This document shows, in pieces, positions 1-64,000 of a stretch of DNA of 64,000 nucleotides. Position 1 is the first letter of the stretch. Each line of letters starts with the position of its first letter. The position numbers and the translations under genes were made by a program. The stretch is from Solobacterium sp. (GTDB lineage: Bacteria; Bacillota_I; Bacilli_A; Erysipelotrichales; Erysipelotrichaceae), in assembly GCA_017469355.1 (NCBI GenBank), contig JAFUGM010000013.1, positions 1-64,000 of the forward strand, given 5' to 3'. A model generated the notes under the pieces. The model was given only the letters and a program-made list of their open reading frames with translations. It ran no database searches and had not been told where the DNA came from.

Positions 1-7
1 AAGTCAC

Positions 8-32
8 AAACCACCAGCTCAGCTGGTGGTTT
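8..32. repeat. Subterminal palindrome at the downstream (right) end of the IS200 element
   Basis: Perfect palindrome with 12-base arms around one central base (arms AAACCACCAGCT and its complement). It matches the position and form of the right-end hairpin that TnpA recognises on single-stranded DNA. Confidence 0.6.
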
Positions 33-37
33 GAATT

Positions 38-115
38 GCCCCTCCAGGGCATGTTACCAGGCCGCCTAAAGGCGGGTCTCTACTCCACCTATTTCTTGCG
101 GCCTCTTAAGAGGCC
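38..115 (-). repeat. Three further hairpins between tnpA and the right-end palindrome
   Basis: Inverted repeats at 38-50 (GCCC/GGGC), 62-75 (CCGCC/GGCGG with loop TAAA) and 100-115 (16-base perfect palindrome centred on TTAA) follow the tnpA stop codon closely. Together with 8-32 they make four successive hairpins. They may end tnpA transcription, block read-in, or form a small structured RNA. Confidence 0.5.
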
Positions 116-117
116 TC

Positions 118-540
118 TCACTCCCCGCTCAGTCTGTCACTGTCGGTTTGTTCGCGTATGTAATTCTTGATCGTTTCTTCGTTCACATTCCCTACTGTTT
201 CGCAATAGTATCCACGCGCCCAAAAGTGTCGATCGCGGTTGCGCTGCTTATACTCTGGATGTGCATCAAACAGCATTAATGCGCTTTTCCCCTTCAAGTA
301 TCCCATGAAACTGGATACGCTCATCTTTGGTGGAATTGCTACGAACAGATGTACATGATCCGCACATACCGCTCCTTCTATCAATTCCACGTTTTTCATT
401 TCGCATAATTTGATGATTGCTTGCCTTACATCCTTTCGAATTGTCCCATACATCGTTTTTCTCCGATACTTCGGTATTATTACTATGTGGTAAGTACAAT
501 TCCATTTCGTGTGTGCTAAACTCTTATTGTCCAAGGACAT
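118..540 (-). CDS. tnpA: IS200/IS605-family Y1 transposase TnpA
   Basis: Single-strand DNA transposase of the HUH superfamily. The 140-residue length is typical. The HVH motif (His62, His64) coordinates the metal, and Tyr127 in NYIREQ is the expected nucleophile that forms the 5-prime phosphotyrosine during excision and insertion. All catalytic residues are present, so the enzyme may be active. The start is chosen at the ATG preceded by AGGAGG (541-546 on the plus strand). That ribosome site partly lies in the foot of a hairpin at 543-585, which is expected to limit translation. The gene is alone in the element, without tnpB. Confidence 0.93.
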   Translation of the reverse strand: MSLDNKSLAHTKWNCTYHIVIIPKYRRKTMYGTIRKDVRQAIIKLCEMKNVELIEGAVCADHVHLFVAIPPKMSVSSFMGYLKGKSALMLFDAHPEYKQRNRDRHFWARGYYCETVGNVNEETIKNYIREQTDSDRLSGE

Positions 541-542
541 CC

Positions 543-585
543 TCCTATGATTTTCGTGGCTTCGAGACCCACTTCAATCATAGGA
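543..585 (-). promoter_or_regulatory. Hairpin in the tnpA leader that overlaps the ribosome site
   Basis: A ten-base stem (543-552 with 576-585) encloses a further GTGG/CCAC pairing. On the tnpA transcript it lies immediately 5-prime of the start codon and overlaps most of the AGGAGG. In the IS200 family a leader hairpin is known to restrain transposase translation; this role is inferred here from position. Confidence 0.55.
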
Positions 586-622
586 TTTTTGTTACTCTAT
601 GTTTCGCTTCCGCTCTCACTAC

Positions 623-643
623 TCCACCATTTCAAATGGTGGA
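623..643. repeat. Subterminal palindrome at the upstream (left) end of the IS200 element
   Basis: Perfect 21-base palindrome, TCCACCATTT then C then the complement. Its CCACC...GGTGG core resembles the right-end palindrome at 8-32, as expected for the two hairpins bound by one TnpA dimer. Confidence 0.6.
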
Positions 644-651
644 TTAATATT

Positions 652-825
652 TGGGAGCATTTAGCTTTGCGCACAAGGAAAGAACTATTCCGGGAAAACA
701 CAAAAACTAAGAAGACGATTCAGATTGTCTTTATCTCGACTTACGGTTTAAAACTAAACAAATATAGCGGACTCGTCAGTGCTCTAGTCACGCTTGATGA
801 TTTATTTACTACTGCGGAATGGTGA
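652..825 (+). pseudogene. C-terminal remnant of a DUF234-type ATPase-nuclease (fourth family copy)
   Basis: The frame ending at 825 translates to a segment containing RTRKELFREN, TKTKKTIQIVFIS, TYGLKLNKYSGLV and TLDDLF. This lines up with the last 50 or so residues of the two intact ATPases in this window, which end AFSRISKAKKSLQLTII, PYGVKDGKYSNIV, LLDDLF and TYEVEQNAYAGE, TAEDLF. No start, ATPase or nuclease motif remains on this side. The homology begins right beside the left end of the IS200 element, so the transposon may have interrupted the gene, with the 5-prime part outside the window. The homology is seen directly; the interruption is inferred. Confidence 0.7.
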
Positions 826-913
826 CCTCAACTTAACGACTGACAGTTCGTAAATCACAAATAATTATTTCGTGTACAGAAAGTGTATGCACCAACATCC
901 GCATACAGAAAAA

Positions 914-942
914 GCCCTCCCCCATGATTATGAGGAGAGGGC
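914..942 (-). terminator. Rho-independent terminator of gapA
   Basis: GCCCTC/GAGGGC stem followed on the minus strand by a T-run (CTTTTTCTG), about 40 bp after the gapA stop. The stretch between the ATPase remnant and this site (826-910) shows no other recognisable feature. Confidence 0.75.
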
Positions 943-980
943 CTAAAGTCTTATTCAGCCTTTATTAATCGTTCGTTCTC

Positions 981-2021
981 TTACTTAACGTTGGAGAAGT
1001 ACTTGATTGTTCTTACCATCTGAGATGTGTAAGAATTTTCGTTGTCATACCAGGAAACAACCTGTACGAGGTATTCGCCGTCAGCTACCTTGGAAACCAT
1101 TGTCTGGTTAGCATCAAACAGGGAACCGAACTTCATACCAATGATGTCAGAGGAAACGAGCTTCTCAGTTGTGTAACCGAAGGACTCGTTTGCCTGTGCC
1201 TTCATAGCTTCGTTGATTTCATCAACAGTAACGTTGTCTCTCTTTACAACCGCGTGCAGGATTGTTGTGGAACCTGTAGGGGTCGGAACACGCTGTGCAG
1301 CACCAATGAGCTTGCCATTGAGTTCAGGAATAACAAGTCCGATTGCCTTTGCAGCACCTGTGCTGTTCGGAACGATGTTCGCAGCACCGGCACGAGCTCT
1401 CTGAACGTCACCCTTTCTCTGCGGGCCGTCGAGAATCATCTGGTCGCCTGTGTAAGCATGAACAGTTGTCATGATACCGCTCTGGATCGGCGCATAGTCA
1501 TTCAGTGCCTTTGTCATCGGAGCGAGGCAGTTTGTGGTGCAGGATGCAGCGGAAATAACTGTATCTTCTGCTGTGAGTGTTTCATGGTTTACGTTGTAAA
1601 CGATGGTCGGCAGATCATTTCCAGCAGGAGCGGAAATAACAACCTTACGAGCACCAGCCTTGATGTGAGCGGATGCCTTTTCCTTGCTTGTGTAGAAACC
1701 TGTGCACTCGAGAACTACGTCGATCTTCAGGTCGCCCCAAGGCAGGTTGTTCGCATCAGCTTCCTTGTAAATCTGCAGTGTCTTGCCATCTACTGTGATT
1801 GTGTTAGCTTCATCATCAGCAGAAACTGTGTGCAGGTTTTCACCGATCTTGCCGCAGTAGCCGCCCTGAGCGGTGTCATACTTCAGCAGGTGAGCCAGCA
1901 TGGAAGGCTTTGTTAAGTCGTTGATCGCAACAACATCATAGCCCTCAGCGCCGAACATCTGGCGGAACGCAAGACGTCCAATACGTCCGAAACCGTTAAT
2001 CGCAACTCTTACATCTGTCAT
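981..2021 (-). CDS. gapA: Glyceraldehyde-3-phosphate dehydrogenase, type I
   Basis: Glycolytic enzyme that converts glyceraldehyde-3-phosphate, phosphate and NAD to 1,3-bisphosphoglycerate in the cytoplasm. The N-terminus has the Rossmann signature INGFGRIGR (8-16), and the active site reads SCTTNC with catalytic Cys161. Length 346 residues fits the family. The start has AGGAGG upstream. It is a single-gene unit with its own promoter (2055-2084) and terminator (914-942), fitting a strongly expressed central-metabolism gene. Confidence 0.97.
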
Positions 2022-2054
2022 TATCTTTTTGACCTCCTATTTTGTTGCAAGGAA

Positions 2055-2084
2055 ATTATACGTTTTCACCCCCGATACAGTCAA
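2055..2084 (-). promoter_or_regulatory. Sigma-A promoter of gapA
   Basis: On the minus strand TTGACT (2079-2084) and TATAAT (2055-2060) are separated by 18 bp and lie about 35 bp before the gapA start codon. Confidence 0.75.
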
Positions 2085-2178
2085 TTGAGAATATGCGTGT
2101 TTCATGCGGTTTTCGCAATGTGCAGCACCTTATGAAGGGTGCGCTTACATCACCTGCCTGTAAGGAGTGTGCATTTGC

Positions 2179-3093
2179 TTAGATCGTCTCGTTTAAGGAA
2201 AGCGGGCGCGTACTGATTCCATACGCTTCCTGGATGGTTCTAACTTCCGTATTGAACAGTTTGGAAAACAGTTTCGCATCATTCAGACGAGCCAGAACTG
2301 AAGGATAATCTCTCCGCTCTGCTTCAGGAAACAGCCGGGTCAGATTTTCTGCCGAGGAGACATGAAGGCTGACAATTGCCCTCTCCTGCATCGCTGCACT
2401 GATCAGCTTCATCAATGCGTTGGAATCCAGATATATACACTCCTCAATCCGCGCTTCTTTTCCTTCAATCAGCACAGTCGCATAACCACGGATCTTATTT
2501 GTTTCATCAAAGTAGGCGATGATCTTCCCTCCCCGGGACCCAATCTGTCGCTTCAGATTCACAAAATACGCAAGATCCCGGGCATAAAAGCCATTGAAGC
2601 GGCGAATAAATGCGGAATAGACCTTTAACATATCCAAGGGATGCGGTTCATAGGAACAGCCATAGGGATTGATGCGGTTTGTTTCATCCCGGATCAGTTC
2701 ATAGGAAGAACGGTAATATACCGGTTCAAACCCAAAGGGGCGATAGGTCTCTGCGTAACTTGCCCCTACCAGGGTAATCAGTTCACTGTGTTCGCAGACG
2801 TCTACCGTGGTTTCGATCAGTTTCCTGAGCCGGCCTTCATTGCGGTAATCCGGCATCGTGCAGGCATGCGACAACATGCTGGCCTGCAGAACCCGACCAT
2901 TAAACATCACCGCATGAGGTATCCGACAGATGGAACCAGCTACCGTATTGTCTTCCATATCCACATAGAAGTAGGAAGGATCATATTCATAACGGAAAAA
3001 GTAATCCGTAAATCTCGGATCGTCGAGCGTAAAGCATTTTCTCCAGTTTTCTTTTATCCCGGAAGTCATCCGTTCATCTGCGTGTTCAATCAT
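2179..3093 (-). CDS. GNAT-family acetyltransferase, Eis-like
   Basis: Predicted acetyl-CoA-dependent N-acyltransferase of 304 residues. The GNAT core is in the first half: a beta strand rich in VAGSICRIP, then the acetyl-CoA loop TMPDYRNEGRLRKLI, in the place of the usual R/Q-x-x-G-x-G/A. The later YRPFGFEPVYY segment is typical of the Eis/DUF4135-like acetyltransferases that carry a second GNAT-like domain. It is shorter than mycobacterial Eis (about 400), so the C-terminal sterol-carrier-like domain is reduced. Substrate unknown. It overlaps the next gene by 4 bp and probably shares the rapZ-yvcK-whiA transcript. Confidence 0.7.
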   Translation of the reverse strand: MIEHADERMTSGIKENWRKCFTLDDPRFTDYFFRYEYDPSYFYVDMEDNTVAGSICRIPHAVMFNGRVLQASMLSHACTMPDYRNEGRLRKLIETTVDVCEHSELITLVGASYAETYRPFGFEPVYYRSSYELIRDETNRINPYGCSYEPHPLDMLKVYSAFIRRFNGFYARDLAYFVNLKRQIGSRGGKIIAYFDETNKIRGYATVLIEGKEARIEECIYLDSNALMKLISAAMQERAIVSLHVSSAENLTRLFPEAERRDYPSVLARLNDAKLFSKLFNTEVRTIQEAYGISTRPLSLNETI

Positions 3094-3410
3094 AACTGCT
3101 GCTGTTTCTCCTCTTCCGGTTCCTTGCGGGTGAATTCCACATCGATTACTTCACCCTCTTCTCTTCGTTTTACCTGTTCCACGCTTTCCTGAAACAGATC
3201 ATCCTGATAAGTCCGCTCCCGGGTAAATTCTTCTTCCGTCCTGCGGAAATCATCCTCTGCCTTCTTCGCTTCCCGCTTCAGGCTCCAGATTCCAATTCCG
3301 ATTCCCAGCGCAATCACAAGCAGTAATGGCCAGAGATAGCGAATGGTAAAGTACACTCCTGCCCCAAACAGTATGGCAAGAAGAATGGTCTGAATTCTGT
3401 TATTCCCCAT
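3090..3410 (-). CDS. Small membrane protein of unknown function
   Basis: 106 residues. Two closely spaced hydrophobic helices near the N-terminus (about 8-23 and 26-43) are followed by a long, highly charged, coiled-coil-like cytoplasmic tail rich in Glu, Lys and Arg (EAKKAEDDFRRTEEEF). No family was recognised. The start overlaps the end of whiA by 11 bp and its stop overlaps the acetyltransferase start, so it is translationally coupled within this operon. Confidence 0.65.
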   Translation of the reverse strand: MGNNRIQTILLAILFGAGVYFTIRYLWPLLLVIALGIGIGIWSLKREAKKAEDDFRRTEEEFTRERTYQDDLFQESVEQVKRREEGEVIDVEFTRKEPEEEKQQQL

Positions 3411-4347
3411 GTGTCTTCCTCAGTTCTTCCGCAAGATCATGAATCTTGACAAAACGATGTTTCATGCCGGACTTCGTTACCGAAGTTCCATTTTCCTTAT
3501 TATATAATTCCGCAAGCTCAGAAAGTGTCGCATCCGGATTGGCAAGACGCAGCTCCGCCGCATCCTTCACTTTGATATCCAACGATTTCAGGCGGTCATA
3601 CTTCTTCAAAACCTCAATGTCTTCAATCTGGTTATTCGAGGCTTTCATGGACTTCACTTCATTTGCGACATCTACGTTATTCAACCGCTGTACATTGTTC
3701 ATAAGATCTCTTGAGATCCGCTCGTTTTCAAATTCCAGCAGACATTCATCCGCCCCGCATACCCGAAGGAAATCCGCAATCCGCTCGCTGGCCTTCAGAT
3801 AGACCACCGATTTGGAACGACGGGTAATACAGCGAGAAGGAATATCAAAGCGAGACAACAGATCCATCAGAAACTGTGCGTGTTTTTCATTACAGGCCTT
3901 GATCTCCAGATGATAACTGCTGGTCTGAGGAGAGTTGACACTGCCATCTGCCATAAACGCCCCCGCAAGATATGCCCTGGCAAAGGAATCCTTCTGTACA
4001 ATCTTCTGAAGTGGCCGATCAAGTAACCCACGCGCACTGTAAAGACCAAGATCTGTGAGTATTCCATTTACCTGGCCATAGACTTTCAGCGTATAGATCA
4101 GGTTTTTATTCAGGTTCATTCTCCGCCGCACAGAGGTTTCAATCGTTACTTCATAACGGTTTTTCAACATCCGATATACAGCACGAGAAACGGACGCATT
4201 TTCCGTCACTACCGCAATCGCCATTCCCCGCGAAGAGATTGAAATGGATGAAGTCATCTGAATCAATGCGGAAAGCTCAGCCCGCTCTTCATTTCCTTCC
4301 GGCTTTTTCAGTGACAGTTCCTGTTTTACATCTGACGTAAATGACAT
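3400..4347 (-). CDS. whiA: DNA-binding protein WhiA
   Basis: 315-residue homologue of WhiA, which in Gram-positive bacteria joins a LAGLIDADG homing-endonuclease-like domain to a C-terminal helix-turn-helix and affects cell division and chromosome segregation. Seen here: the N-terminal MSFTSDVKQEL start, the RAYLAGAFMADGSVN segment in place of LAGLIDADG, and a C-terminal HTH around ATLSELAELYN with GMKHRF. A GGAG ribosome site precedes the start. It follows rapZ and yvcK in the conserved Firmicute order, 11 bp after yvcK. Confidence 0.95.
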   Translation of the reverse strand: MSFTSDVKQELSLKKPEGNEERAELSALIQMTSSISISSRGMAIAVVTENASVSRAVYRMLKNRYEVTIETSVRRRMNLNKNLIYTLKVYGQVNGILTDLGLYSARGLLDRPLQKIVQKDSFARAYLAGAFMADGSVNSPQTSSYHLEIKACNEKHAQFLMDLLSRFDIPSRCITRRSKSVVYLKASERIADFLRVCGADECLLEFENERISRDLMNNVQRLNNVDVANEVKSMKASNNQIEDIEVLKKYDRLKSLDIKVKDAAELRLANPDATLSELAELYNKENGTSVTKSGMKHRFVKIHDLAEELRKTHGE

Positions 4348-4358
4348 CGTACTGTCTC

Positions 4359-5312
4359 CTATCGCTCCATAAGAAATTCTACTGCCTGTTGAATCTTCAG
4401 CGGATCATGACGCACCAGATCATGATCAAAACACAGCAGTTCTCTCCGAACGATCTGATAACTGTGCTGCTGCGATCTGAGTGGCACATTCGTACTGTTC
4501 TGCTCTTTGTAACGATCAAGAATCTTCGGCGGAATGACATCCCCTGCGACCACTGCCGCATCTACCGGAGCACCATGGTCTAAGAGTGCCTGTACATGAT
4601 CCTCTACGGAATATCCGTCCGTTTCTCCAGGCTGGGTCATCGCATTACAGAAATATACCCGTCTTGCGTGTGTCTGATTCAAGGCATCTTTAATCTCAGG
4701 AATAATCACATTGGGAAGAATGGACGTATAAACCGATCCAATTCCGTAAATGATCAGATCCGCATTCAGAATTGCGGATACCGCTTCCGGAGTCGCTTTG
4801 ACTTCGCAGTCATAAAACACTTCCCGGATATGATTCTCCATATTAGGAATATTCGCTTCCCCTTTCACAATGACTCCGTCATTCATACGGGCATACAGGG
4901 AAATGACCTGTGTTGTGGCGGGGATGATATCTCCTTTGACACGCAGAACCTTTCCAATGGTACGCACCGCTTCAAGAAAGGATCCGCTCTGCTGGGTCAT
5001 GGCAGTCAGAATCAGATTGCCCAGGTTATGCCCGGAAATATCCGTTTCATCCCCCGTCGGATCTTCAAACCGGTAATCCATCAGATTCCCCAGCATCGTT
5101 TCACTCTCCGCCAGCGCAATCATGACATTGCGGATATCCCCCATGGCGGGAATATGAAACTGGCGGCGCAGACGGCCGGTGCTTCCGCCGTCATCCGCAA
5201 CCGTAACCACTGCGGTGAGATGGATATCGTTCAGATTTTTTACCCCACGACAGATGGTCGCCTGCCCATGTCCGCCGCCGATAATCACAATATTGCATGG
5301 ACGATCAGTCAT
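4359..5312 (-). CDS. yvcK: Gluconeogenesis factor YvcK (CofD-like)
   Basis: 317-residue YvcK/CofD-fold protein needed in Bacillus for growth on gluconeogenic carbon and for cell-wall homeostasis; it binds UDP-sugars. The nucleotide-binding loop IIGGGHGQATICRG is at the N-terminus, followed by VADDGGSTGRLR and GDIRNVMIAL, which are family signatures. I place the start at the ATG at 5312, which has AAGGAG eight bases upstream and overlaps the rapZ stop by 8 bp. The reading frame extends further upstream but only in rapZ-coding sequence. Confidence 0.95.
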   Translation of the reverse strand: MTDRPCNIVIIGGGHGQATICRGVKNLNDIHLTAVVTVADDGGSTGRLRRQFHIPAMGDIRNVMIALAESETMLGNLMDYRFEDPTGDETDISGHNLGNLILTAMTQQSGSFLEAVRTIGKVLRVKGDIIPATTQVISLYARMNDGVIVKGEANIPNMENHIREVFYDCEVKATPEAVSAILNADLIIYGIGSVYTSILPNVIIPEIKDALNQTHARRVYFCNAMTQPGETDGYSVEDHVQALLDHGAPVDAAVVAGDVIPPKILDRYKEQNSTNVPLRSQQHSYQIVRRELLCFDHDLVRHDPLKIQQAVEFLMER

Positions 5313-6174
5313 GAGTAATCCACTCCTTTTCATCCCGGTGCTGTTTATAACAATGGAACTGGTCCCGATAATGTTCATAGAGGTAATTCGCAATCGTCAC
5401 CGATCGGTGCTGGCCACCCGTACAACCAATCGCAACCGTAAAATGATTCTTTCCTTCCTTTACGTATTCACTGAATGCATAGTCAAGAAACGACTCCAGT
5501 CGATGCAGGAACTCCTGTGTTTCCTCCTTTTCCATGACATAGCGATAGACGATTTCATCATTTCCTGAAAAGGATCTCAGTTCCGGCTCCCAGAAGGGAT
5601 TGGGCAGGAAACGCACATCAATCATGAGATCCGCATCCAGCGGAACTCCGTACTTATAGCCAAATGAAAGGAAGGAAATGGAAAATGATGGTACCGCATC
5701 CTTTGCGAAATACTGCTCAATATTCCGCTTCATTTCCTTGGCAGTCATGAACGATGTGTCCATCGTCACAAAGGAATTATTCAGTGTTCGAGTCAGCAGC
5801 TGACGCTCTACCGCAATCGCTTCTTCCAGTGTATTAGCTGTATTCAACAGCAGTAAGGGATGCGTGCGGCGGGTGCTCTTATAGCGGCGGATCAACACAA
5901 GGTCCGACGCATCGAGAAACAGCACCTGTACATCAATCCCCTCTCCCCGAATCCCCCGCAGAAATTCCGGAAAGTCATTGGCGTTGGTGGATAAGGCAAT
6001 ATAGCTGTATCTCGGGTCCGCACTGGTCTCAATGATTTCCACAAGAAAACTCAGCAGCTGAACCGGATAGTTTTCAATAATGTGATATCCCATGTCTTCC
6101 AGAATGGAGGTTGCGGTGGTTTTCCCCGCCCCGCTCATTCCACTGACCAGGATGACTTTCTTCACCTTATTCAT
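5305..6174 (-). CDS. rapZ: RNase adapter / nucleotide-binding protein RapZ
   Basis: P-loop protein of the YvcJ/RapZ family, which in Bacillus hydrolyses GTP and in E. coli guides RNase E to small RNAs controlling GlmS. Walker A is GMSGAGKT near the N-terminus. The C-terminus has the family signature AIGCTGGQHRSV (sugar-phosphate sensing region). I chose the ATG at 6174 (289 residues), which places the P-loop at the usual distance from the N-terminus; an in-frame codon at 6234 would add 20 atypical residues. The ribosome site is weak. It leads the rapZ-yvcK-whiA operon. Confidence 0.93.
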   Translation of the reverse strand: MNKVKKVILVSGMSGAGKTTATSILEDMGYHIIENYPVQLLSFLVEIIETSADPRYSYIALSTNANDFPEFLRGIRGEGIDVQVLFLDASDLVLIRRYKSTRRTHPLLLLNTANTLEEAIAVERQLLTRTLNNSFVTMDTSFMTAKEMKRNIEQYFAKDAVPSFSISFLSFGYKYGVPLDADLMIDVRFLPNPFWEPELRSFSGNDEIVYRYVMEKEETQEFLHRLESFLDYAFSEYVKEGKNHFTVAIGCTGGQHRSVTIANYLYEHYRDQFHCYKQHRDEKEWITHD

Positions 6175-6240
6175 AACGTTGCCTATGTGCTTTATTCTAT
6201 CATTTTCATCCCTTGATAAAACATCGGACAACATCAGTAA

Positions 6241-8037
6241 TCAATGAACAGTTAACCCGGTAAGATACTGCTCCGCATTGAGATACAGAATATTGTCCTG
6301 TTCCAATGGAGCTCCGTTATAAATCACATAACGACCAGTAATATCGCCATATTGTTTCTCTGCTTCGTGAATCTTGCCTGAATCCAGCAGATGACGAACC
6401 TGATGAGGGTCCGATTCCTTACTGTGCTTAATCTCATACAGTTCGCACATTGCATTGCCAGAGTCAAAAACAACCATATCAAATTCACCTGCCGCAAACT
6501 GGAGGACAAATACCTCCTTATTCGGATTAGCCAGGGTTGTCTCCAGCAAAATGATATCTTCCATCATGCGACCACGTATCTCATCCAGGATTCGTTCTGT
6601 GATTCTCATTCGTTCTTTTATGCCCAGATCAACAAATGTTTCATCCTGCATAAGAGAAGTAATCAGTGCAGTTGCCTGGGCATATCGAAGTCCAGGCTGA
6701 ACAAAAACATATCGTTTTCTGGCTTCCGCCATGCTTCCGGAACCCCTCACCTCAATTGTCCGAATCAGATCCAGCAGTTCCAGATATTCCATGATCTCTC
6801 GAACGTGTTCTTCATTGATCTGCACTCGTTGTTCTTCCCTGTTTCGAATTTCAAGTAATGTTTTGAGTCTTTCTGTCACTGCCGCAGTGTCAATGTTATC
6901 CAATACGTCCGTAGGATGTTCCCGATCACGGCGAAGATTTGATGCGGACACTCCAAGGTCGTGCGACTGAAATGCTCTTGTCATAACCTCCAATGTGAAT
7001 CGATGATTCATATCTTCAATCACACGATTTACAGCACTGGTAAGTTCATTGTTTTCATACAGAGTATAGAGTTCCCGAAAATGTCCTTCATACTGATAGT
7101 TAATCAGGGAATGCTGGATATTTCTTGCGATGGCGCTGTCGACGTATTCGTTCGTTCTCTGCGCAGTGAAAAACGGCATCAGCTTCCGGTTATAATCCAC
7201 TCCGCCAAGACTCATGGTTCCCCCATAACGGATATACTGGTCAATTCCTTTCATTCCCAGCACATGTTCAAACTCCCGATATGGAATGAATGTTGTATGA
7301 AGCAGAAAACACCGATCATACAACTGATCTTCCTTGGCAAACAGAAACCCCAGAGAATCCGTTCCAGAAAGAACGATCTTCATCCCGCTGGACACAAATA
7401 TATCTGATAACAGCGCTGCACCTTCAATGAAATCCGACAACAGGGTTACTTCGTCAATAAAAACATAACGAACTCCCTGTTGTTCCAGAAGCTTCAGATC
7501 GTGATTTAACATTGCGAGTGATTCATTTCGAGTGGCCTGAATAAACGCAGTTTTTTTACGCATATCGTCAGACAGATCCAGAATCATCTGACGGATCATA
7601 GTTGTCTTGCCAGTCCGCCGAAGTCCATAGAGAATGAAGACATTTTCATAATCAGGCCCGTAAACATAATCGTAAAGCTGCTGGTAAATTTCCCGCTTCT
7701 TAAACGATTTTACTGGTTCCGCAAATCGCTGAAGATCATCTCCAGTACGAATCAATCCATGAAATTCCAAAGATCCAGATGGATAAGACAGAACTGGCAT
7801 TTCGACAGAAGAAGTTATGGATTTCTGTAACAGCCACTCCAGCCGTTTTCTTTCTTCTATCTGAAGGCGAAGTGTCTCAAGTTCTTCTCCCTTAACACGT
7901 TTTGTAATCTGCTTTCCGTGATCTCTGAACTGCCAATATTCATATTCTCTGCCTCCGATATGCTTAATTGTAATTGACCCCTTCGGAAGGCTCTGTATCT
8001 GCTGTTCAATCTCTTTCAATTCATCCTGATTCAACAC
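6241..8037 (-). CDS. Solitary P-loop ATPase with C-terminal PD-(D/E)xK-like domain (ATPase 1)
   Basis: About 598 residues. The N-terminal part (about 1-60) is a small basic domain containing ITIKHIGGREYEYWQF, resembling nucleic-acid-associated DUFs. The ATPase core has Walker A LYGLRRTGKTTM and Walker B YVFIDEVTLL, with sensor segment IVLSGTDSLGF. A winged-helix region follows, and near the C-terminus GEFDMVVFDSG then CELYEIKHS gives the D...E-x-K pattern of a restriction-endonuclease fold. The start is chosen at GTG 8037 (or TTG 8034) because AAGGAGG lies just upstream; the upstream in-frame TTG at 8088 falls within an inverted-repeat cluster. No operon partner. Function unknown; probably DNA-directed. 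Confidence 0.85.
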   Translation of the reverse strand: MLNQDELKEIEQQIQSLPKGSITIKHIGGREYEYWQFRDHGKQITKRVKGEELETLRLQIEERKRLEWLLQKSITSSVEMPVLSYPSGSLEFHGLIRTGDDLQRFAEPVKSFKKREIYQQLYDYVYGPDYENVFILYGLRRTGKTTMIRQMILDLSDDMRKKTAFIQATRNESLAMLNHDLKLLEQQGVRYVFIDEVTLLSDFIEGAALLSDIFVSSGMKIVLSGTDSLGFLFAKEDQLYDRCFLLHTTFIPYREFEHVLGMKGIDQYIRYGGTMSLGGVDYNRKLMPFFTAQRTNEYVDSAIARNIQHSLINYQYEGHFRELYTLYENNELTSAVNRVIEDMNHRFTLEVMTRAFQSHDLGVSASNLRRDREHPTDVLDNIDTAAVTERLKTLLEIRNREEQRVQINEEHVREIMEYLELLDLIRTIEVRGSGSMAEARKRYVFVQPGLRYAQATALITSLMQDETFVDLGIKERMRITERILDEIRGRMMEDIILLETTLANPNKEVFVLQFAAGEFDMVVFDSGNAMCELYEIKHSKESDPHQVRHLLDSGKIHEAEKQYGDITGRYVIYNGAPLEQDNILYLNAEQYLTGLTVH

Positions 8038-8060
8038 ACCCCACCTCCTTAATACTCTAA

Positions 8061-8110
8061 TTTTAACTTTTTTTAACTTCATAATCAATGGATGAAGTTA
8101 ACGAAGTTAA
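8061..8110. promoter_or_regulatory. Palindromic repeat cluster upstream of ATPase 1 (putative operator)
   Basis: Two TTAACTT units (8063-8069, 8073-8079) face two AAGTTAA units (8095-8101, 8104-8110) around a short spacer, giving nested inverted repeats. The cluster covers the expected promoter region directly before the true start. The motif differs from those of the other two ATPases in this window, though the plan is the same. Its role as an operator is inferred. Confidence 0.6.
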
Positions 8111-8206
8111 AAACTCTCCTTCATCGAAAAGAAAGTAAAGACTTTAGTTAGTTTCGGGATGGATAGCGATAGGAATGAAACATAATCATCTTCATTCATC
8201 CCCCAT

Positions 8207-8236
8207 TAAAAAAGGAGACACGTTTTGCATCTCCTT
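8207..8236 (-). terminator. Rho-independent terminator after the CbxX-like gene
   Basis: AAGGAGA/TCTCCTT stem with an 11-base loop, followed on the minus strand by TTTTTT, 15-40 bp after the stop of the AAA gene. Confidence 0.75.
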
Positions 8237-8250
8237 ATATCAATTCCTGT

Positions 8251-10440
8251 TTATTCGCCTGCCTGCTTCAGCAGTTCATTGAACTCTCTGAGATCAGCGA
8301 ATTCATCCACCGGCTTCACTTTAACAGTGAAATCGAAGTCTTCTTCAAGCAACTCATCGATTCTCGCTTCCGGAGAAGACACAACCCGTCCGGACTGCTT
8401 GAGAATCGCATCTTCAATCACGTTCCGGGCAAGACGGCCATTGCCAGCTTCTGCCGCATTAATCTCCTGCACTTCTGAGAAATATGCCTCGAGTTTTGGC
8501 AGTGCAGCCTCCGCAATCACATATCCTTTAGACTTTGCCTGAATCTCAGCGATCTTACGCAGTTCTTCTCCGGTATAGTCTGGGAAGTGAATCGTATTCG
8601 GGAAACGGGACTTAAGACCAGAGTTGGATTCCAGGAAGCCTTCCATTTCCTTACTGTATCCAGCCAGAATCACAATCAGATTGTCGCGGTTATCTTCCAT
8701 CGCTTTTACGATCGTATCAATACACTCGAGTCCGAAGGAATCATCTTTTCCCCGATACAGAGAGTAAGCTTCATCGATAAACAATACACCGCCAAGTGCT
8801 GATTTCACTACCGACATGGTTAACGGTGCTGTCTGACCGACATATTGCGCCACAAGATCTGCCCGGGTAACTTCAACGAGCTGTCCCTGACTGAGGGCAC
8901 CGATTGCCTTCATATAACGGGAAATCAGCCGTGCGATTGTTGTCTTTCCGGTACCGGGGTTACCAGTGAAGATCATATGTTTGGAAATATCACTGGTCTT
9001 CATTCCCTGTGCCTTACGGATTTCCTGCATACGGATGTGATTCTGAAGCGAACGGATGTATTCCTTGATTGTTTCCAGTCCTACAATCTGATCCAGTTCT
9101 TCATTCACTGCCTGAATTTCCTCCGCACTTGTCTTCGAGCGGGTTAATGTGACCGCAGAGTCTGAGATAAATGCGGAAGGAACTCCTTCTGAAAGTCCCA
9201 GCACAACCGGGGTGCCAGCCGGCACATTCCCTGTCAGCGCTGCCTGAGACAGTGAAATATAGAAATCATTGAACAGTCCGTTCAGCGCATCTGCACCATT
9301 GGTTTTGTCATAGTTGGAAACTACCCAACTGCGCAGTTCATCATTGACCGTAACCGCAAGTTTCAGGTTCTTCCCAGCTTTGTCAATCAGAGCCTCGCTC
9401 TGAAGATCGGTATATTCTCTTGCGTCTTCATCCGTGAAGGTAGTAAGCGTAATCGTATCCAGCACATGGTAGAGGAAGTTGGCACCGAACGCATTCTGAA
9501 CGGCCTTTGTGCCGTTACTTGTAATAAAGACCAGGAACTTCCCGAAAGCGGAAAGCGAATCTACAGCTTCCTTGACAAGGCCAGTCTGATTCTCGACAAG
9601 AATGCCCTTGTTTAACACATAGCGCTTGGACAGCGTAACTTTTCCATCACAGACCAGAGAATCCACCATCCGTAAGAAAGCCGGGAATCCTGTCTCGAAG
9701 TTTTCAAAACAGATGATCTCTCCTCGACCAGAGAGATCCTTGTATAGATCCTGCAGGAAGATCTGTTCCTGCGCACCGCTCTGATAGAGTGACATATCAA
9801 TGGTATAGACATCGTCGCTGGCAATTACCCGGTGTTCAAAGAGAGACTTTGCCATACGGGTAACGCAGGCATGGCGCCCGCTTCCTCTTGGCCCACTCAC
9901 AAGAATCACATTCTTGGCTTTTCCTTCTTCCACACCCATGACATAGGGGCGGCGGAACGCAACACAGAATTGATTCAGTGCGTCATTCTGCCCGACAATT
10001 TCCGCATCCATTTCCTTCAGAATCTCTCCGAAAACTTCTGCTGTATCAAAGGTTGTCAACACGCCAGGGTTCTTAGCTTCCTGGGGTGTAATGCCATAAT
10101 CGCGTTCAATCTCCTTCTGGACCCGCTCCATATCATCCTGGTTGAAGCCGTTATCTTTTGACAGGTCTTCCAGTTCCTTCTGCTGACCGGTTAACAGCTT
10201 GCGCAGTTCTTCAAAAGAACGGTCCGCATTCTTCAAAAGATCGGAAGTGGCCCGGGAGGCGGAATTGATCATATTGGACATGGAGTTTACTTCTTCCACC
10301 GTAGAATCGATGGAATCATTCCCCTTGCCGGTAGTAAGCACCACTTCATCCGTACTCTGTGGTGTTTCCAGACGTGTGCGGTCCTTATTCAAAATTTCCC
10401 GCATCAGCCGTTCTTTTTCATCTGTTCTCTTATCTGACAT
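8251..10440 (-). CDS. Tandem AAA+ protein, CbxX/SpoVK-like
   Basis: 729 residues with two AAA+ modules. The first (about 140-400) begins with a ClpB-like IVGQNDALNQF segment but has a broken Walker A, GPRGSGRH, where Lys and Thr/Ser are replaced; it may not bind ATP. The second (about 445-700) is a canonical CbxX/CfqX module with GNPGTGKTTIAR, Walker B GVLFIDEAYSL and Arg-finger region SGLKSRFPN. The N-terminus (1-120) is polar and helical. It overlaps no neighbour but follows the membrane protein at 10444 by 3 bp, suggesting an AAA-membrane complex. Substrate unknown; family members remodel other proteins. Confidence 0.85.
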   Translation of the reverse strand: MSDKRTDEKERLMREILNKDRTRLETPQSTDEVVLTTGKGNDSIDSTVEEVNSMSNMINSASRATSDLLKNADRSFEELRKLLTGQQKELEDLSKDNGFNQDDMERVQKEIERDYGITPQEAKNPGVLTTFDTAEVFGEILKEMDAEIVGQNDALNQFCVAFRRPYVMGVEEGKAKNVILVSGPRGSGRHACVTRMAKSLFEHRVIASDDVYTIDMSLYQSGAQEQIFLQDLYKDLSGRGEIICFENFETGFPAFLRMVDSLVCDGKVTLSKRYVLNKGILVENQTGLVKEAVDSLSAFGKFLVFITSNGTKAVQNAFGANFLYHVLDTITLTTFTDEDAREYTDLQSEALIDKAGKNLKLAVTVNDELRSWVVSNYDKTNGADALNGLFNDFYISLSQAALTGNVPAGTPVVLGLSEGVPSAFISDSAVTLTRSKTSAEEIQAVNEELDQIVGLETIKEYIRSLQNHIRMQEIRKAQGMKTSDISKHMIFTGNPGTGKTTIARLISRYMKAIGALSQGQLVEVTRADLVAQYVGQTAPLTMSVVKSALGGVLFIDEAYSLYRGKDDSFGLECIDTIVKAMEDNRDNLIVILAGYSKEMEGFLESNSGLKSRFPNTIHFPDYTGEELRKIAEIQAKSKGYVIAEAALPKLEAYFSEVQEINAAEAGNGRLARNVIEDAILKQSGRVVSSPEARIDELLEEDFDFTVKVKPVDEFADLREFNELLKQAGE

Positions 10441-10443
10441 AAC

Positions 10444-11490
10444 TTACCCCTGCAGTGTAATCGTATCGCTGTCTTCATTCCGACGCTTCAGCGCTTCCTG
10501 AATGTCATCATCGGAAGTCATTCCGTCTTTTCTTAACATCGCTTCCAGCGTGGACATATCGGCAGACAGATTAATGGAATCGCTCTCCGACATCGCCGGA
10601 ATCAGACGATCCTTCATTGCGCTGTTGATATGACCAATCGTATCTTTCAGACCCTGCACGTTCTTTTCGTAGTTGGCATCGGTCTGCACATGCTGCATCT
10701 TGGTGTACTGCTGGAGAATGCCGATCAGATACGGGAGATAGTTACTATAGAGTTTCTTCAGCTTTCCCTTCTGCTTCGGGAATGCCCGTTCCAGATCATC
10801 CAGCTGTTTCAACAGCGCACTGGTCTCGTAAAGACTGTTGGAGATCTCTTCATCAGGAATACCATCATTGAGAGAATTTATAATCTCCCGGAAGGAAGCG
10901 GCGTCATTCGGTGCCTTAGGCTCCGGTTTCACTTCTTCCTTCTTTTTCGCGTAAGAAGTTGTCTGTGTGCCTGTCTTAGGCACATATTCCACGTCCACAA
11001 CTTCCGGCTGTACAATTGCCACATCATTCTGTTCCATGGTCAGAAGCGTATCGAACATCTGGTCATAGATTTCCCCGAAATTTCTGCGGAAATCTGAAAC
11101 GGTCTTAAAGAAATGCCCGTCGCAATCCACTTCCAGCGCATCCAGACTCGAGAACTTTCCACCGCTCAAAGTTAAAACGATATTGTGGTTTCCACTGGTA
11201 AGGGAAATTGCCCGGTCACCGCTGCGGAACCGTTTTAACAGATATGCATTTACCCGTGCTTTCTTGTCCGCTGAATGACGATTATCCGTCATACCATACC
11301 GGTTTACGGTCTGTCTTCGAGAACTGGACGAAGAACTGGTATAGGCATTGGTCTTGGAGGATCTAACTGCTTTATACATAAAGAAGGAAACCACTCCGAA
11401 TATCAAAAGAAGCGGAATTATGCCATCCGCAAATCCAAATACAAAAAACATTAAAAACAGAATCCAGAAACCATTCGGTGAATTTCTCAT
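10444..11490 (-). CDS. Membrane protein with XpaC-like C-terminal region
   Basis: 348 residues. One or two N-terminal hydrophobic helices (about 8-42, GFWILFLMFFVFGF then IIPLLLIFGVVSFF) precede a Ser-rich linker and a mixed cytoplasmic domain. The last 130 residues are helical (LKKLYSNYLPYLIGILQQY) and resemble XpaC, the partner of TelA in some Firmicutes; this match is tentative. It is expressed just before the tandem AAA protein with a 3 bp gap, so a joint function at the membrane is likely. Confidence 0.6.
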   Translation of the reverse strand: MRNSPNGFWILFLMFFVFGFADGIIPLLLIFGVVSFFMYKAVRSSKTNAYTSSSSSSRRQTVNRYGMTDNRHSADKKARVNAYLLKRFRSGDRAISLTSGNHNIVLTLSGGKFSSLDALEVDCDGHFFKTVSDFRRNFGEIYDQMFDTLLTMEQNDVAIVQPEVVDVEYVPKTGTQTTSYAKKKEEVKPEPKAPNDAASFREIINSLNDGIPDEEISNSLYETSALLKQLDDLERAFPKQKGKLKKLYSNYLPYLIGILQQYTKMQHVQTDANYEKNVQGLKDTIGHINSAMKDRLIPAMSESDSINLSADMSTLEAMLRKDGMTSDDDIQEALKRRNEDSDTITLQG

Positions 11491-11548
11491 TTTGCGCGCA
11501 CCTTCATATCCGGAATTATATCATGGAAACAAAAGCACAACGTGCCCT

Positions 11549-12400
11549 TTACCCGAGTTTCAGGAAAGCTGAAATCGCTTCTGCGTCTTTTCTACCCTTC
11601 CAGTAGAGCTGATCCAGTGCCTGATGGTCCAGACTCAATGTTTTCAGCCCGCTGATATCATCCGGCGCAATGATCAGAACCCTGCCTTCCGCTTCATACT
11701 TCTTCGCTTCTTCCAGCTGGGCATTGTATCGCTCGCTCCGATGTTTCAGTCCTTCCTTCGCTCCGTGATACGTTTTGTTCAAAAGATTGGACAGTGCCTG
11801 ATCCTTCTCACCAGAGCGCACATAGTCTTTCGGGCGGGTCAGAATGATGACCACCTGATCACACCCCTTTTCAAAGGCACGCTGAAATGGAATCGGATCA
11901 CTGAGACCGCCGTCAAAGAATTCACGATTCAGATAAGGATAGGGTTTGTTGATAATCGGAATACAGCTCGACATCTTCAAAAAGACATAGTTATTCCGTT
12001 CAATATGCTTTTTAGGAAGGTAGACCGGATGTCCGCTATGGGCATCTGTCGCCACAATCTCAAGATCAATCGGACTCGCCATCAGCGCATCATAGTCCAA
12101 TGGATTTTCGCCGCCTTCATTACTCAGCGTGCCATAGATATAGTCAAAGTCCAGATAAGATCCGGTAGTAAGAAAGTTATGGACACTCATGTATTCTTTT
12201 CGAAACGAATAGTTATTATAAAACTCATAGTTTCGTTCGTAGTGCCCTGCGGCGTACGCAATTCCATTGGCACTGCCCGCAGAAACCCCAACCACACAAT
12301 CAAAGAACACATTGTTCTTAATACACCAGTCAAATACTCCAGCGCCGTAAATACCGCGCATTCCGCCGCCGACATCCACAATTCCAATCATGGGACTCAT
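11549..12400 (-). CDS. Patatin-like phospholipase / acyl hydrolase
   Basis: 283-residue protein of the bacterial YjjU-like patatin group. The oxyanion hole is GGGMRGIYGAG, the nucleophile elbow GVSAGS holds catalytic Ser40, and the partner Asp is in FDGGLSDPIP, so the Ser-Asp dyad is complete. It probably cleaves acyl esters of lipids in the cytoplasm. I chose the ATG at 12400, preceded by AGAGGA; the frame remains open a further 17 codons upstream. No signal peptide or membrane helix is visible. Confidence 0.88.
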   Translation of the reverse strand: MSPMIGIVDVGGGMRGIYGAGVFDWCIKNNVFFDCVVGVSAGSANGIAYAAGHYERNYEFYNNYSFRKEYMSVHNFLTTGSYLDFDYIYGTLSNEGGENPLDYDALMASPIDLEIVATDAHSGHPVYLPKKHIERNNYVFLKMSSCIPIINKPYPYLNREFFDGGLSDPIPFQRAFEKGCDQVVIILTRPKDYVRSGEKDQALSNLLNKTYHGAKEGLKHRSERYNAQLEEAKKYEAEGRVLIIAPDDISGLKTLSLDHQALDQLYWKGRKDAEAISAFLKLG

Positions 12401-12456
12401 TATAATTCCTCTTTCTTCCGGAAAGTTCAAACAATTAACCCTCTTTGTCAAAAGAA

Positions 12457-12478
12457 AGAACAGCGCTCTGCTGTCCTT
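12457..12478 (-). terminator. Rho-independent terminator
   Basis: GGACAGC/GCTGTTC stem followed by TTCTTTCTTTTG on the minus strand, immediately after the gene that ends at 12484. Confidence 0.65.
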
Positions 12479-12483
12479 ATAAG

Positions 12484-13293
12484 TTATTCATTTTCAGCTT
12501 CGGTTCCAATCACCCACATCTGCCGATACGCAAGATAGGGAACTTCATCCGCATTGATTCGTGCCTGATTGCGCTGTTTGTGAATATCCCCGTCATGGAC
12601 GGAAGCACGAATATTCTTATTCACCATGTACTGTACATAGAGCAGCTTCTTAAGTAAAAACCAGCGAACCACATAATCGCGGATATATGGAGCCCTGTCT
12701 TCTACCTCCACAAGTGTTTTTGCGGCAGTATCCCGAATCGAAGCACCCGCCTCGATTCCCTGTGTTTTGAGTTCCTCATAATTACGGAAGTGATCCCGGT
12801 CAATCCGGCGCTGAATACTGCCGGCCTTGAGCTGTTTCATATCATTCCATCCCTTTACGATGGCTTCCGGTTCTGACTCACACAATTCAAGAATTTCATT
12901 TCTCGCATCGTAGAACTCACTGCCGGTTTCACTCATACAGTAATACAGGCCTCTGGCGATCAGATATCCGTATTCTTCGTACGGAAGCACCAGCACTGCC
13001 TGATCGGTCTCATTGAATGTTCCATAAAGCAGGTATGGATAAACTACCGGACTTCCATCGAGTTTAGAGATATCACGGTAATGGATGATTCGATTACTGA
13101 TGACATCCATGCGGACAGCACTCTTCAGATCCTTGACAATCCTGGTCTCCGGATCCTGCTGGGCGATTGCGGAGAACGCCTGAGAAAGCGTATCATCCAA
13201 CTCCGGCGAGGTGGAAAGAAACTCGTTTAATAATCCGTTAAACGCACAATTTACACCGGCCTGCTGATTTTCAAGAACTTCAAATACTGCCAT
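12484..13293 (-). CDS. Conserved-looking protein of unknown function
   Basis: 269 residues; I did not recognise a family. Mixed alpha/beta composition, no signal peptide or membrane helix. The middle contains aromatic segments (VYPYLLYGTF, LIARGLYYC) and the C-terminal half is helical and charged, with VVRWFLLKKLLYVQYM near 220. The start at 13293 is chosen because GGAG lies nine bases upstream; an ATG at 13308 is in frame but lacks a ribosome site. It has its own clear promoter (13325-13353) and terminator. Confidence 0.7.
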   Translation of the reverse strand: MAVFEVLENQQAGVNCAFNGLLNEFLSTSPELDDTLSQAFSAIAQQDPETRIVKDLKSAVRMDVISNRIIHYRDISKLDGSPVVYPYLLYGTFNETDQAVLVLPYEEYGYLIARGLYYCMSETGSEFYDARNEILELCESEPEAIVKGWNDMKQLKAGSIQRRIDRDHFRNYEELKTQGIEAGASIRDTAAKTLVEVEDRAPYIRDYVVRWFLLKKLLYVQYMVNKNIRASVHDGDIHKQRNQARINADEVPYLAYRQMWVIGTEAENE

Positions 13294-13324
13294 TGTTAAC
13301 TTCTCCATTAATGCATGTTTTTTC

Positions 13325-13353
13325 TATTATATTCATAAATTACATGCAGTTCA
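13325..13353 (-). promoter_or_regulatory. Sigma-A promoter of the unknown gene at 12484-13293
   Basis: TTGAAC (13348-13353) and TATAAT (13325-13330) on the minus strand with 17 bp spacing. Confidence 0.75.
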
Positions 13354-13492
13354 AAGAAAAGGCTCCGCGAATCTGCCCATGCGCACATGTCCATTCCACA
13401 TGATCGCGGGGTTCGTTTAACTCAGGCATATGGATTGATCATGTGCCTACACCAGAAACCGGCCACTGACCCATATGGTAAAATTGACGCAT

Positions 13493-16105
13493 ATGAAAAC
13501 AATTCTCTGTGCCGAAGAGCAGAAGGAACTGATCTATCATCAGATGCTGGAAAACGAACATCGTTCTGCGATCAGTCAGGTTCGCCTTGTGACATTATCC
13601 AATCTTTTAAAGATCGATGAAACGGAAGATAATGAGGCTCTGTCTCTTCGATTGTCCAAACTTCTGAATGCCCACAAAAATGAGTTTCCGATCTATGCGG
13701 AAATGTTTCAATATCCCGTATTCTGTTCGGAGATTCTTTCCTTCGCAAGAACCTGCGCGCTTTATTCCATCACACCGCAGGAACTTCCGCGTGATACCGC
13801 AAGCGAAATGGAACTGGCTGAGATTACCTCCCTCGCCCTCTTACTTCCTCTAAGAGAAAAGCGTACCGCGGCTGCCCGGGAGGAACTCCTCAACCAGGCG
13901 GCAGACCTTGCCATCGAGGAAGATCGAATTGTCTTTGAAGCAGATCCGTTCCGTGCCGCATTCCGCAAAGAACTTCATGAACGTATTACGTCTATGAACA
14001 CTTCTGCCTCACCCGTCCCCGCAGAACAGATCGAACTGCGTCGGGCCCCCAGTGTTCAGATGGAGTTGGAGGCGATTGCGCAGGACATTGTAAAACAAGG
14101 TACATCATGTGCTGTGGTATTAACCTCTGTTTCTTCCCAACTCCCAGTATTGAAACAGGTATTTGCCCGTTATGGCATTCCCTGTTTTATCAGCAGGGAA
14201 ACCATTACCCCTTCCATTCTCCCCGCTTTCGTATCTCTTGTTCGGTTTGCGCTCAGCCCTTCGGCAGGCACCTTCCTTACGACACTGCGTCAGAACGCAT
14301 TTCCAGTATCCTGTTCCAGCGAGCTGGTGCGTTGGCTGGAGGATACCTGCACGGAGGCTGTCTATCAGCCCCTGGCTGATCAGATCGCTTCATTGAGTGC
14401 ACAGGATATTCATGAAGCAGAACGCATGGATCAACAGGGAAAGGAATTCTTCCAGGCAATCGAAACTGATCTGAAGTTATTAAAATCCTCTCAATGCGCC
14501 GCAGACGCATTCAAACATGCCTATCAGGTATTGCGGAATTCTCCGCTGTTAAAAACAGAAACGGAGTTTCAGACTGCTTTACAGATACGAAGCCGACTGA
14601 ATCAGGTCCTGCCCCTTATTGAAACGCGGGAAGAAGCAGAATTTGTATTGCGGGAACTGGAAGGAATGCGCGTAAGCGCTGAAGGCCCCCGGCATCTGTT
14701 CTGTCAGATTTGCGATCTCTCGCATCCCGCTGAACCGGTGGAAACCTTATATGTGACAGGCTGTTCCTCCACTTCATTCCCTGGTGTGCCTGTGCGCAAC
14801 GGTCTTTTTGATGAAGCCTATGTCGCTAAGATTTCCCGTTTTCCCACTCTTTCCGATCGATATGATCTCTGGAAGGAACAGTTATCCTGGCTTGAGAACA
14901 CTTCACGCCATGTGATTTACTCCTACCCTGAAGCAGATTATCAGGGAAAGGAAATTCAGCCCTCCTTTTCACTGACTTCCCGCATTCCCACCATCACATC
15001 ATGGAAGATCGACCAGCCCCGGCCCCGTTACCAGCAGGATCATTTCCTGTTTCCGGAAACCGCATACGCCCTGTATGGCGGAACCACTATTCGCTCTTCC
15101 GTATCCCGCGTAGAGCGTTGGTTTTACTGCCCGTATTCCTGGTTCATTCAATCCGGTCTCAGAATCAGCGAATTCCGTGGATCCATGTTGGATTCTGCTA
15201 CGATAGGCAATTACGCGCATGCGTTTATGAATCATGCGGTGTCATCACGTGGGAAAGACTATCCATCCTTTGAACCATCAAAGATTGAAGCATTTCTTAC
15301 GCCAGCCTTCGATTCTTTGTCCCGACGGTTTCCTCACCAGAAGACCCTCCTTCAGCTTTCAAAACAACGGCTGGTCACTGCACTGACCGATACCCTGCGG
15401 GTACTTGGGGAAGCAGAGGCCGCTGCTCCAAGCTGGCATCCGAATGCGACGGAGTCGTTGTTTGAAGAACCGATCAGCGAACATGTGTATCTGAAAGGAA
15501 TCATTGATCGAATCGATTTCAGCGCCGCATCCCTGCGTATTCTGGACTACAAATCCTCTTCGAAATCCTTATCGGAGATTAAGGTAAAAGCAGGCCTTCA
15601 GCTTCAGTTACTCAGCTATCTCATCATCGCCCAGAAACTGAGTGGAAGAACTCCCGCCGGTGCGTATTACATCCCCATGAAGGAAGGAAGCGTTCCCGCA
15701 AAGGCCGGTGTCTTCAAAAAGACCAATAAAAACGGTGTAGAACTGCTGGATGCGAATGATAACGAGATTCTTCATCAGTATGAAATCAGTGGCCGTAAAT
15801 TGTCCGGCTGGGCTGTTGGGGAAAGTGAACTCAGCGAGGAAGCCTATAAATTGTGGATCTCCCCAGGATCAGGACGATATTCTTATGCGCGAATCAAGGA
15901 CTGTATTGAATCCCTGTATGAATATTTCTATTTCGGTGTCACGGCAGGAGAGATCTCAGTCACTCCGGTCAAAGGTGCCTGCACCTTCTGTTCTTATCGG
16001 CCAATCTGCCGATATCACAATCCCGAACTGGAGGTTAAGGAACTAGTATATGAAGGTATTCCACTAAAAATGGGAAAGGAGGAAGCAGATCATGAAAATG
16101 GATGA
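13493..16105 (+). CDS. addB: AddB/RexB subunit of the AddAB-type helicase-nuclease
   Basis: Nuclease subunit of the enzyme that resects DNA double-strand ends for RecA. The C-terminal third contains RWFYCPYSWFIQSGL, the PD-(D/E)xK nuclease motif GIIDRID ... LDYKS, and CTFCSYRPICRY, supplying the cysteines of the expected 4Fe-4S cluster together with the upstream YCPY cysteine. No Walker A is visible at the N-terminus, as in RexB-type proteins. At about 870 residues it is shorter than the usual 1,100. No ribosome site precedes the ATG at 13493; TAAAAT sits 8 nt upstream, so the message may be leaderless. Overlaps addA by 14 bp. Confidence 0.88.
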   Translation: MKTILCAEEQKELIYHQMLENEHRSAISQVRLVTLSNLLKIDETEDNEALSLRLSKLLNAHKNEFPIYAEMFQYPVFCSEILSFARTCALYSITPQELPRDTASEMELAEITSLALLLPLREKRTAAAREELLNQAADLAIEEDRIVFEADPFRAAFRKELHERITSMNTSASPVPAEQIELRRAPSVQMELEAIAQDIVKQGTSCAVVLTSVSSQLPVLKQVFARYGIPCFISRETITPSILPAFVSLVRFALSPSAGTFLTTLRQNAFPVSCSSELVRWLEDTCTEAVYQPLADQIASLSAQDIHEAERMDQQGKEFFQAIETDLKLLKSSQCAADAFKHAYQVLRNSPLLKTETEFQTALQIRSRLNQVLPLIETREEAEFVLRELEGMRVSAEGPRHLFCQICDLSHPAEPVETLYVTGCSSTSFPGVPVRNGLFDEAYVAKISRFPTLSDRYDLWKEQLSWLENTSRHVIYSYPEADYQGKEIQPSFSLTSRIPTITSWKIDQPRPRYQQDHFLFPETAYALYGGTTIRSSVSRVERWFYCPYSWFIQSGLRISEFRGSMLDSATIGNYAHAFMNHAVSSRGKDYPSFEPSKIEAFLTPAFDSLSRRFPHQKTLLQLSKQRLVTALTDTLRVLGEAEAAAPSWHPNATESLFEEPISEHVYLKGIIDRIDFSAASLRILDYKSSSKSLSEIKVKAGLQLQLLSYLIIAQKLSGRTPAGAYYIPMKEGSVPAKAGVFKKTNKNGVELLDANDNEILHQYEISGRKLSGWAVGESELSEEAYKLWISPGSGRYSYARIKDCIESLYEYFYFGVTAGEISVTPVKGACTFCSYRPICRYHNPELEVKELVYEGIPLKMGKEEADHENG

Positions 16106-19100
16106 GTTTCAATCGGAAGCAGTTTCTGCCGTTGGAACAAATATTCTGGTCAGCGCCTCCGCTGGTGCCGGAAAAACCCGTGTCCTTGTGGAACGGCTGA
16201 TGAAACGCTGTATTGAAGACCGTATCGCCATGAACGAAATCCTTGCGGTTACCTTTACCGAAGCCGCAGCCGCAGAAATGAAAAACCGAATAGCGGCAGG
16301 GCTGCAGGAGAAACTCCAGAGTTCCTCCTCTTCCGAAGAAGAAACGTGGATTCGCAGTCAGATTATTCTTCTGGAAGATGCGGATATTACAACCATCGAC
16401 AGTTTCTGTCTGAACCTGATTAAGAAATATTACAGTGTCATCGGTCTTGACCCTGCGTCTGCCTCTTCCATTCTGGATGAAAGCTCTCAGAAAGCGATGA
16501 TGGAAACCGCATTTTATCAGGCAGTCGCTTCCTGCCAAGACAACGATCCGGACGCATTGATGTATGTGCTGAATACCACTTCCACAAGGCCCGAAGATTA
16601 TGACACATTGAAAACCACAATCTTCAATATCAAATCCCTTGCGGAACAATACAGCGATCCCGAGGAATGGCTTGATCGGATGGCAGAATCCTATTCCGAT
16701 ATTCATCACCTCAATGATCTTCCTCATCCGGTATATGAGGGTTTCTTTCAGCAGCTTCGCTTCTATTTCAACTCCATCCAGGAATTGATGGAGGAGATGC
16801 GTGCTTTGGCAGAACAGAGCGAAAAGGTCATAAAAAAAATCAATGACCTTGAAAGTGCGTATACCTTGTTTATGAATTGCCAACAGGCACTCAAAGAAGA
16901 AAACTATGATCAGTTCCGTGAACTGTTTCTCATGTTTGGGGCTGAGCAGAAAACACCTTCCGATTCAAAGGCCGAAGCGTATACTTCCGCAAGAGATCAG
17001 ATGTACGAAACATGCGCTAAACTTACCGCCATCCTCTACGACTCCGATACACTGATTTCCGATATCAACGAACTCCTGCCAACTGCCCGACTCCTTTCTA
17101 AACTCACCTCGCTTACCATCTCCGGGTATCGTGAGGAGAAGCGCCGCCGCGCAGTTATGGATTTTACCGATATGGAACAGTATGCATGGGAAATCCTCAT
17201 AGCCAATGATCGGGAAGTTGCTAAACTGTATCGGGCCCGGTTAAAGGAAGTCATGGTAGATGAATTCCAGGATACCTCGCTTCTTCAGGATCAGATTATT
17301 ACTGCCATCGCAAACGAAGGGACGATTTTCCGTGTCGGAGATGTTAAACAGTCCATCTACCGATTCCGGGGTGCCCGTCCTGCCCTGATGCGGGGACTCA
17401 TGAATGACCCTTCCATAAAAAACATTACGTTATGTCATAATTATCGTTCCCGCTCTACGATCATCGAATATTCCAACCTTCTTTTCTCGAGACTCATGAA
17501 TATTGAAGGCTGCGAAGACCGTTATACGGAACAGGATATCGTAACTCCCGGAACCAGTGCACAATGCAATCCTGATACACCACCGATTCAGCTGGTGTTA
17601 ATCAATATGCCGGAACCACTTGCGTCTCAGGAAGATTCCGATGAACAACGCATCAAAGGAAAGCAGGCAAAAGCGGAATGGATCGCTTCCGAAATGATTC
17701 GCCTTCATGAACTGGGATATCGCTGGAATGACTTCTCGGTTCTTGTACGCTCCCATGCGGAAAAGATTGAACTGGCTCGGGTATTTGAACAGTGTGGGCT
17801 TCCCTATGACATCGATACCCGTCAGGGCTTTTACAACAGCGACCTGTGTCAATATATCCTGGCATTACTGCGGTGTGCCGTAAATCCAGAGGATGAGTTA
17901 TCGCTGCTCTGTGTGTTATGCGGAGAGATGTATTCCTTTACGGATGAGCAGCTGGCACAGTTAAAACTCAACCACGGAAGTGTTCGCGATGGCATTCGAA
18001 ACGAATACCCCGATGTTCTGCCATGGATTTCTTCGCTGTATGACATCTCCAGATACAGTATTCCTGGCATGTTGGATGAGATTGCGTTTCATAACAGCTT
18101 CTATGAACATCTTGCACCGAAAGATCGTGCCAACTTTGATTTTCTGTATGAACGGGCAGTCGCTTCCGCCTCACATCACATTACGATTTACGATCTGATT
18201 GAAACCATGGAGACGGGTGCGGAAGAGCGTTCTTCCAATGCGTCCTGCCGCAGTAAAGATGATGATGTAGTAACGGTTTCCACCATTCATCAATCCAAAG
18301 GGCTTCAATACAAAGTGGTCTTCCTCTGGTCAACCGGAGGTAATGCATTATTGGATACAACAGCTGAATGTATCTTAGACAGTGAAATCGGCTATGGGTT
18401 GAAACATTATGATCTTCCCTTCCATACAAGCCGCCCCAGCATATTCCGGATTGCGGCCACATATCGCCAGAACATTGCGGATGTGGAGGAATACTCCCGG
18501 GTGTTATATGTCGCCTTGACCCGTGCAGAAGAACGCATGTATATCGTCGATACCGCAGATGATGCGCTTCCTTACCGCGACAAGCTGACCATGAGGGACC
18601 TGATGCGCAGAAAAGGAATTACCGGTCTTATCACTGCCGCCATGAAGGAACAGCCAGGTCTTTATGAAGTTCATACGGTTCCACTTGAAGCTCCTCTGGT
18701 ATTAGAACAGACGGAACCAAAATATGTGGAGGAACTTCCTCATTTCCTGGGTAATGCAGTCACGCTGCCTCCAGTGAGACGGCCAAGCACACATGAACTG
18801 CGCTTTCTGCCTGATCTTGAACCAGGTTCTTCAAGTCGGGGAAGTACCTATGGAACGTTGATTCACGAAACGATTGCCGGACTCCCGAACCGTCTATGGA
18901 CAACGAACGACTTTGATACAGATGTTCTTCGTCCCCATGATGTGGAAGCGATTTTGAATTTTGGGATGTCGGATCTCTATCATGAAGCACTGAATATGAC
19001 GATCTATAAAGAACTTCCCTTCTATACTGAAGATCCCAACACAAAGGAGCGGATGATGGGTGTCATGGACTTTGTGGGAGTTTCAGATGAAAAAATCCTG

Positions 19101-19274
19101 TTAATTGACTTCAAGACAGATGCGCTTCCGTTATCCGAAATAAAAACGCGCTACAGCGATCAGCTGAATGCGTATCGCAGCGCGCTTTCTCTGTTATATC
19201 CCGGGCGCCCGATTCAGGCCTATGCCTGGAGTTTCCATAACCGCAGTGCGGTAGAAATCAATGAGGCCGGCTGA
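16092..19274 (+). CDS. addA: AddA helicase-nuclease subunit
   Basis: UvrD/Rep-type superfamily 1A helicase with a C-terminal nuclease, partner of AddB in double-strand-break repair. Visible motifs in order: VSASAGAGKT (Walker A), VTFTEAAAAEM, MVDEFQDTS (Walker B), VGDVKQSIYRFRGA, NYRSRSTI, STIHQSKGLQYKVV, YVALTRAEERMYI, and the nuclease GVMDFVGVSD ... LIDFKTD. Length 1,060 is shorter than Bacillus AddA (about 1,230) but all catalytic motifs are there. The ATG at 16092 has AAAGGAGG nine bases before it. The 3-prime end overlaps the convergent esterase gene by 17 bp. Confidence 0.95.
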   Translation: MKMDEFQSEAVSAVGTNILVSASAGAGKTRVLVERLMKRCIEDRIAMNEILAVTFTEAAAAEMKNRIAAGLQEKLQSSSSSEEETWIRSQIILLEDADITTIDSFCLNLIKKYYSVIGLDPASASSILDESSQKAMMETAFYQAVASCQDNDPDALMYVLNTTSTRPEDYDTLKTTIFNIKSLAEQYSDPEEWLDRMAESYSDIHHLNDLPHPVYEGFFQQLRFYFNSIQELMEEMRALAEQSEKVIKKINDLESAYTLFMNCQQALKEENYDQFRELFLMFGAEQKTPSDSKAEAYTSARDQMYETCAKLTAILYDSDTLISDINELLPTARLLSKLTSLTISGYREEKRRRAVMDFTDMEQYAWEILIANDREVAKLYRARLKEVMVDEFQDTSLLQDQIITAIANEGTIFRVGDVKQSIYRFRGARPALMRGLMNDPSIKNITLCHNYRSRSTIIEYSNLLFSRLMNIEGCEDRYTEQDIVTPGTSAQCNPDTPPIQLVLINMPEPLASQEDSDEQRIKGKQAKAEWIASEMIRLHELGYRWNDFSVLVRSHAEKIELARVFEQCGLPYDIDTRQGFYNSDLCQYILALLRCAVNPEDELSLLCVLCGEMYSFTDEQLAQLKLNHGSVRDGIRNEYPDVLPWISSLYDISRYSIPGMLDEIAFHNSFYEHLAPKDRANFDFLYERAVASASHHITIYDLIETMETGAEERSSNASCRSKDDDVVTVSTIHQSKGLQYKVVFLWSTGGNALLDTTAECILDSEIGYGLKHYDLPFHTSRPSIFRIAATYRQNIADVEEYSRVLYVALTRAEERMYIVDTADDALPYRDKLTMRDLMRRKGITGLITAAMKEQPGLYEVHTVPLEAPLVLEQTEPKYVEELPHFLGNAVTLPPVRRPSTHELRFLPDLEPGSSSRGSTYGTLIHETIAGLPNRLWTTNDFDTDVLRPHDVEAILNFGMSDLYHEALNMTIYKELPFYTEDPNTKERMMGVMDFVGVSDEKILLIDFKTDALPLSEIKTRYSDQLNAYRSALSLLYPGRPIQAYAWSFHNRSAVEINEAG

Positions 19275-19878
19275 GCAGCCACTGAAGTGCCTTGTTTAAC
19301 CGCTCTCCTTCTGGCCCAAAGTGAGTTCCGGGATTGAGCTCAAAGACACAGTCACAATATGGTTTCAGAAGATGTTCGGTAGAGACCGTTGCGGTTTCTA
19401 CCGTTTTCATGAGCGGATGTTTCGCGTTCTTTTCTCTGTCCCCCAGGGAAAGATAACAATGCCTGCACTGAAGGGGATGCGTCTCAAGGTATGATGTCCA
19501 ACCTGGATACCATAACGATCCAGATACTGAGGCACAGCTGTCAAAGCGATCTGTCAATGTGCAGATATACAGGGAGAATAACCCCGCAAGGGAATATCCC
19601 ATCAAGATATGCATTCCAGAATGAGAGGCCAGCACAGGATCAAGATCCTCCTCCAGTTTTTCAAAAAAGCATTCGGCGCCGCCGGTAAATGGATCACCAT
19701 TTGGAAACAGAGGATCCGCTTCCCATGGACTCATATCATGATTCCATTGGGACTCACGTACCGGAATCGAAAGAATACTGCATCCATCCACCTTCAATTC
19801 TTCAAGCATGGATGAACCGATAACTACCGCCAGATGTTCTCCGTTTTCAAACAATTCCATTTCGTCCATGCGATTCAT
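19258..19878 (-). CDS. Putative esterase, alpha/beta hydrolase
   Basis: 206-residue alpha/beta hydrolase resembling the IroE/esterase-D group. The nucleophile elbow GYSLAGL follows a strand MHILM, and the terminal His is in NPGTHFGPEG; an acidic residue lies between them. It has no signal peptide, so a cytoplasmic role is likely; the substrate cannot be told. It is convergent with addA (17 bp overlap) and divergent from the gene at 19909, with only about 30 bp for both promoters. There is no clear ribosome site; ATG 19869 is an alternative start. Confidence 0.75.
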   Translation of the reverse strand: MNRMDEMELFENGEHLAVVIGSSMLEELKVDGCSILSIPVRESQWNHDMSPWEADPLFPNGDPFTGGAECFFEKLEEDLDPVLASHSGMHILMGYSLAGLFSLYICTLTDRFDSCASVSGSLWYPGWTSYLETHPLQCRHCYLSLGDREKNAKHPLMKTVETATVSTEHLLKPYCDCVFELNPGTHFGPEGERLNKALQWLLSRPH

Positions 19879-19908
19879 CTTACCACAAATATGCTTTACA
19901 ATAAGACC

Positions 19909-20688
19909 ATGGCAGTACAGGCAAAAACAGAGACAAAAACAGCCTCTTCCTGGTGGGAAGAGGAAGCGACAACGCAGAAGAGATCATCCCGCAAGGGTTC
20001 CAAGCCCGAAAAACCCCAACATAAAGGATTGTTGGTGTTTGGCGCAGTGGCTCTGTGTTTTCTGAGTCTATGGGGTGGATATGCGTTACGCACAAAGACC
20101 ACACTGTTTTTAGAACATCGGACACTGGATGGATATCTTCCGGCAGAAGAATATGTGCTCTACCAGATAGATGATCATGAGCCCGTTCAGAAACTCAGAA
20201 CCTTTCACTACGATGACTACTATGCCTTTTCCTATTACAACAACTACAATCTCGAAACCTCCCGCGGGCTGAAGCCGGGAGACTCCTGGGATGACTTCGT
20301 CGATCTATACGGAGATATAACATGTGAATCTATCAACGCGGTGCCGGTAGATGAAGACGGGATTCCGGACTACGACTTAAATCAGAACATCTCAATCTAT
20401 GATCCCATCACCATCCGTCAATTTCACGAACAGTATGTGGAACCGGGAATCATTGATCTTTCGTCCTGGTATATCAATGTGGACTTCCGCATTCAAACTG
20501 ACGGAATTCACCTTTACTACTCCTATGAGGAGCTCCAGGATGCCTATCAGGAGTACAATTCTCCCTTCCGGCATATTCTGAGAACTTATCCCAACCATGG
20601 CGTATTATATCTGTCATTTGACTTCACGCCCAATGAGGCTGGACCTGGGACTTTGTATTATCTGACTTCCGCGTATTACGGATATTGA
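19909..20688 (+). CDS. Membrane-anchored extracytoplasmic protein of unknown function
   Basis: 259 residues: a basic, Ser/Thr-rich cytoplasmic head (1-45), one transmembrane helix (about 46-64, LLVFGAVALCFLSLWGGYAL), and a Tyr- and Asp-rich extracellular domain (YHYDDYYAFSYYNNYN). No family was recognised. The start is placed at ATG 19909 with TACAAT at 19897-19902, only 6 nt upstream, and no ribosome site, so the transcript is probably leaderless. A more upstream in-frame start (19834) would run into the divergent esterase gene. Confidence 0.65.
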   Translation: MAVQAKTETKTASSWWEEEATTQKRSSRKGSKPEKPQHKGLLVFGAVALCFLSLWGGYALRTKTTLFLEHRTLDGYLPAEEYVLYQIDDHEPVQKLRTFHYDDYYAFSYYNNYNLETSRGLKPGDSWDDFVDLYGDITCESINAVPVDEDGIPDYDLNQNISIYDPITIRQFHEQYVEPGIIDLSSWYINVDFRIQTDGIHLYYSYEELQDAYQEYNSPFRHILRTYPNHGVLYLSFDFTPNEAGPGTLYYLTSAYYGY

Positions 20689-20693
20689 ATCCT

Positions 20694-20729
20694 CATAAAA
20701 TCAGCTCCCGGTGGGGAGCTGGTTTTATG
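20694..20729. terminator. Bidirectional terminator between convergent genes
   Basis: Long stem CATAAAA-T-CAGCTCCC / GGGGAGCTG-G-TTTTATG with T-runs on both strands, between the stop of the membrane-anchored protein and the end of rubrerythrin. Confidence 0.8.
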
Positions 20730-20732
20730 ATA

Positions 20733-21389
20733 TTAATAGTTTTCTGCGTTAACTTCGAAGAAGCTCTGCGGATGAGCACATACCGGGCAGATGTCCGGAG
20801 CCTGTGTACCGACTACGATATGACCGCAGTTCCGGCATTCCCATACCTTAACTTCACTCTTCTTGAACACTTCCTGCATCTCAACATTTTTAAGGAGTGC
20901 ACGATAACGTTCTTCATGATGTTTTTCAATCGCCGCAACGCCACGGAATTTCTTTGCCAGTTCAGGGAAGCCTTCTTCTTCCGCTGTCTTTGCGAATTCC
21001 TCATACATATCGGTCCACTCATAGTTCTCACCATTGGCAGCTGCTTCCAGGTTTTCTGCGGTTGTGCCGATGCCATTGAGTTCCTTGAACCACATCTTCG
21101 CATGTTCTTTTTCATTGTCCGCTGTCTTCAGGAACAGCGCCGCAATCTGTTCAAAGCCTTCCTTCTTAGCTTTGGATGCGAAATAAGTGTATTTGTTTCT
21201 GGCCTGTGATTCTCCGGCGAACGCTGCTTCAAGATTCTTTTCGGTCTGTGTGCCTGCGTACGGATTAGACTTTTCTTCCTTCAGCTCTGTAAGCTTGTCT
21301 CCGGTTGCCTTACAGCGCGGGCATACTGCTTCTTCAGCACTTTCCGCCTCGAATACTTCTCCGCAGATTTCACATTTAAACTTTGCCAT
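20733..21389 (-). CDS. rbr: Rubrerythrin with two rubredoxin-like modules
   Basis: Non-haem di-iron peroxidase that detoxifies hydrogen peroxide in anaerobes. The 218 residues read as an N-terminal rubredoxin-like zinc/iron knuckle (CEICGEVF ... CPRCKATGD), a ferritin-like four-helix domain ([20 protein letters not shown] ... EKEHAKMWF ... [19 protein letters not shown] ... EKHHEERY), and a second C-terminal rubredoxin (CRNCGHI ... CPVCAHPQ). Most rubrerythrins carry only one. The start has AGGAGGAAC upstream. It follows perR by about 60 bp in the same direction and is a likely PerR target. Confidence 0.95.
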
Positions 21390-21447
21390 AATTGTTCCTC
21401 CTTCATTTCTCTATCAATCTGGCACCTGCATTGGGCAGGAAATTGTT

Positions 21448-21819
21448 CTAACTATGGATTGCTTTCTTACGGCAGTCCGGGCAGAGATAACGAATTCTCA
21501 GATCATAGGACAGCACGGTTTCCTTCAGCTGTTTCTGCAGGGAATCTGTGATGTCCTCCAGCATCACATCACTCAGTGCTCCGCATCGCTCACATACCAG
21601 ATGGTCATGACGGAATACCTTGTCATAACGGTCCGTTCCGCCTTCCATTCGTATGCGGCGAAGCTTCCCCTCTTCACATAGCCGGTTCAGGTTGTTGTAT
21701 ACCGTCGCCAATACAATAGAGGGAGATGTCTGTTTCATCTGTTCATAGATCTGTTCCGCGGTCGGATGCGTATCCGAACCGTTCACAAGATCCAGGATCT
21801 GTTGTGCGTATCTTGCCAT
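21448..21819 (-). CDS. perR: Fur-family peroxide regulator, PerR-like
   Basis: 123-residue metal-dependent repressor. It has the Fur winged helix (ATVYNNLNRLCEEGKLRRI), the HDHLVCERCG region supplying structural and regulatory ligands, and the CPDCRKK pair completing the Cys4 zinc site. Context (rubrerythrin downstream, glutathione peroxidase and OhrR nearby) favours PerR over Fur. A 19-base perfect palindrome in Per-box form sits directly before the start, so it very likely represses itself. No ribosome site precedes the ATG, suggesting a very short or absent leader. Confidence 0.9.
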   Translation of the reverse strand: MARYAQQILDLVNGSDTHPTAEQIYEQMKQTSPSIVLATVYNNLNRLCEEGKLRRIRMEGGTDRYDKVFRHDHLVCERCGALSDVMLEDITDSLQKQLKETVLSYDLRIRYLCPDCRKKAIHS

Positions 21820-21820
21820 A

Positions 21821-21839
21821 AATTAGAATAATTCTAATT
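21821..21839. promoter_or_regulatory. Per/Fur box at the perR promoter
   Basis: AATTAGAAT-A-ATTCTAATT, a perfect 9-1-9 palindrome that fits the 7-1-7 Per-box pattern TTAxAATxATTxTAA. It begins one base upstream of the perR start codon, so it must overlap the promoter and probably the transcription start. Confidence 0.8.
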
Positions 21840-21871
21840 TCATAATAATGGATGACTGTAACCGTTGTAAA

Positions 21872-22435
21872 CTACTGAATAACAATTCTCCGATTCTTTC
21901 CGGCTGTAGGTTCCAGAAGCTTTCGGATTACCGTTTCCGCCTGTTCTCTTGCCCGCTGCTTCAACTTGTCTATATTGGCATTTTTCTTCGCATCTTCCCG
22001 GGCAGCCTTAATCGCTTCGGAAATATCATCCTTGTCATTCCAGTTGAACAGAGAATTATGTTCATCATAGAATTTCAGGCTGTCAGTATCCACATCAATG
22101 GACTGAAGTTCTGTCTGCGGAAGAGATACCCGGATTTCTGAGGGGGTAACTGTTACCACTGCCTCGGAAAGATCGATTCCACAGCGAATATTTGCGGAAT
22201 AGATCATGGTAAAGGAACGCTTGTTGATCAGGGGAATCGAGCCGCTTTCAAACTTGACCAGGTCCACATATTCCAGAAGACATGTGGTCAGGTCACTGCA
22301 TTCCGTCAGCTTCGTTTCAATCATGGAGGAAGTAATATCATCCTCCGGTTTTTTAAGAGACAATCTTCGATTTACGATCATCCCCAGCGCAAAGCTCAAA
22401 GCCACTACAAGCAGAATCAATAATGCTTTATCCAT
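21872..22435 (-). CDS. DUF4230-family membrane-anchored protein
   Basis: 187 residues: an N-terminal signal anchor (about 3-22, ALLILLVVALSFALGMIV) then a beta-rich domain with SSMIETKLTECSDLTTCLLEY and VTVTPSEIRVSLPQ, matching DUF4230 proteins, and a helical tail with AREDAKKNANIDKLKQRA. Function of the family is unknown; it faces outside the cell. The start overlaps the end of the thioredoxin-like lipoprotein gene by 8 bp, so the two are coupled. Confidence 0.8.
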   Translation of the reverse strand: MDKALLILLVVALSFALGMIVNRRLSLKKPEDDITSSMIETKLTECSDLTTCLLEYVDLVKFESGSIPLINKRSFTMIYSANIRCGIDLSEAVVTVTPSEIRVSLPQTELQSIDVDTDSLKFYDEHNSLFNWNDKDDISEAIKAAREDAKKNANIDKLKQRAREQAETVIRKLLEPTAGKNRRIVIQ

Positions 22436-23027
22436 CTGTTTCTCCCTCCGTTACCAGCGAGAATAATTCCCGGTAAATCGTCCTCAGTTCTTCCATTTCT
22501 TCTTCCTTCATTGGCCGGTTGCGGGCATTATGTCCTTCTACAGTTCCTTCATGCGTCGCCACGACTGCACCGTCTTTAATCACAAATAAGGTTGGAGTAT
22601 AGAGATGACGGATACCGTCCGAATCGAATTCCAGATATTCCCCTACCGTTTTTACCAGCAGGTCATAATCAAGCAGATCGGTATTCTTCTTCCAGGAAGG
22701 ATCCTTTCGTGTATCAATGTACGCAACCTGAAATTCAAACTCTTTAGCGATATCATTGAGCACCGGCACTGCCTCCACGCACCACTCGCACTCCGCGTAT
22801 CCAAACAGGACCACAAAGGTGTTTCCTTCCTCCATGGCCTCCACCATTTCCTTCACCGTCAGATCATAGTAGACATGGTCTTCATCATATAAATATTCAT
22901 ATGCGGACATATCACTCTTTGGGCCAGTGAGATAGACCGGGGATGGATCTTCCTTCCGGCATCCTGCGGACAGCAGGAGAGACAATATAACCGCCAGAAA
23001 TGATATTCGCTTTAATAAAATACTCAT
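22428..23027 (-). CDS. Thioredoxin-like lipoprotein
   Basis: 199 residues. A signal peptide ends in the lipobox LLSAGC, so the mature protein is anchored by a lipidated Cys on the outer face of the membrane. The thioredoxin fold is marked by FGYAECEWCVEAVP, with redox-active CEWC, and the cis-Pro in LYTPTLFVI. It is probably an extracytoplasmic thiol reductase acting with the nearby stress proteins. The chosen ATG at 23027 has TATAAT (23034-23039) just 6 nt upstream and no ribosome site, suggesting a leaderless message. It is divergent from gpx. Confidence 0.88.
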   Translation of the reverse strand: MSILLKRISFLAVILSLLLSAGCRKEDPSPVYLTGPKSDMSAYEYLYDEDHVYYDLTVKEMVEAMEEGNTFVVLFGYAECEWCVEAVPVLNDIAKEFEFQVAYIDTRKDPSWKKNTDLLDYDLLVKTVGEYLEFDSDGIRHLYTPTLFVIKDGAVVATHEGTVEGHNARNRPMKEEEMEELRTIYRELFSLVTEGETDG

Positions 23028-23066
23028 GTGCTTATTATAAAATCTTTCCGCTGTCATGGACAGTAC

Positions 23067-23103
23067 TTGACAGGGTATTTATATTGTGTACAATTTAATT
23101 GTA
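23067..23103 (+). promoter_or_regulatory. gpx-ohrR promoter with OhrR box
   Basis: TTGACA (23067-23072), 16 bp spacer, TACAAT (23089-23094). The -10 lies inside the palindrome TACAATT-T-AATTGTA (23089-23103), which closely matches the OhrR operator known from Bacillus. The operon encodes an OhrR-type repressor, so negative autoregulation released by organic peroxides is likely. Confidence 0.8.
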
Positions 23104-23126
23104 AACAATATTGGAGGTATAAGATT

Positions 23127-23672
23127 ATGAGCACAGTTTACGATTACACTCTTCCCACACCGTCCGGTGATACCGTTTCTCTGAATGACTTTGCCGGAAA
23201 GGTTCTGGTGATCGTCAATACAGCTACCGGATGTGGTTTCACTCCGCAGTACAAGGAACTCGAGGAAATGCATGAAGCATTCCATGACAAGGGTCTTGAG
23301 ATCATCGATGTTCCGTGCAATCAGTTCGCGGGTCAGACACCGGGAACCGATGATGAAATTCATGAGTTCTGCACACTGAAGTACAACACACAGTTCCCGC
23401 AGTACAAGAAGTCCGACGTCAACGGCGAAAATGAGCTCCCCCTCTACACCTATCTCAAGTCTCAGAAGGGATTTGAAGGATTCGGTAAGGGCGTAAAGGC
23501 TCTGGCAATGGCCGCTATGTTATCGAAGATTGACAAGGACTACAAAAACAACCCCAGCATCAAATGGAACTTCACAAAGTTCGTTGTAAACCGTGACGGT
23601 GATGTCGTAGCTCGCTTTGAGCCGACCGCTGACATGGAAGATCTCAAAAAGTGCGTTGAGGGACTTCTCTAA
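23127..23672 (+). CDS. gpx: Glutathione peroxidase family (thiol peroxidase type)
   Basis: 181-residue peroxidase using Cys rather than selenocysteine: NTATGCGFTPQ holds the catalytic Cys, NQFAGQTPG the Gln, and WNFTKFVV the Trp and Asn of the tetrad. Bacterial members usually use thioredoxin rather than glutathione, which fits the thioredoxin-like lipoprotein next door. The ATG at 23127 has TTGGAGG upstream. Its stop overlaps the ohrR start by one base, and it is expressed from the OhrR-box promoter. Confidence 0.95.
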   Translation: MSTVYDYTLPTPSGDTVSLNDFAGKVLVIVNTATGCGFTPQYKELEEMHEAFHDKGLEIIDVPCNQFAGQTPGTDDEIHEFCTLKYNTQFPQYKKSDVNGENELPLYTYLKSQKGFEGFGKGVKALAMAAMLSKIDKDYKNNPSIKWNFTKFVVNRDGDVVARFEPTADMEDLKKCVEGLL

Positions 23673-24109
23673 TGGATGAACAGCTGCGCTTAGAAAACCA
23701 GCTGTGCTTCCCGCTCTATGCATGCGCACGTAAGATTACGTCGCTTTACACCCCCATGTTCAAACCTCTGGGGCTGACCTATACGCAATACATCGTGTTC
23801 CTGGCATTATGGGAACACGATAACGTACCGGTCAGCGACCTCTGTCACCGGCTTTATCTCGATAGTGGAACACTTACTCCGCTGCTTAAAAAGATGGAAC
23901 AGGAAGGATATCTGACCCGCACTCGTTCAAAGGAAGACGAGCGTGTTGTGAATATTCGTCTGACTGAAAAAGGCATTGCCTTAAAGGATCAGGTACAGGA
24001 TATTCCAATGCAGGTAGGAAACTGTATTCGTCTGTCGCCGGAAGAAGCCTTTACCCTTCATACACTTCTGTATAAGGTTCTTGAACAGGAGGAAGCTTAT
24101 GGTGGATAA
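23672..24109 (+). CDS. ohrR: MarR-family organic peroxide sensor, OhrR-like
   Basis: 145-residue winged-helix repressor. The conserved peroxide-sensing Cys is in LENQLCFPLYACARK (Cys12), followed by the MarR recognition region YLDSGTLTPLLKKMEQEGYLTRTRS and wing DERVVNIRLTEKG. It is encoded directly after gpx and behind an OhrR-type operator, so oxidation of the Cys should switch on gpx, itself and the downstream cation exporter. Usual Ohr hydroperoxide reductase is replaced here by gpx. Confidence 0.92.
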   Translation: MDEQLRLENQLCFPLYACARKITSLYTPMFKPLGLTYTQYIVFLALWEHDNVPVSDLCHRLYLDSGTLTPLLKKMEQEGYLTRTRSKEDERVVNIRLTEKGIALKDQVQDIPMQVGNCIRLSPEEAFTLHTLLYKVLEQEEAYGG

Positions 24110-25223
24110 CAGCACAGTCATGGAACGATCGAAAAAAATTGTTCGTGCCAGTCTTACCGGCATTGGTGTCAATGTGCTGCTTGCGGTACTTAAAGCAACG
24201 ATCGGATTGTTATCCAATTCCATCGCTGTCATCCTTGATGCGGTCAACAATCTTTCTGATGCGATGTCATCGCTCATCACGATTGTAGGAACCCGTCTTG
24301 CGGGAAAAAGCCCGGATAAGGAACATCCGCTTGGATACGGACGCATTGAATATCTCAGTGCACTTATCATCTCGGCGATTGTGCTGTATGCGGGAATTAC
24401 ATCTCTTACCGAATCAGTAAAGAAGATCATTCATCCCGAAGCTGCCGATTACAGCATTGTGTCCCTGGTATTGCTGGGGGCGGCGGTTATCGCAAAGATT
24501 CTGCTTGGCAGATATATGAAACGGGTTGGCGAAGAGGTTAACTCCGGTTCCCTTATCGCCAGTGGATCGGATGCGATGAATGATGCGGTTATTTCCTCTT
24601 CCGTCATCGCTTCCGCAATTCTGTTTCTGTTGTTTGGATTTCAGCTAGAAGCCTATGTCGGTGCAGTTATTGCGGTATTGATCATCAAGTCAGGAATTGA
24701 ACTGATTCGTGACACGCTGGATGATATTCTCGGAAAGCGTCCGGATGCGGAACTTTCCAAAGCGGTAAAAGCTACCGTTTGTGAGCAGGAAGAAGTTCAG
24801 GGCGCCTATGATCTGATTCTGACCAGTTATGGCCCGGATACGGTTGTGATGAGTGTGCACATTGAAGTGCCCGATACATTGACCGCTTCTGAAATCGATG
24901 AACTGGAGCGGAAGATCGCGGATAATGTCTACAGAAAACATCAGATTCTCACCGGAGGTATTTCGATCTATTCCGTAAATACCACTAACGACGAAGCTGC
25001 ACAGTTCAAGGAAGCAGTAACCCGGATCGTCATGTCTCATGAAGGCGTGCTTCAGATGCATGGATTCTATGAAAGCAATAAGGATCATTCTGTATCCTTC
25101 GATGTCGTTCTGGATTATTCCGTAGACAGGCCTGCAGTATATCGTTCCATCTGTGAAGAGGTTTCATCCCAATGGCCTGAAACAAACTTCAAAATCACCC
25201 TGGATTCTGATCTCAGTGATTAA
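24099..25223 (+). CDS. Cation diffusion facilitator, probable divalent-metal exporter
   Basis: 374 residues with six transmembrane helices and a C-terminal metallochaperone-like domain, a CDF antiporter that expels divalent metal in exchange for protons. The TM2 site reads DAVNNLSDAMSS and TM5 SGSDAMNDAV, giving Asn/Asp and Asp/Asp ligands with no His. This is unlike zinc CDFs and closer to manganese-type members, so Mn export is my guess. HPLGYGRIE is present. The start overlaps ohrR by 11 bp and has AGGAGG, so it belongs to the gpx-ohrR operon. Confidence 0.9.
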   Translation: MVDNSTVMERSKKIVRASLTGIGVNVLLAVLKATIGLLSNSIAVILDAVNNLSDAMSSLITIVGTRLAGKSPDKEHPLGYGRIEYLSALIISAIVLYAGITSLTESVKKIIHPEAADYSIVSLVLLGAAVIAKILLGRYMKRVGEEVNSGSLIASGSDAMNDAVISSSVIASAILFLLFGFQLEAYVGAVIAVLIIKSGIELIRDTLDDILGKRPDAELSKAVKATVCEQEEVQGAYDLILTSYGPDTVVMSVHIEVPDTLTASEIDELERKIADNVYRKHQILTGGISIYSVNTTNDEAAQFKEAVTRIVMSHEGVLQMHGFYESNKDHSVSFDVVLDYSVDRPAVYRSICEEVSSQWPETNFKITLDSDLSD

Positions 25224-25287
25224 CATTCGGCGATTTCTGCAGTACGATCAGATTGTTGTGAAGTAAACACAACAGGAGGTATTGAAA

Positions 25288-25536
25288 ATGATTCTCGCTC
25301 TTATCTCATATGTTCTCGTCGGCTGTATTGCCGGATATCTCGCTGCCCGTATTATGGGACTTGATACGTCAGACATTACCAAAAATCTGTTGTTGGGAAT
25401 CGTCGGTTCAATTGTCGGCGGACTCATTGGGGAATTGATTGGTCTTCGCGCAACCGGGCTTCTTGGATCGTTGATCCTTGCGGTTGTTGGTGCCTGTGTT
25501 GCGATCTGGATTTATCGCAGATTTATTCGCAAATGA
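25288..25536 (+). CDS. GlsB/YeaQ/YmgE-family small membrane protein
   Basis: 82 residues, three hydrophobic helices with glycine-rich spacing (GCIAGYLAARIMG, LLGIVGSIVGGLIGELIG, AVVGACVAIWIYRRF), the pattern of the transglycosylase-associated/GlsB stress family. The function is not established. ATG 25288 has AGGAGG eight bases upstream. It is a single gene between the CDF exporter and a terminator. Confidence 0.88.
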   Translation: MILALISYVLVGCIAGYLAARIMGLDTSDITKNLLLGIVGSIVGGLIGELIGLRATGLLGSLILAVVGACVAIWIYRRFIRK

Positions 25537-25608
25537 CATATCATCCTCGGTTTATTACCACAGGATATATGGCACATTGAATAACAATCTGTCAGAAAAC
25601 ATGGTTTA

Positions 25609-25641
25609 AAAAGCGGTATCCGCACCTGCGGTGCCGCTTTT
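25609..25641. terminator. Bidirectional terminator
   Basis: AAAAGCGG/CCGCTTTT stem with an inner CCGC/GCGG pairing, between the small GlsB-type gene and the convergent dusB. Confidence 0.8.
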
Positions 25642-25643
25642 CA

Positions 25644-26609
25644 TTAGGCAAGTTCTTCCCGGTAAGTATCCAGAATGGAATTCAATTCTTCAAGACTGTC
25701 ACATTGTGCACACTGCGCACGTACTTTAGCCGCATAAGGCATACCGTCAAGATAATAGGACGCAAGTCCCCGCATCATTGATATCCCGGTATGTTCTCCC
25801 TCATAAGCACAGAGTTTTTCCGCATACGTTTTACATGCAAGAATCCGTGTTTCATAGCTGACGGATTCCACTGGTTCCCCATTCATTGCGGAACAGATTT
25901 CCTGAATCAGCCATGGCTTTCCAACCAGGCCTCTTCCAACCATCACGCCATCACATCCGGTTTCCTTGATCATGCGTACCGCATCGGATCCGGTTCTGAT
26001 ATCGCCATTACCAAACACGGGAATGGTTACCGCCTCTTTCACCATTCGGATATAACGATTGTCAGAAGTTCCACGGTAAAGCTGTGCTCTGGTGCGGCCA
26101 TGAACAGCGATTGCGGAAACACCGACGTCTTCCAGACGCCGCGCAAGTTCAGGAGCGATGATATGTTCACTGTCATAACCGGCGCGCATCTTTACGGTAA
26201 CCGGTCGATTGGTATGTGTGATTACTGCTTTTGCGATGGCCACCGCAAGATCCGGTTCTTTCAGAAGATATGAACCGGCATGGGATTTCAGCACCTTAGG
26301 TACGGGACAGCCCATATTGATATCAATAATGTCACAGGTTGTATTCTCACTCAGATACTCCGCTGCCTCTGCCATGGTATCCGGATCTCCGCCAAATAAC
26401 TGAAGACTGACCGGATGTTCTTCTTCCAACACCCGACACATATCAAACGTGCGTTCATTCTTATAATGAAGCGCCTTATCACTGATCATTTCCGATACGG
26501 TAAGCCCTGCCCCTGCCTCATGACATACGAGGCGGTAAACTGGGTTGGAAATCCCCGCTAACGGTGCCGCGATCACTGGCGAACAAAGTTCAACGGTTCC
26601 GATTCGCAC
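25644..26609 (-). CDS. dusB: tRNA-dihydrouridine synthase
   Basis: 321-residue FMN TIM-barrel enzyme that reduces uridines in tRNA. The FMN site begins APLAGISNPVYR, and the catalytic segment is INMGCPVPKVLKSHAG with the active Cys, followed by VKMRAGYD, VHGRTRAQLY and FGNGDIRTGSDA, all family signatures. It starts inside the end of hslO (20 bp overlap), so the two are co-transcribed. Confidence 0.95.
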   Translation of the reverse strand: MRIGTVELCSPVIAAPLAGISNPVYRLVCHEAGAGLTVSEMISDKALHYKNERTFDMCRVLEEEHPVSLQLFGGDPDTMAEAAEYLSENTTCDIIDINMGCPVPKVLKSHAGSYLLKEPDLAVAIAKAVITHTNRPVTVKMRAGYDSEHIIAPELARRLEDVGVSAIAVHGRTRAQLYRGTSDNRYIRMVKEAVTIPVFGNGDIRTGSDAVRMIKETGCDGVMVGRGLVGKPWLIQEICSAMNGEPVESVSYETRILACKTYAEKLCAYEGEHTGISMMRGLASYYLDGMPYAAKVRAQCAQCDSLEELNSILDTYREELA

Positions 26610-27477
26610 GTTTTTTCTCCACCAGCTGATTCAGTTCTTCTTCTGAAAACCGGTATGCCTTACGGCAGTAATGGCATACAATTTCCGCCCCATGATCTTC
26701 TTGAATCATGTCCACAAGATCCTGCTCTCGAAGTCCTGATAAGGCATCCGCAAAGTGTTCCTTAGAGCAGTCACAATGCCAGCGGAGCGGTTTGTGGTCA
26801 AGAATGCGGGCATCAGGAAATAATTCCCGGATCAGATCTTCCACCGGGCGTTCTTCCCTCATGTATTCACTCATAGGTTTCATATGGGCAGCGATGAATT
26901 CCACCTTGGAAATCACTTCTTCCTGAGCAAACGGGAGCAATTGTATCAACATTCCTCCGGCAGAAATCACCCGTGTATCTTCCCCTACCAGAACACCGAC
27001 GGATACAACACTTGGAATCTGCTCACTTTCCGCAAAATAACGGGCAAAGTCCTCTCCGATTTCTCCAGAGGTAAGCAACACCGTTCCGGTAAAGGGCTCC
27101 TTCAGCCCCATATCCCGGGATACCTGCAGGGTTCCCTCATGGCCAACCACACGGCCAACATCCAGATGACCATCCGCTCTTGAGGCATAAAGGTCCATGC
27201 GATCTGCACATCCGCGGACATTTCCCCTGCCATCCGCTTCTGTTCGAAGTATTCCCATCGGTCCTCCGCCGTTGATCCGCACACGGACATGTTCGGAAGG
27301 CTCTTTGAGATCACTGGAAATCAATCCTGTGACCGTGAGGGTTCTCCCAAGTGCTGCCGTACAGGTTGGCGCAGCAGAATGCGCCTCCCGTGCCGCGTTC
27401 ACCATATCCGTAGATCTGGCCGCATGAATACGCACCTGTTCTCCCAGGGCACTGGCTATAACAATTTCATCATTCAT
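26590..27477 (-). CDS. hslO: Redox-regulated chaperone Hsp33
   Basis: 295-residue holdase activated by oxidation. The C-terminal redox switch is CDC (WHCDCSKEHF) and CHYC (IVCHYCRKAY), the expected four zinc-binding cysteines. The N-terminal domain contains GRTLTVTGLISSDLK and a glycine-rich RINGGGPMG segment. I chose the ATG at 27477, with AGGAG eight bases upstream. The pairing with dusB is common in Firmicutes. Confidence 0.95.
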   Translation of the reverse strand: MNDEIVIASALGEQVRIHAARSTDMVNAAREAHSAAPTCTAALGRTLTVTGLISSDLKEPSEHVRVRINGGGPMGILRTEADGRGNVRGCADRMDLYASRADGHLDVGRVVGHEGTLQVSRDMGLKEPFTGTVLLTSGEIGEDFARYFAESEQIPSVVSVGVLVGEDTRVISAGGMLIQLLPFAQEEVISKVEFIAAHMKPMSEYMREERPVEDLIRELFPDARILDHKPLRWHCDCSKEHFADALSGLREQDLVDMIQEDHGAEIVCHYCRKAYRFSEEELNQLVEKKRANRNR

Positions 27478-27478
27478 T

Positions 27479-29203
27479 TCAATAACTCCTGTAACAACGG
27501 TCATTCAGCCTGCGAAGCTTTCTCAGATCGACCTTAAGAATTCGCCGATCTGCACTGAACAGTCCGTTGCATTCATCTTCCACATCAGAGAGCTGTGTAT
27601 ATACCGCCCCGCTTAATCCTCTAGGAATGTTTTCCAGCACATCCCGTTTAAACGCATGAAGCACCGCATCATTCCACTTCGCCTTATCGTTGAACGGACG
27701 ATAACCGTAAACCTTATCTGGCTCACTGTGTCCCTGTTCCAGATAGGTATAACCACCAAATTCACTGAGTAACAGAATGCGGTCATCACGCGAAGGAACA
27801 CGGAAGGCACGGAAATAACAATGTCGGCTGTTAAAATCACCGCCGCCGTTATCCTGCCAACCGCTGGCACTGTCCACAAGACGGGTTGAATCATAGTAAC
27901 GGATAAACTTGGTTACCTCTGAACTGTCAAACTGACCCCATCCTTCATTGAACGGAACCCAAGCAAAAATGCATGGTTCGTTATAAAGCATATCGAGGAT
28001 CGCTTCCAGTTCTTCAAAATAGGCATCTCTGCTTTCCGCATCCTCCCGGCCAAACTTCTCATACTTATGATCATCAAACTTCCGGAACCCAATCGTTGGA
28101 AGAATCAGATTACGCATCTTATCATAGGTTCCTCCGCCGCAGGGAATATCCTGCATCACCAGAATTCCCATCAGGTCACAGAGGTAATACCATCTGCGAT
28201 TTTCTACCTTCATATGCTTTCTCAGCATATTAAAGCCCATTTCCTTTACCTTCTGCAGTTCATACCGCATCGCTTCTTCACTTGGGTAGGTTAATAGGCC
28301 ATCCGTGGTATATCCCTGATCAAGAAGGCCACTCAGAAACAATGGTTCTCCATTCAGGGTAAAGCGAAGATATCCTTTTGCGTCCCTGGCAGAGCCAAAC
28401 TTCCGCATGGCGAAATAACTCTTAACGGTTTCCTCTTCGGTCTGAAGATAAAGCGTATAAAGGAATGGATCCTCTGGGGTCCAGGCATGGATTGTATCAA
28501 GATTGATGGTATAGTCTTCTTTATTTGTGATACCGCGATGTACAAGATCTTCCCCGGAAAAGACGGTCACCACAACCTGTGTATAGGTTCCAGACATACG
28601 AAGGAATACCCGCTGATTATCAAAATCCGGAGTGATTTTCAGATCGTTCACCGCATGAAGCGGAAGATCTTCCAGCCATACCGTCTGCCAGATGCCGGAA
28701 GAAGGCGTATAAAACATTCCCCCATGTTGAAGCTTCTGCTTTCCATAGGCATAGCGCCCAGTATCTGTAGGATCGCTGATCTTCACCAGCAGTTCGTTAT
28801 AACCCCGCAGCAGCGTTGTGACATCCAGTGAGAATGGAGTATACCCACCATGGTGAGAACCAGCCTCAATTCCATTGAGATACACCGTACAGCTTTGATC
28901 TACTGCCTCAAAATTCAAATGAACAACCGCATCTTTAGGCGTATAGGAAAACTGCCTTCGCATCCAGAGAATCTGATCCGGAGAGAGGTTATCCTCACTT
29001 CCGCTGAGCTTGGATCCAAGTGCGAATGGCACATGTATTTTCTTCCATCCTTTTCTGAGATCCGGCTCACTTCCATCGGTAATCTGATATTCCCAGATTC
29101 CATTCAGCGATGTGAAACTCCCTCGCTGCAGCTGCATGCGGGGATATTCATTTAACGGATCAAGAAGATTAACAGTTTCTCCCCAGGGGCTAAGCAGCGT
29201 CAT
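27479..29203 (-). CDS. Glycoside hydrolase family 2 enzyme (beta-galactosidase/glucuronidase type)
   Basis: 574 residues: a jelly-roll sugar-binding domain (WMRRQFSY ... YLNGIEAG), an Ig-like middle domain and a TIM barrel. The acid/base Glu is in PFNEGWGQFD and the nucleophile Glu in LSEFGGYTY. It lacks a signal peptide, so it acts on imported oligosaccharides in the cytoplasm. Sugar specificity cannot be read from sequence. ATG 29203 has AGGAG upstream and overlaps the preceding membrane-protein gene by 14 bp; a frame to 29236 lacks a ribosome site. Confidence 0.9.
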   Translation of the reverse strand: MTLLSPWGETVNLLDPLNEYPRMQLQRGSFTSLNGIWEYQITDGSEPDLRKGWKKIHVPFALGSKLSGSEDNLSPDQILWMRRQFSYTPKDAVVHLNFEAVDQSCTVYLNGIEAGSHHGGYTPFSLDVTTLLRGYNELLVKISDPTDTGRYAYGKQKLQHGGMFYTPSSGIWQTVWLEDLPLHAVNDLKITPDFDNQRVFLRMSGTYTQVVVTVFSGEDLVHRGITNKEDYTINLDTIHAWTPEDPFLYTLYLQTEEETVKSYFAMRKFGSARDAKGYLRFTLNGEPLFLSGLLDQGYTTDGLLTYPSEEAMRYELQKVKEMGFNMLRKHMKVENRRWYYLCDLMGILVMQDIPCGGGTYDKMRNLILPTIGFRKFDDHKYEKFGREDAESRDAYFEELEAILDMLYNEPCIFAWVPFNEGWGQFDSSEVTKFIRYYDSTRLVDSASGWQDNGGGDFNSRHCYFRAFRVPSRDDRILLLSEFGGYTYLEQGHSEPDKVYGYRPFNDKAKWNDAVLHAFKRDVLENIPRGLSGAVYTQLSDVEDECNGLFSADRRILKVDLRKLRRLNDRCYRSY

Positions 29204-29597
29204 CGGTTCTCCTATCGTTCCAATATATAATGCCATGACGAATCACGGTGACCGCAAGCGCGGGCAGATGAATCAGGATGGCAGTTTTTCCCATTACAGT
29301 AAAGGTGTATTCATTCTCTGCGACCATTGCCGGAAGAATCAGGTTCATACTTCCACTGAACACAATCATTAAGATCTCCATGGGCGCAACGGAAAACCCA
29401 TGTGTCTTCAGGATATCAAAACACCATGGAATTGCACATGATAGAGCAATAAAAGGCACATACATGACTGCCGGAAATTTCGGTCCGACACGAAGCTGCG
29501 CAATCATCATGACTACACCCATCCCTGCTCCTCCAAGAAAGGAGATTACACAACTCATGAATATTCCTGGTGTTTCTTCCTCAATGTTGTTTCGCAT
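29190..29597 (-). CDS. Small polytopic membrane protein
   Basis: 135 residues with four predicted helices (about 13-34, 43-60, 72-92, 100-120). No recognised family. It precedes the GH2 gene with a 14 bp overlap and may assist it. There is no strong ribosome site; TAAAAT lies about 11 nt before the ATG, so its leader is very short. Confidence 0.6.
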   Translation of the reverse strand: MRNNIEEETPGIFMSCVISFLGGAGMGVVMMIAQLRVGPKFPAVMYVPFIALSCAIPWCFDILKTHGFSVAPMEILMIVFSGSMNLILPAMVAENEYTFTVMGKTAILIHLPALAVTVIRHGIIYWNDRRTDDAA

Positions 29598-29778
29598 AAG
29601 ATGAACTCATTTTACCATGAGCCCTCTTTCCCATACATGTGGAGTTATCTCCCCGAGAAAAGAGGAAGTGTACAGGAAAAGAATGAAAAACAATATGGGC
29701 AAGCCTAAGATTTTTCTTCACCCCTGTCTACCCTCAGGATAGTTTGGCAATAACTTTGACTTCAGGTCTCCATTATCA

Positions 29779-29870
29779 GAGATAACAACGGATTATCCTC
29801 CATATTTTGTTGTTATCTCGCTTTTTTATTGAGATAACAACGACTTAACAGTTATTTTTTGTTGTTATCT
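29779..29870. promoter_or_regulatory. Two inverted-repeat modules upstream of ATPase 2 (putative operators)
   Basis: GAGATAACAAC (29779-29789) faces GTTGTTATCTC (29809-29819) across 19 bp. The same pair recurs at 29831-29841 and 29861-29870, again with 19 bp between, giving a 52 bp period. The last arm abuts a likely -10 TATTAT (29875-29880). The rest of the gap from 29598 shows no gene or other feature. Confidence 0.75.
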
Positions 29871-29910
29871 GTGATATTATGCTTATGAAGAGAAAGGACG
29901 AGTTGGTAAT

Positions 29911-31350
29911 ATGTTAAATGATGTATTAGTTGGCAGAAACGAAGAAATCCAACGTTTAAACCAATGCATGAATGAGGAGCGATCCCAACTTGTTGTTGTA
30001 TATGGCCGTAGAAGGGTCGGCAAAACATATTTGATAAACAAGTATTTTAATGGATGCTTCGATTTTAAATTGACCGGAATTTATAATGCTCGAAAAGAAG
30101 TTCAGCTTCAGAATTTCGTAACCGAATTAAATCGCCAGGGAAATACAACTCTTGACTGTCCGAAATCCTGGGCTGAAGCTTTTTCTCATTTAAGGACTTA
30201 TATTGAAGAATTACCCGAAGATGAGAAACATGTCATATTTTTTGACGAAATGCCTTGGTTAGATACTGCAAAATCCGAGTTCCTCCCCTCGTTTGAGTTC
30301 TTCTGGAACGATTATGGATGCACGGTAAAGAATCTGGTATGCATAGTCTGCGGTTCTGCTACAGCATGGATGGAGAAAAAAATAGCGCAGAATAAAGGAG
30401 GCCTATTCAACAGACAAACCTGTAGCCTGTTTTTAAAGCCATTCACCTTAAAGGAAACAGAAGAATACCTTGTTTCCAGAGGAATTGTATGGTCCCATTA
30501 CGATATCAGTGAATGTTATATGATTCTAGGAGGCATTCCTTTTTATCAAAGTCTGCTGAGATCAGATCTATCACTAAGCGGAAATATTGATAATCTGTTT
30601 TTCCGTAAACGCGCAGAATTATGGGATGAATTCGACCATCTTTATCAAACTTTATTCAACAATAGTGAACTTTACATAAAAACAGTAGAAGCGTTGAGTT
30701 CAAAACGAGGCGGATTAACAAGAAAAGAAATTTCCGAAAAGACAGGAATTTATAATAACAGCAGTCTTACTGAAGTTTTAGATGGCTTGGCAGTATGTGA
30801 TTTTATTCGAAAAGAAGCATTTTATGGAAATCACAAGAGAGAATTAAGATATCAGCTATCAGATTACTACACAGCTTTCTACTTTCATTTCCTGAAAGAT
30901 AAGCATGGGCGAGATGAGCATTTCTGGAGTCATTCCTACGATAATCCAGCTCGCCGTGCATGGACTGGACTGACATTTGAACTTTTATGCAAGGATCATA
31001 TTCGTCAGATCAAGCAAAAACTTGGAATTAGTGGTGTACTATCCGAAGAATACACATGGTCTATACCATCCACAAGTGACAACGGTATCAATAAGGGAGC
31101 ACAGATTGATCTTCTAATCGATCGTCGCGATCATGTTATAAATCTTTGTGAAATTAAGTTTGTATCTAATCTATTTGAAATCGACAAATCATATAACGAA
31201 GTACTTCGCAATAAAATCGAAGCGTTTAGCAGAATATCAAAAGCAAAAAAGTCATTGCAGTTGACTATCATCTCCCCGTATGGAGTCAAGGATGGAAAAT
31301 ACAGCAATATAGTCACCAACCAGGTATTGTTAGATGACTTGTTTCTCTAA
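29911..31350 (+). CDS. Solitary DUF234-type P-loop ATPase with PD-(D/E)xK-like C-terminus (ATPase 2)
   Basis: 479 residues. Walker A is VVYGRRRVGKTYL, Walker B HVIFFDEMPWLD, and a sensor-like CGSATAWM follows. A winged helix lies around 265-310 (GLTRKEISEKTGIYNNSSL). The C-terminal domain has AQIDLLIDRRD ... INLCEIKF, the D...E-x-K core of a nuclease-like fold. This arrangement matches the archaeal-type PH/MJ ATPases related to STAND proteins. The gene stands alone, is richer in AT than its neighbours, and follows a unique inverted-repeat cluster. AAAGGA precedes the ATG by 11 nt. Function unknown; transfer is likely. Confidence 0.88.
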   Translation: MLNDVLVGRNEEIQRLNQCMNEERSQLVVVYGRRRVGKTYLINKYFNGCFDFKLTGIYNARKEVQLQNFVTELNRQGNTTLDCPKSWAEAFSHLRTYIEELPEDEKHVIFFDEMPWLDTAKSEFLPSFEFFWNDYGCTVKNLVCIVCGSATAWMEKKIAQNKGGLFNRQTCSLFLKPFTLKETEEYLVSRGIVWSHYDISECYMILGGIPFYQSLLRSDLSLSGNIDNLFFRKRAELWDEFDHLYQTLFNNSELYIKTVEALSSKRGGLTRKEISEKTGIYNNSSLTEVLDGLAVCDFIRKEAFYGNHKRELRYQLSDYYTAFYFHFLKDKHGRDEHFWSHSYDNPARRAWTGLTFELLCKDHIRQIKQKLGISGVLSEEYTWSIPSTSDNGINKGAQIDLLIDRRDHVINLCEIKFVSNLFEIDKSYNEVLRNKIEAFSRISKAKKSLQLTIISPYGVKDGKYSNIVTNQVLLDDLFL

Positions 31351-31417
31351 CACGTGGACAGGAAGTATATTGTAAATACAGCCATGCCAATCCGATCCTT
31401 CTTATCTTGACAAGTAA

Positions 31418-31439
31418 AAGAGACCCTTTCAGGCCTCTT
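31418..31439 (-). terminator. Rho-independent terminator of the ftsH operon
   Basis: AAGAGGCC/GGGTCTCTT-type stem including the last ftsH codons and stop, then TTTTAC on the minus strand. Confidence 0.6.
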
Positions 31440-33318
31440 CACTATAATCTTCCGGGAACAGTGTTTCAGGAACTTCAGGTTTGGTCACTGTATCCTCTGC
31501 CGGAGTTCCGTGGATGATCTCATTGATCTGTTCGGAGGTAAGTGTTTCATATTCAATCAACGCCTCCGCAATACGAATCAGATCTTCACGGTGCTCCTCG
31601 ATAATCTCTCTGGCTTTCGCATGGCAGCCATTCACAATCTTACGAACTTCTTCGTCAATTTCGAATGCCACCTGGCCACTGACATTATTCGGGCTGTTGT
31701 AATCACGGCCAAGGAATACATTTTCTGAACCACTGTTGTATTTAATCGGTCCTAGATCACTCATACCGTAGAGCGTAACCATATCTTTCGCAAGATTGGT
31801 TGCCCGTTCGATATCATTGGATGCGCCGGTTGTAACATCATCGAAGAACATTTCTTCTGCGGTGCGTCCTCCCATATAGGAAGTGATCGTCGCAAGCAGA
31901 TCATTCTTCGTATTCATCATCTTTTCTTCCTTCGGAGTCATCAGGTTATATCCGCCTGCCTGACCACGGGGAATGATGGTTACTTTCTGTACCACCTGAG
32001 CGTTATCAAGGAAGAGACCGATTACCGCATGGCCTGCCTCATGATAAGCCACCAGTTTCTTGGTTTTTTCATCATAGGTGCGGCTCTTCTTGGCCGGTCC
32101 CATCATGACACGGTCGATCGCTTCATCAATCTGTGCCATTCCAATGACATCAACTCTGTCACGAACCGCAAGGATTGCGGCTTCATTCAATACGTTTTCA
32201 AGATCTGCACCAGAGAATCCCGGTGTCCGTTTCGCGAGCGCATCAAGATCGATATCATCCGCGAACTGCTTGTTTCTGGCATGTACCGCAAGAATCGCAC
32301 CACGGCCTTTCCGATCAGGAAGACCGACGGTAATCTGACGATCGAAACGCCCTGCCCGCAATAACGCCGGGTCAAGAACGTCAGGACGGTTCGTGCCGGC
32401 AATCACAACGATTCCGCTGTTATCCTGCATACCATCCATTTCTACAAGCAGCTGGTTCAATGTCTGTTCACGCTCATCGTGACCACCGCCGAAACCAGCA
32501 CCACGCTGTCTTCCTACCGCATCAATTTCATCAATGAAGATAATGCAGGGAGCGGTCTGCTGTGCCTGGTGGAACATGTCACGAACACGGCTGGCACCGA
32601 CACCGACAAACATTTCCACAAAGTCCGAACCGGAGATGGAATAGAACGGAACATCCGCTTCCCCTGCGACCGCTTTGGCAAGCAGCGTTTTACCGGTTCC
32701 CGGAGGACCCGCAAGCAGAATACCCTTGGGGATCCGGGCGCCCATCTTCTTGAACTTTGCCGGATATTTCAGATAGTCGATAATCTCGGCCATCTCTTCC
32801 TTTTCTTCTTCGCATCCTGCGACATCATCGAAATGTACTTTCGACTTATTTTCCAGACGTGCTCTCGATTTTCCAAAGTCAAACGCCTTGGCATTAGCCG
32901 AACCGACACCATTCATCCGGTTCATCATCCAGATGCCCATACCGACAACCACAAGTAACGGAATCATGGAATACAGCAGTTCCATGAACGCATTGCTTGC
33001 CTCGGCATCCACGATCGTCAGCTTGGAATGATCCAGCTTGTCGATAACCTTTTCCACCGATCCATCTGACGCAGGAATCGTTGAGGAGAAGCTTACATTT
33101 TTACCATCTGACTCATAGGTTCCCTTCACGGTAACGATGTTGGAACCGATGGACATGGATGACTCTGTAACATTCTCTTCCTTCAGCACATCCATCAGCT
33201 GATCATAGGTCAGGGATTCAGATGGTGCGGACTGATTGAGCGAGAACAGTGAGATCACTGCGACCAGCACAACCAGGTATGGCAGAAAGTTCAGATAACT
33301 TTTCTTGTTATTTTGCAT
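31429..33318 (-). CDS. ftsH: ATP-dependent zinc metalloprotease FtsH
   Basis: 629-residue membrane AAA protease for quality control. Two transmembrane helices (about 9-26 and 113-131) flank an extracytoplasmic domain. The AAA module has [13 protein letters not shown], Walker [12 protein letters not shown] and the second region of homology [17 protein letters not shown]. The protease has zinc motif HEAGH. It follows hpt and tilS in the widespread tilS-hpt-ftsH order, with about 30 bp after hpt. Confidence 0.97.
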
Positions 33319-33347
33319 TACTTGTCACTCCAACAATCTCTAGAAGA

Positions 33348-33890
33348 TCAGTACTGATCATCATTCAGAATTCCTACATACGGGAGTCCGCGGTAGTGCT
33401 GGTTGAAATCCAGTCCATACCCGACCACGAAGTAGTCTTCAATATCGAAGCCGTTATAATCCGGCTCAATACGCATCACACGACGGGACGGCTTGTTCAG
33501 AAGGGAAACAATCTTTACATCCGCTGCTTCCCGTTTTTTGAACAGGTCCACAACTGCAGTCAGAGTTCTCCCGGTATCCACAATGTCTTCCACGATAAGA
33601 ATGTGTTTACCGACAACGGAGGTATCGAGATCTTTGAGAATCTTGATGTCACCGGTGCTCTTGGTTCCCTCATAGCTTGTCACATCCATGAAGTCATACT
33701 GCAGATCAAGGTCAATATACTTGATCAGTTCGGAAAGAAACGGAACCGAACCGCGCAGAAGCCCGATCACAAGAGGTGTGACACCGGCTTCACCATAATC
33801 TCGGGTAATCTCTTCTCCAAGTTCCTTACAGCGGTTACGGATTTGTTCTTCACTGATTAATACCTCTTTGATATTCTCTCTGATCGACAT
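33348..33890 (-). CDS. hpt: Hypoxanthine phosphoribosyltransferase
   Basis: 180-residue purine salvage enzyme making IMP/GMP from the base and PRPP. The PRPP-binding loop is ILIVEDIVDTGRTLTAV, with the flexible-loop SYEGTKSTGD and C-terminal FVVGYGLDFNQHYRGLPYVG, all diagnostic. It sits between tilS and ftsH, 13 bp after tilS. Confidence 0.97.
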   Translation of the reverse strand: MSIRENIKEVLISEEQIRNRCKELGEEITRDYGEAGVTPLVIGLLRGSVPFLSELIKYIDLDLQYDFMDVTSYEGTKSTGDIKILKDLDTSVVGKHILIVEDIVDTGRTLTAVVDLFKKREAADVKIVSLLNKPSRRVMRIEPDYNGFDIEDYFVVGYGLDFNQHYRGLPYVGILNDDQY

Positions 33891-33903
33891 AACGCCTCCC
33901 TTT

Positions 33904-35130
33904 TCAGCAATGGACTAATTGTATCACAGAAACATTCGGGCACACAGAGTAATGACTGGTGTCACAACCCAGTCCCGGCACCAGAATCACCTCTCCCCGA
34001 CAATCACAGACAACCGGCCAGAACCCCCGGGCATAAAGAGGAATCCTGCGGTCGATAAAGAACCGGTGCACCGCCTTCATCCCAAACCGCATGCGAATCG
34101 CATCCCCCGCCTGGACACTGCGAACCGTTATGGGAAAATCTTCCTCAGTCACACTCAGCGCATAGATGCCGGGAGTCCCATCTTCCACACGAAAGTATGG
34201 TGACTTCAGCTGTCGTAATTCTTCCAGTGTATTCACCTGATAAGAGTAAGGTTTCGCCGGTTCACATAATGCGAGCTTCCCCTTCTGAAGGGTCAGTACA
34301 TACGGTTTACATGGAGTAACAAAGTCCTTCCTTGTAGTAATAACGTGATCCAGTTCCTTCAATCCGTTTCGGGAGTAACGCAATCCCTTTTCTTCCAGCA
34401 GTTCCACAAGTGCTTCGAGACGATCTTCTTCCTCCAGCGAACAATACAGTTCCCGTGTCATTCGTCCCTGTTTCCAATATGCGTCGATGCGGCATCTGCG
34501 CTCACTCAGTTGAGCATTTTTTAACCGGATCTCGGATACCAGCAGTTCACGCTCCGTACTACTCATTCCTTCCACCATGTCCATTCGGATCCGATTTCTG
34601 GTATAGGAGCGATCCTGATTGGTAGAATCAGTGAAATAGGTAATCCCTCTATCCTCACAATAGTTTCGCAATTCTTCCCGGGTCTTTCCAAGTAATGGAC
34701 GAACGACTCTGATCCCATTGATACGGCGTTCTTCCTTCAAACCATAAAACTCGGGAATAATTCCTTTTTCTTCCTGCATGAGATACGTTTCCAGCAGATC
34801 ATCCTGCTGATGGGCAATCAATACACCTTCGAGATTGTTCGCAGTTACCAGATGCGCAAAAAAGTCATACCGCCAATTTCTGGCCGCTGCCTCGAAGTTT
34901 CCTTCATATTCAAATGGTTCCGATCGTACATAACATTCTATGTGGTAAGACGCGCAGAATGCCCGTACATAGGCTTCTTCTTCGTCCGCCTCTAAACGGT
35001 GATGATAATTTACATGAGCCGCAGAAACCTTGATTCCTTCTTCCAGACACATCGATAGCAGCGCCATGGAATCCTGGCCTCCCGATACTCCTACGAGCCA
35101 TGTTCCGTGTTTCAGATCCATATGAATCAT
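33904..35130 (-). CDS. tilS: tRNA(Ile)-lysidine synthase
   Basis: 408-residue N-type ATP pyrophosphatase that converts C34 of tRNA-Ile2 to lysidine so it reads AUA. The PP-loop is VGVSGGQDSMALL at the N-terminus, followed by AHVNYHHRLEADEEE and VLIAHQQDDLLETYLMQ. The C-terminal tRNA-binding domain ends in MKAVHRFFIDRRIPLYAR. The ATG at 35130 overlaps the stop of the upstream gene by one base; ATG 35121 is an alternative. Confidence 0.95.
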   Translation of the reverse strand: MIHMDLKHGTWLVGVSGGQDSMALLSMCLEEGIKVSAAHVNYHHRLEADEEEAYVRAFCASYHIECYVRSEPFEYEGNFEAAARNWRYDFFAHLVTANNLEGVLIAHQQDDLLETYLMQEEKGIIPEFYGLKEERRINGIRVVRPLLGKTREELRNYCEDRGITYFTDSTNQDRSYTRNRIRMDMVEGMSSTERELLVSEIRLKNAQLSERRCRIDAYWKQGRMTRELYCSLEEEDRLEALVELLEEKGLRYSRNGLKELDHVITTRKDFVTPCKPYVLTLQKGKLALCEPAKPYSYQVNTLEELRQLKSPYFRVEDGTPGIYALSVTEEDFPITVRSVQAGDAIRMRFGMKAVHRFFIDRRIPLYARGFWPVVCDCRGEVILVPGLGCDTSHYSVCPNVSVIQLVHC

Positions 35131-35702
35131 TATATGCCCGCCTTTGTGCCATGGTCATGTATCAACAGATCAATGACCCGTTTCTGAATTTCCTGAAACA
35201 GGCCGGATTCCGGATCGATTCGCGAGCGTATTTTCAGAATCCGGGCAGTATTGATAAACCGCAGGTCATTCAGAAACAGGGTGGATGGTTTATCCAGCCC
35301 CTCCGGCTGACCGATCCGCATCAGATGAGAATACTTCTCTTCCGAGCGGATGAAAGCTTCCTTGTTTGATGTCATGGGGATAACCAGCGCCTTCTTATTA
35401 CATAACGCCATTACCAGACCAAAATGCTGGTAGCCCATTTCCTCTAAGAATGACTGGCCAAAGTCCATCCAACAGATATCACCCCGATGGACATAAATCC
35501 CAACCTCCTCTCCAGAATGACACTTTCCTCTTAGAACCCACATAGCTTCTGAGCGCATATTAGGCTGCAGGTAATTGGGAAGAAACTGACCGTAGACTGT
35601 TCGGCGGCTTTCCACATAGTCACTCCATCCCGCAGGGACTTCATAACAGTCCGGTATTCTTCTGTTTTCAAGCAATGCATTCGAAATCTGATCATAGTTC
35701 AT
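35130..35702 (-). CDS. PemK/MazF-like domain protein of unknown function
   Basis: 190 residues. The core GDICWMDFGQ, HFGLVMALCNKKALVIPMTS resembles the strand order and GDI-W-DFG signature of the PemK/MazF fold. The N-terminal 70 residues and the extra C-terminal helix are not typical of toxins. No antitoxin gene is adjacent; instead it is one base from tilS. It may be a housekeeping RNA-binding relative. Family assignment is tentative. Confidence 0.6.
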   Translation of the reverse strand: MNYDQISNALLENRRIPDCYEVPAGWSDYVESRRTVYGQFLPNYLQPNMRSEAMWVLRGKCHSGEEVGIYVHRGDICWMDFGQSFLEEMGYQHFGLVMALCNKKALVIPMTSNKEAFIRSEEKYSHLMRIGQPEGLDKPSTLFLNDLRFINTARILKIRSRIDPESGLFQEIQKRVIDLLIHDHGTKAGI

Positions 35703-35786
35703 GTTTTATGAACCTCCTTCATATTCCTTATTGCCCGCAAAATTGAAATCCCCCGCGCTTCCTGTGAAATTCATGAGTTTCATAAG

Positions 35787-35818
35787 AAAAGACCCATATC
35801 ACAATGAATATGGATCTC
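35787..35818 (-). terminator. Rho-independent terminator of the beta-glucoside operon
   Basis: AGATCCATAT/ATATGGGTCT imperfect stem then TTTTC on the minus strand, just after the bglA stop. Confidence 0.65.
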
Positions 35819-35833
35819 ATAGTTTCTGTACTT

Positions 35834-37273
<1,440 letters not shown>

Positions 37274-37326
37274 TTACTCCTTTTTCAGAATGATGCAGGC
37301 ATAAGCCTGCATCATTGTTCATTACA

Positions 37327-38895
37327 TTACTGTTCTTCTTTGTATAACACCCAGGTTGCGGCGAAGGTTGCGATCATACCGATGACCGTCGCAATGATCA
37401 TAAACGTCAGGTTGCTCGGATTGCTTGCGGACGCAAACAGAGGTAACGCGATGATCGATGAAGCACCGGCAAATGCCTGAATGGAGCATTTGAAGATACC
37501 TGCAACAAGACCGCCGATCGCCGAACCGATCATAGCACCGTATAACGGTGTCTTATATTTGAAGTTGACCGCATACATTGCCGGTTCGGTAACACCCGCA
37601 ATCACAGCCGTTACACCAGTGGAAAGACCGGTCGATCTTGTCTCCGCATTCTTGGATTTCAGAGCCACTGCAATCGAAGCAACACCCTGATTAATATTGG
37701 AGATAATTAATGCCGGGAAGAAGATCGGCTCATATCCGATGGTCGGATCCGTAAGCATCTGAAGAAGATACGGAACGAATGCGCCATGCATACCTGTCAT
37801 GATGACAAATGGCATGATTGCCGCAAACAGAGAGACTCCAACAAAACCGATCGTGTTATACAGCCACAATACAAATGTGCTCAGATACTGACCCAGGAAG
37901 GATCCGATCGGGCCCAGTAGGCAATATGCCAGCGGGATCATGACAAGGATTGTGCAGAGCGGTTCCAGAACTGATCTCAGAATTTCAGGCGAATGCTTTG
38001 CGAAGAAGCGTTCGATTGGTGCCATCACCGCACAGGAGAGAATAATCGGAATAATTGTGCTGGAATAGCTGTAGGAATAAACCGGGATACCAAGGAAATT
38101 CAATCCGCTTGATGCGGCGAAGGTCGGATATACCAGCATTCCGCCGATTACCATGCCAAGTCCCTGATTTGCGCCAAACTTCTTTGCCGCAAAGGCACCG
38201 ATGATGATCGGCAGGAAGTAAAATCCTGCATCTCCCGCAAAGCTCAGGAGCTGATAGGTTCCGCTTGTGGCGTCAGCCCCAAGCATATCAGCGAAGATCA
38301 GGATGACTTTGATCATACCTGCTCCGATCAGAGCCGGAATGAACGGAGTCAGTGAACCTGAAACACCGTCAAACACTTTATCAATTACACCTTTGAATCC
38401 TTTTTTGGTTTCTACCGCATCAAGTGTTTCATCGACAGCCGCTTCCTGTGTCAGGCCATGCTTCTCACAGATTTCCTTATAAACATCGCCCACCGTCTGA
38501 CCGATGATGACCTGAAGCTGGCCATTCTGCCATTGTGATCCTAATACACCCTTCAATTTATCAATTGCTTCTTTGTTTACTTTCTTCTCATCTCTTACAT
38601 TGAATCTGAGTCTTGTGACGCAGTGAGTGAAAAACTGAATATTATCCTTACCACCGACCAGATCAACAATGTTGTTGCTGATTTCACTGTAATTCGCAGC
38701 CATGTTTTTCTCCTTTGTAATTATTTTGATTTTGTTTCTCTGCAATTGGGCTGACTCTACCCCATCCAACTCTTCTATCGCTTCCAGGGAAACGAGTCCA
38801 CTGTCTTTGACCGTAACGAAAATTGTCCCGTCATGTTCGTTCACGGAGACTGTATTATCATTACCTTCAAAGAATCGTTTAATGTTCTCTTTCAT
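37327..38895 (-). CDS. PTS beta-glucoside EIIBC permease with an extra N-terminal EIIB-like segment
   Basis: 522 residues. From Met65 on it is a standard EIIBC: EIIB with phosphorylated Cys in FFTHCVTRLRF, then a ten-helix EIIC (ALIGAGMIKVILIF ... TGMHGAFVPYL ... GVTEPAMYAVN). There is no EIIA domain. The first 64 residues resemble the second half of EIIB (TVKDSGLVSLEAIEELDGVESA) but lack the Cys. The ATG at 38895 follows the licT stop by 2 bp. A second start with AAAGGAG lies at 38703, so two isoforms are possible. Confidence 0.88.
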   Translation of the reverse strand: MKENIKRFFEGNDNTVSVNEHDGTIFVTVKDSGLVSLEAIEELDGVESAQLQRNKIKIITKEKNMAANYSEISNNIVDLVGGKDNIQFFTHCVTRLRFNVRDEKKVNKEAIDKLKGVLGSQWQNGQLQVIIGQTVGDVYKEICEKHGLTQEAAVDETLDAVETKKGFKGVIDKVFDGVSGSLTPFIPALIGAGMIKVILIFADMLGADATSGTYQLLSFAGDAGFYFLPIIIGAFAAKKFGANQGLGMVIGGMLVYPTFAASSGLNFLGIPVYSYSYSSTIIPIILSCAVMAPIERFFAKHSPEILRSVLEPLCTILVMIPLAYCLLGPIGSFLGQYLSTFVLWLYNTIGFVGVSLFAAIMPFVIMTGMHGAFVPYLLQMLTDPTIGYEPIFFPALIISNINQGVASIAVALKSKNAETRSTGLSTGVTAVIAGVTEPAMYAVNFKYKTPLYGAMIGSAIGGLVAGIFKCSIQAFAGASSIIALPLFASASNPSNLTFMIIATVIGMIATFAATWVLYKEEQ

Positions 38896-38897
38896 GA

Positions 38898-39716
38898 TCA
38901 GCTTAATAATCGGTTGATATGCAGCATAAGATAAAGCGTTTCATCCTTGTTGCAGTTCCAGTTCCAGGTTCCTCTGAAATAGTTCGTGATTTTCAAAGCG
39001 CAATCGTAGATGAGCGGATACTCTTTCGCCAGAGTATTCAGCATCATGCCATTCTTCACTTCACTTTCAGAATCCATTTCAAATCGTTGTACAAGATACA
39101 TCAGATGTTTGACATAACGGGAATACTCATAACTGTTCCTGTCCATAGTCACTCCCATTGTCTTTTCAATGATCCTGTCAACCTCCGCTACAATCCGTGC
39201 ATCGCGTACTACCTTCGTGGCGGAGTTATTTCCTTTCTCGCTGTTGATCAGATGTAACGCAATATTCACTGCTTCATAATCAGGAAGCAGGATATCTGCC
39301 TTATCTTCCATAAGCTCCAGTGCTTTTCTGCCAATCGAATACTCTTTCTGATACAGGTACCGGATATCATAAGAGATCGCTGCTGTAAGATCTATGCCAT
39401 TTTTCAATCGTTCAACGGCAAAATTCAGATGATCGGCGAGCGTGAATGGGAAATTGGGGCTGAGCTCCATCTCCAGTTCGTTTTCTGCCATATCCGAAAT
39501 CTCTGCAGCAACCTCCACAATACGTTCGGGAATATTCGCGATTATTCCCTGGTATTGTGGATCGACATCGTAGAACGTCCGTTCGATCTTTGAAAGATCG
39601 TCCAGTTCATAAGGCACATTGGGAAACCCTATTCCCTTACCAAGAACAACGATTTCTCTGCCCATGGAATCTTGTGCAATCGCCGCAGATGTGTTGATTT
39701 TCTTGATGATCTTCAA
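38898..39716 (-). CDS. licT: Transcriptional antiterminator of the BglG/LicT family
   Basis: 272-residue RNA-binding antiterminator: an N-terminal CAT domain (KIIKKINTSAAIAQD, EIVVLGKGIGF) followed by two PRD domains with regulatory His residues (LADHLNFAVERL, NIALHLINSE, TLYLMLHINRL). The PTS-dependent phosphorylation state decides whether it binds the leader RNA. I chose the TTG at 39716 with AAAGGAGGG upstream, which gives the family-typical N-terminus. It precedes EIIBC and bglA, and its own leader has a terminator. Confidence 0.93.
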   Translation of the reverse strand: MKIIKKINTSAAIAQDSMGREIVVLGKGIGFPNVPYELDDLSKIERTFYDVDPQYQGIIANIPERIVEVAAEISDMAENELEMELSPNFPFTLADHLNFAVERLKNGIDLTAAISYDIRYLYQKEYSIGRKALELMEDKADILLPDYEAVNIALHLINSEKGNNSATKVVRDARIVAEVDRIIEKTMGVTMDRNSYEYSRYVKHLMYLVQRFEMDSESEVKNGMMLNTLAKEYPLIYDCALKITNYFRGTWNWNCNKDETLYLMLHINRLLS

Positions 39717-39739
39717 TGGTTTCCCTCCTTTCATAAAAA

Positions 39740-39790
39740 ACGGAAGCACATCAAACATAAAATGAATTTATGTATGAGTAGCGCTTCCGT
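39740..39790 (-). terminator. Leader terminator of the licT operon (antitermination target)
   Basis: ACGGAAGC (minus 39790-39783) pairs with GCTTCCGT (39747-39740), followed by TTTTTT; an inner ACATAAA/TTTATGT stem fills the loop. It lies between the promoter and licT, so it is the expected site of LicT control. A clear RAT consensus was not found by eye. Confidence 0.7.
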
Positions 39791-39867
39791 AGAATATCGC
39801 CTATACAAACTGTGTTATAAGATCACGCCTCTTACGAGTAACGTTCTTATGTCGTCATTGTTCCATA

Positions 39868-39896
39868 AACCTCACATAAAGTCAATTGCCCTGACG
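39868..39896 (-). promoter_or_regulatory. Promoter of the licT-EIIBC-bglA operon
   Basis: TTGACT, 17 bp, AACAAT on the minus strand, followed by the leader terminator. Confidence 0.55.
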
Positions 39897-39938
39897 CAAC
39901 AAATCAATCTTCCTGCATGTGTGGAAATTACAGGCAAT

Positions 39939-41054
39939 TCACTCATTCTCAGCGTTCTGAGCTGTATCAACCGGATCCTCTCCATCTTCCATATGCGGCC
40001 ATCCAGTCAGACGGTTCAAGGTTGAAAGAACCGGGTGAAACTTCGGATTAATCATTCCGGTATATTCAATGAAGATCTCTGCCGCCACAACCAGAAGTAT
40101 GATCATGATCAGGCCAAGCTTCGGATCAAAATAGGTTAATATCGCCGCAAGCGCGAACATCGCTGTCACAACATATAGAATTTCTACTGTCTTCCGATGT
40201 CCCATCTTCATCTTAAACATCAGAATATGATGCAGGTGGCCTTTATCCGCCTCCATGATTTTCTGCCCCTTCAGCTTCCTTCGAATAATCGCAATGAGCG
40301 TATCCGAAATCGGAATAAACAGAACCAGAATCGGAAGACCGAGTGTAATTAACGCGGTGGTCTTAAAGCCAAGCAGAGAAAGTGCCGCAATCGTAAAGCC
40401 CATGAACTGCGCTCCGCAGTCGCCCACAAATACCGATGCGGGATGAAAGTTATATGGAAGAAATCCCAGAATCGATCCGGAAAGCACAAGAGCGAGAATA
40501 CATACATCTCTTCGGCCCATGAAGAATCCAAGAAGACCTACCGTCACCGTTACAATCGTGCAGATACCAGACGAGAGTCCATCCAGGCCGTCAATCAGAT
40601 TAATAGCGTTAGTGACACCGATCAGCCAGAGAAACGAAAATCCCTTTACGACGATCGGATTGGATAATTCCAGAGACAGAATATGAAGGTTATCCAATGA
40701 CAGATTTCCGACAAATAACGCCACAAGTGCACCGGAAACCTGAAACAGAAGCTTCAGCTTTGGAGATAGGTCATAGATATCATCCAGCAGACCGCCGATA
40801 AAGATCAGACAGCCGCCGATCAGTATTCCATTCAGTTTAAAATCCGTTCGCCAGAGAATCGTCAACGAAAGAAGAAATGCGACATAGATCGCTACCCCTC
40901 CAATTCGAACAATTCTGCCATGATGAACGGTACGCTTGTTTTCCACCGCATAGATTCCAAGCCGCAGACCAACACGCTTAAATACCGGTACTAACGCAAG
41001 GGAAATCAGAAAAGGAAGCACAAAATATGGTAAGGCACCGAAAATCAGGTTCAT
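39939..41054 (-). CDS. tagO: Undecaprenyl-phosphate N-acetylglucosaminyl-1-phosphate transferase, TagO/WecA type
   Basis: 371-residue polyprenyl-phosphate sugar transferase that starts teichoic-acid or other cell-wall polymer synthesis. Eleven or so membrane helices; the DDxxD site is GLLDDIYDLSPKLKL, the NAINLIDGLDGLSSG loop and the HLHH motif near 290 are all present. A GGAGG ribosome site precedes the ATG, and TATAAT lies in the upstream gap. It ends with an acidic tail. Confidence 0.93.
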   Translation of the reverse strand: MNLIFGALPYFVLPFLISLALVPVFKRVGLRLGIYAVENKRTVHHGRIVRIGGVAIYVAFLLSLTILWRTDFKLNGILIGGCLIFIGGLLDDIYDLSPKLKLLFQVSGALVALFVGNLSLDNLHILSLELSNPIVVKGFSFLWLIGVTNAINLIDGLDGLSSGICTIVTVTVGLLGFFMGRRDVCILALVLSGSILGFLPYNFHPASVFVGDCGAQFMGFTIAALSLLGFKTTALITLGLPILVLFIPISDTLIAIIRRKLKGQKIMEADKGHLHHILMFKMKMGHRKTVEILYVVTAMFALAAILTYFDPKLGLIMIILLVVAAEIFIEYTGMINPKFHPVLSTLNRLTGWPHMEDGEDPVDTAQNAENE

Positions 41055-41124
41055 ACATGCTTCCTCCGTCGTTTCCCCATTATAGCATTATTGCCATAAG
41101 GCGACCGAGTCATTCCCATTGTAA

Positions 41125-41145
41125 AAGGAGGACCGCGTCCTCCTT
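41125..41145 (-). terminator. Terminator of the upp operon
   Basis: AAGGAGGAC/GTCCTCCTT stem with three-base loop and a short T-run, just after the DUF1146 gene. Confidence 0.65.
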
Positions 41146-41149
41146 CTTA

Positions 41150-41353
41150 TCAAGGCAGATAAATCAGGGAAATCACAAAGGATCCGGAAAGATAGGCAAG
41201 ACCCAGTGCCAGAACCCAGTACAGGACCTGTCCCTGCAGTAGTTTTCCCTGCTTCAGAAACCGGTTGAAATCCAGCGCACCAAGGGCGAAAAAACTTACC
41301 ACAAACGCCGCGAGATACACGCCTGCCCGGCTCATGAATGTCGCAAATCCCAT
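41150..41353 (-). CDS. DUF1146 small membrane protein
   Basis: 67 residues with two transmembrane helices (about 11-28 and 43-62) separated by a basic loop, NRFLKQGK. This fits DUF1146 (YwzB) proteins, which in many Firmicutes sit after upp and near the ATP synthase genes. It starts 6 bp after the upp stop. Function unknown. Confidence 0.75.
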   Translation of the reverse strand: MGFATFMSRAGVYLAAFVVSFFALGALDFNRFLKQGKLLQGQVLYWVLALGLAYLSGSFVISLIYLP

Positions 41354-41359
41354 CGTGAT

Positions 41360-41980
41360 TTACTTTGTGCCGAAAATGCGGTCTCCCGCGTCCCCAAGAC
41401 CTGGAACGATGTATCCAACCTCATTGAGATGGTCATCCATCGCCGCAAGGTAAATATCCACATCCGGATGCGCCTTCTGAACAGCTTTGACACCTTCCGG
41501 TACACCGACAAGACATACCAGCTTGATCTGCTTTGCGCCGCGCGCCTTCATCATATCGATTGCCGCAACCGCACTTCCGCCTGTCGCTAACATCGGATCG
41601 ACAACCATGACAATTGACTTGTCGAGATCTTTCGGGAACTTCGCAAAGTATTCATGCGGTTCCAGAGTTTCTTCATCACGGTACAGGCCGATGAAGCCGA
41701 CCTTTGCGGTCGGAACGAGACGGCGAATGCCGTCAAGCAGTCCGATTCCGGCACGAAGAATCGGTACGATTACAACTTCTTTACTTAACTGATACCCGGT
41801 GCACGGCCCAATCGGGGTTTCGATGTCCACCGGATCGGTGGGAAGATCCCGGCATACCTCATATGCCATGAGTTCAGCGATCTCATCGAGATTCTCGCGG
41901 AAATCCTTCGTTCCCGTGTTCTTGTCACGCATCTGTGTGAGCTTATGAGTGATCAGTGGATGATTCAGTACTTCCAGCAT
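41360..41980 (-). CDS. upp: Uracil phosphoribosyltransferase
   Basis: 206-residue pyrimidine salvage enzyme forming UMP from uracil and PRPP. The PRPP loop is [17 protein letters not shown], and the C-terminal [11 protein letters not shown] binds uracil. The N-terminal [19 protein letters not shown] is also family specific. A GGAGG precedes the start. Confidence 0.97.
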
Positions 41981-42061
41981 AAAATGCCTCCTGTTTTTCT
42001 TTGCTTATCATACGAAAAACCACCTGTGAATTCAATACAGGCTCAATGCTATACTAGTTCC

Positions 42062-43132
42062 GTGAAAGTGATGATTTTACCGTCTCTTTGTATCTCAGAT
42101 ACGGGCTCGTGTGTTTTGCTGGGGCGAAATCTTGCGAGTCTGTTTCGTATGGAAGGAATTGATACTGCCGTTTGTACCGATCCGGGTTCCCGGTTCTTCG
42201 ATGTATCATTTTATCCTTCGGTTTCTCCCCCACGCTTTCATCAGGGCAGCCCAGGCACTACCCCAGAGGAATATCATGCGTATTACCGCTCCATTTCCGC
42301 CTCTGTTTTGAAGAAGGACTTCAAACGGATTCAGGAAGCGATTGAAGAATGGGAGCCGGATCTCTTAATTGAACTGGAACGCCCCGCGGCCATCGCCGCT
42401 GCCAAGCACCTGAGTCTGCCAGTTCTGTCCATTGTCTCCGCATCCATGTTTCGCAATCGCAATTTCAAACCGGACATCCTGAAAGGACTGAACCGGTTTC
42501 TCAACAACGCAGATATGGAACAGGTACTTCATCTGAGAGAGCTCTATGACTACACCCAATGCTTTGCGTTTGGACCTGCAGGATTTCTGCCAAGATTTGG
42601 TGACTATGAAGTGACTGCCTTTGGCACCTCCTGTATTCCTCCGGCAGATACCGCTATCACAAAGGAACTCAGTATTCTGTTTACCGAAAGTCGGCGTTCT
42701 GATCGCTCGCTGCGCCAGATGATCATAGATGCATTTCTTGGGGCACCCTATGAAGTCTATGCCGCAAGCAGTGGATTCCATCCAGGAAAACAGTCAAACA
42801 TACGCTTTCAGAATAACGTTCGTCTTTCTTCCCTCAATGGAAGCCGGATTGTCATTCATGATGGATGTGATGCGGTAACCCAATACTGTACCGCAATGGG
42901 AGTGATGCAGATTATTGTCTATGATGACTCCTGTCAGCGCTCCTGGAATGCCGCATGTCTGAAACGATCCGGAGCGGGACTAACCATACCGGAATCATTG
43001 CTTTCCATGGAGACCATGTATGAAACCTACCGTCGGATTCTGGCAGATGACAGTTTCAGAATCAACGCTCAACAACTGCGTACAGAAGTGCTGGAGAAAG
43101 GAGATCTCAGTTCCATCCTCCCTCACCTCTGA
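42062..43132 (+). CDS. Glycosyltransferase of the GT1/MGT (GT-B) type
   Basis: 356 residues. Two Rossmann-like halves; the second carries IVIHDGCDAVTQYCTAMGVMQIIVYD ... NAACLKRSGAGLTIPES, the nucleotide-sugar-binding pattern of UDP-glucuronosyl/MGT transferases, though the usual DQ is changed. The acceptor is unknown. TATACT (42050-42055) lies 6 nt before the GTG at 42062, with no ribosome site, suggesting a leaderless message; ATG 42071 is an alternative. It ends 20 bp before the symporter gene. Confidence 0.65.
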   Translation: MKVMILPSLCISDTGSCVLLGRNLASLFRMEGIDTAVCTDPGSRFFDVSFYPSVSPPRFHQGSPGTTPEEYHAYYRSISASVLKKDFKRIQEAIEEWEPDLLIELERPAAIAAAKHLSLPVLSIVSASMFRNRNFKPDILKGLNRFLNNADMEQVLHLRELYDYTQCFAFGPAGFLPRFGDYEVTAFGTSCIPPADTAITKELSILFTESRRSDRSLRQMIIDAFLGAPYEVYAASSGFHPGKQSNIRFQNNVRLSSLNGSRIVIHDGCDAVTQYCTAMGVMQIIVYDDSCQRSWNAACLKRSGAGLTIPESLLSMETMYETYRRILADDSFRINAQQLRTEVLEKGDLSSILPHL

Positions 43133-43152
43133 CAGAAAGGACAGTCACCAGC

Positions 43153-44505
43153 ATGAAACGAGATACCTTCGGTTCAAGAATCGGATTTATTCTGGTCAGC
43201 GCGGGATGCGCGATCGGAATTGGAAATGTATGGAAATTCCCGTATCTTACGGGTGAAAACGGAGGAGGTATTTTTGTCCTCCTCTATTTGTTTTTTCTGC
43301 TTATTATGGGGCTTCCCGTCATGACCATGGAACTGGCGGTTGGCCGGGCCAGCCGGAAAAGTGCGGTCCAGGCCTATAAAGCTCTGGAGCCGAAACACAC
43401 CTTCTGGCATATTCACGGCTGGATCTGCATTCTTGGATGTGCCCTGCTGATGATGTACTACACCACGGTCAGCGGCTGGATGCTCTCTTACTTTCTGAAG
43501 TTTCTGACAGGACAGATGAGCAGTATTACACCTGCAGATGTACCATCTGTATTTTCTTCCCTGTTAGATCACCCATTAGAGATGGGCATTGCCATGGCTG
43601 TTAATGTCATAGCCGGATTCATGGTATGTTCCTTCGGAATTCAAAGCGGACTCGAACGTGTTTCAAAGATCATGATGAGCTGTCTATTGATTCTGATTCT
43701 CCTGCTTGCCGGTTACAGTATGACGCTTCCAGGAGCCAGGGAAGGTCTTTCCTTCTATCTATATCCAGATGTCTCTGCGATCAAGGAGATTGGACTATGG
43801 AATGTGGTAAAAGCTGCCATGAATCAATCCTTTTTTACCCTGAGTCTTGGAATTGCGGCGATGGAAGTATTTGGCAGCTATATGAGTGATTCCTATACGC
43901 TGGTATCAGAAGCCACCCGCATCTGTATTCTTGATACCGCAGTAGCGATTATCTCCGGGTTGATTATCTTCCCCGCCTGTTTCAGTTTTGGTGTAACACC
44001 AGACTCCGGGCCCTCTTTGATCTTCCTTACCCTGCCAACCATTTTCGCCTCTATGCCAGGCGGGCAGATCTTTGGCACATTGTTCTTTCTGTTCATGACC
44101 TTCGCCAGTTTCTCTACGGTCATTACCGTATTTGAAAATCTGATCAGTGCAGCGATCGACAACTTCTCCCTTTCAAGAAAACATGCGGTATGGATTCATA
44201 TGATTCTGATTCTTCTGTTAAGCCTTCCCTGTGTACTTGGTTATAACGTTCTGTCTAATGTCCGCTTCTTTGGCGGAAAGGATATTCTCGACAGTGAAGA
44301 CTTTCTGGTTTCCAGTCTCATTCTTCCACTTGGCTCTCTCGTCTACCTGCGCTTCTGTACATCAAGTCACGGATGGGGATTTGAAGCTTATCGAAACGAA
44401 TGCAATAAAGGCGCTGGCATTCAGCTGCCTTCCTTCTTCCGCTTCTATCTCAGTTGGGTTCTCCCTGCTCTGATTCTGATCATCTTTATTTCCGGCCTGT
44501 TGTAA
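43153..44505 (+). CDS. Sodium:neurotransmitter symporter family (NSS) transporter
   Basis: 450-residue, 12-helix secondary transporter of the LeuT fold that imports amino acids or amines with sodium. TM1 has the unwound signature SAGCAIGIGNVWKFPYL, and GENGGGIF and ELAVGRAS follow. Substrate not predictable. The last 314 bp (44193-44506) are duplicated at 46293-46493 on the far side of a TA-like gene pair. The present 3-prime end may therefore have been brought in by an insertion. AAAGGA precedes the ATG. Confidence 0.93.
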   Translation: MKRDTFGSRIGFILVSAGCAIGIGNVWKFPYLTGENGGGIFVLLYLFFLLIMGLPVMTMELAVGRASRKSAVQAYKALEPKHTFWHIHGWICILGCALLMMYYTTVSGWMLSYFLKFLTGQMSSITPADVPSVFSSLLDHPLEMGIAMAVNVIAGFMVCSFGIQSGLERVSKIMMSCLLILILLLAGYSMTLPGAREGLSFYLYPDVSAIKEIGLWNVVKAAMNQSFFTLSLGIAAMEVFGSYMSDSYTLVSEATRICILDTAVAIISGLIIFPACFSFGVTPDSGPSLIFLTLPTIFASMPGGQIFGTLFFLFMTFASFSTVITVFENLISAAIDNFSLSRKHAVWIHMILILLLSLPCVLGYNVLSNVRFFGGKDILDSEDFLVSSLILPLGSLVYLRFCTSSHGWGFEAYRNECNKGAGIQLPSFFRFYLSWVLPALILIIFISGLL

Positions 44506-44506
44506 A
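44193..44506 (+). repeat. Direct repeat, copy 1: 3-prime end of the symporter gene
   Basis: From GATTCATATG to the stop codon. Copy 2 (46293-46493) matches with a few substitutions, exactly 2,100 bp away for the first 135 bases, and lacks 113 bp. The repeats flank the XRE/nucleotidyltransferase pair. Confidence 0.92.
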
Positions 44507-44875
44507 TGATAATCACTGCCATTATTGGATCAGCGCATCTGGTTGCAACAGACGCGCATCGTTCACCTCATGAAATTTTGAGTGTGGAGAGAAATACTTT
44601 ATCAAGTGTAACTATAAGCATTCGTGCTGATTCAGAGTCAAAAGAAGAAGCAGATCTTTCACAGCCAGGTACTGATCAGACTCTTTATTCAGATATTTTT
44701 ATCTTCACAGTCAGAGCGCACATATGGTTATAAAGGGCGAAACGCTCGTGATGTATTGGTTGGTAAGGCAAAGCCTAATGGCAAAATATAAAATAGTCAT
44801 CGAAAGAAGAGTCGGTCAGCAGTTATGTGATTTCCTCCTGAGTAAGAACTATTCGTTTTTACTTCGGTGTACCGT

Positions 44876-44881
44876 TATAAT
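44876..44881 (+). promoter_or_regulatory. -10 element of the XRE/nucleotidyltransferase operon
   Basis: TATAAT about 30 bp before the XRE gene; no convincing -35. The 44507-44870 stretch before it contains no recognisable gene: a 75-codon frame starting at 44506 lacks homology and a ribosome site. It does have the only unexplained sequence of this insertion. Confidence 0.55.
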
Positions 44882-44909
44882 ACAATCGTAAAGAAGGGAG
44901 GAGCGAGAG

Positions 44910-45482
44910 ATGCTGATTAATGATATGCTCGAGTTCCAGAATCTGACAAAATATCGTCTCAGCAAGAAAAGTGGTGTTCCGCAGGCCACAATCAATGATA
45001 TCTGCAACGGTAAGACTGACCTGGATAAGTGTGCTGCCGGGACACTTTATCGGATCGCAAAAGTGCTTGGTATATCCGTTGAAGAAATACTTGAATCATC
45101 CCAGCAGGAATACCGCAGTTCCTTTGAGATATTTAAAAGCAATGTCTGTCACCATGTTAAAGATATGGGCGATGCAGATTTTATGATCAATCTTCTGGAA
45201 ACAGATGAGATCAGGACTTTATACAATAAGCATTGGTTCCCAGAATCACTCTATCTGCTAGGTATGCTAGACTATTTGTCACGCGAAAATAATATCCCCC
45301 TTTGTACAAGATACAATGACATTCGTATGCAGAAACTGAGCAAACCTCTCTTTTCTGAAGGAGTTCTTATAACCAGCGAAGTACTGAAATCCGACGAACC
45401 GCTGAATAAGGCAATGCAGGAAGCCATACCGGAATTCCGACGCTTTAATATCATTGAAAGTGAGGTGAGGTCAGTTGCTTGA
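44910..45482 (+). CDS. XRE-family regulator, probable antitoxin
   Basis: 190 residues. The N-terminal 65 form a Cro/CI-type HTH (LTKYRLSKKSGVPQATINDICNG) and the rest is a helical domain of unknown type. Together with the next gene, which overlaps it by 8 bp, it forms the HTH plus nucleotidyltransferase pair seen in abortive-infection-like TA systems. GGGAGG precedes the start. It probably represses its own promoter and neutralises the partner; both are inferred. Confidence 0.75.
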   Translation: MLINDMLEFQNLTKYRLSKKSGVPQATINDICNGKTDLDKCAAGTLYRIAKVLGISVEEILESSQQEYRSSFEIFKSNVCHHVKDMGDADFMINLLETDEIRTLYNKHWFPESLYLLGMLDYLSRENNIPLCTRYNDIRMQKLSKPLFSEGVLITSEVLKSDEPLNKAMQEAIPEFRRFNIIESEVRSVA

Positions 45483-46179
45483 CAGGCCTTTTACCAAAGA
45501 GATCCTTGATCAATATTTGAAGGAACTCGCAAAAGAATACAGAAGGATTAACGGGAAATCAATGCCTGCAGAGATAATTCTGATTGGAGGCGCTTCCGTC
45601 ATAATGAATTATGGGTTCCGTGAAATGACATATGATACAGACGCGCTTATTCATGCGGCTTCGTCAATGAAGGAAGCGATCAATACAGTAGGAGATCGCA
45701 ATGGCCTGTCGAATGGGTGGATGAATGATGATTTCAGGAAAACACGGTCATACACGGACAAAATCATTCAGTATTCTAAATACTATCGGACTTTTTACGG
45801 TGTTCTTGAAGTTCGTTCTGTCGTCGGTGAATACCTTGTGGCAATGAAACTGTGCTCAGGTAGAATATACAAATTTGATCGGTCGGATGTAATTGGAATT
45901 CTATGGGAACACAAGCGGAATGGCACTTCGCTGACAATGGGAAAAATCAAGAAAGCTATTGAAGCTTTGTATGGTTCCTATGATGTGATTGATGAGGATG
46001 TTAAGCAGTTTATTGAGCGTGCGATTCAGGATGGCAATTATGAATCCATGTACAAACGCATCCGGCAGGCAGAAAATGAGAACCGTGAAATACTACTAGA
46101 GTATCAAGAAGAAAAGCCCAATGCGATTACTGAAGACAATGTGAATGATATTATTTCTGCGCTTAGAAAAAGAAAATGA
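45475..46179 (+). CDS. DUF6036-like nucleotidyltransferase, probable toxin
   Basis: 234 residues. A Pol-beta-like nucleotidyltransferase core is seen in IILIGGASVIMNYGFREMTYDTDALI, with the GG and D-x-D catalytic pattern, followed by a helical region with LVAMKLCSGR and FDRSDVIGILWE as in AbiEii and DUF6036 proteins. Such enzymes can inactivate tRNA 3-prime ends or other substrates by nucleotide addition. Here the target is unknown. It is translationally coupled to the XRE gene. Confidence 0.7.
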   Translation: MLDRPFTKEILDQYLKELAKEYRRINGKSMPAEIILIGGASVIMNYGFREMTYDTDALIHAASSMKEAINTVGDRNGLSNGWMNDDFRKTRSYTDKIIQYSKYYRTFYGVLEVRSVVGEYLVAMKLCSGRIYKFDRSDVIGILWEHKRNGTSLTMGKIKKAIEALYGSYDVIDEDVKQFIERAIQDGNYESMYKRIRQAENENREILLEYQEEKPNAITEDNVNDIISALRKRK

Positions 46180-46292
46180 ATCACAAATATGCATGAGTCT
46201 CTTCTGTCGGCCATAAAAACAGCGGAAAATCGTTGAAAGATCAGACTTCTTTGATGAAAGTCACCGGAGCAGCTATGGACCGCTCGGAATTT

Positions 46293-46493
46293 GATTCATA
46301 TGATTCTGATTCTTCTGTTAAGCCTTCCCTGTGTACTTGGTTATAACGTTCTGTCCAATGTCCGCTTCTTTGGCGGAAAGGATACTCTCGACAGTGAAGA
46401 CTTTCTGGTTTCCAGTCTCATTCTTCCGCTTCTATCTCCGCTGGGTTCTCCCTGCTCTGATTCTGATCATCTTTATTTCAGGTCTCCTGTAAA
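46293..46493 (+). pseudogene. Direct repeat, copy 2: decayed duplicate of the symporter 3-prime end
   Basis: 201 bp that match the end of the symporter gene, but 113 bp are missing between two TTCTTCC repeats (44321-44327 and 44434-44440 in copy 1), which puts the tail out of frame. No start signal. It sits directly in front of the terminator that would naturally end the symporter transcript, so it may be the original chromosomal 3-prime end. Confidence 0.9.
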
Positions 46494-46500
46494 CACAAAG

Positions 46501-46539
46501 AAAGCCCGGCTTGAGCTGGTAACACTCTCCTCGGGCTTT
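46501..46539. terminator. Bidirectional terminator between symporter remnant and glyA
   Basis: AAAGCCCG/CGGGCTTT stem flanked by A/T runs on both strands. Confidence 0.75.
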
Positions 46540-46551
46540 TCCTTTTCATTC

Positions 46552-47772
46552 TCAGTCAAACGGATGGGCAGCGGTTAATGCAAGAACCTGATTCTTCACT
46601 TCCGCCTTCAGTGCCTCATCATCTTTATTCTTCAGCACCTTTGCGATTAATGTACCAACGGTGCGGAATTCTTCTTCCTTGAATCCCTTTGTGGTCATCG
46701 CTGCTGTTCCAAGACGGATTCCACTTGTGGTGTTAGGTTTTTCAGAATCAAATGGAATCGCATTCTTATTTGCGGTGATATTCACATCATCCAATGCAGC
46801 TTCTGCTTCCTTACCGGTGATGCCGATGGAACCCTTAACATCAACGAGAATCAGATGGTTATCAGTTCCTCCCGTCACAAGACGGAAGCCTTCCTTCTGC
46901 AGTGTCTCCGCAAGAACCGCACAGTTTTTCACTACCTGTGATGCATAGTCACGGAACTCCGGCTGAGATGCCTCATAGAGGCACTGTGCCTTAGCAGCAA
47001 CGATATGGCAGAGCGGCCCTCCCTGAATGCCCGGGAAGATGGACTTGTCGACTGCCTTGGCAAATTCTTCCTTACAGAGAATCATTCCACCGCGGGGGCC
47101 ACGTAATGTCTTATGGGTGGTTGTTGTGACGAAGTCTGCGTAAGGAACCGGGCTTGCGTGTGCCCCTCCCGCCACAAGACCTGCGATATGAGCCATATCA
47201 ACCATGAGATATGCGCCAACTTCATCAGCGATGGAACGGAACTCCGCAAAATCAATCGCTCTTGCGTAAGCACTCGCACCTGCGACAATCAGTTTCGGAG
47301 ACAGCTCTTTCGCATCTTTCCGCAGCTGATCATAGTCGATACATTCGGTTTCAGGATTTACACCATAGGAATAGAACTCATAGAGTTTTCCAGAGAAACT
47401 AACCTTCGCGCCATGGGTCAGATGTCCCCCTGCCGCAAGATCCATTCCAAGAACCCGATCTCCCGGCTTGAGCACGGAGAAGTAAACTCCCATGTTTGCC
47501 TGGGAACCGCTGTGCGGCTGAACATTCGCATGGTCTGCGCCAAACAGTTCCTTCGCACGGGTTCTTGCGAGTTCCTCAACCACATCCACGTTTTCGCATC
47601 CGCCGTAATAACGACGTCCGGGATAACCTTCGGCGTACTTGTTGGTGAGGATGGAGCCGGCAAGTTCTCGCACTTCTTTGGAACAGAAGTTCTCCGACGC
47701 AATTAATTCGATGTTGTTTTTCTGGCGCTGCGCTTCCGCATCAATCGCATGTTGAAGTTCCTGGTCAATCAT
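46552..47772 (-). CDS. glyA: Serine hydroxymethyltransferase
   Basis: 406-residue PLP enzyme that makes glycine and methylene-tetrahydrofolate from serine. N-terminal [30 protein letters not shown] and the PLP-Lys segment [14 protein letters not shown] are diagnostic. The start overlaps the end of the Sua5-like gene by 4 bp, so the two are co-transcribed. Confidence 0.97.
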
Positions 47773-48377
47773 TTGTTTTTCCTCCTGAGTTCATACTGTA
47801 TTTCTTCTGCAGTTACGGGTCCCTCCCGCAGAACATGCACATCATCATGCGTACAATCCACAATTGTACTTGCTTTTCCAAAACTGGGTGTTCCTTCCAG
47901 AATCGCATCCAGAAGCGGGCACGCTGCCTCAATCTGTTCCATGGTCGAACACTCAGGCTGACCAGATTGATTCGCACTGCTCATGAACAGTGGTGATCCG
48001 GTTTCCCGAATCAATTGCCGTAACTGCTCCGAGGTCGCAAGCCGTACAGCAATCGTTTCCCCACCACCACTGACATAGAGCGGCAGTGATTCCTTTCGTT
48101 TAAGGATCACAGTCATCGGCCCCGGCATAAATCGATGAATCACAATCCGAGCGGTATCTGTCACTTCCGCAAGTTCCATTAACTGTGCCTCATCAAGACA
48201 CATCACAGGAAACTGTTTGGAAACCGGCCGATGCTTGACTTCAAAGAGTGCCTGCTGGCCTGCTTCACTCATCCGGGCACAGACCCCGTATACGGTATCT
48301 GTCGCCACCGCAATACATCCATCCTGCTTCAGGACAGCTGCGGCCACAGTGATTTCATGCGATGAAAATCTCTTCAT
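47769..48377 (-). CDS. L-threonylcarbamoyladenylate synthase (Sua5/YrdC/TsaC)
   Basis: 202-residue enzyme making the activated precursor for the t6A modification of tRNAs reading ANN codons. Visible: [11 protein letters not shown], the KHRP substrate site, [18 protein letters not shown] and SSANQSGQP. It is of the short TsaC type without the C-terminal Sua5 domain. It starts a unit with glyA, possibly after a tiny upstream frame at 48386-48475. Confidence 0.93.
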
Positions 48378-48385
48378 GTGTCCTC

Positions 48386-48475
48386 TCAGCGAAACATGCT
48401 GAGAAACATGGAAAGTACCAGCAGTACTACCATTCCCAACATGAAGTATTTCATCCAGTTTTTCCGACTGTTCAT
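48386..48475 (-). CDS. Possible 29-residue membrane peptide
   Basis: Reads MNSRKNWMKYFMLG then a hydrophobic helix VVLLVLSMFLSMF with a basic head: a plausible single-pass peptide. It ends 9 bp before the Sua5-like gene. TAGAAT lies about 10 nt before its ATG and there is no ribosome site, so it may simply be leader RNA. Low support. Confidence 0.3.
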   Translation of the reverse strand: MNSRKNWMKYFMLGMVVLLVLSMFLSMFR

Positions 48476-48546
48476 AACAGGCACAATTCTAACATTGATT
48501 TTCCGTGAAAAACCACAGAATTGCGATTCGATGGCCAGCACGTTGG

Positions 48547-48575
48547 TTGAAGCTCGATGGGAAACATGGTTTAAT
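48547..48575 (+). promoter_or_regulatory. Promoter of the sigma-like/CHAP fusion gene
   Basis: TTGAAG (48547-48552), 17 bp, TTTAAT (48570-48575). The start codon follows only 7 nt later. Confidence 0.6.
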
Positions 48576-48582
48576 ACAGGTC

Positions 48583-50328
48583 ATGGTTGAAGACACAATC
48601 GCCATTTCCGTAATACGGGATGCGAAAAATGAAGACCGGGACGCAATGAGTGAAATGGTTCACTCCTTTCAGCCGGTTCTTTATTATGTTGCCGCATGTC
48701 ACATTCGAACTCCAGAGCGGATCAAAGAAGCTGTAAGACGCAGTCTTTCCGCATTATTTCCTCTGTTAAAGGATACAGAGAACCTCTCCTCCTTTGAAGA
48801 ACAGGCTATGGCCATGGTAGTGCGTATCTGCCTGAATGAAGCATTGAAAGAAGATACTTCCCAACAACTGTTCTCGGCAGTCGGATCCGATCGCAAGGAG
48901 TCAGAAGCAGTATATACTGCGGCGGATGAAACGGCAGAGGGCGAAGCTCAATTCAGTGAAAAGGCTGCGATGAATCTGGTCGTAAATATGTTGAAAACGC
49001 TGCCGGATCAGGAGCGTATCATCTTTGTCATGCATTATCTTGACGGTCTTTCCTTTGCGCGGATCAGTGAAATGGTTCACCTTCCTGAAGACCTGCTTCA
49101 GCGGCGTGCGCAAAGCGCTAAACAGCATCTTTCCAGCGCAGTCTCTCACCCGATTCCTTATATCTTTTCCATCATTGCACTGGCAGAGAAGAATAAGCAC
49201 CTGATACTCGAAGATAATGACTCCCTGCAAGAAGAAAGTTCCATCACAATCCCACAGGAACCTGAATCTGCCGTTCCTTCAAAGACAGCACCCAGATTGA
49301 AACCAATCCTTGGTCTTTCCGCTGCTGCGGTGGCAGGAGTTCTACTGTTCCTTGGGACAAGGAAACCAATCGAACCCTTCTCCTTACGTTCTGCCATCAA
49401 TGTATCATTTGTGGGCGTGGATGGCTTTGGATCGGCATCTCTTTCCTTCACAGACGTAGAAGATGAAGCACTGAACCGCATTCTTTCCGAAGGAACCTGT
49501 ACGCTGAATGACAGTACAGGGACTCCCTCAGTAAACGGAAGCCTATCCAATGGTGAAAAGATCAGTTACGCCTGTGTCTTTGATGAAGCCTCCTTAAAAA
49601 AGGAACATTACGCCCTGATCGATACAGATATTGACCTTGTGGTGGAAGGACTGAAGGAACCTGAACCGATTGACCTGTTTGAATCAACCTATCTTCAATC
49701 CTATGTTGATGAGGAATCCGGTGGTGTTGTTCTTTATCCCGCAAGTGATGATCCGATGTACGCGGAAGTTGGATATTACATTGTCTCTGAAGATGAAAAC
49801 GAAATTCTGGCCTATGCGAATATCTCTGATGAGAAGCTATTATCTTATGGATATATTGCGCAGTCGCATTATCACACCTTCTCTTATGACGATATTCCCT
49901 ATGATGCCAGAAGCCTCTATCGCCAGCAGATTATTGCCAGAGCATTATCGGAGAGTGCAGATTACCGGGATGAATACGGATATGAGATCGCCAATGGATC
50001 GGATCCGGAAATCAACGCACTCGCCCAATCCTTTATCGGAAGAGGCGGTGCCTGTAACGAAGTGGCGAATGCCTTTATCTACTCTCTGTATGGAGTCAGT
50101 GTTCATACCGGTTACAGCCTGGATCATCTGTTCGAAGTAGATACACCAGAACCTGGAGATCTGATCTACTATTACGATTCCTACGGAAACTACCGTCACG
50201 TCGCAACTTATATCGGAAACGGACTGGTGCTGAACGGAAACTATGGGGATGGAACAACTCATATCACTTCCATGTATGAGTCCTGGTACGCCCAGAATCC
50301 GATGGTTTATCTCAGAGTTGAACGATAA
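48583..50328 (+). CDS. Membrane protein: sigma-70-like cytoplasmic domain fused to an extracellular CHAP/NlpC-like domain
   Basis: 581 residues. The first 185 resemble an ECF sigma factor: a region-2-like helical part (AMSEMVHSFQPVLYYVA), then region-4-like KTLPDQERIIFVMHYLDGLSFARISEM, HLPEDLLQRRAQSAK. A transmembrane helix (241-258) follows. The outside part ends in a cysteine-peptidase-like module: Cys491 in GGACNEVANAF, PEPGDLIYYY and His539 in RHVATYIGNG. This suggests a membrane-bound regulator coupled to a wall hydrolase. The start is uncertain (GTG 48505 is open); 48583 fits the promoter without a leader. Confidence 0.72.
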   Translation: MVEDTIAISVIRDAKNEDRDAMSEMVHSFQPVLYYVAACHIRTPERIKEAVRRSLSALFPLLKDTENLSSFEEQAMAMVVRICLNEALKEDTSQQLFSAVGSDRKESEAVYTAADETAEGEAQFSEKAAMNLVVNMLKTLPDQERIIFVMHYLDGLSFARISEMVHLPEDLLQRRAQSAKQHLSSAVSHPIPYIFSIIALAEKNKHLILEDNDSLQEESSITIPQEPESAVPSKTAPRLKPILGLSAAAVAGVLLFLGTRKPIEPFSLRSAINVSFVGVDGFGSASLSFTDVEDEALNRILSEGTCTLNDSTGTPSVNGSLSNGEKISYACVFDEASLKKEHYALIDTDIDLVVEGLKEPEPIDLFESTYLQSYVDEESGGVVLYPASDDPMYAEVGYYIVSEDENEILAYANISDEKLLSYGYIAQSHYHTFSYDDIPYDARSLYRQQIIARALSESADYRDEYGYEIANGSDPEINALAQSFIGRGGACNEVANAFIYSLYGVSVHTGYSLDHLFEVDTPEPGDLIYYYDSYGNYRHVATYIGNGLVLNGNYGDGTTHITSMYESWYAQNPMVYLRVER

Positions 50329-50331
50329 GCG

Positions 50332-50359
50332 AACAGCCTGCACAAAACGGGCTGTTTTT
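50332..50359 (+). terminator. Rho-independent terminator
   Basis: AACAGCC/GGCTGTT stem and TTTTTC just after the fusion gene. Confidence 0.8.
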
Positions 50360-50461
50360 CTTCGCCTCCTCCTCTACAGTCACCTGCCATGATTCACTGA
50401 ATATCCCCGAATTCATATGCTGATGATAAATGATATTCCAAGCACTCATTCGGTTCACAAC

Positions 50462-50587
50462 TTTTCCATAACTGCCTAAAAAACATAGTTATGGAAATTT
50501 TGGCTGATTCTTTTCAGAATATCGCGTTATAATGTGCCTATAAAATTTCCATAGCCCCAAAATTTTTATAGTTATGGAAATTTTGGC
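50462..50587. promoter_or_regulatory. Direct and inverted repeat cluster around the ATPase 3 promoter
   Basis: A 20 bp direct repeat, ATAGTTATGG followed by AAATTTTGGC, is present perfectly at 50485-50504 and 50568-50587 (83 bp apart). Partial inverted copies precede each: TTTTCCATAACT (50462-50473) and AAAATTTCCATA (50542-50553). The likely -10 TATAAT (50528-50533) lies between the two pairs, so they flank transcription start, the last one reaching to about 25 bp before the start codon. Confidence 0.75.
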
Positions 50588-50612
50588 GTAATCGAATCCA
50601 TGGAGAGTACCT

Positions 50613-52052
50613 ATGATTGGACGAGTTGAAGAGAAAAAATACCTCCAATCCTTATTGGAGGAAGAAGAACCACAGTTTGTGGCGGTGTTTGGACGCAGAA
50701 GGATCGGTAAGACTTACCTTGTCCGCGAAAGTTTTGATCATCACTTCACATTTCAGCACACAGGAATCAGTAATCTTTCCATCAAAGAATCCTCCAGAAA
50801 GCGCGCTCAGCTGGATAAGTTTGAAGAATCTCTCGCAGAAGCAGGTTATATCTGCCCTGGGAAGCTGGACTCATGGAATGACGCGTTCAACGCATTGAAA
50901 CAGGTTATTCTTCAATCCAATGACACAAAAAAAGTCATTTTTATTGACGAACTTTCCTGGATGGATACGAAAGACAGCGGATTGATCTCTGCTCTGGAAA
51001 GTTTCTGGAACGGATGGGCTACTGCACGCAAGGAAAAGGACATCGTGCTGATCGTCTGTGCTTCCGCCACTTACTGGATCATTGATAATATCGTAAATGC
51101 CCATGGAGGCTTGTATAACAGACTGACTGGTCAGATTCACCTGAAGCCATTTTCGCTCAAAGAATGCGAATTGTACCTTCAATCACGTAAGATCGTGTTG
51201 TCGAGACACCAGATCCTTCAGTGCTACATGATTATGGGAGGCGTCCCTTATTACTGGAGTCTTCTCAAAAAAGGGAACAGCTTGCCGCAGAATATCGATG
51301 ATCTTTTCTTCAAAGAAAACGCTCCTCTTCAGAATGAGTATGACAATCTTTACAAAGCTCTGTTCAATCATCCGGATCAGTATATGCGGATCATTGAGGC
51401 GTTAAGTACTGTTCACAATGGCATTACACGTGATGAGATCAGCCGCCTTACGGGAATTCCTACTTCCGGTGATTTTTCCAGGAAACTCACAGAGCTTGAA
51501 AACTGCGGATTCATCCGGAAATATATTCCGTATGGATATAAGCAGCGGAACTGCCTTTATCAACTAATTGATAATTACACGTTGTTCTATTTCCACTTTG
51601 TCAAAGATCAATCTCTTGACGAACATGAATGGCAGAACCTGATCAACACGCCTGCTATCACTTCCTGGAGCGGCACTGCCTTCGAACGTGTGTGCCTCGA
51701 ACATGTCCCGCAGATTAAACAGGCACTTGGCATCTCTGGCGTTCATACGGAGACAAATGCCTGGTCCTGCAAAAAGGATGAGGAAGCAGGAATCCATGGT
51801 TCTCAAATCGATTTACTGATTGTGCGTGCAGATCAGATCATTAATCTATGCGAGATGAAGTATTCTTCTTCAGACTATGTGATCAACTCCACATTCATCC
51901 GGGATATGAACAGAAAAATCTCTGATTTCAAAGCCTGCACAAAAACCCGATACGCAATTCATCCTCTTCTGATCACCACCTATGAAGTGGAACAGAATGC
52001 ATATGCCGGGGAGCTTCAGGCAATTCTGACCGCAGAGGACTTATTCTCGTAG
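50613..52052 (+). CDS. Solitary DUF234-type P-loop ATPase with PD-(D/E)xK-like C-terminus (ATPase 3)
   Basis: 479 residues, same layout as ATPase 2 and clearly homologous to it. Walker A VFGRRRIGKTYL, Walker B VIFIDELSWMD, sensor CASATYWI, winged helix GITRDEISRLTGIPTSGDFSR, and C-terminal SQIDLLIVRADQIINLCEMKYS with the D...E-x-K pattern. The ATG at 50613 has GGAGAG upstream. It stands alone between a terminator and a bidirectional terminator. The upstream repeats have a sequence different from those of ATPases 1 and 2. Function unknown; I infer DNA recognition of its own repeats. Confidence 0.88.
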   Translation: MIGRVEEKKYLQSLLEEEEPQFVAVFGRRRIGKTYLVRESFDHHFTFQHTGISNLSIKESSRKRAQLDKFEESLAEAGYICPGKLDSWNDAFNALKQVILQSNDTKKVIFIDELSWMDTKDSGLISALESFWNGWATARKEKDIVLIVCASATYWIIDNIVNAHGGLYNRLTGQIHLKPFSLKECELYLQSRKIVLSRHQILQCYMIMGGVPYYWSLLKKGNSLPQNIDDLFFKENAPLQNEYDNLYKALFNHPDQYMRIIEALSTVHNGITRDEISRLTGIPTSGDFSRKLTELENCGFIRKYIPYGYKQRNCLYQLIDNYTLFYFHFVKDQSLDEHEWQNLINTPAITSWSGTAFERVCLEHVPQIKQALGISGVHTETNAWSCKKDEEAGIHGSQIDLLIVRADQIINLCEMKYSSSDYVINSTFIRDMNRKISDFKACTKTRYAIHPLLITTYEVEQNAYAGELQAILTAEDLFS

Positions 52053-52083
52053 CTCCCATCCCCATCAAAGTCGATCCATTATG

Positions 52084-52111
52084 AAAAAACTGACCATTCA
52101 CGTCAGTTTTT
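52084..52111. terminator. Bidirectional terminator between ATPase 3 and srtB
   Basis: AAAAACTGAC/GTCAGTTTTT stem with seven-base loop. Confidence 0.85.
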
Positions 52112-52118
52112 ACTATGT

Positions 52119-53075
52119 TCAATTCACCGGCACCAGTTTCGCAAATACCGCATATCTTCCGTTTTCCACATCATAGCGGCAGGTAGACATTGTGATGATG
52201 CGGTCTTCTGATGTGACTTCCACATTGCTTTGGAAGGTACTCTGTGCCCGCATCTCATTTACATAGCCGAGAAATTCTTCATCCGAATAAAACTCCAGCT
52301 GAATATATCCCGCATCCCCACTTGTCAATAATCCCGCAAACGGCTGCACAAGATACAGTCCATCCGGTGTCTGAAGAATAAGCTCGGGATGACTTTCATA
52401 ATAGTCCTGACTCCGATACCCTTCCAGCTCCGCAAACATCGATCCATTGCGCATATGATGGGCATAGAGAACGGTATTACGATCGGAGAAATCCTTTGCG
52501 TTTCGATAATCAATAAAGATACATCCGGTATGATTCACTTCCCCGGTAAACAGATGTTCCAGATAGTAATCATTATCACTTCCCCGGACAACCGGATAGT
52601 TAATGACCGTATCCGCAAGGCTCAGCCATCCTGCAACGTCAGGATTGATTTCCGACAGCGCAGTAAAGTTTGCGGGTTCATAGGAAAGCGGTGTTTCTGA
52701 AGACTCCGGAATCACTGGCTCTGCCTTATCACTTCGGGTGCTGTCTGCTAATGCCGCATAAGCATTCTCACTCTCCCGATAGTCTTTCATTCCTTTATAC
52801 AGCTGATATCCGGAATAGGTCGCTGTTGCGACAGACACCACAAAAACCACCTGAAGGAAAACTCTTCCGAATTTATTCAGGCGGCGGGCCGGCTTTTTCT
52901 TAACTTCCGGTTCTTCTACCGAATGATCCGGCACTTCCTCTTTGACCGGCAGATCCTCCAGGGTATCCGAAGTCTGTTCCAGATCATCGATGATCCGAAT
53001 CATCTGTGTTTCATAAAACTCTTCCGGAGCGGGCCGATGCTTCGGCAAACGCTCCAGTTCTTCAATATCTTTCAT
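52119..53075 (-). CDS. srtB: Class B sortase
   Basis: 318 residues. A long acidic cytoplasmic head (1-68), one transmembrane helix (about 71-92) and an outside transpeptidase domain. The catalytic His is in TVLYAHHM, Cys299 in MSTCRYD, and the Arg is in GRYAVFAKL. Sortases attach proteins to the wall or assemble pili. The large N-terminal cytoplasmic extension is unusual. It lies 12 bp after prmC at the end of the rpoD-prfA-prmC block, with no substrate gene nearby. Confidence 0.93.
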   Translation of the reverse strand: MKDIEELERLPKHRPAPEEFYETQMIRIIDDLEQTSDTLEDLPVKEEVPDHSVEEPEVKKKPARRLNKFGRVFLQVVFVVSVATATYSGYQLYKGMKDYRESENAYAALADSTRSDKAEPVIPESSETPLSYEPANFTALSEINPDVAGWLSLADTVINYPVVRGSDNDYYLEHLFTGEVNHTGCIFIDYRNAKDFSDRNTVLYAHHMRNGSMFAELEGYRSQDYYESHPELILQTPDGLYLVQPFAGLLTSGDAGYIQLEFYSDEEFLGYVNEMRAQSTFQSNVEVTSEDRIITMSTCRYDVENGRYAVFAKLVPVN

Positions 53076-53087
53076 ATGTACGTTATC

Positions 53088-53951
53088 TTACACCTGAATC
53101 GGATCACATCCAAAATATACAAACAACATCCGATCCTTCCCGTTCATATCCTTTCGGATTTCAAAGACCGCCTCTGGCAGATAGGTACGAACCAGCTCAG
53201 ACATCGCTTCGCGTTGATTCCAGCCCATCTCAAATGCCATGAAGGCCTTCTCCTTCAGAATACTCCGGCAGTCCTGAAATACCGAACGGTAAAACCGCAG
53301 ACCGTCGCTTCCCCCGAACAGTGCCACATGTGGCTCAAAGTCCACTACGGAAGCTTCCATCTGTTCATCTTCGGGAATATATGGGGGATTACATATCAGT
53401 ACATCATATTTCTTTCCCAGTGCGATTAATGGTTTGCACATATCGCCCGCATAGAAAGAAATCTCTGCGTCATTGTCTTGCGCATTGAGTTTCGCTTTGG
53501 CAATTGCCTCTTCGGAGATATCTGTCGCATCCATGCGGATTCGCGGTTCTTCCTTCGCAAGTGTGACTGCGATTGCGCCGCTTCCGGTTCCTACATCCAC
53601 ACACTGAACTTCTCCCTCAGGGAAAATACGATCAATTCCCGCAAGAATTCTTGCGCACAATTCTTCGGTTTCCGGGCGGGGGATCAGCACATCCGGATCC
53701 ACACGGAACCGATATCCATAAAACCAGGAATACCCTAATACATGCGCCATCGGCTCCTGTTTCAAAATCCGATCCATCCCAGAGATGAACACTGCTTCAA
53801 GCTCATCCGGCATCTCATCTTCATAATGAAGGTAGAGGTTATAGCGCTCCTGGTTCGCCATTTCCACAAGAAATGCCATAACGGTTTCTTCCGGAACACC
53901 CGCTTCTTCACATCGTGCTTCGTAAGTTCGTACAGCCTCAGAGAACTTCAT
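53088..53951 (-). CDS. prmC: Peptide chain release factor N5-glutamine methyltransferase
   Basis: 287-residue SAM-dependent enzyme that methylates the GGQ glutamine of release factors. The SAM site is CVDVGTGSGAIAVTLA and the catalytic NPPY is in LICNPPYIPED. It follows prfA, which encodes its substrate, with a 4 bp overlap. Confidence 0.97.
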   Translation of the reverse strand: MKFSEAVRTYEARCEEAGVPEETVMAFLVEMANQERYNLYLHYEDEMPDELEAVFISGMDRILKQEPMAHVLGYSWFYGYRFRVDPDVLIPRPETEELCARILAGIDRIFPEGEVQCVDVGTGSGAIAVTLAKEEPRIRMDATDISEEAIAKAKLNAQDNDAEISFYAGDMCKPLIALGKKYDVLICNPPYIPEDEQMEASVVDFEPHVALFGGSDGLRFYRSVFQDCRSILKEKAFMAFEMGWNQREAMSELVRTYLPEAVFEIRKDMNGKDRMLFVYFGCDPIQV

Positions 53952-55027
53952 TCCGCACTCTCCAGTTTCTTCTTTTCATCATCTGCCTGTAAGGCGTCGA
54001 TCACATCCTGCAGTTTCCCTTCCATCACTCGATCCAACTGCGTAATCGTAAAGCCGATCCGATGGTCGGTGACGCGATTCTGAGGATAGTTATAGGTTCG
54101 GATTTTTTCTGAACGATCGCCGGTACCGATCTTCTGACGGCGAATCTTTCCCTCCGCCTCTTCCTTCTGGCGCTTATATTCTTCATATACCCGGGATTTG
54201 ATTAGCCGCATGGCCGTTTCCCGGTTTTCAATCTGACTGCGCCCTTCCTGGCAGTTCACGGTAATCCCCGTCGGCACATGAACAATTCGGACTGCACTGT
54301 CCGTTTTATTGATATGCTGGCCACCGGCACCACTGGCCCGATGGGTCTCAATTGTCAGGTCTTTTGGATCGATTTCAATATCCGCATCTTCCGCTTCCGG
54401 CTGGGCCAGAACGGTTGCGGTGCTTGTCTGAATGCGTCCCTGTGACTCGGTTTTCGGAACCCGCTGAACGCGATGAGCTCCGCTTTCAAACTTCAGCGCT
54501 TTATATACATCATGTCCTTTCACTTCAAAGATGATCTGTGAAAAGCCACCGGCCTCTGATTCCGATGCCTCCATGACATCGATCTTCCATCCTTTGCTTT
54601 CGGCGTAGCGGACATACATGCGGTACAGATCCCCCGCAAAGATATTTCCCTCATCACCACCGGCTCCGCCGCGGATTTCCATGATGACATTATGATCATC
54701 ATCCGGATCGGTCGGAATCAGAAGATGACGGATCTTCTCCAGCAGTTCTTCCCGCTTAGGTTCGCATTCCGTCAGTTCTTCTAACGCCATGGCAGAGAGT
54801 TCCGGATCATTGTCATGTTCAAGCTCATGCGCTTCCTGAATTCTCTGGTCAAGATCCTTTAATTCCCCTGAAGCTTCCACCAGGGAAGTCATGCGAGCCT
54901 GCGCACGGGAAAGACGTGTAACCTCTCTTGGGTCCTTAAGTACTTCCTCCGACATCAGCTTGTCGCTGATCTCCTGATATTCCTGTTCCAGTGCGTGAAG
55001 TTTTGCGTACATCGCTTCAACGTTCAT
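53948..55027 (-). CDS. prfA: Peptide chain release factor 1
   Basis: 359-residue class I release factor that reads UAA and UAG. The GGQ loop is GAGGQHINKTDSAVR and the C-terminal NYPQNRVTDHRIG is present. I chose the ATG at 55027, giving the standard N-terminus and AGGAAG upstream; an in-frame start at 55054 lies in the rpoD end. It follows rpoD by 10 bp. Confidence 0.97.
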   Translation of the reverse strand: MNVEAMYAKLHALEQEYQEISDKLMSEEVLKDPREVTRLSRAQARMTSLVEASGELKDLDQRIQEAHELEHDNDPELSAMALEELTECEPKREELLEKIRHLLIPTDPDDDHNVIMEIRGGAGGDEGNIFAGDLYRMYVRYAESKGWKIDVMEASESEAGGFSQIIFEVKGHDVYKALKFESGAHRVQRVPKTESQGRIQTSTATVLAQPEAEDADIEIDPKDLTIETHRASGAGGQHINKTDSAVRIVHVPTGITVNCQEGRSQIENRETAMRLIKSRVYEEYKRQKEEAEGKIRRQKIGTGDRSEKIRTYNYPQNRVTDHRIGFTITQLDRVMEGKLQDVIDALQADDEKKKLESAE

Positions 55028-55037
55028 TCCAACTTCC

Positions 55038-56186
55038 TCAATCTTTCCAGTCACGCAGTTCCGGTTTTGTGCCGAAACTGTGCTTCAGTTTGCGCAGGGC
55101 TTTGTTTTCCAGCTGACGGATGCGCTCTCTTGTGACATTACATTCCTTGCCCACATCTTCCAGCGTATGAACAATTCCATCATCGAGCCCAAACCGCATG
55201 CGAAGAATCTTCTGTTCTCTCTCATTCAGCGTTAACAGAAGCCGTTCAATCTCTTCCTTCAGGAAGGTATTGTTTGCGTAGTCCTCCGGGTTCACCGTAT
55301 TGCGGTCTTCAATGAAATCACTCAGTGTGGAAGTCTCTTCTTCTCCCGCAGGAGATTCCAGACTCACCGGTTCCATGGCGATTTTCAATATCTCTTCTAC
55401 CCGCTCGGCAGTCATTCCTTCCATACGGGCTGCGATCTCTTCACTGGTCGGTTCCTTTCCAAGCTCCTGGAGTAATTCCTTTTCGGTGCGCTTGACCTTC
55501 ATGATCTGTTCGCCCATATGTACCGGAAGCCGGATATCACGGGACTGATCGGCGATCGCCCGAATCATGGACTGACGGATCCACCAGGTCGCATAGGTAC
55601 TGAAGCGGAAGCCCTTGGAGTAGTCAAACTTGTCTACCGCCCGCATCAGGCCCATGTTTCCTTCCTGAATCAGATCCTGTAAGGACAATCCACGCTTGAT
55701 GTAATGTTTGGCAATGGATACGACAAGTCTCAGATTTGAATTAATCAGAAGCTGACGAGCATCTTCATCGCCTTCCGCTGCCCGCTTGGCGGTTTCCCGT
55801 TCCTGTTCTGCTGTTAACAGCGGAATCTGGCCGATTTCCTGAAGATAGATACGAACACTGTCAGAAGTCTGTGTCCGCCGCCCATGTTCGACATAGGAAT
55901 CCGGAATCTCATCAGGTTCTTCCTCATCCTCTTCCTCAGAGCGCTCCTCTTCTTCCTCCTCATCTTCCTCTTCGAGGAATTCATCCTCGGCGGAGATCAG
56001 AATATCGTGTTCCGAGCACCAGTCAAACAGCGCATCCTGCTCTTCTTCCGTAAGATGCGCCCGTTCAGCTTTTTCCTGCAGAAGCTCGGTGCTGATCGTT
56101 TCGCCAGCTTCTGATTTGCGAATCAAAATTTCCTTCAGTGAATCCAGAGTTTCCGCATTATCCTGTTTCATTTCCTTAGTTGATGC
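55038..56186 (-). CDS. rpoD: Primary sigma factor RpoD (sigma-A)
   Basis: 382 residues. Region 1.1 and a long acidic stretch (about 80-105, many Glu and Asp) precede region 1.2 [16 protein letters not shown], region 2 [15 protein letters not shown] and region 4 [20 protein letters not shown] 56186 has AAAGGAG. Unusually dnaG is not upstream; instead rpmE precedes, behind a terminator, and prfA-prmC-srtB follow. Confidence 0.97.
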
Positions 56187-56249
56187 CATCAGGTACTCCT
56201 TTCCCTTTTGACTCATACCAGTATTTTATCAAAAAACACAAGGCACAGA

Positions 56250-56279
56250 AAACCCCTTCAGCCTGAAGCCAAAGGGGTT
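56250..56279 (-). terminator. Terminator after rpmE
   Basis: AACCCCTT/AAGGGGTT stem with inner GGCTTCAGGC, then a T-containing tail on the minus strand between rpmE and rpoD. Confidence 0.75.
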
Positions 56280-56308
56280 GCGGTTCCGATTCCGAAAAGT
56301 CTCTAGAA

Positions 56309-56512
56309 TTACTTTAAGCCGTACTTCTTGTTGAACTTCTCGACACGTCCCTGTGCCTGTGCGAATCTCTGACGTCCGGTATAGAACGGATGGCAGTTCG
56401 AGCAGGTGTCTACCTTGATTTCCTTGAGTGTGGATCCGGTAACGAATTCACTGCCGCAGCTTGTGCATACGACCTTGCACTCATAGAACTTCGGATGGAT
56501 GTCCTTTTTCAT
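56309..56512 (-). CDS. rpmE: 50S ribosomal protein L31, zinc-binding type
   Basis: 67 residues. The two CxxC pairs CTSC and CSNC, with upstream ECKVV, mark the zinc form (RpmE rather than the zinc-free RpmE2). [10 protein letters not shown] is the family signature. A strong hairpin (56531-56551) in the leader and a good promoter precede it. ATG 56512 is preceded by GGGAG. Confidence 0.97.
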
Positions 56513-56530
56513 GTTCGTCTCCCTTCTGCC

Positions 56531-56551
56531 TTGAGCCTCATGCGTGCTCAA
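56531..56551 (-). promoter_or_regulatory. Leader hairpin of rpmE
   Basis: TTGAGC/GCTCAA stem, about 20 bp before the rpmE start. It might serve in autogenous or zinc control; no known motif matched. Confidence 0.4.
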
Positions 56552-56566
56552 AGAAAGTGCTTCTGT

Positions 56567-56596
56567 AATATATCATGTCCTGAACCCTGCAGGCAA
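56567..56596 (-). promoter_or_regulatory. Promoter of rpmE
   Basis: TTGCCT (56591-56596) and TATATT (56567-56572) on the minus strand, 18 bp apart. Confidence 0.6.
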
Positions 56597-56602
56597 GACA
56601 AT

Positions 56603-57862
56603 TCAGTCAATTTTTTCGCGCCGTATGACACCGCCAAGTGCCTGGAGCTTTCCATCAATATTGTCATATCCACGATCGATATGATATACGTCATGAATCG
56701 TTGTCCAGCCCTCCGCAAGCAGGCCTGCGATCACCAGTGCTGCACCGCATCTCAGATCGGTAGCGGTGACCCGGTCCCCATACAGTCGGGATGGACCTTT
56801 GATCGTGCATTTTCCGTTAAAGATTTCAATATCTGCGCCCATCCGCTGCAGTTCCATGCAGTGCTTGAAACGCTCCGCATAGATGGTATCGCGGACTTCA
56901 CTGATGCCCTCAACCTGCGTCAATAATGTCGTAAGCGGCTGCTGTAAATCTGTCGCAAAACCGGGATATGGCTTTGTCGTGACATCCACCGCATGCATGC
57001 CCGCCTTATGGCGAACCAGGATGGAGTCAATCCCAATATCAAGATCCGCGCCCATCTCCTGCAGTTTGGAGGTTAGTGCCTCAATATGCTTGGGAATGAC
57101 ATTGTTGATACGCATTTCATCCGCACATGCCGCAGCCATGATGACGAAGGTCCCTGCCTCAATTCGATCCGGAATGATCTCGTGATAGCAGCCCTGAAGC
57201 TCGTTGACACCCTCAATCGTAATCACATTGGTTCCGGCACCGCGGATATTGGCGCCCATGTTATTAAGCAATGTGGCGACATCAATGATTTCCGGCTCCT
57301 TCGCCGCATTTTCAATGATGGTTCTTCCTTCCGCATATACCGCAGCCATCATGATATTGATCGTTGCGCCTACCGAAGAAATATCCAGGAAGATCTTAGT
57401 TCCAACAAGCTTTTCTGCCCGGATGGTATAACACCCCTTTTCATATTCCACACTTGCGCCAAGTGCTTCAAATCCTTTGATATGCAGGTCAATCGGACGC
57501 GGGCCAAGATAACATCCCCCGGGCATCTTCATCCGAACATACCCGTATTTTCCTAGAAGGGCACCCATGAAATAATAGGAGGCTCTGAGTTTCGTGATAA
57601 CATCCGCATCGAGCGGTACGTTTTTCATACCGGAGGGATCGATGATCAGATGTTCATTTTTCTCCGTGACTTCGCAATTCAGAATCCGCAGGATTTCTGA
57701 AAGAGAATCCACATCCGCAATCGCCGGAACACCGCTGATGGTTACCGGTCCTCCCGCAAGCACCGCCGCAGGAATCAGAGCCACCGTCGCGTTCTTTGAA
57801 CCGGAGACCTTTACGGAACCGCTGAGACGATGTCCGCCTTCTATTTTGATAATCTCACGCAT
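56603..57862 (-). CDS. murA: UDP-N-acetylglucosamine 1-carboxyvinyltransferase
   Basis: 419-residue enzyme for the first committed step of peptidoglycan synthesis. Visible: LSGSVKVSGSKNA (Lys/Asn substrate site) and the catalytic Cys in MPGGCYLGPRPIDLH, which is the target of fosfomycin. ATG 57862 was chosen; it overlaps the end of the HAD gene by 8 bp. Confidence 0.97.
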   Translation of the reverse strand: MREIIKIEGGHRLSGSVKVSGSKNATVALIPAAVLAGGPVTISGVPAIADVDSLSEILRILNCEVTEKNEHLIIDPSGMKNVPLDADVITKLRASYYFMGALLGKYGYVRMKMPGGCYLGPRPIDLHIKGFEALGASVEYEKGCYTIRAEKLVGTKIFLDISSVGATINIMMAAVYAEGRTIIENAAKEPEIIDVATLLNNMGANIRGAGTNVITIEGVNELQGCYHEIIPDRIEAGTFVIMAAACADEMRINNVIPKHIEALTSKLQEMGADLDIGIDSILVRHKAGMHAVDVTTKPYPGFATDLQQPLTTLLTQVEGISEVRDTIYAERFKHCMELQRMGADIEIFNGKCTIKGPSRLYGDRVTATDLRCGAALVIAGLLAEGWTTIHDVYHIDRGYDNIDGKLQALGGVIRREKID

Positions 57863-58511
57863 GTTTCTTCTCCTCGAGTACATAATCCGCCATCTCTGCG
57901 GATGTCATTACCAGTTTATCTGCCCTGCTTTGATCCTGAGAAAACCGGGTATCCCTGCGGGCAATGACCGTCATGCCGGCACGCTTTCCGGCCTCAATTC
58001 CCATTCGGCTGTCCTCATAGACCGCGCATTCTTCTGGCTTCAGGCCTAATGTTTCCGCCGCAAGAAGATAAATCATCGGATCTGGTTTGGGCCGTGGAAG
58101 TTCTTCGGAGCTGACCGTATAGTCAAAGTATTCCCGAATCTCCATTTCTTCCAGACTTTTTTCAATGACAGATACCGGGCTGCTTGAACAGCAGGCTGTT
58201 TTCAATCCATGCGCTCGCAACCTGCGCAGGGTATCCGGGATATCCGCAAACATCACTGCTTTACAATCCAGCGGATTAGCACGATTCGCCGCAATCCATG
58301 CCTGCTCAATATCGCGCCTTGTGACATTTCCTTCCAGAAGATCATACAGAATCTTCCAGGTTCCTTCCCCTGTCGCTCCGACAACCGCATGAAGACGTTC
58401 TTCCGGGCCGGTATATCCCAGGCTTCGCATCACCCCAAGCGTCACGTCCATATAAAAACGCTCGCTGTCATAGAGGATGCCATCCATGTCGAATAATACC
58501 GCCCGCTTCAC
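57855..58511 (-). CDS. HAD-superfamily phosphatase / phosphoglucomutase-like
   Basis: 218 residues. Motif I DMDGILYDSE, motif II CSSSPVSV, motif III RPKPDPMIY and motif IV YEDSRMGIEAG are all present, with a helical cap as in beta-phosphoglucomutase. Substrate unknown. The start is GTG 58511, 7 nt from TAGAAT, with a 17 bp spacer to TTGGCT and no ribosome site, the clearest leaderless case in this window. Confidence 0.9.
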   Translation of the reverse strand: MKRAVLFDMDGILYDSERFYMDVTLGVMRSLGYTGPEERLHAVVGATGEGTWKILYDLLEGNVTRRDIEQAWIAANRANPLDCKAVMFADIPDTLRRLRAHGLKTACCSSSPVSVIEKSLEEMEIREYFDYTVSSEELPRPKPDPMIYLLAAETLGLKPEECAVYEDSRMGIEAGKRAGMTVIARRDTRFSQDQSRADKLVMTSAEMADYVLEEKKHA

Positions 58512-58518
58512 GGGGTTA

Positions 58519-58547
58519 ATTCTACTTGATTTACCCCATAAAGCCAA
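58519..58547 (-). promoter_or_regulatory. Promoter of the HAD-murA unit
   Basis: TTGGCT (58542-58547) and TAGAAT (58519-58524), 17 bp apart; the start codon follows after 7 nt. Confidence 0.7.
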
Positions 58548-58552
58548 TGGAA

Positions 58553-58590
58553 GAAAAAAAGAAGCTCTCATTGTAATTTCTGAGAGCTTC
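58553..58590 (-). terminator. Terminator of fba
   Basis: GAAGCTCTCA/TGAGAGCTTC stem with ten-base loop and TTTTTTTC on the minus strand. Confidence 0.85.
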
Positions 58591-58607
58591 CCTTCCCGAT
58601 TTGATGA

Positions 58608-59474
58608 TTAAGCCTTGTTGTCGGAACCAAATGCCTTGATCAGTTCGATGGTCTTAGCGATGATTGCGTCAGCGCCCGGTTTCAGGAGCTTACGAGGATC
58701 ATAGCCCTTTCCTTCGAGATCCTTGCCGGCTTCGATGTACTTACGTGTCGCATCAGCGAATACCAGCTGGAGTTCGGTGTTGACGTTGATCTTGGAGACA
58801 CCCATGGAGATTGCCTTGGAAGTCTGATCGAACGGGATACCGGAGCCGCCATGGAGAACGAGCGGTTTGCCATCAACAGCCTTGTTGATCTCATCGAGAC
58901 GCTCAAAGTTCAGACCAGCCCAGTTTGCCGGATACTTTCCATGAATGTTTCCGATACCTGCAGCCAGGAAATCTACGCCGAGCGCAGCGACCTGTGCGCA
59001 TTCATTCGGATCAGCGAGTTCACCGTTGGAAGTAACGCCGTCTTCTGTTCCGCCGATACCACCGACTTCGCACTCAACGGAAACACCCTTGGAGTGAGCG
59101 AGTTCGATGATTTCCTTGGACTTTGCCATATTCTCTTCGAAATCGAAATGGGAACCGTCAAACATAACAGATGTGAAACCAGCTTCGATGCAGGCCTTTG
59201 CGCCTTCATAGGTGCCGTGGTCGAGGTGCAGTGCTACAGGAACTGTAATTCCCATGGAGTCATGCAGATCCTTAACCAGATCAACAACCATCTTGTAGCC
59301 GCCCATGTACTTAGCTGCGCCTTCAGATGCCTGAATCATGACAGGAGCCTTTGCTTCTTCAGCTGCTGCGAGAATGCACTTTGTCCATTCCAGGTTGTTC
59401 GTGTTGAACGCGCCGATCGCATAGTGGCCTTCATGAGCCTTGTTGATCATTTCTGTTGCAGAAACCATTACCAT
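58608..59474 (-). CDS. fba: Class II fructose-bisphosphate aldolase
   Basis: 288-residue zinc aldolase of glycolysis. Zn ligands lie in LHLDHG, ECEVGGIGGTEDG and LHGGSGIP, all signature segments. ATG 59474 has AAGGAGG ten bases upstream; the open frame extends farther but without start signals. A promoter (59521-59549) and terminator frame it as a single-gene unit. Confidence 0.97.
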   Translation of the reverse strand: MVMVSATEMINKAHEGHYAIGAFNTNNLEWTKCILAAAEEAKAPVMIQASEGAAKYMGGYKMVVDLVKDLHDSMGITVPVALHLDHGTYEGAKACIEAGFTSVMFDGSHFDFEENMAKSKEIIELAHSKGVSVECEVGGIGGTEDGVTSNGELADPNECAQVAALGVDFLAAGIGNIHGKYPANWAGLNFERLDEINKAVDGKPLVLHGGSGIPFDQTSKAISMGVSKINVNTELQLVFADATRKYIEAGKDLEGKGYDPRKLLKPGADAIIAKTIELIKAFGSDNKA

Positions 59475-59520
59475 ATTGCAATTATCCTCCTTAAATTTGC
59501 GATATTTATTTGGTGCTTTT

Positions 59521-59549
59521 ATTCTATCCCTTTTTACTGTTGATGAAAA
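59521..59549 (-). promoter_or_regulatory. Promoter of fba
   Basis: TTTTCA (59544-59549) and TAGAAT (59521-59526) on the minus strand, 17 bp apart. Confidence 0.55.
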
Positions 59550-59607
59550 GCCAAAAAGAATACCAGATCCACACAAGAAAAGGGGATAATCTCTCCCCTT
59601 GTCTCAA

Positions 59608-59931
59608 TCAATATTCGTCTTCACCTCTGGGCAGATCAAGCATATCACCGTCTTCGTACTCTTCGTTTTCATCGTCTTCCTCGAGTACATCGGTGCTTAC
59701 TTCACTATAGCTTCTGCGGCTACGAAGATCCCATTTATTGCCCTTCAGCGACGCAAAGCGACGGTCTTCCATCAGCTCCGCATAGAACTGCCGCTTTTTC
59801 CGACTCATTTTCTCTTCGGGAATCTTCATGGCCTTTGCGACATCCGCCCACAGTTTTGAAAACTCCACTTCCTTTTTGCGCTTCGACAGAATGTTGTACG
59901 CGGTATCGGTCATAGTTACCTTCGTACTCAT
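59608..59931 (-). CDS. rpoE: RNA polymerase delta subunit
   Basis: 107 residues: N-terminal HARE-HTH domain (TDTAYNILSKRKKEVEFSKLWADV) and an acidic tail (EEDDENEEYEDGD), shorter than in Bacillus. It promotes RNA-polymerase recycling. ATG 59931 is preceded by GGGAGGAG. Its leader (59932-60009) is strongly structured. Confidence 0.92.
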   Translation of the reverse strand: MSTKVTMTDTAYNILSKRKKEVEFSKLWADVAKAMKIPEEKMSRKKRQFYAELMEDRRFASLKGNKWDLRSRRSYSEVSTDVLEEDDENEEYEDGDMLDLPRGEDEY

Positions 59932-59958
59932 AGTTCTAAAACTCCTCCCAGAAAAGTC

Positions 59959-60009
59959 CCACCGCCGGCGTGATTCCACCGTTGGCGTATATGCGTGATT
60001 TCTCACGCC
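59959..60009 (-). promoter_or_regulatory. Structured leader of rpoE with competing hairpins
   Basis: GGCGTGA (minus of 60003-60009) can pair with the adjacent TCACGC (59993-59998) around a GAAA loop, or with TCACGCC (59967-59973). A 13-mer, CCACCGxxGGCGT, is repeated at 59959-59971 and 59976-59988. No known riboswitch matched by eye. Confidence 0.5.
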
Positions 60010-60015
60010 AAAAAT

Positions 60016-60044
60016 ATATAACTCATATCCATTCCGGCTGTCAA
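60016..60044 (-). promoter_or_regulatory. Promoter of rpoE
   Basis: TTGACA (60039-60044) and TTATAT (60016-60021) on the minus strand with 17 bp spacing. Confidence 0.75.
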
Positions 60045-60100
60045 CCATAACTTTACCCATTCAAGCATGGATGTCTAAAAAAATGAGGTTTCCCCCATTT

Positions 60101-60484
60101 TCAGCTCAAGTCTGTGATCTGAATGAGGAACCGGATATGTGAAACACATTCCGCTTCCTCCAGAATCCTGTACTCAATCAGAACTTCATTGGCAGCCCAA
60201 TTTCCATGAATTAACATCGCCTTCATCCGCATTGTTCCATACGGGCTCCGCACTTCTGCACTTCCTTCCTGATTTGGCTTCAACTCCAGAATACTCTCTG
60301 TTTCGCCAATATGATGGAGGTGGAACTCCTGGTTTTGAAACGAAATGGTATCCTTCCCTTCATATGGCGCCGTTTCCCGAAACGTCAGGGAGTCCTTTGT
60401 CAGTATTCCGCGGCTCTGGTCTGCGATCCTTTCTTTCGTTCCATCCAGCAGGTCTTCCCGGATTGCCGTAACTGCGACGATCAT
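60101..60484 (-). CDS. DUF1934-family beta-barrel protein
   Basis: 127 residues, beta-rich, with TISFQNQEFHLHHIGE and VLIEYRILEE. In Bacillus the family member YwiB lies near rpoE, as here, supporting the assignment. Function unknown. It overlaps the HD gene by 4 bp. Confidence 0.7.
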   Translation of the reverse strand: MIVAVTAIREDLLDGTKERIADQSRGILTKDSLTFRETAPYEGKDTISFQNQEFHLHHIGETESILELKPNQEGSAEVRSPYGTMRMKAMLIHGNWAANEVLIEYRILEEAECVSHIRFLIQITDLS

Positions 60485-61704
60485 AGTAAGTCCCGGATCT
60501 CCTTGGGGAAATAGATACGATCATCCCGCAGGGTCTTCCCTTGGACAAGGCTTGCGACGATATTGGAGGCCGCAGACAGCTCTCGGATTTCTCCGCCATG
60601 AAGACGAACACGGATCGCATTGCCTTCGGAAATGCGATAGGGAATATATACCCGCTGGCCAACATCATCTTTCGCCAGATAATAGGAAGGGTCATATCCC
60701 TCCTGGTACAGCCGTTCTGTAATTCGTTTCCGGTTTTCCTCACTCGCATCAATACAGGCGAACAGGTTCCGGTTCAATAAGCGCTTCGCCAGATCTGATG
60801 CGATCGGATCTTCACATTGTGTAAGCACTTCAAACGCATAATTACAGGCATATTCATCAAGCATGTAATATTCTTCCAGACTCAGCCGGTTTCCTTCAAT
60901 CAGTGGCCGCATGGCGGGAATGGATTCCGGCATCTGTCCTGTTTCCGCAAGATCTTTTAACCGGAGAAACAGTTTTTCCAACATGCACTCAAAACTCCTG
61001 GCATCCGGATGATAATATACCTGCCAATAGCTGTGATAGCGGGCCATGACGTAGTTCTCAATGGCATATACGCCGCTTTCCTTGACTACGAGATATTCTC
61101 CGCTGACCCGCAGGGTTCTAAGTATCCGCTCCAGGTCAAACTGACCATAAGTGGTTCCCGTAAAATACGCATCCCGCAGAAGATAATCCATTCGGTCCGC
61201 ATCCAGCTGTCCGCTGACAAGCTGCGGCAGTAACGGGTTGGCAGACTGATGACGAATCACATCCGCCACCGCATGGGAAAGCCCTTCTTCCGCATTCTCC
61301 AGAATACCGGAAATCTCCGGGTCTTCCTCTATGATGCGGCAGGTATAAACTTCATGGGATTCATTCAATACCCGCTCAAACGCATGCGAATACGGCCCAT
61401 GCCCCACATCATGTAATAAGGCTGCGGCCATCACCGTAATCTTTTCACTTTCATTCAGTGCCCGATTAAGATCAGGAACTTCATTTACCATTCGGCGGAC
61501 AATTTCATAGACACCCAGAGAATGGGAAAACCGGGTATGGTCTGCGGTATGGTAAACCATGAACGCTCCGCCAAGCTGGCGGATTCTGCGCATCCGCTGA
61601 ACCCAGGCAGAATTGATCAGTTTCCATATCACTTCGTATTCCACATGGATATAGGAGTGCACCGGGTCACGGAGCACCTTTACCTCTTCTGTTCTCTCAA
61701 ACAT
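60481..61704 (-). CDS. HD-domain phosphohydrolase, YwfO-like
   Basis: 407 residues. HD metal ligands: H in TRFSHSLGVYE, HD in ALLHDVGHGPYSHAFE, and D in GQLDADRMDYL. It resembles dGTPase-like HD proteins (SAMHD1 fold). It starts at the ispF stop (one-base overlap), forming ispF-HD-DUF1934. Substrate is not determined. Confidence 0.9.
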   Translation of the reverse strand: MFERTEEVKVLRDPVHSYIHVEYEVIWKLINSAWVQRMRRIRQLGGAFMVYHTADHTRFSHSLGVYEIVRRMVNEVPDLNRALNESEKITVMAAALLHDVGHGPYSHAFERVLNESHEVYTCRIIEEDPEISGILENAEEGLSHAVADVIRHQSANPLLPQLVSGQLDADRMDYLLRDAYFTGTTYGQFDLERILRTLRVSGEYLVVKESGVYAIENYVMARYHSYWQVYYHPDARSFECMLEKLFLRLKDLAETGQMPESIPAMRPLIEGNRLSLEEYYMLDEYACNYAFEVLTQCEDPIASDLAKRLLNRNLFACIDASEENRKRITERLYQEGYDPSYYLAKDDVGQRVYIPYRISEGNAIRVRLHGGEIRELSAASNIVASLVQGKTLRDDRIYFPKEIRDLL

Positions 61705-62180
61705 CAGCGCTCCTCTTCCAGCAGAACTACTGCCTGGGCAAGAACACCCTCACCTCGCCCAACGAATCCCATTCCTTCGCCACGGGTCGCTTTCACACTG
61801 ATATTGGCAATATCGGTATCCAATGCCCGGGCAAAGTTTTCCCGCATTGCGGTAATATGCGGGGCCATCTTAGGCCGCTCTATCAGAATCAGGCAGTCCG
61901 CATTGCCAAGACGATATCCGCGTTCTTTCATCATCCGGGCAACCTCCTTCAGGATAATCTGAGAATCGACGCCTTCCCATTTAGGATCTGTATCCGGAAA
62001 CCAATGTCCAAGATCTCCCAGCGCCAGCGCGCCCAGAATTGCCTCAGCCAGCGCATGGGTCAGCGCATCGGCATCACTGTGCCCCAGCAGCCCCTTTTCA
62101 AACGGGATTTCGACTCCTCCCAGAATCAGTTTTCTTCCCTCCGCAAAGCGGTGAATATCTGTAGACTGTCCGATCCGCAT
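61704..62180 (-). CDS. ispF: 2-C-methyl-D-erythritol 2,4-cyclodiphosphate synthase
   Basis: 158-residue enzyme of the MEP isoprenoid pathway. Zn ligands in STDIHRF and LLGHSDADALTHA; the C-terminal ATRGEGMGFVGRGEG is the family end. GGAGG precedes the ATG. Confidence 0.97.
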   Translation of the reverse strand: MRIGQSTDIHRFAEGRKLILGGVEIPFEKGLLGHSDADALTHALAEAILGALALGDLGHWFPDTDPKWEGVDSQIILKEVARMMKERGYRLGNADCLILIERPKMAPHITAMRENFARALDTDIANISVKATRGEGMGFVGRGEGVLAQAVVLLEEER

Positions 62181-62267
62181 AACACAACCTCCATGTGGTA
62201 TTCATCATACAACGCCAATTCGCCTTCTCCCAACCGGAAATGTGCATTTAAGGGCGGCAGTTGGTTG

Positions 62268-62296
62268 TTGTAAACGTTTCCAAAAAATGAGAAAAT
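62268..62296 (+). promoter_or_regulatory. Promoter of cca with overlapping cre-like site
   Basis: TTGTAA (62268-62273), 17 bp, GAAAAT (62291-62296), then ATG after 6 nt. TGTAAACGTTTCCA (62269-62282) differs from the CcpA cre consensus at one position. Confidence 0.5.
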
Positions 62297-62302
62297 AGAG
62301 CC

Positions 62303-63520
62303 ATGAAGAAGAGTATGCCGCTGCCTCCGTATATTAAAAACACCATTTTTGCGCTGAATGAAGCAGGATACGAAGCCTATGTGGTTGGTGGTGCGGTACG
62401 CTCCTGGCTGTTAGGAACAGAAATTCACGATTATGATATTACCTCCAATGCGTTACCGCAGGAAATTCGTGAGGTGCTCCATCAATACAAGGTCATCGAT
62501 ACCGGAATCAAACATGGTACGGTAACTGTCATCGAACATAAGAATCCCGTAGAAATCACAACATACCGAACCGAATCCGGTTATCGTGATCATCGTCATC
62601 CCGATGTTGTGACATTTACCCGTTCTCTAGAAGAAGACTGTGCCCGACGCGATTTTACAATCAATGCGCTGTGTTATCACCCAAAGGAAGGAATCAAGGA
62701 TTTCTTCGGCGGTATTCAGGACCTTCAGAATTTCCTGATCCGGGCTGTCGGGAACCCGGAAGAACGGTTTCAGGAAGATGCACTTCGTATTCTTCGTGCC
62801 ATACGTTTTTCTGCTCAGTTGGGATTCCAGATTGAAGACAGCACAAAAGATGCGCTGTTTGCGCAGATGGACACCCTCTCCTATGTTTCCCAAGAGCGAA
62901 TCACTTCTGAACTGTTAAAGACTGCCAGAGCCCCTTATTTCAGCGGAATCTTCATCGATTATATCGATCTGTTCCGTCTGTTGATTCCGGAACTGCAGGA
63001 ATATGACGATACCTGTATTCAGAACATACGCGCATCACTTTCCCGCAGTCCCAGCGATGCGGATATTCGCCTGGCAATTGTGCTCAGTGAACTTCACGAT
63101 CCGGTCCGCTGCGATGAGATTCTGCGCCGGCTCAAGTTATCCAACCAGGAACGTTATGCCATTGTAAATCTTCTGGAAAACGGAGATCTGCCGTTAGAAA
63201 ACCGGATCGATATGCGCAAGGCAATGAACCGACTTACGGTTGCGGTGCCGATGTATCTGAATTTCCGCAGTGCTCTGGATCCAACACTGGATAAGGAAGC
63301 GCTGAATCAGCTCTTCCAGCAGATCGTTAAAGATAAGGACTGCTATTCCTTCAAACAGCTGGAAGTAACTGGTCGGGACCTGCAGTCACTTGGGTTAAAA
63401 GGAAGCGCCATATCCATGTCCATGAATACATGCCTGTTAGCAGTCATGGAAGAGAAACTGCCAAACAAAAAAGAAGATCTCATGAACTACCTGAAAGAAC
63501 TCACCGGGCAATTCAATTAA
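62303..63520 (+). CDS. cca: CCA tRNA nucleotidyltransferase / poly(A)-polymerase family
   Basis: 405 residues. The Pol-beta head has GGAVRSWLLG and the catalytic D-x-D in HDYDITSN, followed by RRDFTINAL and RILRAIRFSAQL, as in class II CCA-adding enzymes. It should repair or complete the 3-prime CCA of tRNAs. The ATG at 62303 has no ribosome site; a weak -10 ends 6 nt upstream, so it is probably leaderless. Confidence 0.93.
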   Translation: MKKSMPLPPYIKNTIFALNEAGYEAYVVGGAVRSWLLGTEIHDYDITSNALPQEIREVLHQYKVIDTGIKHGTVTVIEHKNPVEITTYRTESGYRDHRHPDVVTFTRSLEEDCARRDFTINALCYHPKEGIKDFFGGIQDLQNFLIRAVGNPEERFQEDALRILRAIRFSAQLGFQIEDSTKDALFAQMDTLSYVSQERITSELLKTARAPYFSGIFIDYIDLFRLLIPELQEYDDTCIQNIRASLSRSPSDADIRLAIVLSELHDPVRCDEILRRLKLSNQERYAIVNLLENGDLPLENRIDMRKAMNRLTVAVPMYLNFRSALDPTLDKEALNQLFQQIVKDKDCYSFKQLEVTGRDLQSLGLKGSAISMSMNTCLLAVMEEKLPNKKEDLMNYLKELTGQFN

Positions 63521-63540
63521 TCTTCTTTTCCCCCTTGTAG

Positions 63541-63576
63541 AAAGAGAATGGTTTCAATCCCTCTACCATTCTCTTT
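63541..63576. terminator. Bidirectional terminator at the end of cca
   Basis: AAAGAGAATGGT/ACCATTCTCTTT twelve-base stem with T-run, overlapping the stop of the convergent permease gene. Confidence 0.8.
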
Positions 63577-64000
63577 TCTTTATGATCGCAACGGTGATCC
63601 GGTTGGAAAGAATGAACAATCCCACTCCCGCGCATAACAACACTGCCGGAAGAATGCGAATCCTCGCAATCTGTTCTAACACCAAGCCGGAATAATTCAA
63701 TGCGCCAACCCCAAGGAGTACCACAGCCATAATCAGCACAATCCGCAGATAGCTTCTTCCCTGAATACCGAAAATCATTTCTGTAGAAAGAATCAAGGAG
63801 ACGGAGATCAGATAAACCATCACCATCAGAAACAGGATCCCCCAGCTGGAGGAAAACGTCCCAAAGACTGCCGAAAGAAGCAGAAACAGCGCCATTGCGA
63901 CACCCATGAGAATGATACTTAATACATACTTCTCGTTCACATAGTCTTCCCGTGATACTGGAAGGCTGTCAACGAAGGTACGCCAATGGTAATTCTCCTC
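63563..64000 (-). CDS. ABC-2-type transporter permease, C-terminal part (cut by the window edge)
   Basis: The frame stays open to base 64000, and the translation from the edge reads YHWRTFVDSLPVSREDYV then NEKYVLSII, the LPxSRxxYVxxKY signature of ABC-2 permeases. Five hydrophobic helices follow. The GTG at 63940 is internal, not a start. The partner ATPase should lie beyond the window. Substrate unknown. Confidence 0.7.
   Translation of the reverse strand, partial: EENYHWRTFVDSLPVSREDYVNEKYVLSIILMGVAMALFLLLSAVFGTFSSSWGILFLMVMVYLISVSLILSTEMIFGIQGRSYLRIVLIMAVVLLGVGALNYSGLVLEQIARIRILPAVLLCAGVGLFILSNRITVAIIKKREW

Follow-up and report, generated by a model that had tools for sequence, protein, structure and literature searches.

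The repeat array upstream of an ATPase gene in the window, by which we mean the whole 64,000-nucleotide stretch of DNA analysed here, is probably a private operator that is read by the winged helix of the very protein the gene encodes, with the protein binding as a multimer and holding its own expression down by negative autoregulation. Four elements obtained by sequence analysis underlie this proposal, i.e. the sites, their geometry, their phase relative to the promoter, and a code that connects residues of the protein with bases of the operator. Together with the rival readings weighed below, these elements lead us to regard a multimer that occupies a 26-bp lattice and regulates its own gene as the best explanation of the array.

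Table 1 Positions of the array, the promoter and the two family members in the window
Feature	Position	Strand	Description
First N19 module	29779-29789, 29809-29819		GAGATAACAAC, N19, GTTGTTATCTC; from sequence and repeat search
Second N19 module	29831-29841, 29861-29870		GAGATAACAAC, N19, GTTGTTATCT; from sequence and repeat search
Half-site 1 (>)	29781-29790	+	GATAACAACG; p6 = 29786, about -101 from the inferred transcription start
Half-site 2 (<)	29808-29817	-	Left half of conserved dyad; p6 = 29812, about -75
Half-site 3 (>)	29833-29842	+	Right half of conserved dyad; p6 = 29838, about -49
Half-site 4 (<)	29860-29869	-	Between -35 region and -10; p6 = 29864, about -23
Inferred promoter	29852-29880	+	Weak -35 TTATTT (29852-29857), 17 bp, extended -10 TGATATTAT (29872-29880)
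ATPase_2/PDC-S27 gene	29911-31350	+	479 aa; STAND/Orc1-like ATPase core, winged helix, C-terminal PD-(D/E)XK-like domain
Winged helix-turn-helix, coding part	30646-30885	+	Residues 246-325
Codons of residues 282-285	30754-30765	+	N-N-S-S, start of recognition helix; covary with p6, p7, p9 and p10
Codon of wing residue R310	30838-30840	+	Covaries with p4/p5 (R with A, K with T)
C-terminal nuclease-like domain	30943-31344	+	Invariant E357, D400, E414-x-K416
Second family member	50613-52046	+	44% identical to the first; own, different operator
Second member, dyad 1	50463-50497	.	TTTCCATAACT-13-AGTTATGGAAA; 15 bp between arms if TAAC/GTTA is the inner edge
Second member, dyad 2	50542-50584	.	AAAATTTCCATA-19-TATGGAAATTTT

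Half-sites form a uniform lattice upstream of the ATPase gene

The preliminary description had reported two arm-N19-arm modules with a period of 52 bp, and both are present where it placed them (Table 1); the two 40-mer modules are 80% identical. At a finer level, the array from 29781 to 29869 consists of four GATAACAAC half-sites in the orientations > < > <, exactly 26 bp apart. When half-site bases are counted outwards, beginning with the innermost (p1-p10 = G A T A A C A A C N), successive p6 bases are spaced by 26 bp in both pairings and, thus, form one uniform lattice. The helical regularity that had been proposed is therefore borne out, with a step of 26 bp (2.5 turns) and a repeat of 52 bp (5 turns). 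The proposed N19 pairing stood in part: its arms are real, whereas the conserved dyad is the middle pair, GTTGTTATC-15-GATAACAAC, with further half-sites flanking it on each side. In the window this middle pair reads GTTGTTATC-tcgcttttttattga-GATAACAAC, and the A/T-rich 15-bp spacer between half-sites 2 and 3 occupies 29818-29832. Because the dyad shared by the relatives corresponds to this middle pair, the N19 pairing is a complementary way of cutting the same lattice as the dyad with the 15-bp spacer.

The arrangement, rather than the word, is rare. Within the window, the four arms are the only copies of GAGATAACAAC with zero or one mismatch, except for GAAATAACAAC at 1633 (one mismatch). 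In the whole 2.69-Mb genome, GATAACAA-N10-34-TTGTTATC occurs in just these two places and the opposite pairing, TTGTTATC-N11-19-GATAACAA, only once, as the middle pair. The lone 9-mer GATAACAAC is ordinary, with 22 copies elsewhere in the genome.

The encoded protein combines an ATPase, a winged helix, and a nuclease-like domain

Compared with Pfam, the protein matched PF01637 (ATPase_2) above the cut-off; this search returned ATPase_2/AAA families only and no match to DUF234 or DUF4143. The PADLOC profile for PDC-S27 (PDLC04984) matched over the full length (residues 5-478, E 4.3e-190). Among 30 sequences, Walker A (G32-RRR-V-GKT39) is invariant except for V36, as are F110, D112, and E113 in the Walker B region and D400, E414, and K416 in the C-terminal domain. 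The AlphaFold model (pLDDT 86.6) has a STAND/Orc1-like ATPase and a winged helix, in which the recognition helix spans residues 284-295 and residue 310 lies in the wing. Its best structural matches are, in this order, the archaeal ATPases 2fna (Z 18.4) and 2qen (Z 18.3) followed by CED-4/NLR proteins (CED-4, Z 15.6) and Orc1/Cdc6 (2qby, Z 12.6). The last 160 residues folded alone resemble the restriction-type nucleases AF1548, McrBC, and MspJI, and Foldseek with the C-terminal domain alone ranked AF1548 (E 3e-4) and McrBC (E 4e-4) before MspJI, with low TM scores of 0.38-0.45. Because these structural scores are modest, nuclease activity of the C-terminal domain is a prediction.

Relatives share the geometry of the array while the words differ

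We collected the upstream regions of 80 relatives from public genomes and added those of the paralogues encoded in the same genome as the window. An inverted repeat was present in 74 of 84 upstream regions compared with 3.6 expected from shuffles, and an arm score of at least 12 was reached in 54 upstream regions compared with 0.0 in shuffles. Perfect 9/9 dyads lie upstream of 54 of 109 family genes and of 29 of 346 other ORFs at the same loci. About 10-15% of the relatives are without a recognisable dyad. The words of the arms vary by gene, e.g. TTTAGACC, TTTGGATA, TTTCGACA, AAAAGACC, TAATGACA, TAACCACG, TTTCCGCA, TTTAGAGG, and more; what the relatives have in common is the geometry, a dyad with an A/T-rich spacer of 15 bp (14-16 bp overall). 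The training half-sites were read by hand from DNA alone, the relatives are not fully independent of each other, and for the Bacteroidales group the register of the half-site is ambiguous by one base.

Each locus was scanned with its own half-site for the distances between p6 bases. In the pairing that had been searched for, this distance was 25-27 bp; the opposite pairing, which is independent in that the dyad caller did not search it, likewise gave 25-27 bp (28 cases), and between half-sites of the same orientation the distances peaked at 52-53 and 74-75 bp. All these distances are close to whole or half helical turns. Half-sites in the relatives also occur unpaired and in odd numbers, and their distances are fixed to the base even though the spacers vary.

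Two side observations concern other repeats. Upstream of two relatives (L035 and L042) a second, unrelated inverted repeat, AGTAAATATCGGTAA ... TTACCGATATTTACT, adjoins the family dyad. Among distant ATPase_2 paralogues with 22-29% identity (L009, L010, L011, L100, and L101), repeated or palindromic boxes lie 5' of the start codon, for instance AGTAAAGTATACTTTAGT in L101; because these boxes likewise precede the start codon, self-operators may exist in other ATPase_2 families too.

Half-sites keep a fixed distance to the promoter

The -10 of the window was assigned by homology, as TGATATTAT aligns with the -10 of five relatives (L014, L015, L017, L018, and L103); the predicted transcription start is near 29887. 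The register of the window half-sites matches that of relatives with confident promoters, and 5 bp separate the end of half-site 4 from the hexamer of the extended -10. A generic promoter scan of the window missed this promoter and chose TTGAGA-18-TATTTT at 29829-29858, a hit at chance level (1.1 per shuffle). Generic prediction being unreliable on AT-rich upstream regions, we used a strict -35/-10 pattern instead, TTGA(C/A)-16..18-TANNNT, which defined 36 relatives with a clear promoter. In these 36 relatives the p6 of a > half-site lies at -47 to -49 (33 counts) and that of a < half-site at -73 to -75 (26 counts), with additional half-sites at -22/-23 and -101. The set of the window (-101, -75, -49, and -23) is identical, including the orientations, to that of the relative L018. 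Judged from this fixed distance in 36 relatives, the half-sites are phase-locked to the predicted promoter and the operator lies at the gene's own promoter.

In 24 of the 36 clear-promoter relatives, i.e. about two thirds, the -10 ends about 6-7 bases 5' of the ATG and, therefore, leaderless mRNAs are predicted for them (candidates L013, L023, L027-L030, L033, L037-L040, L044, L048-L051, L058, L150, L163, L164, L166, L204, and L205). Unlike this majority, the ATPase gene of the window has a short leader.

The position of the half-sites also bears on the sign of regulation. The same binder could act in the opposite sense, with the ATPase activating its own promoter from the dyad at about -61.5 in a positive-feedback switch that turns on once triggered. 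Most relatives indeed have a single dyad whose centre, at about -61.5, falls immediately 5' of the -35 in the position of a class-I activator, and the protein has the fold of STAND regulators, MalT/NLRs among them. We nonetheless consider activation unlikely. A protein bound at the half-site at -22/-23, present in the window, L018, L015, L019, L052, L103, and L173, should block RNA polymerase, as should one bound at a dyad over the -10 or the start (L052, L054, L157, and L165), and many of the promoters have near-consensus -35 and -10 boxes that need no activator. Because a protomer at -23 would sit between the -35 region and the -10, repression is the likelier sign, one that we infer from position.

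If the repeats were instead a hairpin (an attenuator, terminator or cruciform) and not half-sites for a protein, this would agree with the single-strand fold of the array region, which is far above shuffles in structure (z = -7.6). Such a hairpin is hard to reconcile with repeats that lie upstream of the predicted start and, thus, outside the transcript, with distances kept to the base despite varying spacers, with half-sites that are unpaired or odd in number, and with arms whose sequence covaries with residues of the protein (see below); moreover, a terminator scan of the region found none. We disfavour a hairpin and consider it exceedingly improbable.

Operator bases covary with residues of the winged helix

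The preliminary description had implied ATPase 2 as the binder by proposing footprints with it. The half-sites were written down from DNA alone and the winged helices were aligned afterwards. Five rules connecting residues with bases were fixed beforehand; new relatives were then fetched and their dyads called automatically, giving 26 held-out operators. The rules predicted 228 of 254 positions correctly compared with 162.7 on average and 198 at most in 20,000 reshufflings in which operators were reassigned among proteins. Among the held-out half-sites, D282 went with a pyrimidine at p6 in 4/4 and other residues with a purine in 40/48; G284 with G at p7 in 41/44 and other residues with a base other than G in 8/8; and R310 with A at p4 in 18/18 and K310 with T in 22/28. 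K285 was accompanied by C at p10 in 4/4 compared with 3/48 otherwise, and at p9 D285 went with G in 8/10, V/I with T in 6/10, and all others with C in 32/32. The automatic caller mis-called the held-out dyads of L141 and L214. Three loci that it missed or mis-called fit the rules by eye, i.e. L135 (S-N-G-V, R310) with TTAAAGAT dyads, L206 (D-N-S-K) with CAACC half-sites at 15 bp, as the rules expect, and L141 with the likely dyad CTTTTAGATG/GATTTAGACA.

An unbiased scan comprising 59,124 residue/base tests ranked D282 first for p6, G284 for p7, and D285 for both p9 and p10, i.e. residues of the recognition helix. For p4/p5, the first rank was shared by K/R310 and the ATPase-domain residues D134 and E24. 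Because D134 and E24 associate equally strongly, the link between residue 310 and p4/p5 is less certain, and part of its signal may be shared ancestry; for D134 and E24 themselves, shared ancestry or a second contact would account for the association. Partial correlation based on differences recovered R310 at p4/p5 and S284 at p7 and lacked power at p6, p9, and p10, at which more than one residue goes with a given base. On a tree of 86 proteins built with the winged helix left out, supported independent pairs gave ~18 changes in the same direction and 0 in the opposite direction, summed over the five rules; taken by single rule, the changes were too few for significance, except at p9.

The window protein itself has N282-N-S284-S in the helix and C-A-A-C at p6-p9 of the half-site. 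The combination of S284 with A at p7 recurs in L075, L206, L207, and L208, and R310 fits the A/A inner bases, yet the protein breaks rule 1 in having N282 and C at p6. Because operator bases covary predictably with recognition-helix and wing residues, the ATPase itself is the likely binder of the array, as had been implied, and each copy likely has its own specificity; the encoded protein, in other words, appears to specify the sequence of its operator.

This covariation also bears on the idea that another host regulator binds the array and that the gene is merely its target. Operators built as inverted repeats typically belong to dedicated regulators, and it is common for phage-defence genes to have such a regulator (BrxR family, PMC9122601). 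Across phyla, however, the operator sequence tracks residues of the encoded protein; the gene stands by itself, with no conserved regulator linked to it, and the dyad occurs once in the genome. A separate regulator is, we believe, highly improbable.

Paralogues carry different operators and the gene is sporadic

The window contains a second family member with two dyads of its own (Table 1), and among the six paralogues of the window genome both helices and operators clearly differ. Large families are found in the genomes G015 (15 members; loci L095 and L103-L116) and G597 (at least 13 members; L157 and L171-L173), and the half-sites of these paralogues are mostly different. Because most paralogues have their own half-site and a matching helix, the copies mostly should not cross-regulate; L054 and L171, which share helix and half-site, could do so.

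In the sister species (L223 and L230), neither gene nor array is present at the corresponding locus, which lies between the neighbouring genes and ftsH, and within the genus the gene is sporadic. Because both are missing together in this way, operator and gene probably travel together. The same two observations, as well as the nuclease-like C-terminal domain, would suit a lattice that serves as target or end site of a mobile cassette, with the nuclease cutting or mobilising DNA at its own repeats. We consider such a cassette very unlikely, given that matching arms were not found 3' of the gene, that no target duplication was recognised, and that the array is phase-locked to the promoter and not to the end of an element.

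As further observations on mobility, within window positions 120-825 an IS200/IS605-type transposase gene (minus strand, by eye) ends beside a truncated ATPase remnant; this C-terminal remnant of the family (664-825) is 48% identical, which would fit the loss of an earlier copy through the insertion. Family members are present on plasmids of Phocaeicola, Segatella, and Butyrivibrio (H1, H2, and H3) and in phage-labelled records (H21-H23), including Wolbachia phage WO. A search of viral contigs found no close relative and more distant ones in seven phage-labelled records.

A model for autoregulation by the ATPase

In the autoregulation that we favour, we infer binding, multimer formation, and release as follows. 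The winged helix would bind each GATAACAAC half-site; major-groove contacts would let residues 282-285 of the recognition helix read the variable outer p6-p10, and the A/T-rich inner p4-p5 would be read by wing residue 310. Successive protomers, 26 bp (2.5 turns) apart, would switch face and orientation from one to the next, and assembly would nucleate at the conserved dyad near -62 before extending to -23 and -101. Once occupied, the -23 half-site would shut off the gene's own transcription, and this negative feedback would keep a potentially harmful ATPase-nuclease low. A change in nucleotide state or an infection might release the protein. With a distinct half-site and a matching helix for each paralogue, cross-regulation would mostly be avoided.

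The preliminary description had suggested binding of a dimer or oligomer with possible looping. A multimer is consistent with the alternating 26-bp lattice, its formation being an assumption of the model. Looping gained no support: the sites are adjacent at 26 bp with nothing pointing to a loop, and a spacing of 26-52 bp is too short for DNA to loop in the ordinary way. In a bolder version, which we offer as a speculation and think doubtful, the ATPase would form a nucleotide-controlled filament along the 26-bp, alternating-face lattice on its own promoter and be stored there as an NLR-like defence sentinel, in which release upon infection both frees the nuclease and induces its synthesis while the code keeps dozens of copies orthogonal.

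Comparison with known systems

In our search of the literature on DUF234, COG1672, PDC-S27, PDC-S01, and defence ATPases with autoregulation, we found no paper that describes these operators. PDC-S27 is described as a phage-defence candidate in which an ATPase is fused to a PD-(D/E)XK-type domain and is among the more abundant such candidates, with about 8,000 matches in prokaryotic genomes; in the accessible part of that paper, the mechanism is not described (PMC12988326). The window protein belongs to the same family over its whole length and has the same combination of ATPase and nuclease-type domain, and the accessible part of the PDC-S27 description does not mention an operator, specificity of the winged helix or autoregulation (PMC12988326). 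Our analysis assigns the winged helix of PDC-S27 a putative function and gives its members a predicted target sequence.

The fold of ATPase and winged helix is shared with the archaeal STAND/AAA+ ATPases 2fna (SSO1545) and 2qen (PABY2304) and with the Orc1/Cdc6 initiators on DNA (2qby and 2v1u), which bind DNA through the winged helix. Unlike all of these, the window protein adds a nuclease-like domain and, in contrast to Orc1/Cdc6, its sites form an alternating 26-bp lattice in its own promoter instead of lying in an origin of replication. Self-specific operators, often present as a tandem pair, are also a feature of controller (C) proteins of restriction systems and of autoregulated toxin-antitoxin modules, where they restrain a harmful enzyme; the binders there are separate small DNA-binding proteins with no ATPase and no such lattice. 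BrxR repressors with a WYL domain likewise control a defence system through inverted repeats in a promoter, but BrxR is encoded by a separate regulator gene (PMC9122601), whereas in our case the DNA-reading domain is part of the effector ATPase. Correlation of recognition-helix residues with operator bases is established for dedicated transcription factors, e.g. MerR (PMC5045206), and we found no such case for an ATPase-nuclease in the literature. The code proposed here can be read from residue to base and tested by one point mutation, and the family would offer a ready set of orthogonal one-gene regulators. While self-operators are already known, the new elements are a defence ATPase as the predicted reader, a compact code, and an alternating 26-bp lattice phased to the promoter; this suggests that an NLR-type ATPase with a nuclease-like domain can recognise DNA in a sequence-specific manner.
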